Shown piece by piece: positions 1 through 64,000 of a DNA stretch of 64,000 bases. The translations under genes and the position numbers were made by a program. Under the pieces are notes generated by a model, which was not told where the DNA came from, ran no database searches, and saw only the letters and a list, made by a program, of their open reading frames with translations. Each line of letters starts with the position of its first letter. Position 1 is the stretch's first letter. The stretch comes from Gautieria morchelliformis. Taxonomy: Eukaryota; Basidiomycota; Agaricomycetes; Gomphales; Gomphaceae. The DNA is taken from assembly GCA_015179125.1 (NCBI GenBank), contig WHVA01000321.1, positions 1 through 64,000 on the forward strand. Direction: 5' to 3'.

Positions 1-860
1 TGGCTTTCTCTGTCTGTGCTCCAGGCTCTCATCACTGCACCTGGTGGTTTTTCTTTGCCATTGATTGTTGCTTTTTTATCTTCTTTTTTATCTCTTTTTT
101 ATTGCTAATATTTCGCTTTTTATTCATTTTCTGACTGCTTTTCAGCATAGGTTGCTCCTCTCACTGCCTCCCCATCCTTCCTGGCTCTCATCACTGCCCC
201 TGGTGTGTTTCCTTGCCATTGATTGTTGCTTTTTTATCTTCTTTTTTATCTTCTTTTTATTGCTAATATTTTCGCTTTTTTATTCATTTTCTGACTGCTT
301 TTCAGCATAGGTTGCTCCTCTCACTGCCTCCCCATCCTTCCTGGCTCTCATCACTGCCCCTGGTGTGTTTTCCTTGCCATTGATTTTCGCTTTTTTATCT
401 TCTTTTTATTGTTGTTATTTTCGCTTTTTTAGTCATTTTCTGACTGCTTTTCAGCATAGGTTGCCCCTCTCACTGCCTCCCCATCCTTCCTGGCTCTCAT
501 CACTGCCCCTGGTGTGTTTTCCTTGCCATTGATTTTCGCTTTTTTATCTTCTTTTTTATTGTTGTATTTTCGCTTTTTTAATCATTTTCTGACTGCTTTT
601 CAACATAGGTTGCTCCTATCACTGCCTCCCCATCTTGCCTGGCTGTTATCACTGCCCCTGGTGCGTGATTTCTTCCATTAATGTTCACTTTTGGTTATCT
701 TCTTTTTGATTGTTGTGCTTTCTTCGAATATTTTGATCAGTTGCTGACTTCCTTTCAGCCCTGGTTTCTCCTCTCACTGCCTCCCCATCATTCCTGGCTC
801 TCATCCCTGCCCCTGGTGGGTTTTCCTTGCCATTGATGTTTGTTTGTTTCTGTTTCTATG
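1..860 (+). repeat. Helitron leader: tandem exon/intron-like units
   Basis: Five successive 57-nt blocks (146-202, 306-362, 455-511, 604-660, 759-815) are close copies of one another. They are separated by T-rich spacers of about 92-103 nt. Each block is followed by a GT donor of GTRNGT type (GTGTGT, GTGCGT or GTGGGT) and preceded by CTGACTGCTTTTCAG or a close variant, which reads as a fungal branch site plus acceptor. The fourth unit has CAA in place of CAG, with TAG five bases on. An earlier partial unit ends at 43. The blocks contain no ATG, so they would suit untranslated leader exons. Most spacers carry ATTTTCGCTTTTTT or a near copy. I infer a spliced 5' leader of the Helitron gene downstream; plain tandem duplication without splicing is the alternative. 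Confidence 0.75.
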
Positions 861-913
861 ATAAAGAGAAATCAATAAATAAATTCTTCTGAGTCTGCCT
901 TGGTCTGTGTGCA

Positions 914-3900
914 ATGTAAGTCTGATATTGGCAGCTTTATTGTCTCACTACTCTTATGCCTGCATTTCTCAGGGATCCATCTACTCCAGAGAGTAACCGT
1001 CAGCGGGAGCGTGCACAGGCGAGGGAGCAGCGGTTAATGACACCACACACTGATCGGAGAGCGCGTATCAGAGATCGGGACCAGTCACTCCCTCCACCAC
1101 CCCCACCTTTTGCCATCCCTCACCCTCCTCCTAGAAGCAATGCAGCTGATCCTTTTCAACAACCTGTTGCTGGGCCATCACATCCTCCAAGGCTTGCTGG
1201 GCCATCACTTGCTCCAAGGCTTGCGGGACCATCACGTGCTCCTGATCCCAGTCCTACAGAGCAGGTGGCAGCCCTTCGTGCTCAGTTAGCAGTTATCACA
1301 CCATGGCAGCCCCTGAGAGGACATAGGCCAGACCCTGTACAGCCAGCTCCTGTAGTAGGTTCAGCAGCCATTGCAGACTTGCGTGCTCAGGCAGCTGCAT
1401 TGCAGCCTTTGGGAAGGCACAGGCGCGCATCTGTACAACCAGCTCCTCCTCCTCCTGTAGTAGGTTCTGCAGGAGTGGCAGCATTGCGGGCTCAGGCTAA
1501 TGCAGTAAGACCAATGCCTCGGCTACTCCCTGCACTTCTGCGGCCTCTTCAGCGACTGCCTGCACCTCCTCAGCCTCCTCAGCCACTCCCTGCTCCTCCT
1601 CGGCCTCCTCAGCCACTCCCTGCACTTCTGCGGCCTCTTCAGCGACTGCCTGCACCTCCTCGGCCTCCTCAGCCACTCCCTGCTCCTCCTCAGCCACTCC
1701 CTGCACCTCCACAGCCTCTTCAGCCGCTCCCTGCACCTCCTCAGCCTCCTCAGCCACTCCCTGCACCTCGGCAGCGTCCTCAGCGACCTCCTCCTCCTGT
1801 TCCACTTGGTCGCTCTAGAATAATTGAGTCAGATGTGCAGCGTCATGATCTGGGTCCCATGGTTATTCCCTGCCCTGACTGTGGAGCATTACACTGGATG
1901 GCAGAACGCCTGCTGAAATCCTCAAATCGGCGGCCCAGATTTGGTGATTGCTGTATGGAAGGAAAGGTGCAGCTTCCAGAGCTTCCAGTGCTCCCTCAGC
2001 CATTGAGACGGCTCTTAGAGGGCCAGGACCCTGAGGCCAAACAGTTTCGCAAGAACATCAGGCAGTACAATGCTGCATTTGCATTCACTTCCTTGGGAGC
2101 CGAGTTTGATCTAGATTTGCTTCGGGAGGGTCGTGGTCCATATGTCCTCAAGGTGCAGGGCGAACTGTATCATATTCATGGCTCTCTCATCCCTAACCCT
2201 GGGAGGCGGATACAGTATGCCCAACTTTATATATATGATCCAGCATTGGCTTTGGCACAGAGGAACGCGCGTAACCCAGGTCTGTCTCCAACTATCATGG
2301 GAGACTTGCAGGAAATGCTCCTCCTATGCAATCCTCATGTTCCCATATATAGACAAGCGGCTGAGAGGCTCAGAGCTCAGGGACAGAATGGTGAGATCCG
2401 GGCTAGGCTCACGTACAGGGAACACAGGGATCCTAGAAGGTATAATATCCCTACTGCAGATGAGATTGCGGTGGTTCTTCCTGGAGATGGCATCATCCCT
2501 GAACATAGGGATGTTATTGCCCAGCTCAAAGGTGGGCGCTTTCGAAGGGTATCCGATATGAATCCAAACTATGCCTCTCTTCACTATGTCTTGCTCTTTC
2601 CCAGGGGAGAGTTGGGGTGGCAACCTGGTATTCGCTATCGCCAATTACCAGGCGGGCGTGAGCGAAGTGGGCGTGTCACCCAAATTCAGTTCCATTCCTA
2701 TCGTCTCTTCCAGAGAACAGAAGAACCTACAACACTCCTGCGCGCTGGCAAATTATTCCAGCAGTACATTGTAGACTCTTGGGCCGCTGCAGAGCAAAGC
2801 AGGCTGTGGTGGATCAGGACAAATCAACACACTCTCCGTGCTGAGATGTATAACCAGATGATGGATGCCTTTCATCGCAATGACAATGACAGAGATCCAA
2901 ACAACTTGGGCGCAAGATCCATTCTGCCTGCCACATTTCAGGGGGGGACACGGGACATGCAGGAAAACCTGCAGAACTCTCTGGCCATTTCAAGGAAGCA
3001 TGGTGTGGCAGATCTCTTTATTACCATGACTGCCAATCCCAACTGGCAGGAGGTATTGGATGCATTGTTGCCCGGACAATCTCCTCAGGACAGGCCTGAC
3101 CTGGTGTCGCGGGTGTTCCAGCTCAAAAAGAAATACCTCATTGACTTGATCGTCAAGGAAAAGATTTTTGGGGAGACCGTCGCTCGCGTCCACACCATTG
3201 AATTCCAGAAAAGGGGACTCCCACACATGCATATTCTTATCTGGTTTGAAAGAGGTTCCAAGATCAGACATCCACATGAGGTGGATTCAATGATTTCAGC
3301 AGAGTTCGCTGATCCAGAGACTCATCCTGTCCTCTACCGGTTGGTCTGTGAGCTGATGACACATGGTCCCTGTGGACAAATGAAACCAAACGCACCCTGC
3401 ATGGAAAATGGCAAGTGCAAGAAAGGCTTCCCAAAGCCATTCTGTGAGGAAACCAGTCTGAATGAGGATGGATATCCAAAATATCGTCGTCGCAATGATG
3501 GAAGGCTGCACAATGTCAGAGGTGACATGCTGGACAACAGATGGGCTCTGCCATACTCTGCCCTGCTCTTGCTCAAATTCTGGTGTCACATCAACCCTGA
3601 ACTCACCATCAATGTGAGGTGTATCAAGTATATCCACAAGTATCTCTACAAGGGCCATGATCGGACCACCATGGAGTTTGGTCGCACCCAGGATGAAATT
3701 AAGCAGTACCTGGACGCTCGCTATGTCAGTGCTCATGAGGCCTGTTGGAGGTTGCTGGAGCGGGAAATCCACACCCAGGTGCCTGCAGTCATGGCACTGC
3801 CAGTCCATGAAAAGGACCATCACACAATCATCTTTGATCCCGACCAGGATGTGGACAACATCCTGGAAAGGGCTGAGGCGAAAAAGACACCGCTCATGGC

Positions 3901-5974
3901 TTACTTTGAGGCCAATGATATCTACCCTGAAGCACGTGATCTTCTCTATGTGGAGTTTCCTGAGCATTTTACCTGGCACTCACAGGAAAAGGTATGGACA
4001 CCACGCCAAGGAGGTTATAGCATCGGTCGCCTTCACTTTGCAAACCCTAGATCAGGAGAGAGATTTTTTGTGCGCACTCTCCTCACAGTGGTCAAGGGGG
4101 CTAGATCCTTTGAGGAGCTTAGGTCGGTGGATGGCATACAATATGCTACTTACAAGGAGGCCTGTCGTGCAAGGGGACTTCTGGATGATGATCAGGAGTT
4201 GAGGTTGTGTCTCCAGGAAGCCAGTGGCATGAAAACAGGTGCTCAGCTCAGACATCTCTTTGCCACCATCCTTGGCCATTGCAATCCATCGGGTCCTGGC
4301 AGACTATGGGATGGCTTCAGGGAGCACATATGTGATGATCTCAGACATCAGCTCCAAATCAGACATGGTATGCAGGATCCACAGGACGATCAGGTTTATG
4401 ATTTTGGCCTCTTTCTCTTGGAAAAAATCCTCCAGCAGGGTGGAATGTCCTTGAGCAGCTTTGATGATATGCCTCGGGTGGCAGGCGAGTGGGAGGCCCT
4501 CATTGGAAACAGGTTCATAGCTGAGCAGAGGGACTATGACCCTGTTGAAGAGAGGGAAAAGGCTGATGAGGAGGTTCCCAAGCTGAATGAGGGGCAAAGG
4601 TCTGCGCATGATCAGATATTACGGTCGGCACTGACCAGAGATGCTCATGGGAAACCTGATGGACAAATGTTTTTTGTCACTGGCTCAGGTGGCGCCGGGA
4701 AATCATTCACATGGAACACTCTAATCCACTCCTGTAGAGCGGAGAGCCTCATTGTGATTGCAGTAGCCTCATCTGCAATGGCTGCACTTATCCTCACTAA
4801 TGGGACAACCTCTCACAGCATGCTTGGAATTCCCATTCCTGTCCATGAGCGCTCTTTCTCCTCCATCAAAAAGAACTCTGACAAGGCTGACATGCTGAGA
4901 CAGGCCAGTCTCCTCATCTGGGATGAGGCTGCAATGCAGCATCGCCATGCCATAGAGGCCATTGACAGGACACTGAGGGATTTCCTTGACCAGCCTGATA
5001 GACCCTTTGGTGGCATCACAGTCGCCTTTGGAGGTGACTTTCAGCAGACTCTCCCAATTGTCCCTAAAGGCTCCAAGGAGGATATCGTGGGAGCTACCCT
5101 TCAGAAGTCATATCTGTGGCCAAAGATCAAGGTCATCCATCTGACAGAGAACATGCGGGTGAGAAATGACCCTGACAGAGCCAGGTTTGCAGAATGGCTG
5201 CAGAATGTGGGCCAGGGAAAGGATCTCCCACTAGATCATACGTTCTCACTCCCTCCTCACATGGTTTGTGGCCCTGGAATTGAAGATCTGATCCAGGAAA
5301 TATACCCTGGCATTGGCAATCATGTCCCTGCCCAGGACAATTACTTTTTGGAGCGTGCCATCCTCTGTGCCAGAAACACTGAGGTCAATGAGATCAATTC
5401 CATGGTGTTTAGGGAGTTTCCAGGTGATGCTCAGGTCTTGCACTGCGCAAATTTCATTGAAGAATCCGATGATGCAGATCGGTATCCTGTGGAGTATCTG
5501 AATTCCATAGAGATGGGCTGTCTTCCTCCTGCTCGCTTGGAAGTCAAGCCTGGAGTGCCTCTGATGCTGTTGCGCAATTTGGATCAGAAGCAAGGACTAT
5601 GCAATGGGACAAGGTTGCGGTTGGTGAGGATAAGCATTAGAGTGTTGGAGGTCAGGATCATCTCAGGTCCATGTGCAGGCAATATTGCTTTCATCCCCAG
5701 GATCATCATTAAGCCATCAGAGGGAGAGTTGCCATTTGTGCTGCAAAGGAGGCAGTTTCCAGTGCGTTTGGCATTTGCAATGACTATCAACAAGTCTCAA
5801 GGACAGTCTTTGGGTACGATTGGGCTGGACCTGAGATATCCAGTGTTTGGACATGGTCAGTTGTATGTTGGTGTATCAAGAGGGACCAATTGGAACAGAG
5901 TGAAGGTCTTGCTTGAGGAGGGTTTGGACACAACCAACATTGTATATAAAGATGTATTACTTAGAGCTCCTTGA
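914..5974 (+). CDS. Helitron Rep-helicase transposase
   Basis: This single large protein runs rolling-circle transposition of the Helitron: an HUH-type Rep nuclease nicks and joins single-stranded ends and a PIF1-like helicase unwinds the element. Numbering from the ATG at 956 gives 1672 residues; with the spliced start (914-915 joined to 973) it is about 1667. In order: a proline/leucine-rich low-complexity region of repeated PAPPQP-like units (to about residue 285), a CPDC...CC putative zinc site (about 305-335), the Helitron-like N domain, the HUH motif HMH at 757-759, paired tyrosines Y892 and Y896 in KYIHKYLYK, then a PIF1 helicase with Walker A GSGGAGKS (1243-1250), Walker B IWDEAA (about 1321-1326), GGDFQQTLP and the late motif NKSQGQSLG. 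All key residues are present and the frame is open throughout, so the element looks recently active. The stop lies 149 bp before the Helitron 3' end. Confidence 0.97.
916..972 (+). other. Intron that assembles the Helitron start codon
   Basis: GTAAGT at 916 is a consensus donor and TTTCTCAG ending at 972 a good acceptor, with CTCAC near 945 as a possible branch site; the length of 57 nt is typical of basidiomycete introns. Removing it joins AT (914-915) to G (973), giving ATG followed directly by GAT CCA TCT, which is the frame of the long Rep-helicase gene. The unspliced ATG at 956 is in the same frame but would lie inside this intron. Seen in sequence; splicing itself is inferred. Confidence 0.72.
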
Positions 5975-6095
5975 TTTTATTATATCCACTTCTCTTGATA
6001 TGGTTTATGTGTGTTACTTGATTTTACTTGATGCAAATTGGTTACTTTTATTTTCCCCAATGCACTTGACCTTACCGATGCGTTTGACCTACACC

Positions 6096-6123
6096 CCCGC
6101 GCGAAGCGCGGGTACCCACCTAG
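6096..6123 (+). other. Helitron 3' terminus (hairpin + CTAG)
   Basis: CCCGCGC and GCGCGGG form a perfect 7-bp stem around a GAA triloop (6096-6112). TACCCACCTAG follows and ends at 6123, and the next base is T. This matches the known Helitron terminator layout: short GC-rich hairpin about 10 nt before CTRR. The preceding 6079-6095 stretch is shared with the second 3' end at 8222-8239. Confidence 0.93.
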
Positions 6124-6189
6124 TTCCTATAGGTGAAAGCAGCACGGTGGGAGGTTGTGGGCGCCGCTTACAAATAATATTACGTAAAA

Positions 6190-6345
6190 CTTATGTCAGC
6201 GGCGAGCGGCGCAGCCGCGAGCGGTTCGCGGGCTCCAGCGCTCAACCCTGCGCTGGCAACGAACGCTGCGCAGCGGTCACGTGACCCGTTCACGCGTGGT
6301 CCGTGCACGACGCGCGCACGGTATAAAGGCAGAACGGTAAGGATG
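6190..6345 (+). promoter_or_regulatory. GC-rich promoter-like head with TATA box
   Basis: The stretch holds GC-rich short palindromes, among them a CCAGCGC/GCGCTGG stem near 6237-6258 and CGCTGCGCAGCG near 6266-6277, a CACGTG site near 6279, and TATAAAG at 6322-6328. Pyrimidine-rich CTGTCTGCT repeats follow. The order of compact GC motifs, TATA and a pyrimidine-rich start region is promoter-like. A similar TATA-then-array order recurs at 62401. Confidence 0.5.
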
Positions 6346-6780
6346 GAATGGCAGGAATCTGCCCACCGGCAATTCCTCTTGCTGCTGTCTGCTCGGTTCC
6401 CTGTCTGCTCTGCTCTGTCTGCTGTCTGCTCTCTATGGTGTCTCCTCCTTTAGCTGGCTGGCTGTCTATTGCTTTGGCAGGCTAGCTATCTTTTGCTTGG
6501 CTTGGCTGGCTATCTATTGGCTTGGCTGGATTTCTATTGGTAGGTAATATCTCTTTTTTAATGCATTGCCATGTATTTTATTTTATTTGTGTTTGTAATT
6601 TCATTGGTGCCTTTCTTTTTTTTTCATTATATTGTATTGTCACATGTGCTTTATATTTTTCTGAATTTTTTCGAAAATAGATTTAAATAACATCCCCAGA
6701 CTGTGGTGAAAAAATTGTAGTGTAATATCTATATTTTTCAGGTTTTTTTTGAAAATAGACATCAATAAGTTTCCTCTAAA

Positions 6781-7291
6781 ATTAATGACAATAGGTTCTG
6801 CTTTTAAATGTGGTTTGTTTTATTGTTTTATGGACTGTAAAGCTGCTTACCTATACTGGTGGCTGGCTTACTATGGCTCTGGGTTTCTCTGTCAGTCCCT
6901 GGGCTTCTCTGGCTTTGACTGGGCATTAATAACAGCTTCTGCTTCAATGTACTGTACTTTTTTGACATTTTTTCGCAAATAGATATCAATAAATTATCCT
7001 GACTTTGTGAAAATTGACAACAGCTCCAGGTTAAATGTACAGTGCATTTTTTTGACATTTTCGAAAAATAGATAACCCTAAATTTGCTAAAATTAATAAC
7101 AGCTTCAGCTTACATGTACTGGACATTTTCTTGACATTTTTTCAAAAAATAGATAATCCTGACTTTGCTAAAAATTAATGACAGCTGCTTAAATATGGTT
7201 TCCTGGACTATTTTATTTATGTCTGTATATGTCACAAAATAGATATTGATACATGTCCCTGAGCTTGCTAAAAGTTAATAAGTAGTAACAG
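6781..7291 (+). repeat. Tandem microexon/intron-like array
   Basis: About five units with a period of 79-88 bp. Each has a short block of about 13 nt (6936-6948, 7024-7036, 7103-7115, 7185-7197; a longer 15-nt form at 6795-6809). Each block is preceded by an acceptor-like AAYAACAG or similar, and three of them are followed by GTACWG donors. The 66-75 nt between them carry TTTTTCGAAAATAG-like tracts and a CTAAAATTAA stretch that could hold a branch site. The layout mirrors the 57-nt units before the coding Helitron, though the sequence differs. Earlier, more diverged units appear from about 6660. Confidence 0.55.
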
Positions 7292-7379
7292 CCTCTGCTT
7301 GCTTCACTTTGAGGCCCTTGGGGATATGCTACACATGCCATTGGGATATGCTATGCATGCTATACTTGAGGGGCATGCT

Positions 7380-8125
7380 ACACACACTATGCATGGGGAC
7401 ACGCATGTTATGCATGGAGACATGCATGGTATGCGTGGGGACACGCACGCTATGCTTGGGGACACGCATGCTATGTGTGGAGACACTCATGGTATGCATG
7501 GAGACACGAATGTTATGCGTGGGGACACGCACGCTATGCTTGGGGACATGCACGCTATGCTTGGGGACACGCACGCTATGCATGGGGATGTGCACACTAT
7601 ATGTGGGGACACACTATGCTTGGGGGACATGGTACAAACAAGGGACACACTACAGGGGAAAACACTACAAACAAGGGACATTCTACACATGCTATACTTG
7701 GGGGACACGCTACAAACAAAGGACATGCTATGCACACTATACTTGGGGGACATGTTATGCATCGGGGACACACTTTGCACACTATACTTGAGGGAGATGC
7801 TACACACACTACATGTAGGGACATGCTACACATGTGGACACGCTATGCATGGGGGACACACATGCTATAATTTAGGGACACGCTATGTTTGGGGACATGC
7901 TACAAACCAGGGACATGCTATGCATGTGAGACACGCCATGCACACTGTACTTGGCGACATGCTACATGTGGAGACACACTATGCATGGAGGACATGCTAC
8001 ACACACTATACTTGGGGACATGTTATGTGTGGGGTCATGTTACAAACCAGGGACACAATAAGCATGCTATATTCAAGGCTATGCATGGAGGACATGCTAT
8101 GCACGCTATACTTGGGCACATGCAG
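7380..8125 (+). repeat. 21-bp minisatellite (GGGGACACGCACGCTATGCTT)-like
   Basis: Between about 7430 and 7610 the period is a clean 21 bp; further on the units become irregular (15-45 bp) but keep the GGGGACA...CTATGC core. Because 21 is divisible by three, several frames on both strands stay open by default. The longest reads GDTHAML-type heptads, about 270 codons to 8135, with the first real ATG near 7326. Nothing else supports a protein, so I treat this as a repeat inside the Helitron-bounded segment. Confidence 0.85.
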
Positions 8126-8221
8126 ACATGTGTAGAGACATTACCTATCTTGATGTGTTACTTATAGCTACTTTCAATTGCAATGAGATGTGTTTTACTT
8201 ATCCCAAGTTTGATTTACCCA

Positions 8222-8267
8222 ATGCGTTTGACCTACACCCCCGTGTGAAGCATGGGTATCCACCTAG
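8222..8267 (+). other. Second Helitron-type 3' terminus
   Basis: The sequence ATGCGTTTGACCTACACCCC is shared with the first terminus. CCCGTGT/GCATGGG (8240-8256) then pairs through two G-T wobbles around the same GAA loop, and TATCCACCTAG ends at 8267. The stem is a diverged version of the perfect one at 6096-6112, so this end is older or less constrained. The next base is A rather than the usual T. Confidence 0.82.
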
Positions 8268-8974
8268 AGGTAAGGGGTCAGGAATTGAGTTAAGTTGGAT
8301 ATCAGAAATCGAGTTGGAAGGCAGAGGTCAGAGAGACAGAGGCCTTGCAAGTACTTGCTGTGGTAAGAATAGGAAACAGTGCAAAGGGAGTCACATATCA
8401 AAGTCAATTATCTGATTGCAGAATAGAGGCACACATGACTGGGTTTTATACAAAGAGCTGAGACAACATGTCAGAAGGTAGAGGTAAGCAATTCCAGTGC
8501 AAGCAAAAGTAACTAGGATAAATGGAGTAAGTAACTAATACGGAACAAGAGGAACTACAAGGGGGTGCCGGGTAGAACTAAGAACAATCAATAGGCAAAA
8601 GAACAAGGTGAATGTGGGTCTAATTGATTGTTACGTATTGGAATTCCCAGAGGTCGGAACTGGAAAGGACAACGGCTTCAACTTATGTGTTGTGCCCCTG
8701 ATGAACTACCGTCCTAAGTATTTCGGGATTGACTTGCGGATATCGGAGAAGGCAGAATTCGGGAACAGAGTACTGAGAGTCGAGGTTCGAGGGTCGGAGA
8801 ACAAAGGTCAGAAGAGGCGGAAGAGGCGGAGGACAGAGGGTCGAGAGCGGAAGGAGACAAGACTAGCAAAACTTGCTGTGCTAAGAACAGGAGACAGTGC
8901 GAAGGGAATCACGTATCGAAGTTGATTATCTGATTGCAGGAACGGAGACATACATGAGGGGGTTTTATACAAAG
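8268..8974 (+). mobile_element. Two partial LTRs of the TGTTACG family
   Basis: 8268-8620 and 8629-8974 are two tandem, diverged and partial copies of the LTR found whole at 16132-16812 and 39902-40574. Shared marks are the TGTTACG start (8629), GTCGGAACTGGAAAGGAC, the ATTATCTGATTGCAG stretch and GGTTTTATACAAAGAGCTG. The first copy begins immediately after the second Helitron terminus, so the Helitron may have landed in it. The second runs into the Gypsy element at about 8975. Old fossils. Confidence 0.75.
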
Positions 8975-11900
8975 AGCTGTCAATAGCCCCAGATACTGAA
9001 GATACAATTCCTGTGTCAAAGACTGGGTCGCACACAGCAAGCTATAAAGACACATCAACCGCCAACATTCCAAAAGGTCCTTCACCACGATTGAAACGTT
9101 GGGAGCAAGCCCTTCACAAGCACTTCGTGGTCGCATCCGTCCCCTCTCCAAATTCGCTGAACCTCAAGGTAGAGATCCAGACAACAGACACTGCTGAAGT
9201 CAAAGGGGTGACTGCACTCCTTGACAGTGGTGCGACTGGGTTGTTCATCGACAGCGAATTTGTCGCCACTGAGAAGTTAACCATGCGATAACTCACACGC
9301 CCTGCCCCTGTGTACAATGTTGATGGCACTCCCAATGAGGGTGGAGCAATTCGCAATGTTGTTGATGTCATCCTGCGATTCCGTGACCACTCTGAACGTG
9401 CTGTCTTTGCCATTACAAACCTAGGGAAGCCCAAGATGATCCTTGGCTATCCATGGCTCCGGGAGCACAACCCTGAGGTTAACTGGCGAACGCAGGAGGT
9501 GACACTGAATAGATGCCCTGTGCAGTGCCACACCTGCAGAGCGACATTGCGGGAAGAGCGGAGAGAGGAGGCGAGGATACGTGCGTGCCACATGGGCCCC
9601 CTGCCTCAGATGGTGGAAGAGGAAGAGGGCGACACAGAAGGAGATGAGCCAGGTGATGTTGAGCCCCTTCTGGAGCCAGGCGACCGCCTGTTTGCAACTG
9701 TGTCCACGCCCAATGCACCTGTACCCATTATCGCAGCCGCCACAACCACCTCACAGCAGCTAGCTGAGAAGGCCCTTCGCAGTGTACCCCCAGCGGAAAA
9801 GGAACTCATCCCTCCTTACCTCCGTGACTTCGAGGATGTCTTTGCTAAAGAGTCCTTTGATTCACTTCCTGAACGCAGGACATGGGACCACGCAATTGAG
9901 CTTGAGCCAGGAGCCATGCCATCTGCATGGAAGGTTTACCCACTTGCCCCCAGTGAACAGTCGCAGCTGGATGAATTCCTGCAGGAGAACCTGCGCACTG
10001 GCCGCATTTGCCCCTCGAAATCGCCTATGGCCAGCCCAGTGTTCTTCATCAAGAAGAAGGACGGATTGCTGCGCCTGGTCCAGGATTATCGCGTGCTCAA
10101 TGCCATGACAGTGAAGAACCGCTACCCCCTTCCCATCATTTCTGAGCTCATTGCGCAGCTTCATGGAGCAAAATAATTCACCAAGCTAGATGTGCGATGG
10201 GGCTTTAATAATGTGAGAATAAAGGATGGCAATGAGTGGAAGGCTGTATTCTGCACTAATCGCGGCCTCTTTGAACCCCTCGTCATGTTCTTTGGACTCA
10301 CAAACAGCCCTGCGACATTCCAGACCATGATGAATGACATCTTCCAAGACCTCATCATGGAAGGGAATGTGTGTGTGTACCTGGATGACATCCTGATCTT
10401 CACCGACACCCTTGAGGAGCATCGCCGACTTCTGCAAATAGTCCTTGAGCGCCTACGGCAACACAAGCTCTATCTTCGCCCCGAGAAATGCGAATTTGAG
10501 CGAACAAAGATTGAGTACCTTGGGCCCATTGTGTCACATGGCAAGGTGGAGATGGACCCCATCAAGGTTGCAGGTGTCATGGACTGGCCAACCCCAGCAA
10601 ATCGCAGGCCTTCCTGGGATTTGCCAACTTTTATCGCCGGTTTGTCAAGGGCTAGTGCCTTCAAGGAAATGTCGCCATTCCTCTAAGGCGCGAATAATAG
10701 CCAGCATCTCCTTGTCATGAATCTCATAATTTCGCTCCACAGGAGTGAGACTCTTTGAGTAAAATGCAATGGGATGCCACTTGTCGTCATCTAGAGATCG
10801 CTGGGACAGGACTGCACCAGTGGCGACATCTGAACTGTCAGCCTCCACCCGGTATGGTTGATTGTCATCTGCAAAGTGCAGGATTGGCGTTGATGTGAAT
10901 CACAGCTTCAGCCCATCAAATGCCTGCTGTTCGCGATCACCCCATGACCATTGTACATCCTTCTTGGTGGAGGGGCTCACCCTGGTGGGGGAAGAACGTG
11001 GGATTGTTCGCGACGTGAAGAAGGCATTTGGGGATGGGTCACTGGAGGACGAGGTCGCAGGGGCGGTAAAGAAGCTGCGAGAGTCTGGTGGGAAATCGCT
11101 GGTGTCTGCAGAGTGGGCTGAGATGGATGGGCTGCTCACGTTCCGAGGTAAAGTTTACATTCCAGATGTCCAGGACCTCAGGCGATTAATTGTCGCCCAG
11201 CACCATGATTCACGGGTCGCTGGTCATCCTGGGCGATGGAAGACCCTTGAACTTGTCTCACGAAATTACTGGTGGCCCCACATGTCACGGTATATTGGCG
11301 AGTACTCCAGGACATGCGATTTATGCCTGCTAACAAAGGCACGAAGGCAGCCACCCCTCGGTGAACTCCATCTACTCCCTGTCCCTGAAGCTCGCTGGGA
11401 CATGATCAGTGTTGACTTCATTGTGGAACTGCCTGACACACATGGCTACGATGCTGTGATGAATGTAGTGGACTCAGTCTCCAAGCGGGCACACTTCATC
11501 CCCACCAATACCACGATCACTGCAGCCGGAGCAGCGCGACTTTTCCTACACCATGTCTGGAAGCTGCATGGCCTCCCGCGAACAGTGGTGTCAGATCGTG
11601 GGGTCCAGTTCGTACGCGAATTCACTCGCGAGATTTATCACCTGCTGGGAATTCGCATCGCAGCCTCCACAGCGTACCACCCGCAGACTGATGGGCAGAC
11701 GGAGCGACTCAATCAAGAGCTGGAGCAGTACCTTCGACTCTTTGTCAATGAGCAACAGGACGACTGGGATGACCTCTTGCCCATGGCTGAGTTCCAGTAC
11801 AACAACCATGTGCATGCTTCCACTCGTCAATCGCCCTTCATGCTGGACACTGGGTGGCACCCACAAATGGGCTTCGAACCACATCAACCCCCATTGAACC

Positions 11901-12555
11901 TTGAGTCTGTCAATGAATTCAAGGAAGGCATGGAGGAGTCACTGTCAGAAGCGAAGTCAGCACTGGCAAAGTCGAAGGAGGACATGGCAATATACTATAA
12001 TCGCCGACGTGAACCAGCACCTACATTTTCTCCAGGTGACAAGGTATACCTCGATGAAAGCGATATACACACCACCCGTCCTTCGAAAAAGCTAGCTCAT
12101 CGGCGACTTGGCCCCTATGTTGTTGAACACCAAGTTGGGTCACAAGCCTACCGTCTCCGCCTCCCAAGGTCTCTAAGTCGCCTCCACCCTGTTTTCCCCG
12201 TCATTAAGCTCACTCCTGCTCCATCCGATCCAATCTTGGGTCGGCGACCATCCCCACCACCTCCACCCATCCTTAGAGAGGGTGATGAGCACTTTGAAGT
12301 TGAACAGGTGTTAGACAGTCGCATGCGAGCAAATCGCCTCCAGTTCCTCATCAAGTGGAAGGGGTATGGCTTTGAAGAGAATTCTTGGGAAATGAGGGCG
12401 ATGTCCAAGCTCCTGACCTGATTGCCGACTTCTACCGTTCGCATCCAGGTGCACCTCGTCGCATTCGCTCATTGGAGGCTGTCACGTTTCAGAATCGCAT
12501 CCCTGTTCCACCAGTGTGACTTCATGCGTTGGGTCGCCGCATTCTAGAGGGGGGG
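8975..12555 (+). mobile_element. Ty3/Gypsy chromovirus fossil, plus strand
   Basis: Parts in order: retroviral-type aspartic protease with LLDSGATG (about 9180-9290), reverse transcriptase with YLDDIL (about 9900-10640), RNase H remains, integrase with an HHCC zinc site and a DDE core (about 11150-11950), a GPY/F module (about 12080-12200) and a chromodomain (about 12290-12400). The chromodomain and GPY/F mark it as a chromovirus. It is broken at several places and internally rearranged. No Gag and no 5' LTR are seen, so the left part is missing. A polypurine tract (AGAGGGGGGG, about 12546-12555) leads into the 3' LTR. Confidence 0.93.
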
Positions 12556-13088
12556 TGATGTCAGGGGAACACCGATCACACACTGTGCATGATCGCACTG
12601 TGTACGATCGCACTGTGCATGGTCGCACTGTGTAGGATCGCACTGTGCGTGGTCGCACTGCACTATGCATGGTCACACTGTGCGTTATCACACACTGCAT
12701 CATCGCAGCGTGTTGTTGGTGGCCCCTGAGCTTCTCCTAGCCTTTAGCATCCTTCTGTCTTGTGTTCCATTTATTTCCCTTCCTGTTCCGGCCCCTTCCG
12801 ACATCATTCCTTCCTTATCTGTCCAGCCCTGTTATCGCTGGCATGATTGCTTATGTAACTCGGGCATTCGGTGATCGGGCTAGCATGCCCGCGTTTGCTT
12901 ATAGTCGTAGTTAGGTGGCGAAGGGGTTCCTTAGAGTTTTCTCTTTGGATCCCCCTTCGCCAGGTATGTCTATGTCCTGTATATAGTTCTCTATCTCACT
13001 TTGGATCCCCCTTCGCCAGTTCGCCGCTTGAGTGTAGAGCGTCTGCCCAGGTTGCCCTTATAATATACCACCTGTCTACCTAATTCCA
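12556..13088 (+). mobile_element. 3' LTR of the upstream Gypsy
   Basis: It starts as TGATGTCAGGGG just after the polypurine tract and is taken to end near ...CTAATTCCA at about 13088; without a second copy the right edge is approximate. It contains a 16-bp tandem array (12575-12712) and a duplicated stretch CTTTGGATCCCCCTTCGCC (about 12942 and 13000). Confidence 0.65.
12575..12712 (+). repeat. 16-bp tandem repeat inside the LTR
   Basis: About eight imperfect copies of GATCGCACTGTGCATG, alternating GATCGCACTG and GGTCGCACTG, lie near the start of the LTR. Such arrays in LTR U3 regions often bind transcription factors, but nothing here proves a role. Confidence 0.8.
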
Positions 13089-14500
13089 TTAAATTTATCA
13101 ATGATAAATATTTAGTTATGTATTTTTAATAATTATACTAAACATATAAGATTTGAACTTGAACCAGGTCTAGTTCGAAACCAATTCCAATTCCAATTCC
13201 TACTTCAGTGCCAGCCTCAACTCTAGCTAGATGCCAAGGGGGCACCAAAACGCAGGAACAAAAATACAACAATAACCCGCTGTGCAGCACAGCAGCTCCA
13301 CATGTGCAGGTGGAGAACAAAGGATGGCAAGAGAGTAGGATGGATGTGGGGGATGAAAGAAAACACACTGCACCTCTTAAGGGTCGCCTGCGTTTTAACT
13401 GGCCCTCTCCACCCTTGGTGGTGTCATGGCCCTCTTCCACATCTGACTGCACGTCTGCATTGACGTCCCACCTTGGCCCCAGGTGCTGTATTTGCTCGCA
13501 TGAGCGCTGCAACTTTGGCACATCGAGGGCAGCAGATGAGACCTTGAGGAAGTGGCAGAGGGACGAGTCGGCGCTGACAGGGAACGACAGGCGGGGATCT
13601 GGATTTCAGCATGGGAGCAACAACGAAGCATGCTGGACTCACAACGCGCTGTGCATCTCCCAAAGGGCACAGCGGTCTGGTCAAAGTGGGCCCAGGCCAT
13701 GCTGCTGTTGAACTTGTGATTGTCATTGTCGAGGTCGAGGATCTTCAGGAAGGTGTGCATGTCGGGGTGGGACTCAGTGTGGGCTGAGATGCTTGGGCTG
13801 ACAGTGGTGTCGCCGCTGAGACGGTGGTTGTCATTGTGGCGGGGGCGACTGCTCCATGCAATCACTTGACAGCTGGCCACAGGGAACTACCTCTTCTGAA
13901 GAGTCATCTCTCCCGCTGCTCCCAGTCGTGTGTGCCGGTGTGGAGGGTGTCATGTTCATGGATCAGCTGTGTGGGGTTACCATGAGGCCTGAAGTAACTG
14001 CTGCACTGTGTAATCTCAGCTACTGAATAGCAACAGGCGTACAATGTTGTTAGGTCACCAATAAACATGCCCTTACCCAGCGGCAAACTATTCAGAGCCG
14101 TAGCCGCTAACACGCCGTTGCCGAAGATCCCAAAGCCAAAATTGTACTTACTCAGAATTGGCAGGCGAGGCGATTCATAGTCCACCTTCGATGACGCTTA
14201 ACGTTGTCGGAATAGTCAATTCAGTTGTACCTCAGTTCATCGGAACGTGAGTATGCACATTACCAGTGCACAGCCCATCACCTGATCAAAGGCGGTGCTC
14301 AATTTTGACTTGAGGATGTCGCGTGACAGAGTAGGAAGTAGATGGCGAGGACAAACAACTCCACACCCATCTAATTGCCCAAGTTCGAGGCATGGGAGAA
14401 TGCAGCATGCCACATTCAAGCTCCAACGACTGTATCCTCATCAATTTGCCCAAACATTCCCACTACAGCATAACAGGCTGGTTGCAGTTCATTATCAGGC
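13089..14500. other. Unrecognised region without a supported gene
   Basis: The first 60 bases are AT-rich. Several open stretches follow on both strands (for instance minus strand 13395-13880, 161 codons, and minus strand 13904-14185, 93 codons). None shows a domain I recognise, and start and splice context are weak. Worn host sequence or old transposon remains are both possible. Confidence 0.4.
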
Positions 14501-15235
14501 GATGGCATGGATCTCCAGATGCTCACAGAAGTCATGGATGGCAGTGAAGTTGACGAGGTGACTCCCAATCACTCATCTCTTGATCCAAATTCATTCTCAC
14601 ACTCACAGTTCCAAGCTGCACTCAATCGGCTGATTCGTGCACACACCAACAGACACAGACAGCATCTGCTGCACAGCTCCAGGCCCTCAGGCCAATATCC
14701 AGCTCTTGCGTGCCACGGTGGAGCAGGAGCACGCCACTTTGTCAGAGAGCGAGCTTCGCAGGGATTGCGAGCGCCCCACCATCGTGATGTGCTGCCCCGA
14801 CCATGCTGCCAGCTGGAGCATCGCAGGCACGCTGTTTGATACGGGTACGGGTCTGTAATACGGCACCGTATATACTGCTCACACGGGATGGTGCCGATCC
14901 CTAGCCTAGGAGTATGGGAAGATCTCGATGAGAGCACAAAGAATGCGCAGGACAAGAAGGAAGATGATGCCAAAGAATTTGATTTTTCACTGCCTTCGAA
15001 AGGCAAAAGGCAGCGTAAGGCAAAAACAGTGAAGCAGATTGATATCATCGAAGAAGTGGGGAACATCCGTCTTGATGGAAAGGCAAGATGCAGACATAGA
15101 GTGCCCAACATAGACAGCGAGGGCGTGAGCACAACTGGGACAGCATCCCCCAGGGTTCAAGACAAGCGCACCACAGCCAAGACCACTCTATCTGTGAGAC
15201 AGCCGCATCTAACGAGGCTTTGCTTACTTACACCA
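14500..15235 (+). pseudogene. Unrecognised degraded coding region
   Basis: Plus-strand open stretches at 14507-14839 and 14888-15316 have a protein-like make-up: a segment DPNSFSHSQFQAALNRLIRA, then a charged stretch with EFDFSLPSKGKRQRKAKT. I do not recognise the family. Its 3' part runs into a Copia tail, so some of it may be worn Copia sequence rather than a host gene. Confidence 0.35.
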
Positions 15236-15850
15236 TGTCGAAGGGAAATTCAGTATCTACGTGGGAAATTGGGATTCACTGAAGTGAGGGGGAGTGTTGG
15301 GATCTGGAGATCCTGAGCGGCACTTCAGTGCGCTGATGCGTCACACTCGCGTAGACAAAGGGTGAGTGGAAGATCAGGGATAAGGAAAATACAAAGGACA
15401 AAGGACAAGGCAGACAATAGGATAAATTATAATTAGCACAAGGCTTTCATGTATATAAGCCAGCGACTGAAGGTCACTGTTGGATCATCGAATCTACTAT
15501 GACCCCAAACTCTAATCTACTTCGACCTACATTTACAATGGGCTGGACATGTATTTTACAGTGGGCGATGCACATCTGATACCGTGGGCGTCTGGAGGTT
15601 ACCCCTCCCTCCATGTCCACCTGCACCACATGTCCAGCACTGCCATTCCTTGCTCTGCTTCCACCTGTACCCTGTCCAACGCCTCGAAATAAATGACTGA
15701 AATCAATGAGAACTGATCTTCTTGCGTAGGATTGCTGATCTTCTTGCGTAGGATTGCTGATATTTTGCATAGGATTGTTGATATTCTTGCGTAGGATGGT
15801 TGATCCTCTTGCGCAGCCTTTTCTTTCACATCGAGTTATTTACTGATAAT
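15236..15850 (+). mobile_element. Copia 3' tail and LTR fossil
   Basis: The last codons read QYLRGKLGFTEVRGSVG, the usual C-terminal end of Ty1/Copia pol, overlapping a purine tract (AAGTGAGGGGGAG, 15282-15294). The LTR starts TGTTGGGATC at 15295 and carries ATATAAGCC near 15452. Its right edge is unclear and placed near 15830-15850. The rest of the element is not recognisable here. Confidence 0.65.
15715..15812 (+). repeat. 22-bp tandem repeat
   Basis: About four and a half copies of GATCTTCTTGCGTAGGATTG plus two bases lie near the right side of the Copia LTR. The first two are identical; the later ones differ by a few bases. Confidence 0.85.
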
Positions 15851-15899
15851 TGTGTGCACCAACCCCCCCCCCCCCCCTTCAAACTCAAACACTTCTGCA

Positions 15900-17827
15900 G
15901 CGACCCCAGCATCTCTCAATCTCTAGGATGGTAATGAGGTGTCTTTCCGTCTGCTATCCTGCACGGTAATTGTTACATCAAAGGACGCAACCCACCTGGC
16001 GGATAGGAATACTTTTAGCTTGCACGTCCCTCGGGAGGGCAACCCAGACACCCATAAATTTGTTCAAATTTTAGGTGAATGCCCCATAGCCCTTGGTGGA
16101 AGGGAAACTTAATGAATGAGGAGAGCGTTACTGTTACGTATCGAGATTTCCACTAAGTCGGAACTGGAAAGGACAGCGGCTTCAACTTATAGGTTGCGCC
16201 CCCAATGAACTATCGTCCTAGGTATTTCGGAATTGAGTCGGAAGGCGGAAAGTACTGAACAAGAGGTTGGTCGGAACTTGAGTCGGAACTGAGGTGGAAA
16301 GCAGAAGACGGAGAGACTGAGATCTTGCTAGACTCGCTGTGCTAAGAACAGGAGATGGAGCGAAGGAAATCAAGTATCGAAGGTGATTATCTGATTGCAG
16401 AATAAGAGACATACATGAGGGGGTTTTATACACAGCGCAGAACAACAAGTAATGGTATGATACTAAGCAAATTCCGGAGGAAGCGGAAGTCGAGTAGACA
16501 ATGTGTGGGAACTAACTATTGGGAACAATGGGACTACAAGGGGGGTTCAGGGTAAGGTAGAACAATGGCAAAGAACAAGGGGTCGGGAAAACATATCTGA
16601 CAACGAACTACAAGGGTGACCGGATATGTGGTTTTGATGAACGATGAAACGGGTCCGGTGGGTCCGAGTAATAGAGTCGAAAGAACAAGGGAATAGAAAA
16701 ATGGGCGGAATGTCGGAAATGTCGGAGGGGCGGAACGTGTTGCGGAAATATCGGAGGGGCGGAAGGTGTGGCGAAACTGACGGTCGGAAGTCAGAAATGA
16801 ACGGTCGTAACAGTTACATGTGAACCGGTGAGCATGTTCCATCTAGCATACGGTGGTCACCTGAAACAACATGCCGCTACAGGTTGCTGTCAAAGTTTTA
16901 TGGCGCCTTGGAGGCAGTGCAAGCAATAATACATATGCCTTGGTGTGTGTTCACCTACAGCACATGTACAAAATATAATGATATATCTTTCACAGCATTT
17001 GCAGTGTGAAATTGATATTTGGTCACAGCTTGACCATGAAAGTATTTCCCTCTTTCATGGCCTTTTGTATCATTTGGACAGGACACCTGCTATGGTATCA
17101 CCCTGGTACCCAAATGGGAGTGCGGACATCTATCTTCACAACCACCCTAATGCTAACCCCATGACATTGGTACATCAGTCATCCTTCCATTCACACTGCT
17201 GAGCACTGAACTTTGTGGTCAGATTTGGCAGATCACCACAGGTATCGAGTATGTGCACAATCATGGTGTCGTTCACAGTGATATCAAAGGAGTGAGTGCA
17301 TTCACCCACATAGGGTTGTTTATGTACTGTTTCCGTAGGCCAATGTGATGGTTGATGATATGGGTCACTCCAAGTTGATTGATTTTAGCTTGTCCTGCGT
17401 ACTGGAAACAGTTGCCAGCACACCTGTATTCACACTGTCCGTCATGTCGTTTTCCATCCGTTGGTGTGCGCCTGAGTTGATACTTGTTGATAATGTGCAT
17501 GTGTCACAAGAAATGGATGTTTATGCCTGGGCCTCTACTGCGCTCCAGGTATTCCACAACCTCTCTCTGGAAATCATATGCATTCTGACAGCATTTTATT
17601 TGTTCAGCTATTGACAGGTGATGTTCCCTATGGTTCACATCCAGACATCACGATTATCAGTGGAATGCTGACCCGATCACCACTACCCAAAGCAGTGTCA
17701 CCCTCTGAGATATTCTATTGCTCATGTGGATCTGCTTTGGAATATTTTAGATGAATGTTGGGCTGAGGCACCGCACCAACCTAGCATCTGTGAGGTGAGA
17801 GATCGATTGCGCCTCTTCTGTGCTTGA
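15900..17827 (+). pseudogene. TKL-type protein kinase pseudogene
   Basis: This is a tyrosine-kinase-like domain of the kind greatly expanded in Agaricomycetes. Visible parts: PIALGG just before 16100, exon end near 16827, VAVKVLW (16883 on, lysine of subdomain II), CEIDIWSQLDHESISLFHG, VVHSDIKG (catalytic loop, HSD in place of HRD/HGD), LIDFSLS (DFG changed to DFS), WCAPELIL (APE motif) and MDVYAWASTALQ. Good introns lie at 16828-16882, 16943-16995, 17292-17338 and 17549-17607, 47-59 nt each; another near 17170 is likely. The frame changes near 17725 before DECWAEAPHQ, and a solo LTR (16132-16812) splits the glycine-loop exon, so it is dead. Stop at 17825-17827. Confidence 0.85.
16132..16812 (+). 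mobile_element. Solo LTR (TGTTACG family) inside the TKL kinase
   Basis: The 681-bp unit runs from TGTTACG to CGTAACA and is flanked on both sides by the 5-bp target duplication GTTAC (16127-16131 and 16813-16817). It is the same family as the LTR at 39902-40574. It looks whole as an LTR, with no internal region: the product of recombination between the two LTRs of a former element. Confidence 0.93.
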
Positions 17828-19158
17828 AGATGTCTTGGCCCCCCTGCTCTCTTCCCCAGTAATCAGCTCTCTTCCATATATATCCTTCCCGCCTCTCCCA
17901 TGGGTTCTTCAAGTTCGCTAGATGATATATGTGGCCTTGTTTGTTACCTCCTGTATAAATAGGCAGTATGAGTATTTAAGACCACCTGCTGTGGAACCAC
18001 GACATCCTGAAATCAAGTCTATATTAGAACACTAAGTATATGAGTATAAGAAGTTTTTATAACAGTGGCAGGTGAAGCTGAATGGGAAATAAATGGGAAC
18101 CAATCACTGTAGAAATAATAACCACTATATTTCAGTTCCAATTGAACTACAGCTAAATTACAGTACCAACTTGTACTGATATTTAGACTGCAAAAAATAA
18201 TTTTACAGAGCACTAAAAATCAGTACTATACAAGTACTAAAATTAAGTACAGGAAAAAAAAAAAAGGCTAAGTCAAACAAACAGTACCAATGATGAATGA
18301 AATTATTTTTTTGCCTAATCATGAAGTACCAGCTGCCAGTGGGTCAGATGCATCAGACAGTTACAACTAACAGATGACTTACTGTTCATATTGCTGTACA
18401 ACCATTTCTTGCAACTCGTCCACTTCTTCTATTGTGAATACTAATCACTTCTTGATTATTTTCACCAAATCACAGAGATGATGTTAATGGTTAGCATTTG
18501 ATCGTGTAATGATGCAGCGCCAGCGCCAGATTAAGCTGGAGCAGTGACAATTCACTCAACCCCGTCCGTGAGGTCACCTTAACACTTCATTGGGCACTGG
18601 AACAGGTGGTAACAAAGAGTGGAGGAATCCTTGTGGGATTGTGAGGAAGATGGACTGTGGACTCAGCGTGAGCGGCGAGAAATGGTGTTGTGAACCTTTG
18701 AAGACCATACTCACAATGGGCGGCAGCTCAAAATTTCCAGGAACAGGTAGTAAACCATCCTGGCAGTGCAGGCTGTTGAACAGTGACGTTTAGAGGTTGG
18801 AGAAATCGAAGCCATCCACGTGCAGGCCACTGATAACTAACCCCTGGACAGTCGCATGGAACACAGGAGATGCTATGATCGATCAGTAATAGCAACAGCT
18901 ACCAGGGTCAAGAGTCAAATATGTACTATTTTTACCATTGTCGTTACAGCAGACAGAATTCCCTCCATCCCAATTGCCGTTGAGCATGAACTGGCAGCTC
19001 ATAGGAGTGGTGTCAGGGAGTGTGAGAAGTCGCTGAGCTGTCTACATTAGCCCGAATCAAAGCAGGAATGGGCACTGGGGGTGTCTATGCTGTAGTTTCC
19101 AAGGTAAATAGCTTGAGCTTCCAGGTAGAGCAGTACGTTCTGGAGCGATGGTAGAATA
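17828..19158. other. No gene recognised
   Basis: 17828-18000 is likely the kinase 3' flank. 18000-18330 is AT-rich with many AGTAC words. From 18340 to 19158 only short open stretches appear on either strand, with no domain I recognise. Confidence 0.5.
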
Positions 19159-19808
19159 TTGGGAGGCAGGGCTGTCCATGAGTCAACCTCCAGGTTTCCT
19201 GGACTTGACCTGAGTTTTTCTGCAGGTTGACTTGGACACACAGGTTAAACCTGTGGGTGACTTGCAGTGACTTGCCAGATTATTCCAAGCTGACTCACCC
19301 CGTGCAAGTGCATGACATGTCTCCTCCCGTGGGGATGGGGGTGAGCTATTTCACACATCCTTACATCCTATTTTGACCATACTCCTCTAGCAACATCCAC
19401 AGATGTTGAACGTGCATTCAGCCAGGGCCAACTGACTGTATCACGGATGCGTCGCTCTCTGAAGGAAGAGTCGACACGTGCCGGAACCATACTCAGCACA
19501 TGGCTATCATACGAAGGACTTGTTCCTGAGGAATGTGTTGTAGAGTTGCTGCATGATAAGAGTAAGCATGTCAAGAAGGCTGTTGTGCACAAGGAGGTAA
19601 TAGTAGTTGAATGACATGAATTATTGGAATGTAAGGCTTGCAGGTCTGCGAGTCACCTGCGGAATTCCAAAGGCCAAACCTGGACTTGGCAGGTTTTTAG
19701 GCGCCGGGTCACCTGGACTTGTGGGAGTTGGATCTGCAGGTTAAAATCACAGGTTGAACTGCGAGTCACCTGCAGGAACCTGGACTCGTGGACAGCCCTG
19801 TTGGGAGG
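19159..19808 (+). mobile_element. Short hAT element with 8-bp target duplications
   Basis: The element proper is 19167-19800 (634 bp). Its ends are inverted: CAGGGCTGTCCATGAGTC on the left and the complement of CAGGGCTGTCCACGAGTC on the right, one mismatch in 18. TTGGGAGG is repeated exactly at 19159-19166 and 19801-19808, the 8-bp duplication expected of hAT. Several copies of CAGGTT/AACCTG and GAGTCACCTG lie just inside both ends, as hAT transposase-binding subterminal repeats often do. Inside is only the C-terminal part of a transposase, so it is non-autonomous. Confidence 0.95.
19372..19614 (+). pseudogene. hAT transposase C-terminal dimerisation domain
   Basis: The open stretch reads YTPLATSTDVERAFSQGQLT and onward, the hATC dimerisation signature (the usual form is SS..ERVFS), followed by LSTWLSYEGLV and a normal stop. 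It lacks the N-terminal zinc finger and the catalytic RNase H fold. The surrounding terminal repeats are intact, so this is the truncated gene of an internally deleted hAT copy. The piece itself shows no stop. Confidence 0.88.
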
Positions 19809-19869
19809 GGGGTGGGGGTATCGGCGGTCATATATGGTGTGGGATGCGCAGAATGTGAGGGAATAATGG

Positions 19870-20670
19870 GTGGGGACATATAATTCCTACTCCAAGACAT
19901 TTTTCACCTGCCTGCGCCCTCCATCCCAGGCTCACAATTTCATCGAATGCCCCAAGCCATGGGGTGGCAAGAGCATACATTTCCCTGCATTCATAACCCT
20001 AGAAGCTGCACGCATGACCGGAGACAGTATTTGCCTAGTGTTTCTTGGACATCAAGCTCACATCACCTTTTTTTTGTTCAGAGGTCATTTGATAATCCGC
20101 CATCTTACTAAGTAGCTCCCACGCTCCTTGCTTCCTACCACCACCACCACTGCCCTGATAATCCAAGTCGTAAAGCACTTTGGGGTACCAGTCTCATCCT
20201 TCTTCATGAGGTCGACTCATTTGGTAGGGATGAGCAAGATACTGACTGTGTCATCAGGAAGGGATGTATCCCCTTGAGACTGATTTTGTTCATATGTGTT
20301 TGGTACGTCCACCTTTGCTGCGGAAGTGTTGGGGACAGTATAGGCAAGTGAGGGTAGGAGGTGGACAACCAAGTGTATGCGCATAATGCACTTGCAAAAT
20401 AGGGTTTGGTGTAATTACTGAAGGGTACAGTAGGATGGTGAAGGAAGAAGAGTGCAGAATAAAGAAGAAGTGGAGAAATGCAATGAAAACAGGTGCAGGT
20501 GATAGTGTGGTAAAGTATGAACTCTCCAAATTCTGCCAAAGTGCAAAGTCGTACATTCATATTATTACCACGATTTTGCTGGCAAATATTTTTGCACACG
20601 CCTCATTAAACACACTCTTCCTCACATTTCCCAGCCTGTCACAATACCCAATCCCACTGTAACTTAACAT
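19870..20670. other. Unrecognised stretch with a C2H2-like fragment
   Basis: On the minus strand at about 20345-20290, CLYCPQHFRSKGGRTKHI resembles the first half of the C2H2 finger found at the N-terminus of fungal Plavaka/KDZ-type transposon proteins; the last histidine is not evident. A plus-strand open stretch at 19870-20115 (81 codons) is not recognised. No complete gene is supported. Confidence 0.35.
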
Positions 20671-20673
20671 TAG

Positions 20674-21342
20674 ATGGAAACTCAGGCGAGTAACAAAACA
20701 GCTCACCCTGGAAGAGTTGCCAAAGCCCCACCACATCAAACCACAGCCAAGGTACAAGAGGAGCATGCAGCTGAAGTTCAGGCTAAAGCAGCTCTTATAG
20801 AAGCCAAGAAAAAAGGGGTCAACCGTGCAGCCGAGTTTGAACGGGATGACATTGCCAAGGAGGACCTCATGGATGCTACTGCCTGTCCACCCTTTACTCC
20901 AAAGCCTTGGCCGCCTCTTCATAACCACAAAGCCCATCATACCCCCAGAGCTGACCTTAAACCCATTGAAGAGTCAGGTGGTGTCGAGGTGACAGACGAC
21001 CAAAGTTCGTTCATACCTCCCAACTCTGAAATTTCTGTAGTTGGCAACTCAGAGGTTGAAAGTGCAGCAGCACCATCTCCTGCCAAGAAGAGGAAGCCCG
21101 AAACTAGAAAGCATGCCAAGCCGAAAGCGACCACAACAAAGAAGGCAATGACCACAGCCAAGAAGTCCATGGTGAAGTCAGTGGGGAAGAAGAGAGCTGA
21201 GGAGTCAGATGTTGAGATGGCAGACTCTGAGGCAGAACCGGTCAAGGCGCCCAAGCCAAAGAAAGAAATGGTGCAGGAGCAGGATAAGATCGACAACACT
21301 GTGAAGGAAATAGCAGAGAAGGAATTGCCTGGACACAAATAA
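20674..21342 (+). CDS. Lysine/alanine-rich hypothetical nuclear-type protein
   Basis: 222 residues from ATG at 20674. The N-terminal third is rich in A, E and K (QEEHAAEVQAKAALIEAKKK), probably helical. There follows a proline-rich PPFTPKPWPPLHN piece, an acidic/serine middle, and a basic C-terminal third with clusters such as KKRKPETRKHAKPKATTTKK that look like nuclear localisation signals. No catalytic domain is visible. Similar charged, repeat-poor proteins are common, multi-copy hypotheticals in mushroom genomes, and further exons may exist downstream. AATAAA overlaps the stop codon. The frame is open; expression is unknown. A Gag-like relic cannot be excluded. Confidence 0.6.
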   Translation: METQASNKTAHPGRVAKAPPHQTTAKVQEEHAAEVQAKAALIEAKKKGVNRAAEFERDDIAKEDLMDATACPPFTPKPWPPLHNHKAHHTPRADLKPIEESGGVEVTDDQSSFIPPNSEISVVGNSEVESAAAPSPAKKRKPETRKHAKPKATTTKKAMTTAKKSMVKSVGKKRAEESDVEMADSEAEPVKAPKPKKEMVQEQDKIDNTVKEIAEKELPGHK

Positions 21343-21780
21343 AGCTGGAAAAAACGTACCATGTGTGTGAACCACCGCCTCCCAAAATGGTAACTCACCC
21401 ATATGGATCCCCCATCGTGCTGCTGACAAAGCTGCCACAAAGTAGCAATCACCATTCCCCAAATGTTCATTCACCCACATGGATCCCCTGTGGTGCACCA
21501 TTATTCAAAAGATCACTGTGGGTCTTACTGAGCCACAGTGCCAATGCTGAGGCAGTCTCCCAGCCCCACTGACAAAGCTGCAAAAAACCTACCATGTGCG
21601 TGAACTACCGCCTCCCAAAGTGGTAATTCACCCACATGGATACCCCGTTGCACTGCTGACAAATCTGCAAAAAAGGCGTATAATCACCGTCTCCCAAAAT
21701 GGTGATTCACCCACATGGATCTCCCATGGCACAGCGTAATTCAAAATATGGGTGTGTTTCTTACTGAGCCTCCCTGACCT
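21343..21780 (+). repeat. Tandem duplication of about 220-240 bp with 4 subrepeats
   Basis: CTGCAAAAAACCTACCATGT and the phrase CACCCACATGGAT recur at about 21400, 21475, 21630 and 21712, between repeated CTGCTGACAAA and CTTACTGAGCC words. Two large diverged copies, 21343-21572 and 21573-21780, account for the pattern. No coding role is seen. Confidence 0.7.
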
Positions 21781-21884
21781 TAAATCAACCTCATTATTCA
21801 CTGGCTCTGTTTTCCTAATTGTATGTTGTTAAATCTTCCATCACTTCAATGTGTTTCATGCACCCTTTCCCCTCTTCTTCAGCC

Positions 21885-22855
21885 ATGGGCGCCTCTAACT
21901 GTCTACAAATCCCCCACAATCCCTTGTCACCCCCGGGTCCATTATCACCTGCGTCACACAGATCACCATCCACAGCAGGCAGGAACACATTGTCCTCGCC
22001 TTCCTCCAACAGCCGCACATCCCCTTTCCCCCACACATCCCAAGGAGTGCAACATCAGGCAACAACCAAGTATTGGGATGCCTACTCCAATCCAGCTACA
22101 GTTGCATTCATTACTGCCCATCCTGGACATACTATTTGCAAGTTTGGCCAATATATCCTCCTTCAAACACTGGGCCAGGGCACGTTTGCAACGGTAAAGC
22201 TTGGGCTGCATTGTCAGTGGGGTGAAGAAGTTGCTGTCAAAATCATTCGGAGCAGAGCAACGTGGACAGTCCCCTCAGAATGACCCAGGTTCAACAGGAG
22301 ATAGACATATTTAGGGTGATTGCTCACCACATCTACCAAGCCTGCAACTCATCAGAGCGTTAGAATATCCAACATCCCAACATCATCTGGCTGTATGAGG
22401 TCATTCAGACTGACAATTGTATTGGAATTGTTCTCCAGTATGCCTCGGGCGGTGATTTGTTCGATCACATCCTCTCCCACGAACACCTTAAATACCAGAA
22501 CACATGCAAACTGTTTGCACAGCTCATCTCCGGCATTTCATACATGCACGCCAAGAACATTGTCCACCGAGATCTTAAGCTCGAGAACCTGCTCCTCGAC
22601 ACAAATCACAACCTCCTCATTACTGACTTTGGGTTTGCCAACCGCTTCGACCAGCACCCCGATCACCTCATGAAGACCTGCTGCGGTTCTCCTTGCTACG
22701 CTTGCCACACAATCGGGTCCGAGTGCGGCGAGGATTTGACTTCTGCGCCTATCAAACCCCCGATGCAGCTTTACAACACCAGCTGCTCTGGGTCTGTGGA
22801 TAGTCCTAGCATCTCTTCGTACACAGAGGCAGAAGCTCACCTTTCCGTCCCGTAG
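21885..22855 (+). pseudogene. KIN4-like Ser/Thr kinase pseudogene
   Basis: Start ATG at 21885; a serine/proline-rich N-terminus of about 75 residues, then FGQYILLQTLGQGTFATV (glycine loop) and EVAVKII (catalytic lysine). A plausible intron lies at 22316-22363 (GTGATT...GTTAG, 48 nt), after which HPNIIWLYEVIQ, YASGGDLFDHIL, IVHRDLKLENLL (catalytic loop) and ITDFGFANRF (DFG) are well kept. A one-base frame slip near 22258 separates the lysine segment from the rest. After CCGSPCYA the APE motif and the whole C-lobe are missing, replaced by unrelated sequence. The order and wording resemble fungal KIN4/YPL141C-type kinases. As the C-lobe is gone, activity is not expected. Confidence 0.85.
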
Positions 22856-22859
22856 GCAG

Positions 22860-23400
22860 GTGGATGAACAGTCCCCCCACGGCCCATCGTCTCCTCCCGC
22901 ACCACGCGCAGGCAGAGAACAAGGCCACAGCGGCCGCCACCATTCCCAGTTGACCTCCCGCCATATCCATCCCAGGCCCTCGCATCAGCGTGCTGTTGCC
23001 TCACAGGGGTGCCGCCGATGGACTCGAGCGTGTGGGGTATGCAGATTCCGCCAGGCCCGCTGGTGGGATCTCAGTAACCCCCACGCTCCGCCTAATCCTC
23101 CCAATGATCACCATCGGCACTCGCATCATCACCCGCATCTTGTGCCATGTCCTTAATCGAATAGTACCCGACTCTGTGTTTTATCGGCAACTTCTCCGAC
23201 TAGCCGCCTCGGAAGTCTTCATACGGTAGCCCATTCACACCACCCGCTGTCGACTTGCCTGCCATCCCAACAAACTACACCATGCATTACCTCTTTATGG
23301 GCGGGCGGCATCGATTCCCAAAGTAGGCTTGAAGGTGTGTGTGTAAATAAGCGTTTTGGGATTTTGGTGGTCGAAAGTGATGTTCCATTCACTGAGTCGA
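22860..23400. other. No gene recognised
   Basis: GC-rich sequence downstream of the kinase relic has short open stretches on both strands. They may be worn remains of a kinase tail or of the following Gypsy, but I see no domain. Confidence 0.4.
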
Positions 23401-23701
23401 ACATTGCTTTCGACCAGAAGGCGCCATACAACGATACGAGGCTAACAACAACAAATTGTTCCCTCGTCGTGAGGCCAAGTCATTTTATGACTTTGGAGCG
23501 AATGACAACAAGGAGTGGCTCGTCGACGAGATTATCGCACATCGATGGATAAACTCGATGGACCTGGAGTTCCAGGTCTGCTGGACCTTAGGCGAAGCGA
23601 CATGGGAACCCATGTCATCGTGCAAGGACCTTGAAGCCCTAGACAGCTACCTAGAGCTCTGGGGGGTGGGAAAGCCACGCGACCTCCCCAGACACCGCTA
23701 G
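23401..23701 (+). mobile_element. Gypsy chromodomain tail (fossil)
   Basis: The stretch ending at 23701 reads EWLVDEIIAHRW, LEFQVCWTLGEATWEP and LEALDSYLELWGV: a chromodomain as found at the C-terminus of Ty3/Gypsy chromovirus integrases. Only this 3' end of the element is present. Confidence 0.8.
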
Positions 23702-23865
23702 ACATGTCTGTCATGTGCACACCACGTGACGCACCGGCCACGGTGCGGTTAAATATTCGCCTCAGATCTTTCCGAGAGCGCATCGCTTCGTGGAAGCAAA
23801 CCACCATCATCTCCCCATGAAGATGATGCCCCCAAAGATGGGATGGACATTGGAGCGGTGGCTCC

Positions 23866-26269
23866 TGGAGTGGAGTAGGCCAGACACCCGGCCCTGGGCT
23901 GAGGTACAGTCAGGGAGTCGGGGTACTGTAGTAGTCACTGTCACATAGATTATGTCACAGACAATCCCTTCTGCCGCTACCTTCAGCACGCTTCCGCTGC
24001 AAGCATCCCAGCTCTTCTCCCTGAGTACTGAGAGCTGCCTCTCCATGTGGTGACACCGTGAGATTCAATCCTGACTAATACCTGCCATGACAAGATACGA
24101 AAAAGATGACCGCGCCGCTCTTCTATGGCGATTACCGCAAACAGGAGTCAGGATGGCTCGAAAAATTTCTAAGCGACTGCAGAGACCACAAATGGGAGGT
24201 GGGGAGGCAGATTGAATACCTGAGGCTCAGTTTGGTTTACAGTTCGCCAGCCGGGCAGTGGTTCACGTGCAACTATGAGGACTTAGACACAACTTGGCCA
24301 GAGATTGCACGCGCATTCTGCACGAGATAGCCGCAGACAGCCACGCACGAGCCCATACCTGCGATAGAAGATGAGGCCAAGCGTGAAATGGGGAAAGCAG
24401 AGCTAAGGGCCAAGCCGGAAAATGCTCGAGCAGATGAGGGCACACCAGATGCACAGGACCAGGCCATGAGCGCGACACGGAGCCAGCGAACGAGGAAGAA
24501 GAACCAGTCACGCAGACATAGAGAGCGCGAGAGGAGACAGCTCCAATCAGAGGTAGACCGCCAAGAGAGCTTACCCAACGCAAATGAGCTAGCGAACCAG
24601 AGAACGCGCGAGCTCGAGCACAGCAGAGAGCGAGAGGCAGAGCACGAGTTCACGGACAGAGGCGGCCGAGAGAGGGCAGTCAGCGGGGCAGACCGGGAGC
24701 TGGAAAGGGAGACGGCTCGCGGCCGCACGACGACGATGACGGTACAGCGACAATGCGCTGTGTCAGCCCCACCAGCCCCACGCACCCACGCACGACGGCT
24801 GCCACCGGTGCCGCGCGCACGGCAGAACAGCGAGCCCAGGTACGCCCAAAGCCAGATGCGACCTGACCGCGCAGACACAGACCCCGAACCAGACCGCGAC
24901 CACGCAGAATACGCGGGAGGCAGCCATGCAGACCCTAGAAGCCACATGGACAGACATGGGGACCCAGAAGAACGACCCCGGGACCCGCACAACGACCCGC
25001 GAGACGCAGATGCAGACAGAAGATGACGCACTGCGGACCCACGGGATGAACGAGAGGGGGACCAGGGAGACGAGGGGAAAGGGAACGAGGTACAGAGAGA
25101 TGGTGAGGGGGGGACAGCGGCGGCACAGGCGTTGATGACTCAGGACGCAGCCACGCAGATGCCCGACGACATGACAGGGCTCAAAGCAACGCCATCTGAC
25201 CCCACGACAAATACGCGCGAGCGCACAACGCGCACGAACGACACAGCAATGGGGACATGCAAGAACACGTCACAGAGATGCAACGCCATGCACAGAACAC
25301 ATGAGAGCACGCAGGACCACGCCGACTCGCGAGACAGCGGCACAGACGAGCGACGTCACGGCATGGACGAACGACGTCGCGGCACGGACCCGCGAGACGA
25401 CGGGGACAACGGAGACAGAGACCAGGAAGAGGGATAGGGACAGAAAAGGGACAGAGGCGGCCAGAAAGACCAATGAGGACGCGACAAGGACACGCGAGAT
25501 CACGGAGCCTGAGAGCCAGAGCGCCATCCACACAGCATCCCCAGACGACCCCGCAAAGCACGCCCTTATCACAGCAGCGCCACACGACTCAGCGACGAGT
25601 GCTTGCGAGCGCACGACGCATACGAACGACGCCGCGACGGGAACACGTGAGAACGCGCTGCGGACACGCGATGGGACACGCAGAGCCCTCGAGAACACGG
25701 AGTGCGCGAAAGAGGAAGAAGAGAGGGAAGAGAAGACCGCAGTGAGATTGTCATGGGCAGAGGAAGTCGAACGGGAGTATGAACAGAAACCGACACCTAC
25801 CCGATCAACGACCCCACGGGACCTATCTTGCCTCAGGATGAGTGCCCCCCGACCTTGGAACAGTCTGCACCGTCGGATGCGCCAGCGACAGCACCCCACA
25901 TTTCCTTCAGCACCCTTGCACATTACCCACAATGCCAGTACTACCTTCTGGATGAGTTACCACTTCCGTGCATGCCGCACACCACCTGCCACCCGGAACA
26001 GGATTTCGTCATGGATGTTAGAGAGCTGGAGAGCTAGAGAGAGGGGCATGCGATGCGTGAGGGCATGCATTCCTTTGAGGGGGGGAACCTGGAGCGGAGT
26101 AGGCCAGAGACCCGGCCTTGGGCTCAGGTCCAGCCAGGGAGTCAGGGTACTGTAGTAGTCACTGTCACATAGATTAGGTCACAGACAATCCCTTCTGCCG
26201 CTACCTTCAGCACGCTTCCGCTGCAAGCATCCCAGCTCTTCTCCCTGAGTACTGAGAGCTGCCTCTCCA
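23866..26269 (+). mobile_element. Short-LTR retroelement (gag-only, LARD-like)
   Basis: Two direct repeats of 180 bp, 23866-24045 and 26090-26269, both run from TGGAG to CTCTCCA with about eight differences, so the copy is not very recent. Just after the left one, TGGTGACACCGTGAGATTC (24048-24066) looks like a tRNA primer-binding site; just before the right one GAGGGGGGAACC is a polypurine tract. The interior starts with a Gag-like domain (about 24106-24330: FYGDYRKQESGWLEKFL, GQWFTCNYEDLDTTWPEIAR), then a long Arg/Glu/Thr-rich region (24388-26035) with no protease, polymerase or integrase. No target duplication is seen. Broken, with several breaks. Confidence 0.85.
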
Positions 26270-26980
26270 ACGTTGATCCATCAACGTCCACAACACGCGC
26301 AACGGCCCCGAGACAGGGGGCCACAGACATCCTACAAGCCCCAGTCGACCAGGAAAATGGATGATCGTAGGATGGGAAGACGCCTTGGCAATCGTCCACC
26401 ACACGATTGCAACACCTGCATGGATTACACCGCGCACTTACTGTAAGGGCAACCCTGGCTGGTTGTGGAGATCACACTACCACAAAACTGAGAAGGGGAA
26501 ATCCAAAGTCTGTATAAATGAACAGAGTATACAAGAGAGGGGATTCTCACCTGACAAGGGGAAATCCAAAGAGAAAAGTCTAAGGACCCCCAATGTCAGC
26601 GAGCCCGTATTATACTACGCTGCGCAGCCAGGGACAACACTTGGCACCCGCCATCAACCCTGCATCCTCTTGACCTCCCTGACCCTTGATCAAACCTTGA
26701 TGCCACCTATTACGCGAGTCGCTTGATTTCCGACACTGTTCCGAGAGTGGAAGTCGGAAATTGGAGTGGAACTGGCAAGGCGAACAGAACTGGTGGAAGT
26801 TCTCCCAGAAGCGGAATCATTTCCGAAAGCGGAGGCGGAGATGGATTCGGAATTGGAAGTGGAGTCGGAACTGGGTGTGGTGTCGGAACTGGAAATGGAA
26901 AACAGGGTGTCCCCTGACACTTACGGGTTGTGACAGGCACCTGCAAGGTAAAACTGCCGGATGAAGACATTGGCGACGCC
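26270..26980. other. No gene recognised; GGAA-rich stretch
   Basis: 26270-26715 has no recognised coding potential; AAGGGGAAATCCAAAG is repeated at about 26493 and 26558. From 26745 to 26905 the sequence is a degenerate 6-bp array of GGAANT/GGAGTC words, reading glycine-rich in one frame. It recalls the GTCGGAACTGG words in the TGTTACG-family LTR but is not an LTR copy. Confidence 0.5.
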
Positions 26981-26989
26981 GTAGATGTG

Positions 26990-29092
26990 GCCTGGGGATG
27001 TCTCCCAAGGGGCATCGCGTGTGATGCGAGGTAGGAGCCCCTGCGGGACGTCCATGACCTCAAAAAGGAGGCCACACTGCAGGCATATAAAAGTTTTCTT
27101 GTCTGAAAAACTGTTCAAAAAACTGTAAATATATTCCAATATTTGTAGGGTTTTTTATGTAAAAAAACCTATAATAAAATTTTATGTTTTTATTAGAATT
27201 TGTTGAGCAAGAAAATTGTAAAAAAATTCAAGTTTTTTTAAGGGTTTTTTAAGGGTTTCTTTGTGTTTTCACAAAGAAACTTATACAAAGACATAAAAAA
27301 ACCCTGCAAAAAACTTTAAACTTTTTTACAATTTTCTTGCTCAACAAATTCTAGCAAAAACACAAAATTATGTTAAAGTTTTTTTACATTAAAAACACTA
27401 AAAAAATTTGGATTATCTTTACAGTTTTTTGAACAGTTTTTCAGACCAGAAAATTTTGATATGCCTCCAGTGTCAAGGACTTGGAACACGCGGTCCAAGA
27501 CTGCAACGACACGCTCGAAGTCGAGCGCGCCAAAGTAAAAGAGCTCAAAGAGCAGCTGAGTGCGCTCCAGCTCCAGCTCAAGTTTGCCCACACAGCCTCA
27601 AAAAGGCCACGCCATGACCCGGCCGCAGACCCAGTGGCTGGGCCCTCATCACCTCGTGTGACGGCACCCTTGCCAGTGCGCGCATCATCGGGGCTAGCAT
27701 CCCGATTATTGACCCCACCCCGATGACAACAGGGGGGTGGAGCGCGCCATCCAACGCAGCATATGGCACCCCAGAGGGATGGGAGTCTGACTCCTCCGTC
27801 TGGAAGACGTACGAGCTCAGTGTCTGGCTGAGCAGCCAAAAAAGAAGTACAAGAAATTGCGCAGCACCCCAACACCATCAATGGTCTAGCCATTGCGAGG
27901 GAAAGCGCGATCAGCACATACCTGGCGGCGTCAGCATCACACACAATCAATGACCCTGCCCTACAACGGGAGGTAGCATTGATTGAGGCCCACTACATCG
28001 GGCCTCACGTGGACCTGCCGCCACCAGCAGGGACAGCTCACCCTCCCTACCCGGGGGAGGGAGTGACCATACCACTCGGAGACCCGCCGGCCTCCAAGAT
28101 GGGCCTCCTACCACGACCGGTAGGAAAGGCGCAACAGCGTCGTACTCAATGGTACAACATCTGCCCGCTCAACTACCCATGCTTCGTTGAACTCCTAGCG
28201 CGTGCAAAAGACACGCCGCAACTCGCGCGCACGCACAAGATGATCGGTGTGTTCAAGCGCATCGAGTGCGGGCAGTGCACTGGCAACCCCACATGGGATT
28301 GTCTCGTGATAGCGAGCAGTACCCCACCGACATCGCTGCCATCCTAAGGTGTTGGATACACAACCCCGAAGGAATCCCTTCTGCCATCCGTGACAACGCG
28401 GATGGAACCTTCAACCTAGACAACATGGACATCTGAATGTGGCTGAAGGCACTCACACCCCGAGTTAAGGGGGTCGTGTCACCTCTCAAGTTGAGGCTCC
28501 TCAACTTGTTCGGCTCGACTGACCAATGGTTGAGCCTCGTTGATGCCAGGGAATGCCTGACACCGCACAGCACCAGCCTGCGGCTATCCATCATGGGTCC
28601 ATATCCCGTGGGAGGGTGAGCTGGCTCCGACATCCTGCTCGCCGAGATCGCATGATGGCTGGCCCGCTACGCCAGCATCACTCGCGAACAAGCGGCGCAT
28701 ATTGAACATTACGTTCAACGCAGCCTCGCCGGCACGGCATTCAGTGCTGCCGCACGGGAGGGCCAACAAAAGGTCCTTGAGAACAGCCACATGAGGGCTG
28801 CGGTCCCAGGACCGCTCACCCATGTTCAGCTCGATCGAGAGCTGGCGCGCTTCCGGCCTCCTCCCCAGGCTGAGGACCGGCCGTCGAGGCCATGCTCTGC
28901 AAGGACACCAGGATCGTCAACCAAGTGGAAAGCCCCGCCAGCGGTGAGGCCCAGCCGCCTCACCCAACCACCCCTGCGGATGCGGAGGTGCCTCCAGGGG
29001 AGTTGCGTACTCCACCAGCCCCATACGATGATGATGTCATCATATCAGAATCATTAGAGGACGCCATCATGGATGACCTCTATGAGTCCTAG
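26990..29092 (+). pseudogene. Degraded coiled-coil/gag-like hypothetical gene
   Basis: The plus-strand coding signal begins before a foldback element (LRDVHDLKKEATLQ near 27030-27082) and resumes after it (KDLEHAVQDCNDTLEVERAK from about 27475), reading as one heptad-rich coiled coil. It is followed by an S/P-rich linker, then a segment RTQWYNICPLNYPCFVELLARA (28135-28205), NNLFG-like leucine-rich pieces to 28620, SITREQAAHIEHYVQRSLAG (28670-28730) and an acidic end with stop at 29090-29092. Several frame changes are present. The layout (coil, proline linker, globular part) resembles hypothetical or Gag-like proteins abundant in mushroom genomes. Function unknown. Confidence 0.6.
27074..27473. 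mobile_element. 400-bp foldback / MITE-like element
   Basis: The sequence is almost entirely one inverted repeat. The left arm begins ACACTGCAGGCATATAAAAG and the right arm is the complement of ACACTGGAGGCATATCAAAA; arms of about 190 bp with small differences meet at GTTTCTTTGTG-TTTT-CACAAAGAAAC (27255-27280). It is very AT-rich, unlike its GC-rich surroundings, and has no coding capacity. It sits inside the coiled-coil coding region. A partial relative occurs at 51286-51385. No clear target duplication was found, so the superfamily is open. Confidence 0.85.
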
Positions 29093-29330
29093 GTGGTACC
29101 CTATAGTTGTCTATAGAGGGGGAGGGTGTAAATAACCTATGTAGCTACCTGTACACTAGTTATTACATAATCCCAGTGGGCCCCTTAGGGACCACTGTAT
29201 AGTTTATGCGTGGGAACCGGTCAGCAGTTCCCATCGCATCTTACTCTTACCTGTCACTACGTAGCATTCAGAATACCACTCATTGGTCAAGTTCTGTTGT
29301 GCCCTCGTGATACAAGGTCTTAATATCGAC
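29093..29330. other. Intergenic, nothing recognised
   Basis: AT-neutral sequence between the coiled-coil relic and the next Gypsy. It includes GGGGGAGGGTGTAAATAACC near 29118, which could be a polypurine tract and LTR start, but no second LTR supports this. Confidence 0.35.
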
Positions 29331-32044
29331 ATCTTTACAACACCTTCCCGGTCTCTCTAACTCCGTTCCTAATCTCATCAACTCTGGTGCCACTTTGAAT
29401 TTCATTGATAATTCATCCTCCTCTCCTCCTGGTTTCGTATGTACATTGCTCCATTTACCAATCTCCCTCTCCCTTTTTGATGGGAAGCCGGCCACTGCTG
29501 GTTTCATTCATGAATATCTAGATACTAGGCTCACATTCAGCGACTCCTATTCACAGGACATTTCACTACTTGTCACAAAGTTACATCCCTTGGCCACAAT
29601 CATTCTCAGGCTTCCATGGCTTCGCTCTATAAAACCCATCATCGATTGGGCCTCTCTCTCAATGACCTTTCTCTCTGGCACTGATTCCATGCTCCCATGT
29701 ATGACAGCCACTATGGCCTGCACAATGATTTCCCCTCTGGCTATCTTCCACAGCTGAACTCCACATTGCCTCAATGCCTTTGCCAACATCAGTTCCTGGT
29801 TAAAACTTGTCCCTGCCATGCTTGGGTTACATCCTGAACATGGTGATTGGACCACTCTCTTACATCCTGGTCCTTCCACCAGATGTCACTTCTTCGCCCA
29901 CGCCTATTCCGAATCCTTCTGGTTACGAACAGATGTTCAACATGAATGGTGAAGCATTACTTCTCTCAGCCAAGCCTATTGAGAATCACTCCTCTGAGTC
30001 GCCCATATTGCTTCCCAATACTCTCATCCAACCATTTTCAGCCACAGAAAGTATAATAGCAACTGAACCTATTCAATCAAAAACAGCACCCAAGCCCATT
30101 CTGAGTCATCCTCACCCTTGTACACCATGTATAGAATCACTGACTAATGACCACCTCCCTTTCTATTCTTGATTCGCCCCCTACGCGAAGAACAACACTG
30201 CATATAAGCCTAATCGGCACGGCCGCCTTTGAACTGATCATGAAATTCGGTGAAGAAGAAACATTCATGTTGAGCATGCACCCTACTACCTCTGAACCCA
30301 CTTTGCTTCACGCTGTAGGGAACCCACCTACTCCAACTACCCTCCTTCACGAAAACCCCCTACCGGGCATGAGTTAGAGATGTTCAAGACAGTGGTACCA
30401 GAGGCATACCAGGACTTCTTCAATATCTTTTCGGATGCTAAAGTCAAAACCTTGCCCCCACATCGCCCTTACGACCACACCATTCAGATTGAGAACGATG
30501 GCACACCCCCTCATGGCCCCATATACCCACTATCGAACACCAAATTAGAAGTGCTTCGCAACTATCTTGAAGATATGCTAGGCAAGGGATTCATCTGCTC
30601 CTCCCAATCGCCTGGTGGTGCCCCTGTGGTATTCGCGAAGAAGAAGGATGGTACACTGAGGATGTGTGTGGACTACCGAGGGTTGAACCATATCATGTGA
30701 AAGAAACAGTGCCCTATACCACTGATTCCAAGCCTTATTGACCAACTCAAAAGCACAAACATCTTTACCAAGTTCGACTTTCACACCGGGTTCAACAATG
30801 TTCGGATCCCCTCTGGTCAAGGGTGGAAGACAGCCTTCTGAACTCGATATGGGTCCTTCGAATATTTTGTCATGCCGTTCAGTTGACGAACCCCCCAGCT
30901 ACTTTCCAGCACTTCATGAATAATATCTTCCAAGACATGGCTGATGTCGTTGTAGTCTACCTCGATGACATCCTCATCTTCTCCAAGAACAGAAAGGATC
31001 ACTTGGAGAATGTCCGAACGGTCCTCACCTGTCTTCGCAAGCACAACCTCTTCATAAAGCCGGAGAAGTGCCTCTTCCATTCAGACTGGGTCAAGTTCCT
31101 TGGATTTATCATCTCTCCTGCTGGCGTCTCCATGGACATCGAGAAGACCACTGCCATCACAAAGTGGCCTGTACCAACGAACCTCCACAAAGTCCAATCA
31201 TTCCTGGGCTTCACCAACTTCTACCGAAGGTTGATCATTTCATTATCAGACATTGTCCTGCCACTTACTCCCTTGACCAGGAGGGGTACTCTATTCACCT
31301 GGGATGCAAAGCAGTAGTAGGCCTTCAAAGGACTCAAAGCTGCATTCTCAAATGCCCCAGTCCTCATCCACTTTGACCCCAATAATCCCATTGTCATCAA
31401 AACGGATGCCTCTGACTATGCCATTGCCGCTATCATCTCCCAGATCACCCCCTCCAATGGCCCATATCCATCCAATCGCCTTCCATTCGTGAGGTATGGC
31501 ACCAGCCGAGATGAACTGTGAGATCTATGACAAGGAGCTCCTTGCCATCTTCTGTGACTTTGAGCAATGGCGAAACTACCTTGAACGAGCATCCCACATC
31601 ATCCTTGTCCTCTCTGACCACAAACACCTTGAGTACTTCGCAACCACGAAGCAGCTGACCTGACGCCAGGTTCGATGGTCCAAACACCTATCAGGGTTCA
31701 ACTGCATCATTCGCTACCGAGCTGGGCAACAACTCTGCACGAAGCCTGATGCATTGACCTGTCAGGGCAATGTGTAACCTAAAGGGGGAATGGAGCTTAG
31801 GCATTGGCAAATCGTCACAACTTCCAGTCGATGTTTCAAACCAGGCAAATCATTTGTGCCATCATCCTTGACTCTGCATCGCTGCTGACATCCATCCAAC
31901 AGGGCCAGTTGACTGACCCCTTGTCCTCAGCCCACATGACTTGTCTTCAGTCGAGAGACCTGGAAATCATCTCTTTGAATGCAAACCCAGACCTTTGGCC
32001 ACTTGGAGAGGATTGGAAAACACTGTTATACAAACATTGGATGG
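29331..32044 (+). mobile_element. Ty3/Gypsy fossil, plus-strand copy
   Basis: Parts: protease region with SGATLNFID (about 29370-29600), a linker, reverse transcriptase with YLDDILIFS (about 30400-31250), RNase H (about 31330-31790) and the start of the region between RNase H and integrase (to about 32040). It carries several breaks and has no recognisable LTR of its own. From about 31672 it is mirrored by a second copy on the other strand. Confidence 0.88.
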
Positions 32045-32258
32045 AGCAGTGAAGCAGAGTCAAGGATGATGGCACAAATGAGTTGCCTGGTTTGAAACAT
32101 CGACTGGAAGTTGTGAGGATTCGCCAATGCCTAAGCTCCATCCCCCCTTTAGGTTACACATCGCCTTGACAGGTCAATGCATCAGGCTTCGCGCAGAGTT
32201 GTTGCCCAGCTCGGTAGCGAATGATGCAGTTGAACCCTGATAGGTGTTTGGACCATCG
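31672..32258. repeat. Large inverted repeat between two Gypsy copies
   Basis: The arms 31672-31885 and 32045-32258 are near-identical in inverted orientation, separated by about 160 bp of single-copy sequence. Both arms are the end of the RNase H region, so this is two related Gypsy copies lying tail to tail. Confidence 0.88.
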
Positions 32259-33480
32259 TCAGCAAAGGTAAGCCAGTCGCTCTGAATGGGAGGTTCTGGG
32301 ACCTGAATGAGAAAGGGTTGCCACCAGATCATGGAAATGTCGCTGAGGTATGATGCTGCATAGGAGACTCTCTGTCGCTCCTGCTGGAACATTTGGGGCT
32401 TGTTGTCGAAGACCATAACACAACTAGCGATGAATGTTTGGAGAAGGCAAGGTTTGTTTCCTGTGAACGTGTCAGGTTTCGCAGCATTGGAATCACTGTC
32501 AGTGGTGGCCTGAGGGTAGGTGAATGGAAAGGGACAATAAGGGTTCCAGGGGAATCGTGGTGGCAGCCAAGGCCCTCCACCAGGAGGTGGAGGTGGGCCA
32601 GGAGGTCCAGGAAGCCCAATCGGATGTACTCCAAAATGGGGTAAGGGTGGCCCGAAGGGTGGAGGAGGAGGATGCGCAGGCCCACCAGGTATGGCAGGAA
32701 TCTGTGCTAAAGGTTGTTGCGGGGGAGGTTGTCCCATGAATGGAAGGGGCACAGGCCTGCTAGGTGGGACAGGAATCTGTGCCAGAGGTTGTTGTGGAGG
32801 AGGTTGACCCATGAAGGGGTGATGTTGTCCCATGAATGGAAGTCGCACATGCCCACCAGGTGAGGCAGGAATCTGTGCTGGAGGTTGTTGTGGGGGAACT
32901 TGTCCCACGAAGGGGTGAGGTTGTCCTGCGAAGAGAGGTGGGCCACCCCCAAATGGTGCAGCATTCAGATCGTAATAGGGCATGCCACCGAAAGCATAGC
33001 CAAGGTGTCGTCCAAGTGCAGGGTCAGCGTGATGTCCCTGATCTGCTAAAGGTGCCTGGGGAGGAAGACCTTGTTGGGCATCAGCTAGAGTGTGGTCACT
33101 GTGTACCGAATGATGAGGACTGTGAAGAGCCTGCGAATAGTGCGAAGAGGCACGTGAGTGATGTGAATGAGATGAAGATTCGTGTGAAGCAGGAATGTGA
33201 GCCCGAAATCCCACTTGTACAGGGGTGGTGTGCCCAGTATTGAGAGGTGGTGTAGGATGCATATAAGGATGACGTTGGGCATAGTGTACATCGAGAAATG
33301 GATTTGGAGTGTGAGTAGGTGAAGCTGGTGGCAAGTGGGGTCGTGCGAAGGCTGATTGTAATCGGGACCCTGAGGTGCTGACAATCCGAGGAAGCCTAGA
33401 ATGGTAAGGTGCTTGAAAGCTGGTGGGGTTCTGTGGACGATTGCCAGGTGAATTAGGGGCCATTAGGTGGTGTAAAGGGT
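32045..33480 (-). mobile_element. Ty3/Gypsy fossil, minus-strand copy with Gag
   Basis: Read from 33463 downward it gives a proline/glutamine-rich Gag with tandem FMGQPPPQQP-type repeats (about 32960-32640), then a Gag core (KPDTFTGNKPCLLQTFIASC, VSYAASYLS...WWQPFL). It then goes straight into the mirrored RNase H end. It is incomplete. The LTR at 33613-34606 lies just upstream in its orientation, with TGGTCCCCAAACACG next to it as a possible primer-binding site. Confidence 0.8.
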
Positions 33481-33612
33481 CAGCACTGAGCCTGTGGCCG
33501 GATATGGGAGTACTCGCTGAAAGTGGGCGCTGAGGGGAGAAATGCTGTTCACCTGGAGTTAGTTGGTGTTGAACATCAAAATGAGGCGGTGACGCGTGTT
33601 TGGGGACCAGAT

Positions 33613-34606
33613 TGTCAAGATTGGTTTTCAGGCGTTAATATTGTGTATTAGTGAACACAGTTAATGCCCGAATAACTTGTGCGAATAAGTATGCCGTTCG
33701 GCGAATAGGTGAACCAATGGATGTTCACAAGGTAAGAAGGTTTGCCTAAACGGGGCTCACCCTATCTACAGTTGAAGCGAAATAGCCCGTGACTCTTGAC
33801 GATGTAACGTGCAAGGTCTCATGGAAGGGCTGTCTAAGTCTCGACAATCCCTTCGCTGGCGAAGGTGCTCCTTCGGAGCCCTTCGCCAACAGCACAGAAA
33901 ATGGTTCGAAGGCTAAGGTAACAAAGATGAAGTGAGAACTCACCAGTGATGCCTAAGTCCTTTGCTAGTCAAAGATGGGAATCTCCAAGAGAAGGCTTAA
34001 GATGATGACCACGGCGAGGTCAAAGCTGCACAAGATGAACGACGTATGATAATTGAACTGGGGAATATACATGTGAATGTAAACTACTTATATCGAATGC
34101 TCGTAAGGTATCAGCGAATAGGAAAGAGGCCGTCACAAGTCAGGGTTGGATAGGGGTGCGCAGCCATGATACAACATAGATGAAATAAACATACAATAGA
34201 ATGTGAGAAGAGGGAGAACATGAAACGATGGAGGGTAAAGGTGGCGAAGGCACTTATGGACAAAACCATGTCTTGGGACCCGCATACATGCTACCCTGCA
34301 CGGACTCTTGGTCTACTGGGTTGATTCCACATGATCTATGGAAAGGATGTCCTGCGAACATACTTTGACCATACGAACACCCAATGGGGTTGGATTTAAG
34401 AAGACGATGGGGTTAATGATGAACCATCATGCCGGGTTAATGGTATTGATCGTTTTTGATGGTGTGCCTGCTGGCGAATGATGCAAACAGAAGTGACATA
34501 GGGGAGGAGAGGTCGAGGTGGAGGGCGAAGCCAAGCGAACACTGAGGAGGAGTAGCGAAAGGGAAAATGGGGATACCAAGGTCCAGGAGATGCACAGGTC
34601 ATGACA
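33613..34606 (-). mobile_element. LTR of about 1 kb, copy 1
   Basis: It runs TGTCAAGATTGG...CATGACA as read on the plus strand and is closely related to 35086-36075 and, inverted, to 37834-38859. Shared blocks include the GGCGTTAATAT start, GGTGCTCCTTCGGAGCCCTTC, AATTGAACTGGGGAATATAC and GGGAAAATGGGGATA near the end. It lies directly upstream of the minus-strand Gag and is probably its 5' LTR. Confidence 0.85.
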
Positions 34607-35085
34607 ACCAAACTAATAGAACACCATCGGAAGACGGTCGAGCAGAGGAGGTGGTAGGCCCAGTGATGACTGCCGAGTCAGTCCCAAGACGTCGATCATG
34701 CGTTTGACGGCGCAGCTATGGTAGTTGGCGCGAACAGCGAGAGTTGGTTGCCGAACATGACAATGGTGATCGGAACAAACACGAAGGTGGGGTGAGAAAA
34801 TAGGAAAACTGAGCTTCTGAGTATGGGAAATAAACACGTCATGACACAGATGATGTGGTGTAGGCCGAGATGTGGACATAGCGACTAAGCGGGAGAAAGG
34901 GATGATGTCTCCAGTGGGGTTTTGCGAAGGGAATGAGGTGGAAGCTGTTTGCCTTGGAAGTGGTGCTGGAGTAGGGACTGGGCCTGTTGAGTGAGTTCTA
35001 TGAACAACAGGTTGGTCTTGTTGTGTAGACGACATGAGAAGTAGATATAAGGATGCTTTAACTGTAGCTGTTAGTTCAATTATAC
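34607..35085 (-). mobile_element. Short internal region between two like LTRs
   Basis: 479 bp between copies 1 and 2 of the 1-kb LTR, which have the same orientation. A minus-strand open stretch of 140 codons starts at 35035 (MSSTQQDQPVVHRTHSTGP), about 50 bp from the LTR edge, where Gag is expected. This may be the residue of a deleted element or a small non-autonomous one. Confidence 0.6.
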
Positions 35086-36075
35086 TGTCAAGATTGGGTT
35101 TTTAGGCGTTAATATCATGTATTACTGAACACAGCGAATGCCTGAATGGCTTGTGCAACGAAGTGTGTAGTTCAGTGAATAAGATGCCCAAATAAATGTT
35201 TAGAAGGTAAAGGGGCTGCCCAAATGGGGCTTGCCCTATCTACAGTTGTAGAAAAATAGCCCATGACACTGGATGATGTAATGTACAAGGTCCCACCGAA
35301 AGGCTGTCTAGTAGTAACAATCCGTTCATCGGCGTAGGTGCTCCTTCGGAGCCCTTCACCAACAGCACTGATAATAGTATGAAGGCTAAGGTAATGAAGG
35401 TGAAGTACAAAAACTCACCAGTGGTGCTTAAGTCCTCTTCGGGTCCAAGGTAGTAGTCTATAGAAGAGGGCTCAAGATGATAGTCACAGTGAGGTCAAGT
35501 TTTGCAGAAGATAGACATATGATAATTGAACTGGGGAATATACATGCGAATGTAAACTACTTATATCGAATGCTCATACGATATCAGCGAATAGGAAAGA
35601 GGCCGTCATGAGTCAGGGTTGGACAGGGGTGTGCAGTTAGGATACACAATAGGTGAAACAGGTATACAATAGAAAGAAGGAGGAGTGCGAATGTGAAATG
35701 ATGGGGAGGAAAGAGGATGAAGGTACCTATGTACGAAAATATCCCTTGAGACATGCATACACGTTACCCTGAACGGACTCTTCATCTGCTGGGTTGATCC
35801 CACTTGATCTATGGGTAGCATGTCCCGCAAATGCCTTCTGGCCATAGGAACACCTAAAGGGGGTTGAGTCGGGAAGATTGGGGGGCCAGTGATGAACCAT
35901 CAAGCCACGTAAAGGATGTGGATTGTTTTTGATGGCGTGCCTACTGGCAAATGATGCAAGTAGCGAATGGTCATTTGGTGAATTCAGCAAAGGGAGAAAT
36001 GGAATGAACATAGAGGAGGAGTGGTGAAAGGGAAAATGGGGATAGCTGGGTACAAGAAATAAATGAGTTATGACA
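35086..36075 (-). mobile_element. LTR of about 1 kb, copy 2
   Basis: It begins TGTCAAGATTGGG and ends TTATGACA; about 990 bp, same orientation as copy 1, and collinear with it throughout. No 5-bp target duplication is seen around it. Confidence 0.85.
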
Positions 36076-37060
36076 CCTTCGTCCCTTGCTCCCTCAACTC
36101 TGCCTCCTGAGTGTCCACCTCATTCCCTTCATACTCTAGGACAGGGACAAGAACTCCACATGAGTTCGGATGGTGCAGGGGAGATTCAAGTAAATAGCGA
36201 CTTACCCTCCAGTGAGGCACAGCCCTGGTGATCGCAGATGCACCTCCAACAAATCTCCCCGCCCTGGCCGCTACACATGTGACCATAGCAAAGTCATCCC
36301 CCGCACTTTGCAGGCTTCATCACTACCTCACGCTATGGAATAGAGCATAGTCAGCCTGTGAACAACTGCGAGAAAAGGAACAACTTACTCTGATGTAAAT
36401 CTTCCATCCAAGGAGAAATGCATGCTCAAGGTACCCTTCCTTCACCACTGACTGTGGTACCTTATCTGCTTCCACCAACTTTGCATTTGCACAGCCCTTC
36501 CGACATGGTGCAGAAGGTTTCTTGTCCGGAATGATTTCGATCAAAGGGCTGCAAGAAGCTTCGGGGATGTGCTGTGGGGGATCCCCAGTTTTTGCCTTCT
36601 TCAGTGTCGGCGCATTGTCACCCTCCTCATTGGAGGAAAGGAACATGGGCTGCCGCTTCATTCACACAGGTGGCTCGACAACCTGTGGCTTGGCTGATCA
36701 TCATGGGACCACCAGTAGCTGCGGCACAGGAGTAGGAGCTTCACTGAACCCCACAGTCCTGTTAGCATGTGTCTCTTGTGTGCAATACGAGGGACATACC
36801 TTCCAGGTCCTTTGCACTACCTTGCGTCGCTTCAGGCTCCTTCGACGGATGTCACGATGGAGCAGGACATGGAGCGGAGCTGGTTTCATCCTCCACAAAC
36901 ACTGGCTGCAGAGTTAATGATGAACCCTCCAACCACACCTTTGCTTCCCTAATCTCCTTCACCAGCTCATCCACCTCAGGTGGCTGTTTGAAGTCTGGGT
37001 CAATGACCACCTCGACTTGCAGTGCTTTCTGAAGCTCAGCCTAGACCTCACAAATGAGTG
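36076..37060 (-). pseudogene. Degraded charged hypothetical gene
   Basis: Minus-strand fragments in several frames read LQVEVVIDPDFKQPPEVDEL, VWLEGSSLTLQPVFVEDETS (about 37030-36880) and HPSKEPEATQGSAKDLEG, then MKRQPMFLSSNEEGDNAPTL and KPSAPCRKGCANAKLVEADK (36661-36420). This is an acidic, proline-rich protein with a possible cysteine cluster. It lies between two oppositely oriented 1-kb LTRs. Its layout is loosely like that of the antisense genes at 40661 and 54340, but the match is weak. Function unknown. Confidence 0.5.
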
Positions 37061-37139
37061 AACTACCTATGGAAAGAAAACAAGAGCCCTCCCCTGAACT
37101 TCCTCTGCATCACCGACCCACTGCTCCATCTCCTCAGGT

Positions 37140-37620
37140 GGGTGCTTGCAACTTTTTATTATATGTAGATTCACCCATTTTATTCTCATATTATAGAAAG
37201 GAAGAGGGTGAAAATACATGGCAATATAATTGTTGGGATATAAATAAATTTACGTTTGTCCCTCCCCGAGCGGTGGCTCTACCGACAAGAACACCTCTTC
37301 TTATTTTTTCTACCCACTTTTAATATACACTATATCATTATAACTCTTCATATTATTACTCCTTCTCATATATATTACCGATATCTAGACAAGTACTGTT
37401 ACTTCATATTGTACTCTAATACTCTCTCATTATAACTATTCATACTAATACTCCCACTCATATCTATTAGAAATATCTATCCAAGTATCTGTTATTCTAT
37501 ATATACAGAATATTCTAATAACATCTACTATCCTCCTTATAAATACTACTATATATTCCTATATGTTGTTATTAATATTCTTATAATATATATTATACAC
37601 TCATATATGCTGTATCACAT
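37140..37620. repeat. AT-rich, imperfect tandem repeats
   Basis: Words such as CATATTATTACTCC, TCATATMTATTA and ATATCTA recur with a loose period of about 110 bp across a very AT-rich stretch. No gene is supported. Confidence 0.6.
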
Positions 37621-37833
37621 GACCATTTTGATTATCCTCCTCACGCAACTCTGCCTGAAAATCAGGAGGAACCTTCAGAACCATCTGTGTTTGCTCAAGG
37701 ATCACGGAAAAAGAGGAAGTTGCCATAAGGGCTCCAATGCTTGTATGGACCCCATGCTGCAATGCCTTTTAAGCAGAGGGCGGAGCCGTGCATGGACCAC
37801 ACAGCGAGATAGGGTGCAGGCCTCAGAGATCTC

Positions 37834-38859
37834 TGTCATGACTTGTTTATTTCTTCTACCCAGCTATCCCTATTTTCCCTTTCACCAATCTTCCATGTTC
37901 ACTCGGCTTCACCCTCCACCTTGACCACTCCTTGCCTATGTTCACTCCATTCGCTCTTCACCCTATTTGCTGAACAACCATTCACTGCTTGCATAATTCA
38001 CCAGCAGGTATGCCATCAAACATGATCGACATCCTCTACCTGGCATGATGGTTGATCACTGGTCCCATCATCTTCCCGACCCAACCCCTTTAGGTGTTTG
38101 TATGGCCGGAATGCATTGCGTAACGTCCTACCTGTAGATCATGTGGGATCAACCCAGCAGACGAAGAGTCAGTGCAGGGTAACATGTATGCATGTCTCAA
38201 GGCGTGTTTTCGTACATATGTACCTTCATCCTCTTTCCTCCCCATCGTTTCACATTCGCACTCCTCCTTCTTTCTATTGTATACCTGTTTCACCTATTTT
38301 GTATCCTGACTGCACACCCCTGTCCAACCCTGACTTATGACGGCCTCTTTCCTATTCGCTGATATCGTATGAGCATTCAATATAAGTAGTTACGTTCGCA
38401 TGTATATTCCCCAGTTCAATTATCATACGTCTATCTTCTGCAAAACTTGACCTCACTGTGACTATCATCTTGAGCCCTCTTCTATAGACTACTACCTTGG
38501 ACCAGAAGAGGACTTAAGCACCACTGGTGAGTTTTCGTGCTTCCCTTTCACTACTCTAGTCTTCATACTATTGTCAGTGCTGTCAGCGAAGGGCTCCAAA
38601 GGAGCACCTTCACTGGCAAAAGGATGGTTACTACTAAAACAACCTTTCCGTAAGACCTTGTACATTACATTGTCACGTGTCATGGGCTATTTCACTATGA
38701 CTGTAGACAGGGCAAGCCCTGTTCAGGCAGCCCACTTACCTTCTAAACATTTATTGGCACATCTTATTCACTGAACTACCCACTTCATTGCACAAGCCAT
38801 TTGGGCATTCGCTGTGTTCACTAATACACGATATTAATCCCTAAAATCCAATCTTGACA
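37834..38859 (+). mobile_element. LTR of about 1 kb, copy 3 (inverted)
   Basis: It begins TGTCATGACTTG and ends CCAATCTTGACA. It is the reverse complement of copies 1 and 2, with the same internal blocks. No internal region of an element is recognised on either side, and flanking 5-mers do not match. Confidence 0.83.
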
Positions 38860-39901
38860 CTTGCCTCCCAAACCTCCTTCCAAACCCTCTTCCTCATTTT
38901 CCACTTCCATCTGTTTTTCCTTATTTTTCCCTTTCCCTTTCCCTATCTCCCTTCCCCTTCCTCCGTTTCCTCCTCCAAACCTGAGCCCGAAAATGAACAC
39001 TGAGACCCATACCAGTCTCCTTTCAATCCCAACCCCCATTTTCCTGCTTGTCTGACTGCCATTTTCCATTGTGACATATATCAGATAAACTTGGAATTCT
39101 GTTGGCGGTTTGCCTACACCATGTTTAGAATTCTCCTCCCGATGTCAGTGATAGTCCTGCACAATTCATTCTGCTCCCAAAGGAGCTGACCAAGTACCTC
39201 CAATGTTCCGACATAAAATAGGACAGTCAGACTCAGTGGCTTACCTTTTAGAATATATGTCAGATTAAAATGATTTGATAAATGATCTCTGTTGCTCAGC
39301 GGCTGGGACTGCTATGTTTGTCCCGTCGTTGTGTGCTGACTAAGCTCAGCGAGACGCATCCGTCACTGATGGATCCTGGTCACATGACCATGTTGATGGA
39401 AGAATGGGTTTGATCTAGAGAACAAGTATCTCAAAAGGCTTCGCTTTTGAGATAGTTTAGAGTAGGCAATGATAATAGACTCTCAACAAGGATTTAGAGA
39501 AAACTATCAACATTTAAGTTCTGTAGCTATCAAACAAGTCTACAGTTACTTCAGGGGGTGAAACAGTAATTTATGGATGATCGGTTCATACATCTTTGGT
39601 AGCTATTTATACTATAATAGTGATGACTACCGGTGTTCAGGATAATGTGTGGATGGGTCAAAAAACTGTGTGTAAATAAAGGGGTGACTATTTGTAGTCA
39701 TAAAGCCATGAAAAAAGATGTGGATAATAACAGGGGTGATACACTTTGGAATAGAGTCTTGTATCTACTATACAAAGCTCCTGTCTACATGATGTTAGGA
39801 TAATAGTCAGTTAGACATGTCATGGAGTACAATAGAAAATGGAAACTAAGTTTCTCTTGTGCAACATAAATGCTGCTCTTGGTGATGGGGTGGCCGGGCA
39901 G
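38860..39901. other. Pyrimidine tract, then no gene recognised
   Basis: 38862-38985 is almost pure C/T with CCCTTTCCC words. From 39060 on only short open stretches occur. A perfect 11-bp hairpin, TATCTCAAAAG/CTTTTGAGATA around GCTTCG, lies at 39427-39454; no CTRR follows, so it is not a Helitron end. Confidence 0.5.
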
Positions 39902-40574
39902 TGTTACGTATCGAGATTTCCGCTAAGTCGGAACTGGAAAGGACAGCGGCTTCAACTTAAAGGTTGCGCCCCCAATGAACTATCATCCTAAGTATTTCGG
40001 AACTGAGTCGGAAGTCGGAAAGTACTGAACCAAGGGTTGGTCGGAACTTGAGTTGGAACTGAGGCGGAAGGCGGAGAGAGACTGAGGTCTTGCTAGACTC
40101 ACTGTGCTAAGAACAGGAGATGGAGCGAAGGAAATCAAGTATCGAAGGTGATTATCTGATTGCAGAATAACAGACATACATGATAGGCTTTTATACAAAG
40201 AGCTGAGACAACAGGTAATGGGGTAGTACTAAGCAAATTCCGGGGGAAGCAGAAGTCGAGTAGACAATGCATGGGAACTAACTAATTGGGAACAATGGGA
40301 CTACAAGGGGGGTTCAGGGTAAGGTAGAACAATGGCAAAGAACAAGGGGTCGGGAAAACATATCTAACAATGAAACACAAGGAAGGCCGGACGTATGATC
40401 TTGATGAACGGTGGGTCCGGTGGGTCCGAGTAATAGAGTCAAAAGAACAAGGGAAATGTACAAGGGGCAGAATGTCGGAAATATCGGAGGGGCGGAAAGT
40501 GTTGCGGAAATATCGGAGGGGCGGAAGGTGTTGCGGAACTGAGGGTCAGAAGTCGGAAATGAACGGTCGTAACA
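39902..40574 (-). mobile_element. 3' LTR (TGTTACG family) of minus-strand Gypsy
   Basis: 673 bp from TGTTACG to CGTAACA, collinear with the solo LTR at 16132-16812. Directly inside it, GTATCTCCCTTCT (40575-40587) is the complement of a polypurine tract, so it is the 3' LTR of an element read leftward, in agreement with the integrase/chromodomain on the minus strand at 42034-42860. Confidence 0.88.
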
Positions 40575-40660
40575 GTATCTCCCTTCTAAGGTCGAGCCCC
40601 GCGAGACCACAAGTCGGATCACGTGACCTGTGAACAAACGCGTCTTCATCTTGGTCCATC

Positions 40661-41905
40661 ATGAGCACTCCAGTAGATTTCTCCAAAATGACCAGTGCCG
40701 AGATGAAGCAGCACTTTGCTGATATGCTTGCGCAGAAGGAACTGGCCGAAAAGCGTGAGGCCGAGGAAGCCGTGCGGAAAGAGAGGGAGCATCTGGAGGA
40801 GGAGCGCAAGGAGAAAGAGCACAAGGAACAGGAGCATTGGGAGCAGGAGCGGAAGGAGAGGGAAGAAAAGGACCATAAATGCCGCGAGGAGGAGTCGCGC
40901 CTCCACGAGGAGCAGCGGAAACGGGACGCGGCAAAAAAAGCTGCGGAAGACAAGGCCGCGGCGGAAAAGGCAGGGAAATCCCGGGTGAGTCGGCAATGTT
41001 GTGTGGGGTGTTCCGGAGCTCACGGAAAAACTGCCAGAGGGTCGTAGAATCCGAGGGGGAGTCGGAAGCCGAAAGCAGTGCGGAAAGCACACTGCCTCCA
41101 GAGAGCAAGGGGAAGCAGAAGGAAGGTGCTCCCATGCCGAACATCGTTGTGGAGCGGAAATGGAGGGCGGACGAGTTCCAGCAGCCTCGGAAGGAGTAAA
41201 TGGCCCGGATACTGGAGTTGCGAGAGCTGGGGCCGTAGAATCCCGTGACCCAGAAAAGGAAAACCAGGGATGGCGAGGAGGAGAAGGCTCCTTGCGACAC
41301 GTGCGAGGTCAAGGGCCTGGAGTGTGTGTGGTCGGAAAATCCTCGGGAGACGGCCTGCGAGCGGTGCCGGGACAAGAAGCGACGTTGCGTGGTGGATGGG
41401 TGTGCCGCGAGGGTGGAGCGGAAAAGGCGTAGGGTCGAGACCAAGGGGCCTGAAACCCCCAAGTTGACACCGGGACCGAGCAGAAAGAAGCCGGAGGGAT
41501 TTCCGGTGACCAGAACCTCGGAGACAGCAGTGCTCAACGCTTGTGTCGCCTTTGTTCGACATCGCCAGGTCATTGAGGGGTATCAGGAGATCCCAGCGTG
41601 GGATCCGGAACACTCTTGAGGAGATGGCGGAAGTTCAACAACAACAGTTGTTGTCCTTCCAAAATCAAATGACCGTCATGTTGGCGGTCTTAGAACAATT
41701 CAAACGGGAGTACCAGTGGCGCAATGACATGGTCCGGGAAAGAATGGACTTGCGGATGCAGGAGGAGAATGGGGCGGAAGCGGGTCCGAGTCAGGTGGCG
41801 GATACGAGGGTGGGGACCGAGTTTGTCAGTGTGGAGATAGGGAATGCGGAAGAGAGTGCGGAAGCGGAGAACGAGGATGAGGCGGAAACGATGAGGGAGG
41901 AGTAG
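40661..41905 (+). pseudogene. Antisense coiled-coil/cysteine-cluster gene in a Gypsy element
   Basis: It lies between the pol end and the 3' LTR, on the strand opposite to pol. Parts: start MSTPVDFSKMTSAEMKQHF at 40661, a long E/K/R-rich coiled coil (40720-40980), an acidic serine stretch (41040-41110), a cysteine cluster with CDTC, CVW and CERCRDKKRRCVV (about 41295-41405) resembling a zinc-binding module, a second coil with EMAEVQQQQLLSFQNQMTVM (about 41620-41750) and an acidic tail ending at 41905. Function unknown; DNA/RNA binding is plausible from the basic cysteine cluster. Treated as part of a fossil element. The gene at 54340-55650 has the same order of parts. Confidence 0.75.
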
Positions 41906-42860
41906 GGGTCTAAGAGACTTGTAACATAATTTCTTGAAGTGTCGGAAATATCATAACAGAATTAATTGGAATTGTGGTGTGACTTCAGAACTGTAAGAAT
42001 AAATGAGGGTATCGGAAGTGGAATCGGAAATGACTAGGGCGTGGAAATGGGGCCAGGCTTATCAGGATAAGACTTGTGGAAATCAGAGACGAGGTCAGAG
42101 GCGTGGTCTAGTTCCGTGGCGGAAATCCAGGAAGTCTCTTCGTCAGTGTTTTCATAGCCTGCCCACTTGACTAGGTACTGGAGTTGGCAGCGGTATCGTC
42201 TGTCAAGCTTGGAGTTGAGAATTTCGGAGATCTCATATTCCAGTTCTCCGTCGATGACGACTGGCGGAGGCGGAGGTTGTTCTCGATTCGGAATTGTATT
42301 CGGAACTGCGGGATCAAGCATGGAGACATGGAATACCGGGTGTACTGCACGCATATTGTCAGGAAGTCTGAGGGTGAAAGAACGACTGCCGGCCTTAGCG
42401 ATGATCTCGTAAGGTCCAAGGTATTTCTCAGAGAGCTTCTTCGAGGGGCGAGTGGTGCGGAAGTTTTCAGCTTTGACAAAGACTTTGTCGCCTATCTCGA
42501 ATGCCGGTTGCGGAAGTCGTTTCCGATCGGCGGAAGTTTGGTATCTCTTCTGGGCGGCGGAAATGTTCTCTCGGAGGTGTTGGTGAAGGTCGTCAAGTTC
42601 CACAACGAAATCTCGGGCTCTTGCAGAGGCGAGGTCGCGTTCAGGGTGGATGGCGAATTCGGGTGGTAGCCCTTGTTGGCGTAAAAGGGTGAAATTCCGG
42701 TGGTAGCGGAAGGCGCATTGTTATAGGCAAATTCCGCGAGCAGAAGGAGGTCGGACCAATTGCTGTGTTGGTAGTTGCAATAGACGCGGAGATACTGCTC
42801 AAGGGTCTGATTAGTATGTTCCGTCTGTCCGTCTCCTTCGGGGTGATAACCGGAAGTGAA
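41906..42860 (-). mobile_element. Gypsy chromovirus integrase C-terminus and chromodomain
   Basis: Read from 42860 to 42034: the end of the integrase core ([30 protein letters not shown]), the GPY/F module (KYLGPYEIIAKAGSRSFTLR) and a chromodomain (LEYEISEILN..., LQYLVKWAGYENTDEETSW). It belongs with the LTR at 39902-40574. At about 42860 it meets a Copia element on the same strand; the rest of the Gypsy is absent. Confidence 0.88.
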
Positions 42861-45592
42861 GCTGGTTCAACCAGATTTCGATTATATACCGCTGCAATAT
42901 AGTCCTCATCAGTGGTAGATGTCGCGCTGACAGCATAATCATTGGTATTGATGCTGCTGCCTTCAGAGGTCGAATCTTGTTCGAGAACATCTTGAATATC
43001 CTCATAATGATCCTCATAAGCTAGCGTAGTTACATACTCGCTGGCTTGTTTACTAGATTGAGATCTAGTAATGGGACCACGTGAGGTTTGCTGCACTTGT
43101 TGGAGGCGAATCCTTTCGCTTCTCCTGGGTAATTGAGCTTCTGGGGCTCTCTCAATAATCCTTTGATCAGGTTGCAGCTCTTCAAGGTTTTCCTCTGGAG
43201 TGACTTCTATAATTCTTTCGACTTCGCCTTCTTCAGTCAAAATAGGCGCTGGATTAAGCGCTGGTGTCACTGATGGTAGCGGTTTGGTCTGTCTGGGCAT
43301 AGATAGGGCAGGCTCTTCGGTGGAAATGATTGGGACTACCTCTGGTTTAGTCCCTTCAATGAATAGAACATTTCTCTCCACCGAGACCTTGTGTGAATCT
43401 GGCCAATAAATGCAATGGCCGTTGCTCTGTCCTGAGAAGCCTAGCCATCTGGCTTTCTTGGCTCGAGGTAACAGTTTGTCTCCCTGTTTTATCTTCACAT
43501 ACACCTCTTCTCCCCAGGTATGAATATCCCAGAGATCAGGTTTCACTCGATGAATCATCTCATAGGGAGTTTTGTCTGGTAGAGCTCTTGTATGTGTCCG
43601 ATTCTTGATATAATTGGCATGTTGAATCACATATCCCCAAAGATTCTTGGGTAAACTCGATTCAAATATCATGGCACGAGTTCTCTCAATGAGAGTACGA
43701 TTTAAACGTTCTGCAACACCATTGGATTCTGGGGTGTCGTGGACCGTTAGACGATGTTTCGTGCCTTGTTTTGCCAAATGTTGTTCGAACTCTGATCTTT
43801 TATATTCACCCCCTCGATCAGAGACAAGTGCTTTAATGTACACATTTCTCTGACGAAGCATCATTGCTTCATAGAGCTTGTACTTCGAGAAGGTTTCTCC
43901 CTTGGTTGCCATCAAGTAGACTACTGATTCTCTTGAGTAGTCATCAATAAAAGAGACATATTATGCCTTTTTATCGATCGTGAGGTGTCTTGAGGGTCCC
44001 CAGATATCGGAATAAATCTGGTCACCAAATTTTGATGCTCGGTCTCTGGGTTCCTTCGGAAGAGACTTGCGTGTCATCTTTGATTGGATACACGCATCGC
44101 AAGTTACCTTGTCACCTATAGAGCTCTTGTCAATGCCTAGAGCCATGTTATGATCGAGGAAATATTTTAGAGTCTTGTGAGATATATGCCCCATCTTTTT
44201 GTGAATTTCCATGGCTGATAAGCACTGATAGGCTTCATTTTCAGGTCGTTGGAGATCTAGTGTGTATAGTCCATTCAATTTCGGCGCTTTCATCAGCAGC
44301 TTCCCAGTGCAATTCGATATACGACAGTCTTGGTTGGCAATCTTCGTCTGGTAGCCTGCATCATCGCACCGGCCAATAGAGACAAGGGTGAAGGCAATTT
44401 TGGGTGCATATAACGTGTCCTTCAATATTATTTCAACTGTCTCATCACTAGCCTTACTGGATAATACGAGCAAGCCTTGACCAAAGGCATCAAAAGTACC
44501 TTTGTCTGCTGCTTGAATTGTCCTTGGCTGTGAAAAGGGGCAGTAGTTCCTCAGCAAACTCTTGTGAGGCGTCATGTGAGAACTGGCACCCGTATCCAGG
44601 ATCACAATAGCTTTAGATGAGCCTTTGCCTAATGCCAAACACTCGAAGTTGGCAAATGCAATAGGACTCTCATCCTTCTCTTCAGAGGAGCTTTCTTCAG
44701 CTACATTCGCTTTTGCCTTCCCTTTCTTTTTCTTCAACTTGGACTTCTTCTTCTGCCTCGGTCCCTGGCCTTCTTTTCCACCTCCTTTAGCCCAACAGTT
44801 TTCAATAGAGTGTCCGGGCTTTTTACAGGTTGCACAAGTTATCTGCGCCTTCTTGGCCTTGGTAGATGTTCCCACAAATACTTGTTCCTCCTGAGAAATA
44901 GACAAAGTCTTTCACCTATCGTATTGAGCCTTCAATACCCTGGTGATATCATCAGGAACTAATGGCTTTCCACATTCTTCAAGAGAGGTAGTAAGGGCAT
45001 ACATCACCGACTCATAGGAGGGTGGTAATGAGGCAAGTATGATGTCCATGAACTCGGATTCTGATATCTTGGCTCCCATATCATTGAGACGAGCATATAA
45101 ATCTTGGGCCTTATCCAAGTGTTCTCTCAAGTCTCCATCTTCGGCACATTTGATGTTTCGAAGCTGTCTTTGGAGATTCGTGAGGACCATCTTGGGTTTC
45201 TTGGTCATTTCAACAACCAACGTATCCCAGACTTCCTTCGCTGTCTTCTTCTTCTGAAGCATCAGAGCCAATGACTCTGCCACAGAGAGCATAACCTGAA
45301 TCTTCACCTGGCCTTCTCTAGCAAGGTATTTTTCGAGCCTTTCCCCAGCTTTTTCCACTTGTGCCTCCTCCACATCAGTGAGAGTATGGCCAACAGGGAA
45401 TGTTGGAGGATCAGGGGGCTTAACAGCAACTCCCTCTATATGTCTCAATAGATTCTTTGACTCGAAATAGCTTTGGAGGGTTGCATGCCATAATGGCCAA
45501 TTACTGCCATCTGTGGCAAGCTTCTCCACTCCTAGCACCTTTGTAGATTGTTCTCCGGGGCCCATAACCGTGTAGAAACTCGGTTTGGGCAA
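42861..45592 (-). mobile_element. Ty1/Copia fossil, minus strand
   Basis: Parts from right to left: Gag (45592-44912, with LWHATLQSYFESK and an LRNIKCAEDG region), a CCHC knuckle (CATCKKPGHSIENC, about 44830), protease (ILDTGASSHMT, about 44590), GAG-pre-integrase (HKKMGHIS...CDACIQSKM, about 44190-44070), the integrase core (about 43960-43500), and the integrase tail up to the junction with the Gypsy at about 42860. No reverse transcriptase part is visible. It is incomplete, with only a few breaks in what remains. Confidence 0.9.
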
Positions 45593-46320
45593 GTAGGAGG
45601 TTATATGCCAGATATGAACGATGGGACTTGCAGGAGATTAATAAACTATTTAATGTTCTCCTCAGTGATAGTCAACACTGAGCAATATAAAGGAATGCTA
45701 CCTATTTAATGTTCTACATGTTTTTCAGTTTCATACTATGAAAGTACACTATTAAACTCACCTCCTCAGTGATAGTCAACACTGAGGAGGGGAGGCTGCG
45801 CATGGGCTTGTTTCACTCGCATATACGAAGTTCCGGCACTTAAGCGCCCTTCAGGCAATGGTGCGCCCTTCGGATAATTAAGCGCCCATAGAACGTAACA
45901 CGTTAGTGAACAGCCGCAGCTCAAAAAGGAAACTTGTCCACAACCACCCACAAAGGGTCAGTTGGACAGAACATGAAAAGGAGTAGTAATACAGCCTCGA
46001 AAAAATCAAAGAAAATTGTGAAAGGCATAGAATGAATGTCAGCATAGTTTCAGGTCAAAATCAAAAGAAATAACAACAGAAATGTTAGGTTTGGAGCCTG
46101 GTGCACATATGCACCCAACAGAACGGGGGCTCGGTGGTCATGTGCATCACCATGGGAGACAGCACCTGGGGGTCTCCATTCCGGGACACATGCGCCGGGC
46201 TTTCCAAGTCCAGTGATGCCCATGCAATCCAGATCTCCTCGCTACTGCTGTCTTAAATGTTACCATTGGGATTCATTCTATCCAGTTGATGGGACTTGCA
46301 TGGTCCACTCAGGTAGTTAT
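45593..46320. other. Copia upstream region with two matching hairpins
   Basis: CTCCTCAGTGATAGTCAACA occurs twice, at 45658 and 45762. The second copy forms a perfect 11-bp stem, CCTCCTCAGTG/CACTGAGGAGG around ATAGTCAA (45761-45790); the first keeps the loop and a shorter stem. The spacing and place before Gag suggest worn LTR or leader sequence. No gene in 45800-46320. Confidence 0.55.
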
Positions 46321-46386
46321 ACAGGCTATGAGCCTTGATTAGGGTAGTGTGGGCCATCAATGGCGTCCTCGGCCGGCTGGCCAGTC

Positions 46387-46445
46387 GGCATGACGCACGA
46401 CCTAGCCCAAAGCCCACACATTTTGGCCAGGTCGTGCATCATGCC
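46387..46445. other. Imperfect inverted repeat, 17-bp arms
   Basis: GGCATGACGCACGACCT (46387-46403) pairs with AGGTCGTGCATCATGCC (46429-46445) with one mismatch, around a 25-nt loop. Its role is unknown. Confidence 0.75.
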
Positions 46446-46679
46446 AAGTGACCCATTGAACGCATAAAATGTCACGCACATAGAACAGACTATGTGTGAG
46501 ATCCGCAAGATGCAAGATGCTAATCAGTCAGTGTCCAGATCTTGTGCTGGTCCAGCTGTTTCAACAGCGAGGTCCTGCAAGAGCGAAATCCTCCCGCTTG
46601 ACAAAAGAGACCACGGGTTCATGTGTCGTACCCTCAGCGTCATCCTTCTGCTGTCCGGTTGGGGATACAGCATTTGCCT

Positions 46680-47360
46680 TGATGTTCTTGATAGTCTCAG
46701 CGACTTCGGCGACGATCCCAGTCATAGAGTATCCAAAGAGTGTAATAAGTTCCTCTCGGGAATTCGCCTTGCAAGGTCAGCAGCGCTTTCCAGCTCTTGT
46801 TCCCCTGATTCTTTCCTTGCGTCTCCGCACTCATTCTTTCTGCAAATTTGTGGTAAGAGTCACATTTACTCTTCAAGTCGCAGGATCGGCCACAGAGATG
46901 GGCTGTCATGATGCATCTACGTGTGACGTGAGCGTTATCTAGACCACGCGGTTAGGAGACCTACAGATACTTCCAGTCATGCCCGGCAGGCAAGCCACAG
47001 TATTCATCACGGAAATCACAACTTGTGCCGCAAGTGTGGTCCGTATGGCAAGTGTGATCTTTGAAATGATGGCGCGGCTTTATGCAAACAAGGTGGCATT
47101 GCTGACACTGCATTTTACAAAGCAGAATCCCGGCCTTGAGTCGGACAATTGAATCCCTGACATTTTCGTTGGAGCTCCGCAATGTCAGCATGTGAAGACA
47201 ACCTAGACGAGTTACACTCAAGCCAGTCTTGACCATGCTTGATGCGCGCATCACCACGATCGCTAAAGTGAGAACAAAGAGCCGTTACCCATCTTGGATC
47301 CGTTCGGAGGTATTCACTGGTAAACGTGTTTCGTAAGACAATCCACAAATTCACGTATGT
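46680..47360 (-). pseudogene. Cys/His-rich protein fragment (large-GTPase-type tail)
   Basis: Minus-strand pieces in more than one frame: WVTALCSHFSDRGDARIKHG (about 47300-47240), then CQQCHLVCIKPRHHFKDHTC and HTDHTCGTSCDFRDEYCGLP (about 47105-46985), then HLCGRSCDLKSKC...YHKFAERM (46900-46830). The spaced C-x2-C, H-x-C and TDH-x-C pattern is like the zinc-binding C-terminal repeats I recall from very large fungal P-loop GTPase-type proteins. No GTPase domain is present here. Broken and partial. Confidence 0.55.
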
Positions 47361-47369
47361 GGAACATAC

Positions 47370-48280
47370 CTAACATTTCACTAAGACGAGTCTTTTGTAC
47401 TAAATATGTTTGAGCAGGGGTTGACCTGAGAGACTTGAGTCCAGATCATAACGTCCTCGCCGAGCTCAATTCACGACTGGAGACCTACAACCATATATTC
47501 CCATACCGGTCAAACCAGCCATGATGACCGCGGTGACGGGACATGATCAGTTGACAAGTATGTAAACATAGGAGGGTGTTTGGAATTACTATAATATCAG
47601 ATATTTACTAATAAAAGTGACATTCCCATAAAACTCCATCTTCAAATAGTGATATCTTTTCTGAAACTATTCCATCATTAAAAAGCAATTCTGGGAAATA
47701 GTTCTCCATGTTACACGCTAAACAATTAAAGGTCATTTAATAGAATCCATTGTATATGATTTCCTTCTGTTTATAGATATCTGTTAATACTTTTGTTGGT
47801 ACTCCATTTTTTAAAAACTAAACTGCAGTTCTTTCCATGTAAAATATGTAAGATATTATGGGAGATTTTTAATGCTACAACCTTCCTAATTAAGCAAACC
47901 CACCCAGGTATTCTTAGTATGTTGAATCAAATAGAAATACATTCTAGTTAACTCACCCATTCCGAGGTAACACGTATGTATTTAAAGGTGTCAATGGCAT
48001 ACACATGTATGAAATGTACTATCTAAGGGAGTCTACCTTTTAAAATTCTTAAAGTTCTAACTCACCACAGTGTTTGATAATCTATTCAGCTCTTAAAAGA
48101 TGCTTTGTTTCACAATGTACAAATAAGTTTTAAAAATTCCAAAAGTTTTAAAATCTAAATTATGTTTAAAATAGATTTCAAGTATTTAAATGATCTTAAG
48201 GAGATATTAGAGTTTGATACTTCTTATAGTTTCCGAACAACCTCCATAATTTCACCTGTGGTTCTCCGAGTATCTCACCA
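47370..48280. other. AT-rich stretch, no gene
   Basis: About 900 bp of AT-rich sequence with short open stretches only and no recognised element ends. Confidence 0.6.
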
Positions 48281-48365
48281 CAGTGTAGATGTCTGCTCGT
48301 GAGACAGCTGGCTGTGATATTGGGAGAGAGTGCAATGGCAATGGCCGACATACCTGTGGAATCTG

Positions 48366-49583
48366 TCAATGGGAGGTGTAACCTGATGGAAAGGTTGTCG
48401 GGAAGTTGAAGAGATGATATGCCATGAAAGTGACAAGGAACAAGTAGGCATATGTGCAGGACATCGACAGAAGGCCTCCAACCTGTGCTGAAAGGTCAAG
48501 ATCGTCCATTGACCACACAGGACTAGCGGTGTCGAAATTCCTGATGAGTGCAGTGTGGTACGTCGCCTGCCCAATAATCCTCCTATACCATTGATTGAAC
48601 TGTTGACCACTTTCAGATTCTGTGCGGTGCAGCTCAGCGTATACCTTATGCACGGCGTTTTTGACCATCTGTTTCAAGTTGTCCCATACAATTTGGCCGA
48701 TCCGTACAGCAGCCTCTACCAAAAGCGGTTCCTTGTCGCACATGACCGGTAGCTGTGTTATGAAGGTGATGTCTGAGACCTGATAAGGCGCAACCGCTGC
48801 CTTAGCATGGCGGACGACCTCTTGAAATGGGTCGTTTGCGGAGACAATTCCTGCAACAGTTTGGCGAAAATTTCCAAACAGACTTGTACTCTTTCCTTTC
48901 TTGTCCACCAGCCATCCAGGAAGCACAGCTTGGAGCTCATCCTGATCGCAAATAGCGCCCACAAGCTTCTGTTTCTCCGAGTCAGTCCATCTATCGTCAG
49001 AATCTAGAATGTGAGTGACAATCAGGAACTTATTCTTGCGCCGCTTGTATAGAGACTTGTCCAGCAACTGCTCAGGCTTTATGTTTTGAAGTCCGTCGAT
49101 TTTCACGTTATGAAGTTGCGGGGACATTTTACCGAGCGATCATAAGAGTTCTATAGCATCGAGATCGAGGATCAGAAAGAATAAGGAGGCACAACGAAAA
49201 CTAGTCACCCATTGACACATTGACCTCTTCTTGATTGAGTTTCCATAGCGTATCACTGAGGTCCCTTGCGCTGAAGACATCACTGAGGAGGTGTTTAGAC
49301 AGGCAGTAACCCTGTTTTCTGCACAAGCACCTATAGCTTTTGAGAATCTGCTGAATAGCAGTATTCTCCAGCCCAACTTCAACCTTTCCACAATGTTCAT
49401 GGAGTTTACATTCTGCCTCAGTGTGCTTGGTAACGTCTTGCAATCTCGAATTCGATTCTTCATTTGCTGCTTCCATTTCGTCACGGCAGCGGAGAATCGT
49501 CGTCCGAGGCCAAGATCTGAAAGAATTCCTAGGCCCTCATCATCAAGCTCTTCCCCAAGGCGAATGTTCCTGTCCCAGTCCAT
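48366..49583 (-). CDS. Hypothetical gene (two open stretches)
   Basis: Read from 49583: MDWDRNIRLGEELDDEGLGI with a following coil-like segment (open to 49140; an overlapping frame at 49476-49201 is also protein-like). Then an ATG at 49127 opens 253 codons: MSPQLHNVKIDGLQNIKPEQ, VTHILDSDDRWTDSEKQKLV, FITQLPVMCDKEPLLVEAAV and IGQIVWDNLKQMVKNAVHKV, with a hydrophobic C-terminal stretch (YAYLFLVTFMAYHLF). The even composition suggests a real protein family, but I do not recognise it. It could be one spliced gene or the separated parts of a broken one, perhaps related to the Cys/His-rich pieces on the same strand at 47 kb. Confidence 0.5.
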
Positions 49584-49718
49584 GTCTTAGAAAGAGGCGA
49601 TATGTCGTCATATATATGACAGCAAAACTCATCATATACTTCTCAGGTAACGTGAGCGAATACAAGAAATATCGAGTACACTGCAGTTACAGACTCATAG
49701 TAGCATATCCTCCAGTCC

Positions 49719-50921
49719 TTACAGATAACCCAAGTCCTTCATCCACCCTTGCACATGTCTCGGCGTAATCTGATCCAGTGCCTCATACAGAAACATGAAT
49801 GGTCGAGCCTTCTCTTTACTTGCAACGCAGGTGCGGAACTCAGCGCCGTGACGTCTGAGGTGAGCTTTGATAAAGGAAAATGATTCTTCTATGGGGTTGA
49901 GATCGGGTGAGTATGGCGGAAGATACACTAGCTTGACTCCTCTGTGAACATATGACGTTATTAGACACCGCTTGCGCAAACAGACAGTCGGTAAGATACC
50001 TTTTGGCACACAGGACCTGGACCTCGGGTACGTGGTGTATGGCGCAATTATCCATGACACGAACACTTTGAGGTGTGGGATAAGGGTTCATGACCTCTAA
50101 CAGACCTTCAAGAAACGCAAGAAATGTGCCGCCATTGTATGCGCCCAACTTAATGTCACTATATATAATGCTGTCTTGTGATAGTGCCGGAAGGAGTGAA
50201 AATCTAAAGCAATGTCAGTGATACATAAAAGAGAAGTGTATACAGATTGTGACCTTTCGCCTCTTTGGAAGAGTGCCTGAACACGAGGTCTGCAGCCCTT
50301 AGGAGCCCATCCCATTAGCCTGTAAGTTGTGCGAAGATATATCGCACTTTCATCTGTAAAAACTAGGCATTCGGGTGGCTCAGCACCGATGCATAACTGG
50401 AAAGCCGTCCGTGAACCTTTGCAGCGCTCTGATGCTGCTCGGGAAAGCTGGATTGGAAGCAATACATATTGTGAGCTCCTGCAAGATTTAACAACTCACC
50501 TTCTTTCTTTGCAAACCAAGATTATGGAGTGTCCTCCATACAGTTGAAATACTTACTGTAATGCCATGCTGCACTTCTAGCTCTTCAATGAGCTCATCAA
50601 GGTAAAGGTCCGGTGAGCATTCAAGCAGTGCGAGAAGAAACCATGATAAAATAAGCCATAGTTAAACTCAGGTACAAACAGCTTACTTCGATGAGTTGGT
50701 GACATCTTTGGACCATGAGAGGGCCATCTTGCCTCTGTTACAACATCTCCGATATCGCGCCAGAGCTTGATTGTGCGCTGAACTACGCGCAATGACATGT
50801 CAAGGTCAATTGCAATCTGAGTCGATTTCTTTTGAAGTGTTAATTTCTGGTGTATGACCCGATCCCACAAGTCCTTGCTGTAATGGCGGCGAACAGGATG
50901 AGGGTTGAGAGGGCGAGGCAT
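49719..50921 (-). CDS. IS630/Tc1-mariner-type transposase (DD34E), multi-intron
   Basis: It cuts and pastes a Tc1/mariner-superfamily DNA transposon. Start ATG at 50921 (MPRPLNPHPVRRHYSKDL), an N-terminal helix-turn-helix (STQIAIDLDMSLRVVQRTIK), a second HTH-like segment (YLDELIEELE...SISTVWRTLH), then the catalytic triad: FTDES, VMDNCAIHH, and NPIEESF after YLPPYSPDL. The second D and the E are separated by 34 residues. Introns fit at 50499-50448, 50253-50204 and 49999-49942 (50-58 nt, GT...AG). A further one at 50686-50641 has GTAAGC but ends in GG rather than AG, which may be a worn acceptor. Otherwise frames join cleanly and the stop follows GWMKDLGYL. Convincing terminal inverted repeats were not found. 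Confidence 0.88.
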
Positions 50922-51285
50922 GACTGTTTCCGGAAGTTCCCGAAACAATGATCAAACTTTGATTTCAAAGAGCTATGTATCAACAACGACTAGCCATTAC
51001 TCTATCTAGACTGGTACCTTTGAAAAATATGTAGTTATTTATTAATGCAAACCTTTGGATGCTCACAAAAGGGTGTTTGATCACCCAGCCTAGTGGCCAA
51101 AAATCCAAAACTCAAAAGATTGTTTTGCTTGGATTTCATAGTTCTGTGCCCTAGCTATGGTCAACTTATGTTCAGGTACAAGATCTCAAGGCAATCCAAG
51201 CAGAAACTGGCGAGAAATCCTTGTTTGAGTCTTGCGCGCTAAAACGGAGGCAAACTTGACACGCGCCTTACGTACTGCAAACAGG

Positions 51286-51385
51286 TGTAAAGTTTTTTCA
51301 TGTTAAAAATACTAAAAAAATTTGGAATATCTTTACCAGTTTTTCAGACCAGAAAATCTTTACATGTACCCAGTGTACTCGGATT
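51286..51385. mobile_element. Partial copy of the foldback element end
   Basis: The stretch AAAGTTTTTTCATGTTAAAA through TTTTTCAGACCAGAAAATCT to CCCAGTGTA matches the right arm of the 27074-27473 element. The opposite arm is not present nearby, so this is one end only. It shows the outer end of the family as ...CAGTGT. Confidence 0.75.
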
Positions 51386-51869
51386 CATGGAGGGCTGCGG
51401 TGGCAGCAGTCTCCCTGGAGTCCCCATTCAAGTTTTGGGATGGGATGGGCATACCACACAGATATGCAGCTGCGTTCACATGTCCAGAGCTCATGCCTTG
51501 GCCCTGACTTGCTCAGGTCCAGTTGCAGGGTCATGTGGCTCGAAGCCTTAGAGTGGGTGCACTTGCGGTGCTTGCATATTATCATGGATACCCTTGGGTG
51601 CCTGCTGATGCGAAGCTGGCTCTTTTCTGGGATCTTCTGGAGGTAAGCTGTGACTTTGGTTTGGAGCAGCAGGCTGACTACCCTGTGTGCTCTCCCCCTC
51701 ATTCTCAGCTGATATATCGCTCAGGCCAACGGTGAAGTTACTATCGAATGCGACATTGCGCTCGTTCATCACGCGGTGTTTTCCCGGTCAATAAATCTGG
51801 TGAGCTTGGCTTTCTCTGCTGTATCCAACCCAGCACCCTTCATCCGCCTTTGCATCTAGCTTCCCGTGA
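51386..51869. other. No gene recognised
   Basis: Short plus-strand open stretches (for instance 51322-51507 and 51523-51735) have protein-like composition but no domain I know and no supported start. Confidence 0.4.
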
Positions 51870-53760
51870 TCTTACTTGAGTACCCAGACCTTGGTGCCCC
51901 ATTCCATTAAGTTTGACAAGTCCAGCTTTTTATTCAACATGAGCTCATAGGGGGTTTTCCCATCCAACAGGTAAGTGGATGTGCGGTTCTTGAGCCAAAC
52001 CACGGGCTGAATGGACTCTGGCCATAGGAATTTTGGCATATCGGCTGTGTAGTGCATCATGCGTGCATGCTCTATCAATGTGTGGTTCAGGTGTTCCGCT
52101 ACCCCATTCTGCTCGGGCGTAACATGAACAGTAAGGCTTCAGACTATACTCTTTGACTTCAGATGCTGATCAAAATCCTCGGATAGGTATTCTCCCCCTC
52201 GATCACTTTGAAGTCTTTTGATCTTTGCTCCATGCTGAGCCTCAGCCCATACTCGGTTGTTGCCTGATGTTGCGTTCTTTGGGATGTGTGGGGGAAAGGG
52301 GATGTGTGGTTGCCTCATATTGTTTGTAGCAAGTAAGTGTTTCACTCTTCCTCTTCATCGGTTCAATGTGTGACCAACGGGTGAAATCATCAGTGAAACT
52401 GACGAAGTATTCTCTCCCGGTGTGGTAGGTCCCCACTATGTATCTTTTTGCCAAGCTTTGTAGCTTGCGGCCCTATCCTCTCCTTCAGAATAGGTTTCTG
52501 AGTCATTTTCCCTTGCATGCAAGAGGTGCAGAATATAGGTATGCTCCTATTATCCACCTCAATGCCAGTGGTAATGCCTCTGACTAAGAGGTTTTTGATG
52601 GTGTGTGGGGAGATGTGACCCATCCAGCAATGAAGCTCGTCGATGGAGAGTATCTTCTGCAGGGCATTGGCTGATTCTATATGTGATCCATGTTCCACCT
52701 TATACAGTATATCTCTGAGTGGTATCCTGCCCACAGTCATGTCTTTCACATCTCGGATCATACAATGCTGATCGCGTAGTAGTACAATGAATCCAGCTTT
52801 ATCACATGGCACTAGTGATATTAATGTGAATGCCAAGTCCTGGCAATAAAGTACATCCTTCGGTGTTATATGAGTTGTTGTCTTCCCATGTGGGATGGCA
52901 ATATGCATATCTCCAACACCTGAGGCAATAAAGATACTCTTCTCAGCAGCAGCAATGCATCGGGGTGGGATCTCCTTGGAGGTAATGAACCGGTGACAAT
53001 CCGGGGACATGTGAGTCGAGGCTCCTGAGTTGTAAATGTCAACCTCAGTTCCTTTGTGTTTACTAATCGAGAGAGAGAGTATGTGACTGGCAAATGTGGT
53101 GGTAAAGGCCCACTTGCTGTCTTCGGTCACAGCATTTACCAACTTGCTCCACATTTCCTTGTTGCCATCTTTCCCTTCTTCCCTCTTGATCTACAATCTG
53201 TCTTTATATGCCCCTTTTTACCCCATCTACAGCATTCAATGTCTGGATTCCTGGAATTGTTAGAGCCTCCCATGTGCCTGCCTTTTCCACGGCCTTTGTG
53301 ACTGTGAGTACACTCTTGGTGGCCTCAAGCTGCCACTCCTCTACATTGAGCCGCTCGAATTCTTGGAGTAGGCTCTGGACAACTGTGTCAGGTGTGAGTG
53401 TGACTTGCATGTGTGTTGCTGACAACAAGATAGCATTGATGAGTGGTTGGTATCCTTTTGGCAATGATCATAGGATCACAGTGACAAGGTCATCATTGGT
53501 AAGACCTGCATCCATCCCAGCTAACTGCTCCTGCATTTTCATGAGAGCTTTGAGGTGGGTGCGAACATTGGACTCATCCTTGCACTTCATCTTGTACATC
53601 CTCCACCATATATCAACCTTGACTGTGAGAGCTCTACTCTCATACTTTGCACATATCACATCCCAGACTTTCTTCGCTGAATCCAACTTCCAAACCTCTA
53701 TCAAGAGTGACTCCAGTATTGTCATGAAAATCTGTGCATTGATCAAGGCCTCACGTTAAT
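51870..53760 (-). mobile_element. Second Ty1/Copia fossil, minus strand
   Basis: Parts from right to left: Gag remains (about 53750-53200), protease/capsid-linker region with YNSGASTHMSPD (about 53030), GAG-pre-integrase (LHCWMGHISPHTIKNLL...CTSCMQGKM, about 52640-52500), integrase pieces (SDRGGEYLSEDF about 52190; FLWPESIQPVVWLKNR about 52020). It stops near 51870 with no reverse transcriptase seen. Broken in many places. A short stretch at about 52246-52310 is shared with the KIN4-like kinase relic. Confidence 0.87.
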
Positions 53761-53767
53761 GATATTC

Positions 53768-54217
53768 TGTTAAGGTTGTGTTTCGTACTGTAGTTTGGCT
53801 TTACCAAAGCCAAACTCAGGTCTCAGGTTGGAGGGCTTGGCTTCAACTACGTGGGGTGCACCCACTCAGTGTCTGCCCTAATTTCGGGAGCAGTCTAGCT
53901 TTAAGCCGAGATACGGGTTTTGATATCAAGAAGAGGGTCTCAAGTATGATAAGCTAATTTGATATCTGAACTGGGGAGCTACTGTACATGGCCTGGAGGT
54001 CTATATAGTAAAGTAGTGTGCAGGGTCGCAAACAGAACATGATCGGATCAATGGTCAGGGGAACAAGGGTCAGGCAGATGGGGAACTAACTAGAAAAGGG
54101 AATCAGGGGTGATGGGAAGTGCGAAGGGAAACCCGAAGGAAAGCCAAGAATAACCCAATGTTCATGAATGAGAGCCGAAGCCAAGCTTCGGTCTGGATTC
54201 GGGAACAGATTGTAACA
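53768..54217 (-). mobile_element. 3' LTR of the second minus-strand Gypsy
   Basis: 450 bp from TGTTAAGG to TGTAACA, followed inward by GTACCTTCCCCTT, the complement of a polypurine tract. It is a different family from the TGTTACG LTR. No matching 5' LTR is found beyond 60270. Confidence 0.78.
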
Positions 54218-54339
54218 GTACCTTCCCCTTATGGCTGAACCCATGAGGCCATAAGTGAGATCCTGGAGATCGCAGGGTCGGGGAAGCTACATAAACTTTG
54301 TTTCGCATTCTGCTTGTGTTCTCCCATCATCGTCAAAAA

Positions 54340-55650
54340 GCTCCAGCAGATCATGTCGGACATTCCTGAAATGAACATCAACGAGATCCAGGAACTCGAC
54401 ACAGAGCTCGCGCAGGCACAGCACGAAGCTGAGGAGCGGCTTAAGGCTCTTCAAGAAAAACGATGACTGGTGCAGGAGTGTAAGGAAGCTGCGGAGAAGA
54501 ACAGGGCAGGGATGAAGAAAAAGCCGAGGTGGAACAGAAGGAACCGGAGGCGCAGGCCGAGACTGTGCAAATAGCCGAAGAGGCGCAAAAAGCTGAAGAG
54601 GCACGGAAAGCCAAGGAAGCTTGGAAAGCAGAGGAAGCACAGGAGGGTGAGAAGAGAGCCTTGAAGGTGAAAGCCAACGAGGCTCGGAAAGGGATGGGGC
54701 CAGTGTTCAAACGTGAGCGAGAGCGGCTTCTGGATTTACTGAAAGCTGAAATGATGCAACAAGCAAATGTGGACCAAAACTATCACATCCCATCTCCCAA
54801 ATTCAGCAACCATGCAGGCTTGGATATTGGCAGCAAAACATGCGGCCGAAAGAAATGTGGCTAAGGCAAAGCCAAAAGCCTCAGGATCGAAGAAGAGGAA
54901 ATTGACCGAGTAGTCAGATGAGGAGTTGAATGAAGAGGTGAGGCCTTGGGTCAGGTTGACTTGGCTTAACGTGCGATGCGGGCAGGCGTCGCCAGACCCG
55001 ATGTCTGCGTGGGAAGAAAACTGCCTGCCAGCAGTGCATGGACCAGAAGGTCAGGTGTAGCTTCCTGGAGGGGAAGCGGAAGCGGAAGGATGAGGTGGAC
55101 ACCGAGGGACCGGGGTCAAAGAAGGCCAGTGTGTCTCTGGTCAAGTTGTTGGGAACCAAACCAACAGTGGACGTCCATGCAGAGCCGTCGGGAGCAGGGA
55201 TAAAGGGCTTGAAACCCAATGGGTTCTCGGGAGCTGAAGTCTCCCGAATGGTGAAGGACTTGCTGTCTCATCAGAACGAGCAGCTGGAGTGGAGCAACCA
55301 CCTGCTCCGAGGTGTCTTGGACTTTGTGCAGAGGATTGAGCAGCACAATTCCAAGCTGAACAAGCGGCTCCACTTGTGGGCCACAGCGGCTGAGAATGTG
55401 TCCTTGTGGACGGGTACGAGTTCGGATTGGGGTGGGTTCAATTTGGCTGGGGGTTTGGGTTTGGGTTTGGGTTTGGGTTCAGGGAGTGTGGAAAAAGAAA
55501 TAGGGGCAGATGAAAGAGATAAAGGAATAGAGAAAGCGACAGAGGAAAAAGACGGGAATGGGATCAAGTTAGGGTTTGGAAGACAGGGATGAGGAAAATG
55601 AGTGGGATGACAGGGGAAAAGATGCGGATGAGGATGCAACTATGGAAGAT
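54340..55650 (+). pseudogene. Antisense coiled-coil/cysteine-cluster gene in second Gypsy
   Basis: It lies between the 3' LTR (53768-54217) and the end of pol, on the strand opposite to pol. Parts: MSDIPEMNINEIQELDTELA near 54354, a long E/A/K-rich coiled coil (about 54390-54740), a cysteine cluster with CQQCMDQKVRCSF and basic KRKRK after it (about 55028-55090), a second coil EVSRMVKDLLSHQNEQLEWS...FVQRIEQHNSKLNKRL (about 55235-55370), a glycine-rich stretch and an acidic tail to about 55650. This order matches 40661-41905, although the sequences have diverged strongly. Function unknown. Treated as part of a fossil element. Confidence 0.72.
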
Positions 55651-55959
55651 AGCTAAACTATTGTTTTTGGTTTTATCTTTAATGTGAATCTTTTTTCTTG
55701 GTGTTTTGTATTTCGGGATGGGGATCGGGAATGGAAGTGAAATGAACTGACAGAGAGAAGGGAAAGACAAGAACTACAAGCGTAGCTATTCAGCAAAACA
55801 GCCAAAATACAAATAGCAGAAAGAGTGTTTTGTCTAACTAAGAAAGTGACTGTCAAATGAGTGAAAGGAAACAGGGGAGCCGAAGCTTGGGTTCAAGGAA
55901 CCCATGGTCCAGGCTTGGCAGGGTAGGCCGAGTGAAAGTCAGTCACAATTTAGGCCACA

Positions 55960-58900
55960 TGGCTGAGCTTTGTCACAAGGACCCATGACGTCTCTTCATT
56001 GGTACCTTCATAACCAGCCCAATGGACAAGGTATGGGAGGTGACAGGGTCTATGGCGTCAGTCAATCTTGTAATCAAGAATCTCAGAAATCTCATACTCT
56101 GTCTCACTGTTGATCTCGACTGGGGGCGGCGGAGAGTGAACCCGATTCGGAATGGTGTTCGGGATTGCAGGTTCGAGCATGGAGACATGAAAGACTGGGT
56201 GGACTTCCCCAAGGTTATCTGGCAGGCATAGAGTGTAAGCTCGGGATGCGGCCTGGCCAATAATCTCAAAGGGACAGAGGTACTTCTCAGCCGGCTTCTT
56301 CGAGGGCCGGGTTGTCCAGACGAACTGCACTTTTACAAATGTGGAGCATCCTATTGTGAACTCTGGGTGCAGGAGTGAGACATGCATCGGCCGACTGATA
56401 CTGAGATTGAGTGGATTTGATTTGCTCTTTCAGGGCAGCGTGAAGCTGGTCAAGGTGAACTGCGAAGTCTCGTGCTCAGGAGGGTGCGAGGACCCATTTG
56501 GGGTGAACCATGAGGTTCGGATTGTATCCCTTGTTGGCAAAGAAGGGTGATATGCCGGTAGTTGCACTGGGAGCATTGTTGTACGCAAACTCAGCGAGTG
56601 GTGGCAACTCGGACCAATTGTCCTGTTGATAATTGAAATACACAAAAAGATACTGTTCCAGAGTTTGGTTGACATGTTCGGTTTGACCATCGCCTTCAGG
56701 ATGATATCCCAAGGCGAAATGCAGTTTCTTGTCCAGAGGAACGGACAAAATGCGAGACGAATTCCGAACCTCAGTCAGATGTCACATGGCTAGGGACACC
56801 GTGCTTTGAGAACACATACAAGATGAACAGGCGGGCGAGGTCTGTGGATGTGACCATGTCGTAGGTTGGGATGAATATGCTCTGCTTGATTAAGTGGCAA
56901 ACTACTACAAGGATTGCAGTGAATCCTGAAGATGCCGGCAACTGCTCAATGAAATCCATGGAGATGGAATTCCAGGGTTGCTTGGGTATCGGAAGCTGCT
57001 GAAGAGAGCCGTAAGACCGGTGACGCTGTGACTTTTATTGCAAGCAAGTAGTGCAGGACTTGGGAAAGTTGATGATTAAAGAGAGAATTGCAGGCCATGT
57101 GTATTCCCGCCGAATGAGTTCTAAGGTCTTGTTTTGGCCAAAGTCTCCTGAGAGTACATGGTCATGTTTGTACTGAAGTACTCGGAGCCGGAGATCGTCT
57201 GCATCAGGAAGGTATATGCGGCCATCAAGGCTGAGGGAGCCGTCCTTGGTTTGTGTCCATCTTTGTGTCCATCTCAGGTCTGAACTATCGTCGAGATGGT
57301 TAGCGGCTACAGGATCAGATGCCAGGTTAGCTAATATGTTGGCATGAAGCTTCTCGGAGTCCATCATGGTGCTTGCCCGAAGAATGGGTTCAAGCAGATA
57401 AGTTCCCCAGAGGGATTCCAACAGTTGTTGATTAGTGAAAATTGGTTGGAGTTTGCGGGTTGACTCAGCCGTAGTCATTACCTCCCTCTTTAAGTAGATA
57501 TCCCATTGTCTAGTTAGAGTGTTGGGCTTTGTACTGAGCTTTCCAGGACGGAACCGAATAATGAGGTTAAATTGCGAGAGGACTTTGGACCAGCGGGCTT
57601 GTTGTCGGGTTAAACTTTGTGGTGGCAAAATACTCCAAGTTTTTGTGGTTGGTAACAACATCGATAGGGGAGCCGGGGCCCTCCAGAAAGTGTCTCCAAT
57701 GTTGAAATGCTTCAAAAATTGCCAATATCTCTTTATCATGGACATTGTAATTTAATTCAGCATCAGAAAATGTTTGGGAATGGAAAGCGACCAGGTTCAG
57801 GACACCTTCTTCATCAAACAATGACAGGATTGCACCAAGGGCATAATCCGAAGCGTCGGCTTCCACGACCATGGGCCGGTCGGGAATCCAGTGCAACAGA
57901 ATCAGGGCCAAAGTGAAAGCTTCCTTGAGGTAATTGAAAGACTTTTGGCATTCTTCAGTAAACACCCAAGGGGTGCCTTTATGAGTAAGCCAGGTTAGGG
58001 GGACCGTGATGTTGGAATAGTTATAGATAAAGCGGCGGTAAAAATTGGCGAAGCCGAGGAAGGACTGTATGTCTTTTACCTTCTGAGGTTTGGGCCAATC
58101 ATGGATTGTCTGGACTTTGTCTTTGGACATGGTAAAGGCATTGGTAGACAGTATATACCCTAAGAATTCCACGGAATCTCGGTGCCATTCGCATTTGTTG
58201 GGTTTAGCATAGAGACCGTGTTTCTGAAGACACCGCAATATTTCACGGACATGTTCCCTGTGTTTGACTGGGTCGTCTGAGTAGATGAGTATGTCATCAA
58301 GATACACAACGATGCATACATCAAGCATATCTCCAAAGACATCATTCATACAATGTTGAAAAACCGCAGGTACATTTGTTAAGCCGAAAGGCATGACTAG
58401 CCATTCGAAAGAGCTGTACCGGGTCCAGAATGCTGTTTTCCACTCGTCACCTTCGGGGACTCAGAGGAGGTTGAATGCATGCCGAAGGTTGATTTTGGTA
58501 TAAATACGAGCCTTATGGGGTGCATCCAACAAGTTGGTAATCAGCAGGAGTGGATAGCGGTCCTTCTTCATAATCTTATTGAGTGCTTGGAAATCCATGC
58601 AGAGCCAAAGTTCACTACTGTGCTTTTTGACAAAGAGGATAGGGGCTCCATGGGAGGACCGAGTGGGCCGAATGTAACCCAATTTCAGGTGCTCATCAAT
58701 GAAAGCTCGGAGCATGGCAATATCCAGGGTAGAGAGCGAATATAAAAGGGGTTGAGGAGGAGTAGCACCATCCTCTAAAGCAATCTTGAGATCCGGTGGG
58801 GAGCCAAGGCATCACCCTTGGACTTGCTAAAGACACTGTGAACTCATGATACTCCTTCAGAATATCCTTTAGATCCACCAGGTCGGGTTGCACAGAAGCC

Positions 58901-60270
58901 GAATGGGCCGAAACCTCAGATTTGGGCTGTGACAGGTTTAGCTGGCAACATTGGGAACCCTCTAGTTTGCAGGCATAGTAAAACACTGCCACATTCAGGA
59001 CAGCCACCCTGGGGGCTTCCAAGCTCAGGTTTGGCTCGGCCTTGGCTGTGGAGGCGCGAGCAGCTGGAGCTGGCAGGTTGTCCACATGACTGCCCAGGAG
59101 GGTAGTTCATAACGTAATACTGCCCAGTCAGTACCCAGTCAATCAATGGATTGTAGTGGGTGAGCCAGTTGTGTCCAAGAACTACCAAAACAGACGAATC
59201 AAGAGGGGTGACATAAACGTCAACAGAATGGGTGTGACCATCGGGGAAACGAATAGGTGGTTCTACAGCTTCAGTAATTACCAAATTTACACTACCATCA
59301 AACAAACGGAGCGGGATTCGATCTACACATCGGGTTTTCAGACTATTTCTACTTACAAACACAGATTCAATACAACAATGAGTAGAACCAGAATCTACTA
59401 GGGCTTTAAACTTTTGGTTGGGGAGCAGAGATGAGGATAAACTAACTACAAGACAATTTGGAGAACAGAGAGCAGAAGCATTGATTCTTACTTCCCCTAA
59501 TGCACTAGCCGAGTCAACGCGACCCTCGGTATGCACGGAGGCCGTAGGGCCGCTGACTATTTTTTTGCGCCCAAAGCTGAACTTTCGGTTTTATCATCGG
59601 ACGTCTTCCCATCAGAAGCCGCGGCTGCCTGGGCCGACATGCCTCTTGGACAATCCTTTGCATGGTGGCCACTCTGCGCACAGACTAAGCAGAGGTTGTT
59701 ATCCATGCGACACTGGCATTCTGCAGGCATGAGTTTGCGTTTGCTGTCCTTGCCGAGTTGGTCTGGTTCGGGTTTTTTCTGACCCTTGGACTGATTATTC
59801 CCTTTCGGCTTGTCCTTGCCTTTGCCTTGGTTGTTACCAGCAGTGGCATTGGAGTTGCCAGAACCTTGACCTCGACGTTGGTCGTTGTTCTGGGATCCTT
59901 GGTTTTGGTTGGCTGACCTATCGTTCTTGGCCTTGGGTTTGGGAGTGGCATGAGTCTCGCAAGAGAGTTCACCCCGATGTTCCCAATACCTCTGGTTGAT
60001 TTTTTGAACAAGGTCTCGGAGGTCGTCAAGGGTTCGGGGTTTGTCGAAGTGCACCATTTCGTCCTTGATTCGCTTCGGCAAACCCAAATAGGCTCGGCGA
60101 TGCAAAGCCGAATCATTATACTGGAGGACGGATGCAAGCATGTAAAATTCGATGAAAAACCGCGCTGCCTGGCGGTTATCCTTCATGACCAAATTCTCGA
60201 GCTCAATTTCAGCATCCTTCCCATCACTAACAACACTCCATGAAGCTGGTGAGCTAACCTCACCACACCC
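55960..60270 (-). mobile_element. Second Ty3/Gypsy chromovirus fossil, minus strand
   Basis: Parts from right to left: Gag C-terminal half with a CCHC knuckle (CLVCAQSGHHAKDC, about 59680; Gag about 60270-59560), protease (ALVDSGSTHCCIES, about 59380), reverse transcriptase with YLDDILIYS (about 58720-58050), RNase H with VEADASDYALG (about 57860-57650), integrase zinc site and core (about 57300-56560), GPY/F and chromodomain (about 56330-55980). With the LTR and antisense gene to its left it spans 53768-60270. The Gag N-terminus and 5' LTR are not present. Several breaks; moderately old. Confidence 0.92.
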
Positions 60271-60703
60271 CAACCCAGCAGCTCCCTCTCACTGATAGAT
60301 CAGCGTAGTTGAAGCTGGAGATGATGGGCTTGATCGAGGGTGGGTGCGAGTCGGCACGAACGCTTCAAATGGTAGTTGCCAGTTGACCGCCAAAAGTTAG
60401 CGGCGGTTGCTGCCGAGCGGCACCAGTGAACGAGTTATACACGATTCGTAGTGGTTGGCGCCATGTGGTGCTGAATGGTGGTAATCGCCGGTGAACAGCG
60501 CTGGCCACCAGCGTGCAGCAGTGCTGACTTATGCTGTCCACGGCCGACCTGTATCTCACGGCCTCAAACACCAATGCAGGGTAGACACCCACCATGTGTC
60601 CTGTGATGAGTGCTCCCTGTCACTCATATACAGCGTGAATCGGCGCTGAGGCCTTGAAGAAAACAGGTTGAGGTCGACAGGCTTGTCCACAATCTGTCAA
60701 CAA
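60271..60703. other. Intergenic with a block repeated at 61.5 kb
   Basis: About 110 bp around 60350-60440 (GATCGAGGGTGGGTG, GCTTCAAATGGTA, AGCGGCGGTTG, GGCACC) recurs diverged at about 61525-61620 in the same orientation. It looks like a dispersed, non-coding repeat family. Confidence 0.55.
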
Positions 60704-60972
60704 GGCTGTCAACCCATAAGCCATGGGCTTGGGCAATTCTCCATGCGTGAGGATGGAGCACGTGACACGGGACCCGCGTCGTGACTCTACTCTCAGTGTA
60801 ATTGACACTATATAGCTGTTAATAAATATGTTTATTAGGCTGTCAACCCATAACCCATGGGCTTGGACGATTCTCCATGGCGAGGATGGAGCACGTGACA
60901 CGGGACCCGCATCGTGACTCTACTCTCAGTGTAATCGACACTATATAGCTGTTAATAAATATGTTTATTAGG
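60704..60972 (+). repeat. 134-bp tandem duplication
   Basis: Two copies, 60704-60837 and 60838-60972, are nearly identical. Each has AACCCATAASCCATGGGCTT, GAGCACGTGACACGGGACCC, CACTATATAGCTG and AATAAATATGTTTATTAGG. CACGTG and a TATA-like box in each copy suggest a promoter-type unit, but no gene follows. Confidence 0.88.
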
Positions 60973-61785
60973 CAACTGACAAACAGCAGCATCTTCCATA
61001 TCTCAGCATAAAACGGTGGAGATCATATCAAACGGGTCTATTTCTGGTTGCAGGACAACAGCGTGTGGTGCAAGTATACTGTAGACCATGTACAGTAGGC
61101 ACCAATGCTTATAACTAATCGGAAGCCCACACTGTACATGCAAAGAAGTGCACATTCCCCCCGCGTGCGGCCCGACTCGGAAACGATGGTCGAGGCTGTG
61201 GCCTATGTGGACAGGGAGCATCGTTGAGTGGTGGATCGCGGGGTGGAACGTGAGTGGACGGCGAGCGACAATGAACGGGATACGGTGTCGAGCGCGAGGG
61301 GGCAGCGGGGTACAGGGAGGGAGGCCAAGGGCAGGTGAGGCAGGTGAGTCTCAGCGCCGAACGTTAGATAACATTGCTCACCTGAGAGGCGGAGCGAGTG
61401 GGTACGACGTTCCTCGTGGAACTCGAGGGTGCACCAATGGCGGCCCCTTAGCGTTGGGTGCGAGCGACATTCGATGGGACGTGGTGAACCACGCGTTGTG
61501 TGACAACGCGCAACAGCGTGTGATCGAGGGTGGGTGGGAGTGGGCGGGAGTGCTTCAAATGGTAATTCCCACCATTGACGGTCGAAAGTCAGCGGCGGTT
61601 GGTGCCGGGCGGCACCGGCCAAACCGTGCATTACTGCCATACTGCCATGGACCGTGTCCATGCAAGTCTGAACGGCCGGGTCGTTCTCGGCTGAGGGCCT
61701 GTCACGGCTATAGCCGGACTTTGCAGATCACTACTAGTTATCGTGAGGCATTGAACACTCAGCTTACCTGAGGTCATTGAAATAG
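60973..61785. other. No gene recognised
   Basis: Open stretches occur on both strands (for example plus strand 61148-61771, 207 codons). They have skewed composition and conflicting frames and show no domain. Part of the region is the repeat shared with 60.35 kb. Confidence 0.45.
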
Positions 61786-61960
61786 GAATAGTGATGGGCA
61801 CAGCTCGGCCCAGGCCGTCTGCTGAGCCAGGCCAAGCCGCCGATAGGCCGAGCCAAACCAGGCCCAAGCCGTTGGCACATCCGGCTCCAGGGCCTGGCTC
61901 AGGTTTTGACAGGCCAGAGCCAAGCCAGGAAGCCAGGGCCTGCGGGCGCTTAAATCCAGG
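61786..61960. repeat. GGCC-rich degenerate repeats beside GTGATGGGCAC
   Basis: After ATAGTGATGGGCACAGCTCG the sequence is a run of GGCCnAGCC/GAGCCAGGCC words. Such runs next to a GTGATGGGCA motif resemble one end of some fungal hAT elements, but no opposite end or target duplication was found. Confidence 0.4.
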
Positions 61961-62281
61961 ATCTTCGGTCGCCAAAAAGGACATCTGTGCTCTGATACTG
62001 GCACGTACATAAACAGTTTTTCATGATATGTAGTGTAGTTACAGTGGTCTTAAACCTTACTCTCTACCCACTTGCCATCTGTTGGAGTTGCAAACCGCAG
62101 CGCCCGAAGCCCCTGATTAGTCAGCAGGTCATTATTGACCGTTTTAGGTCTTGCGCAGTCGCAAGACATTCTTTTATTCCCCTTTATTGCGAGTCTTATT
62201 GTTCTCATGAAATTATAAGTAGCTACTGTCATGTAAAGTCTCCCTCAGTGGTTTGACACCGTGCAAACACTGAGTTGATTT

Positions 62282-62690
62282 GTCATCGTATAGTCTTGTT
62301 ATTATTATACCATCCACTTGCCATGTGTCATCATCGTATCGATGATTCCGATGATTCCGGGGCAGGTAGTGATTGCGACGACATCATCGACGATCAATAG
62401 TATAAAGATGGGTGCGCAGGTGGTTGTGGGGGTGCCTGCGTTTTACGTAATCCTGACTAAGACGCAAACAGACCACGCATACTGACTAAGATGCTGCGCA
62501 CGACGCGTGTTCTCTCCCTCTGCCATCATCCTCCCACCGTCCTCCCAGCGTGCTTCTTTCACATCTATTTCTGTCTCAAGTATGTTCTCACCTCCTGGAT
62601 CAATTGACTGACCCTGATGAGGCATGCAGAAGCTTTTAATTCACTGGTGTGTCTCTCATTTAATTTTCGCTTTTTTAGCTCATTTTTGGC
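62282..62690 (+). promoter_or_regulatory. TATA promoter and leader start of a Helitron-like unit
   Basis: The stretch has ATCATCGTATCGATGATTCC palindrome-like words (62330-62360), TATAAAG at 62401-62407, then a pyrimidine-rich start region (TTCTCTCCCTCTGCC, 62510-62525) leading into the tandem array. The order parallels the 6190-6900 region. No Rep-helicase gene is reached before the window ends, and a 5' TC terminus could not be fixed. Confidence 0.45.
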
Positions 62691-63480
62691 CCCTTTTTAA
62701 GCCAGATTACACCTCTCACCTCCTCTTCACTCTACCTGTGGGTGTCTCCCTGCATTCTGGTGAGCATCCTGGCCCAATTTTCGCTTTTTTGGATGGTTTG
62801 CTCATGCCAACAGCTCTGCAGTGCCTTGGGTATGTTTTTCTCTTTTATTTTGGCTTTTTAAGGCGTATTTTGGCCTATCATATGCCAGATCTACCCTCTC
62901 AGCCTCATATCTCTTAGGTATGATCTCATGCTCAGAGCAATTTCCTTTTTCTGTGTTAATTTTCGCTTTTTTGCCCCATTTTCCCCCCTTTTCGGGCCAG
63001 ATTACACCTCTCACCTCCTCTTCACTCTACCTGTGGGTGTCTGTCTGCATTCTGGTGAGCATCCTGCCCTTATTTTCGCTTTTTTGGGTGGCTTGCTCAT
63101 GCCAACAGCTCTGCAGTGCCTTGGGTATGTTTTTCTCTTTTATTTTCGCTTTTTAAGGCTTATTTTGGCCTATCTTATGCCAGATCTACCCTCTCAGCCT
63201 CATATCTCTTAGGTATGATTTCATGCTCAGAGCAATTTCCCTTTTCTGTGTTAATTTTCGCTTTTTTGCCCCATTTTCCCCCCTTTTCAGGCCAGATTAC
63301 ACCTCTCACCTCCTCTTCACTCTACCTGTGGGTGTCTGTCTGCATTCTGGTGAGCATCCTGCCCTTATTTTCGCTTTTTGGGTGGTTTACTCATGTCAAC
63401 AGCTCTGCAGTGCCTTGGGTATGTTTTTTCTCTTTTGATTTTGCTTTTTAAAGTTTATTTGGCTTTTTTTCAAGCTTACT
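62691..63480 (+). repeat. 295-bp tandem array of exon/intron-like units
   Basis: About 2.7 units with a 294-295 bp period. Each unit has a 54-nt block (62706-62759, 63001-63054, 63296-63349) followed by GTGAGC, a 16-nt block (62814-62829 and repeats) between CAACAG and GTATGT, and a 15-nt block (62903-62917 and repeats) between CTCTCAG and GTATGA. The spacers of 54-83 nt nearly all contain ATTTTCGCTTTTTT or a one-base variant. Donors and acceptors are good fungal splice sites. I infer a spliced leader as at 1-860; expression evidence is lacking. Confidence 0.65.
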
Positions 63481-63699
63481 TAGGTATGTTCCTATTCTCA
63501 TAGCAATTTTCCTTTTTGGCACCAATTTTGGGTTTGACCTTAACTGATCAGTTTGCTATTTCTTTCGGTCCCAGCTATTCAGTATGGTTTTGCCATTTGT
63601 ATGTTGTATTTTCAAGCTAATGTTGACTTGGCCATTAGTTTCCCTCCTTGGTTTTTGCTGGGCTTTGTGCCGTGCTAATCTCTCTGTCCTGCCTAGAGT

Positions 63700-64000
63700 G
63701 ATTGAGGTGGTTGGTTGGTTGGATTGTGCACTGGAAGCTTGCATTGCAGTTTGATTCTGGCCAGAGTTACAACTCCAGTGTGGTCTGTGGACTAGGATTG
63801 GTTTGGTGGTGCACATTGGATTTAGGCGGATTGACCACCTCACTGGTATCTGTGGTGGATTTGTTTGGATGGGTGGTCGGTTGGTTGGATTGTGCACTGG
63901 GAGCTTGCATTGCAGTTTGATTCCGGCCAGAGTTATAACTCTGTTAGCCAGTGTGGTCTGTGAACTGGGATTGGTTTGGTGGCACACATTGGGTTTAGAC
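63700..64000 (+). repeat. 166-bp tandem repeat, running off the window
   Basis: GGATTGTGCACTGG starts at 63721 and again at 63887, and the following sequence stays collinear to the window edge, with a small insertion near 63940. TTGGTTGG words precede both copies. At least two copies are present. Confidence 0.85.

Follow-up and report, generated by a model that had tools for sequence, protein, structure and literature searches.

What is the tandem array that opens contig C362 of Gautieria morchelliformis, just before a transposon gene, and does its repetition do anything for that gene? We analyzed the window, a stretch of 64,000 nucleotides comprising bases 1-64000 of this contig, and searched the genome (122 Mb in 1,113 contigs) for its relatives. 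TRF places an array at 20-837 with a period of 149 and 5.3 copies; its score of 1043 indicates that the array is not a product of chance. A prior sequence-only reading had described a Helitron leader with five exon-like blocks of 57 nt, each free of ATG, and spacers of 92-103 nt. All five blocks were recovered at this length and without an ATG, separated by spacers of 103, 92, 92 and 98 nt. The further claim that the spacers carry conserved splice signals stands in part: they are GT...AG-like, but the spacer at 512-603 ends in CAA rather than CAG, and the one at 44-145 begins with GTGGTT, which does not fit the proposed GTRNGT. The features of the element are as follows, where "motif" denotes the 13-mer TTTTCGCTTTTTT.

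1..43, + strand: 3' part of the first leader exon, pyrimidine-rich, ending in CACTGCACCTG/GT and cut by the contig end
44..145, + strand: predicted intron 1, GTGGTT ... CTGACTGCTTTTCAG, with a motif copy that has one mismatch
146..202, + strand: 57-nt block 1, predicted non-coding exon
203..305, + strand: predicted intron 2, with one motif copy (TTTTCGCTTTTT)
306..362, + strand: 57-nt block 2
363..454, + strand: predicted intron 3, with two motif copies
455..511, + strand: 57-nt block 3
512..603, + strand: predicted intron 4, with two motif copies and acceptor CAA; the next AG lies within CATAG at the start of the following block
604..660, + strand: 57-nt block 4
661..758, + strand: predicted intron 5, with one ATG; motif absent
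759..815, + strand: 57-nt block 5
816..893, + strand: predicted intron 6, GTGGGT ... CTTCTGAG; motif absent; acceptor placed by its resemblance to CTGAG in the 144-bp family
894..915, + strand: last leader exon, ending in CAAT, which supplies the first two bases of the start codon
916..972, + strand: 57-nt intron, GTAAGT...CTCAG, splitting the start codon AT/G
973..5974, + strand: Helitron Rep-helicase coding sequence, 1667 aa in the spliced reading, starting MDPSTPES
6096..6112, + strand: Helitron 3' terminal hairpin CCCGCGC-GAA-GCGCGGG, identified by eye
6120..6123, + strand: Helitron 3' end CTAG, followed by T, read from the sequence

The least certain of these boundaries is the acceptor at 893, which was placed by similarity. 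A structured RNA was considered and rejected, as no Rfam family reached its gathering score within window 1-7000.

The open frame at 926-5974 contains Helitron_like_N (9.4e-58) and PIF1 (3.3e-66) domains, that is, Rep and a PIF1-type helicase in one protein. Helitrons terminate in a hairpin and CTRR, as does this element. The domains downstream of the array, together with the hairpin and CTAG, identify the array as the 5' leader of an autonomous-type Helitron and bear out the assignment made from sequence alone. HELPO1 and HELPO2 of Pleurotus ostreatus, presented in the accessible part of PMC4289320 as autonomous Rep-helicase Helitrons, are comparable elements; RNA-seq revealed introns in their RepHel genes, though fungal RepHel genes are often described as intronless. 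Tandem leader exons, as proposed here, are not described in that part of the paper, and its main text uses neither the word "tandem" nor the word "untranslated".

Between the array and the open frame, CAAT/GTAAGT...CTCAG/GGATCC reads as a 57-nt intron that divides the start codon; when the start-codon ATG is read unspliced, a stop follows. Of 21 copies examined from this protein lineage (the window copy plus 20 of the other 33 in a list of 34 scored candidates), 20 have AT/G split by such a 57-nt intron, and in L032 a base difference destroys the split start codon. The start codon of a diverged Helitron near the end of the window (L051, C362:62001-70500), which shares 53% amino acid identity with the window Helitron protein over 275 aa, is likewise split, as AAAT/GTGAGT...TTCAAG/GGAGCC. 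Unspliced RNA would also contain a later in-frame ATG (MPAFLRDPSTPE), so splicing is not strictly required for a protein to be made.

Arrays of the window type, designated family A, were collected across the genome. The set holds 19 arrays, including that of the window, and 100 units located by Hamming scan; it was derived from 30 matching loci by removing 11 that overlap (L011, L015-L019 and L026-L030) and the truncated L009, and by adding L043, with L036 and L021 being one place and L044 and L008 another, each counted once. These arrays rank highest among 230 matches, having been selected for their similarity to the window unit rather than at random, and are therefore close relatives of the window copy. 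Each array contains 3-7 units, and none of the 19 has fewer than three. The block measures 57 nt in 97 of the 100 units, and the donor reads CTG/GTG in 98. An acceptor AG is in register in 84; 14 others read AA, one reads AC, and one is out of register through an indel in the block. The 15 lost acceptors are mostly one allele in a fixed unit. Among 45 distinct units, a branch-point-like CTGAC is invariant, as is the donor except at its fourth base; this invariance is weak evidence because many other columns are invariant too. These units are young, and they are not independent of one another. In base composition, the blocks are rich in pyrimidines and the spacers in T. Most spacer indels in the distinct units fall within T runs, a 12-bp tandem piece or two blocks of 10-12 nt, places at which length changes are explained by ordinary slippage. 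The suggestion that constant blocks beside drifting spacers argue against plain tandem duplication thus did not survive: the units are tandem duplications, and the drift is slippage-like.

The 21 copies of the protein lineage carry three types of leader: A in four, C in six and D in 11. Leader C is built of 144-bp units with donors that are mostly GTGAGT. In its six copies, the 31 exons measure 58-65 nt and the 31 introns 72-104 nt; their AG and GT boundaries are partly given by construction, since a sequence pattern of the sites themselves was used to locate them, but no interval in these leaders is long enough to conceal a unit with a lost site. Leader D has two copies of a unit of ~112-121 bp, again intron plus exon. 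That one protein lineage carries three leader types, each made of tandem intron and exon units, supports the exon reading. Similarity between copies resumes at window 889 or 904, within or just before the last leader exon. Block and spacer conservation, proposed earlier as a check on that reading, gave a divided answer: diversity (pi) is 0.047 in blocks vs 0.095 in spacers among the 45 distinct family A units, but 0.099 vs 0.093 among 16 distinct units of the 144-bp family C. A conserved block beside a drifting spacer is therefore not a general pattern, and since family C shows none of it, block conservation is weak proof of exons.

Leader A also stands before a clearly diverged Helitron coding sequence, on contig C935 (L005, L016 and L030). 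The L005 leader is 99-100% identical to that of L007 over ~1.5 kb, and slightly inside the coding region identity drops to 70-91% per 100 bases. A near-identical leader joined to a diverged coding sequence points to a recombinant or to a leader exchanged between lineages. The diverged Helitron that continues past the end of the window has yet another leader:

62660..63460, + strand: leader B array, 295-bp unit with approximately three exon/intron pairs per unit, before the diverged Helitron

By eye, leader B comprises three exon types without ATG and three intron types with ATG; one of its predicted acceptors reads CGG. Its 3' part, from the array to the start codon (L051 1484-2072), lies outside the exon assignment and contains ATGs. 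The helicase region of this Helitron reads in several separate frames, through introns or decay.

L034 contains an array on the reverse strand that is related to A; at least three of its predicted exons include ATGs. None of the nine listed frames of at least 120 aa in L034 1-6000 is helicase-like by eye; the element may thus be non-autonomous. Comparison of 28 exon pairs showed that the A exon and two exons of the L034 array match one another clearly. B exon 1 and one L034 exon gave a weak match (1.3% of shuffles), and all remaining pairs had z < 2.5. By this comparison, the exons of A are homologous to those of the L034 array, homology among the exons of A, B, C and D is not clear, and the weak match may reflect a remote link between B and A. 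This suggests that Helitrons of this genome have repeatedly built introns into their leaders from apparently unrelated sequence.

The distribution of ATG offers a separate view of the exon/intron partition. In family A, none of the 100 blocks contains an ATG vs 23 ATGs in 81 spacers, a number that leaves out the spacer after each last block and before each first block. Leader C has none in its 31 exons vs 66 in its 31 introns. When non-redundant pieces of leaders A, C and D were pooled, ATG occurred at 0 of 931 exon positions vs 14 of 925 intron positions (Fisher 0.00006). The expected number in exons is 14.3 under a first-order Markov model and 10.0 under mononucleotide shuffling, and zero was reached in none of 2,000 runs of either. 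Exon counts of TGA, GAT, AGT, GTA and TAG agree with the first-order Markov prediction for exons; TGA (10 vs 26, Fisher 0.005) and GTA (3 vs 15, 0.003) are nevertheless rarer in exons than in introns. When the exon mask was slid along the leaders, zero ATG was obtained in 2.5% of shifts for A (one copy), 3.1-5.5% for C (four copies) and 5.5% for D (two copies). Jointly, these tests favor the partition as drawn. Leader A taken alone is poor in ATG, and in the window the first four spacers also lack it; were 816-893 exonic, the leader would gain two. Upstream ATGs are thus absent from the predicted exonic leaders of A, C and D and present in the related reverse array of L034.

The introns of A, B and C share the 13-mer TTTTCGCTTTTTT, which starts 24 to ~42 nt upstream of the acceptor in the copies measured, with an additional, more upstream copy in A. 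Counting both strands, the genome contains the 13-mer 1,630 times vs 15 times for the reversed control, and about the first hundred places listed are mostly clustered, with further clusters on contigs C1, C2, C47 and C64. In the window, array introns 1 (with one mismatch), 2, 3 and 4 contain it, but introns 5 and 6 and the start-codon intron do not; nor does any leader D examined. With the motif masked, seven of 10 intron pairs are no more similar than chance (at least 10% of shuffles), and weak similarity is left between C and B intron 3 (4% of shuffles) and between C and both A and B intron 2 (6%). The seven papers in which the 13-mer turned up were unrelated by title. We regard TTTTCGCTTTTTT as a candidate intronic signal that could act in splicing, transcription or chromatin.

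Three lines of evidence, namely the absence of ATG from all 100 family A blocks, the same architecture in other leaders and a start codon completed by a predicted splice, make it likely that the blocks are spliced non-coding exons, as had been proposed. The explanation of the whole that we favor, with some reservation, adds to such exons an enhancement of expression that depends on the number of introns. The array would be a run of units, each a spliceosomal intron plus a non-coding exon, in the 5' leader of an autonomous Helitron. Transcription would start immediately upstream of the array, in a stretch rich in pyrimidines, and the T-rich spacers would be spliced out as introns, leaving a mature leader of successive ATG-free exons, the last of which ends in CAAT. 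The last splice would join CAAT to GGATCC, making the first ATG that of the Rep-helicase. Units would be gained and lost by tandem duplication within the range of 3-7 per array, and repeated introns close to the promoter would raise mRNA output by intron-mediated enhancement, additively with their number, with TTTTCGCTTTTTT as a candidate intronic signal. Against this, exon sequence is not clearly constrained: pi is lower in blocks than in spacers in family A but nearly the same in both in family C.

The additive step is drawn by analogy with Cryptococcus neoformans, in which, according to the accessible part of PMC3744415, intron number and position have a cumulative effect on mRNA level; the same source reports that some introns act negatively and that one tested gene needed none. 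Those are ordinary introns of host genes, and here the predicted introns lie in a transposon leader. On this analogy, intron number probably raises expression. Whether the repetition itself has a function is a question on which we lean slightly to the negative. A bolder version, which we consider rather unlikely, would make the leaders swappable "intron batteries": unrelated sequences independently arrayed as ATG-free exons and introns, most converging on TTTTCGCTTTTTT as read by a specific host factor, and exchanged between Helitron lineages, with helicase output proportional to unit number and translation licensed by the splice-completed start codon.

The strongest rival for the repetition is passive expansion, in which a unit of one exon and one intron in the leader turned into a minisatellite that was carried along as the element spread. 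Splicing would then be real and would keep the leader harmless, making this account compatible with the splicing half of the explanation that we favor, and unit number would be inert. Variation between 3 and 7 units among the 19 arrays, slippage-like changes in spacer length and the presence of other minisatellites elsewhere in these elements all fit such passive growth. Two facts are less easily accommodated: leaders A, B and C, as well as D with its two copies, have each formed such units in an equivalent position although their exons show little or no detectable homology, and fewer than three units are found in none of the 19 arrays, which were picked by similarity to the window unit. We hold it to be a serious possibility, if a somewhat doubtful one.

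The strongest rival for the whole is that the units are tandem promoter monomers, each consisting of a T-rich, nucleosome-poor stretch and then a region rich in pyrimidines where transcription starts; the result would be many alternative first exons, each provided with a donor. The composition of blocks and spacers agrees with this, and so does the occurrence of different unit types before one protein lineage, which is reminiscent of the 5' UTR monomers of mouse L1 as presented in the accessible part of PMC6454616: tandem units of several types and varying number before a transposon gene. The L1 monomers are described as promoter units, whereas the present units, which belong to a rolling-circle DNA transposon, have ATG-free exons together with donor, acceptor and branch-point-like signals. 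Alternative first exons need no acceptor, yet acceptors with CTGAC and a pyrimidine tract are kept in most family A units, and the array is preceded by unique 5' sequence that has a pyrimidine-rich run of its own. We judge this account unlikely.

Still less probable, to our mind, is the proposal of the sequence-only reading that expression is tuned by the choice of which of these exons to include. They are interchangeable and ATG-free, so that any combination keeps the reading frame and skipping or including one leaves the protein unchanged; the lost acceptor of one unit would, moreover, yield skipping or use of CATAG. Near-identical exons, however, would make little difference between isoforms. 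The idea that the blocks encode an N-terminal extension, which the divisibility of 57 by three might suggest, can be rejected, because the predicted spliced leaders have no upstream ATG (though transcription could start further up) and the 58-nt exons of the 144-bp family do not keep the frame.

If spliced as proposed, these leaders would be a natural dose series of near-identical, promoter-near introns before one protein, and would thus permit a direct test of intron number against expression in fungi and of why a DNA transposon keeps adding introns. The shared 13-mer is a specific sequence to consider as a possible intronic enhancer or signal for splicing. We found no report of tandem non-coding exons in Helitron leaders in the literature searched, which holds few subscription papers and no bioRxiv preprints. 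Oyster Helentrons (PMC7492417) resemble the present elements in carrying tandem repeats inside a rolling-circle transposon; going by its title, that paper concerns dispersed satellite-like arrays of non-autonomous elements, with no mention of leader exons.

Other copies show what lies beyond the 5' side of the window copy. Base 1 is the end of the contig rather than of the array, and ~275 bp of Helitron 5' end lie off the contig; L036, L043 and L044 have 274-276 bp more than the window copy at this side, starting TCTAAGAGTTAAACGCG. Helitrons typically have TC at the 5' end and insert between A and T; the copies examined here start with TCTAAGAGT, preceded in many by the CTAG of another Helitron and in some by A. 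This terminus lies upstream in all nine A and C copies that cover that end and in 10 of 11 D copies; none was found near L042, which has leader D. In other copies, the same CTAG 3' end as in the window directly abuts TCTAAGAGT 5' ends. Helitrons often stand head to tail, a CTAG end directly before the next TC 5' end (L036 3194-3208, L043 3380-3394 and others), and two elements are apparently arranged head to head at L034 ~5760-5780.

Several further repeats and motifs were observed. The nonamer TAATATTAC, known from origins of some small circular DNA viruses, is found at window 6175-6183 and at one site each in L033, L036, L038, L039 (minus strand), L044, L046, L047 and L050; at three of these places, namely the window, L038 and L050, its distance from a Helitron 5' end is ~50 nt, on the inner side. 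The spot is AT-rich, and chance may account for the nonamer. In-frame, proline-rich tandem repeats (window 1517-1784) are found toward the N terminus of the helicase, and their length seems to vary between copies, as judged from alignment gaps. A 21-bp minisatellite occupies window 7383-7625 in the element behind the Helitron, and 17- and 21-bp arrays are also found upstream of many Helitron copies. Elsewhere in the window, two copies of a 133-bp unit (94% matches) lie at 60703-60973, and a telomere-like GGGTTT repeat of 4.8 copies is located inside the contig at 55451-55479.
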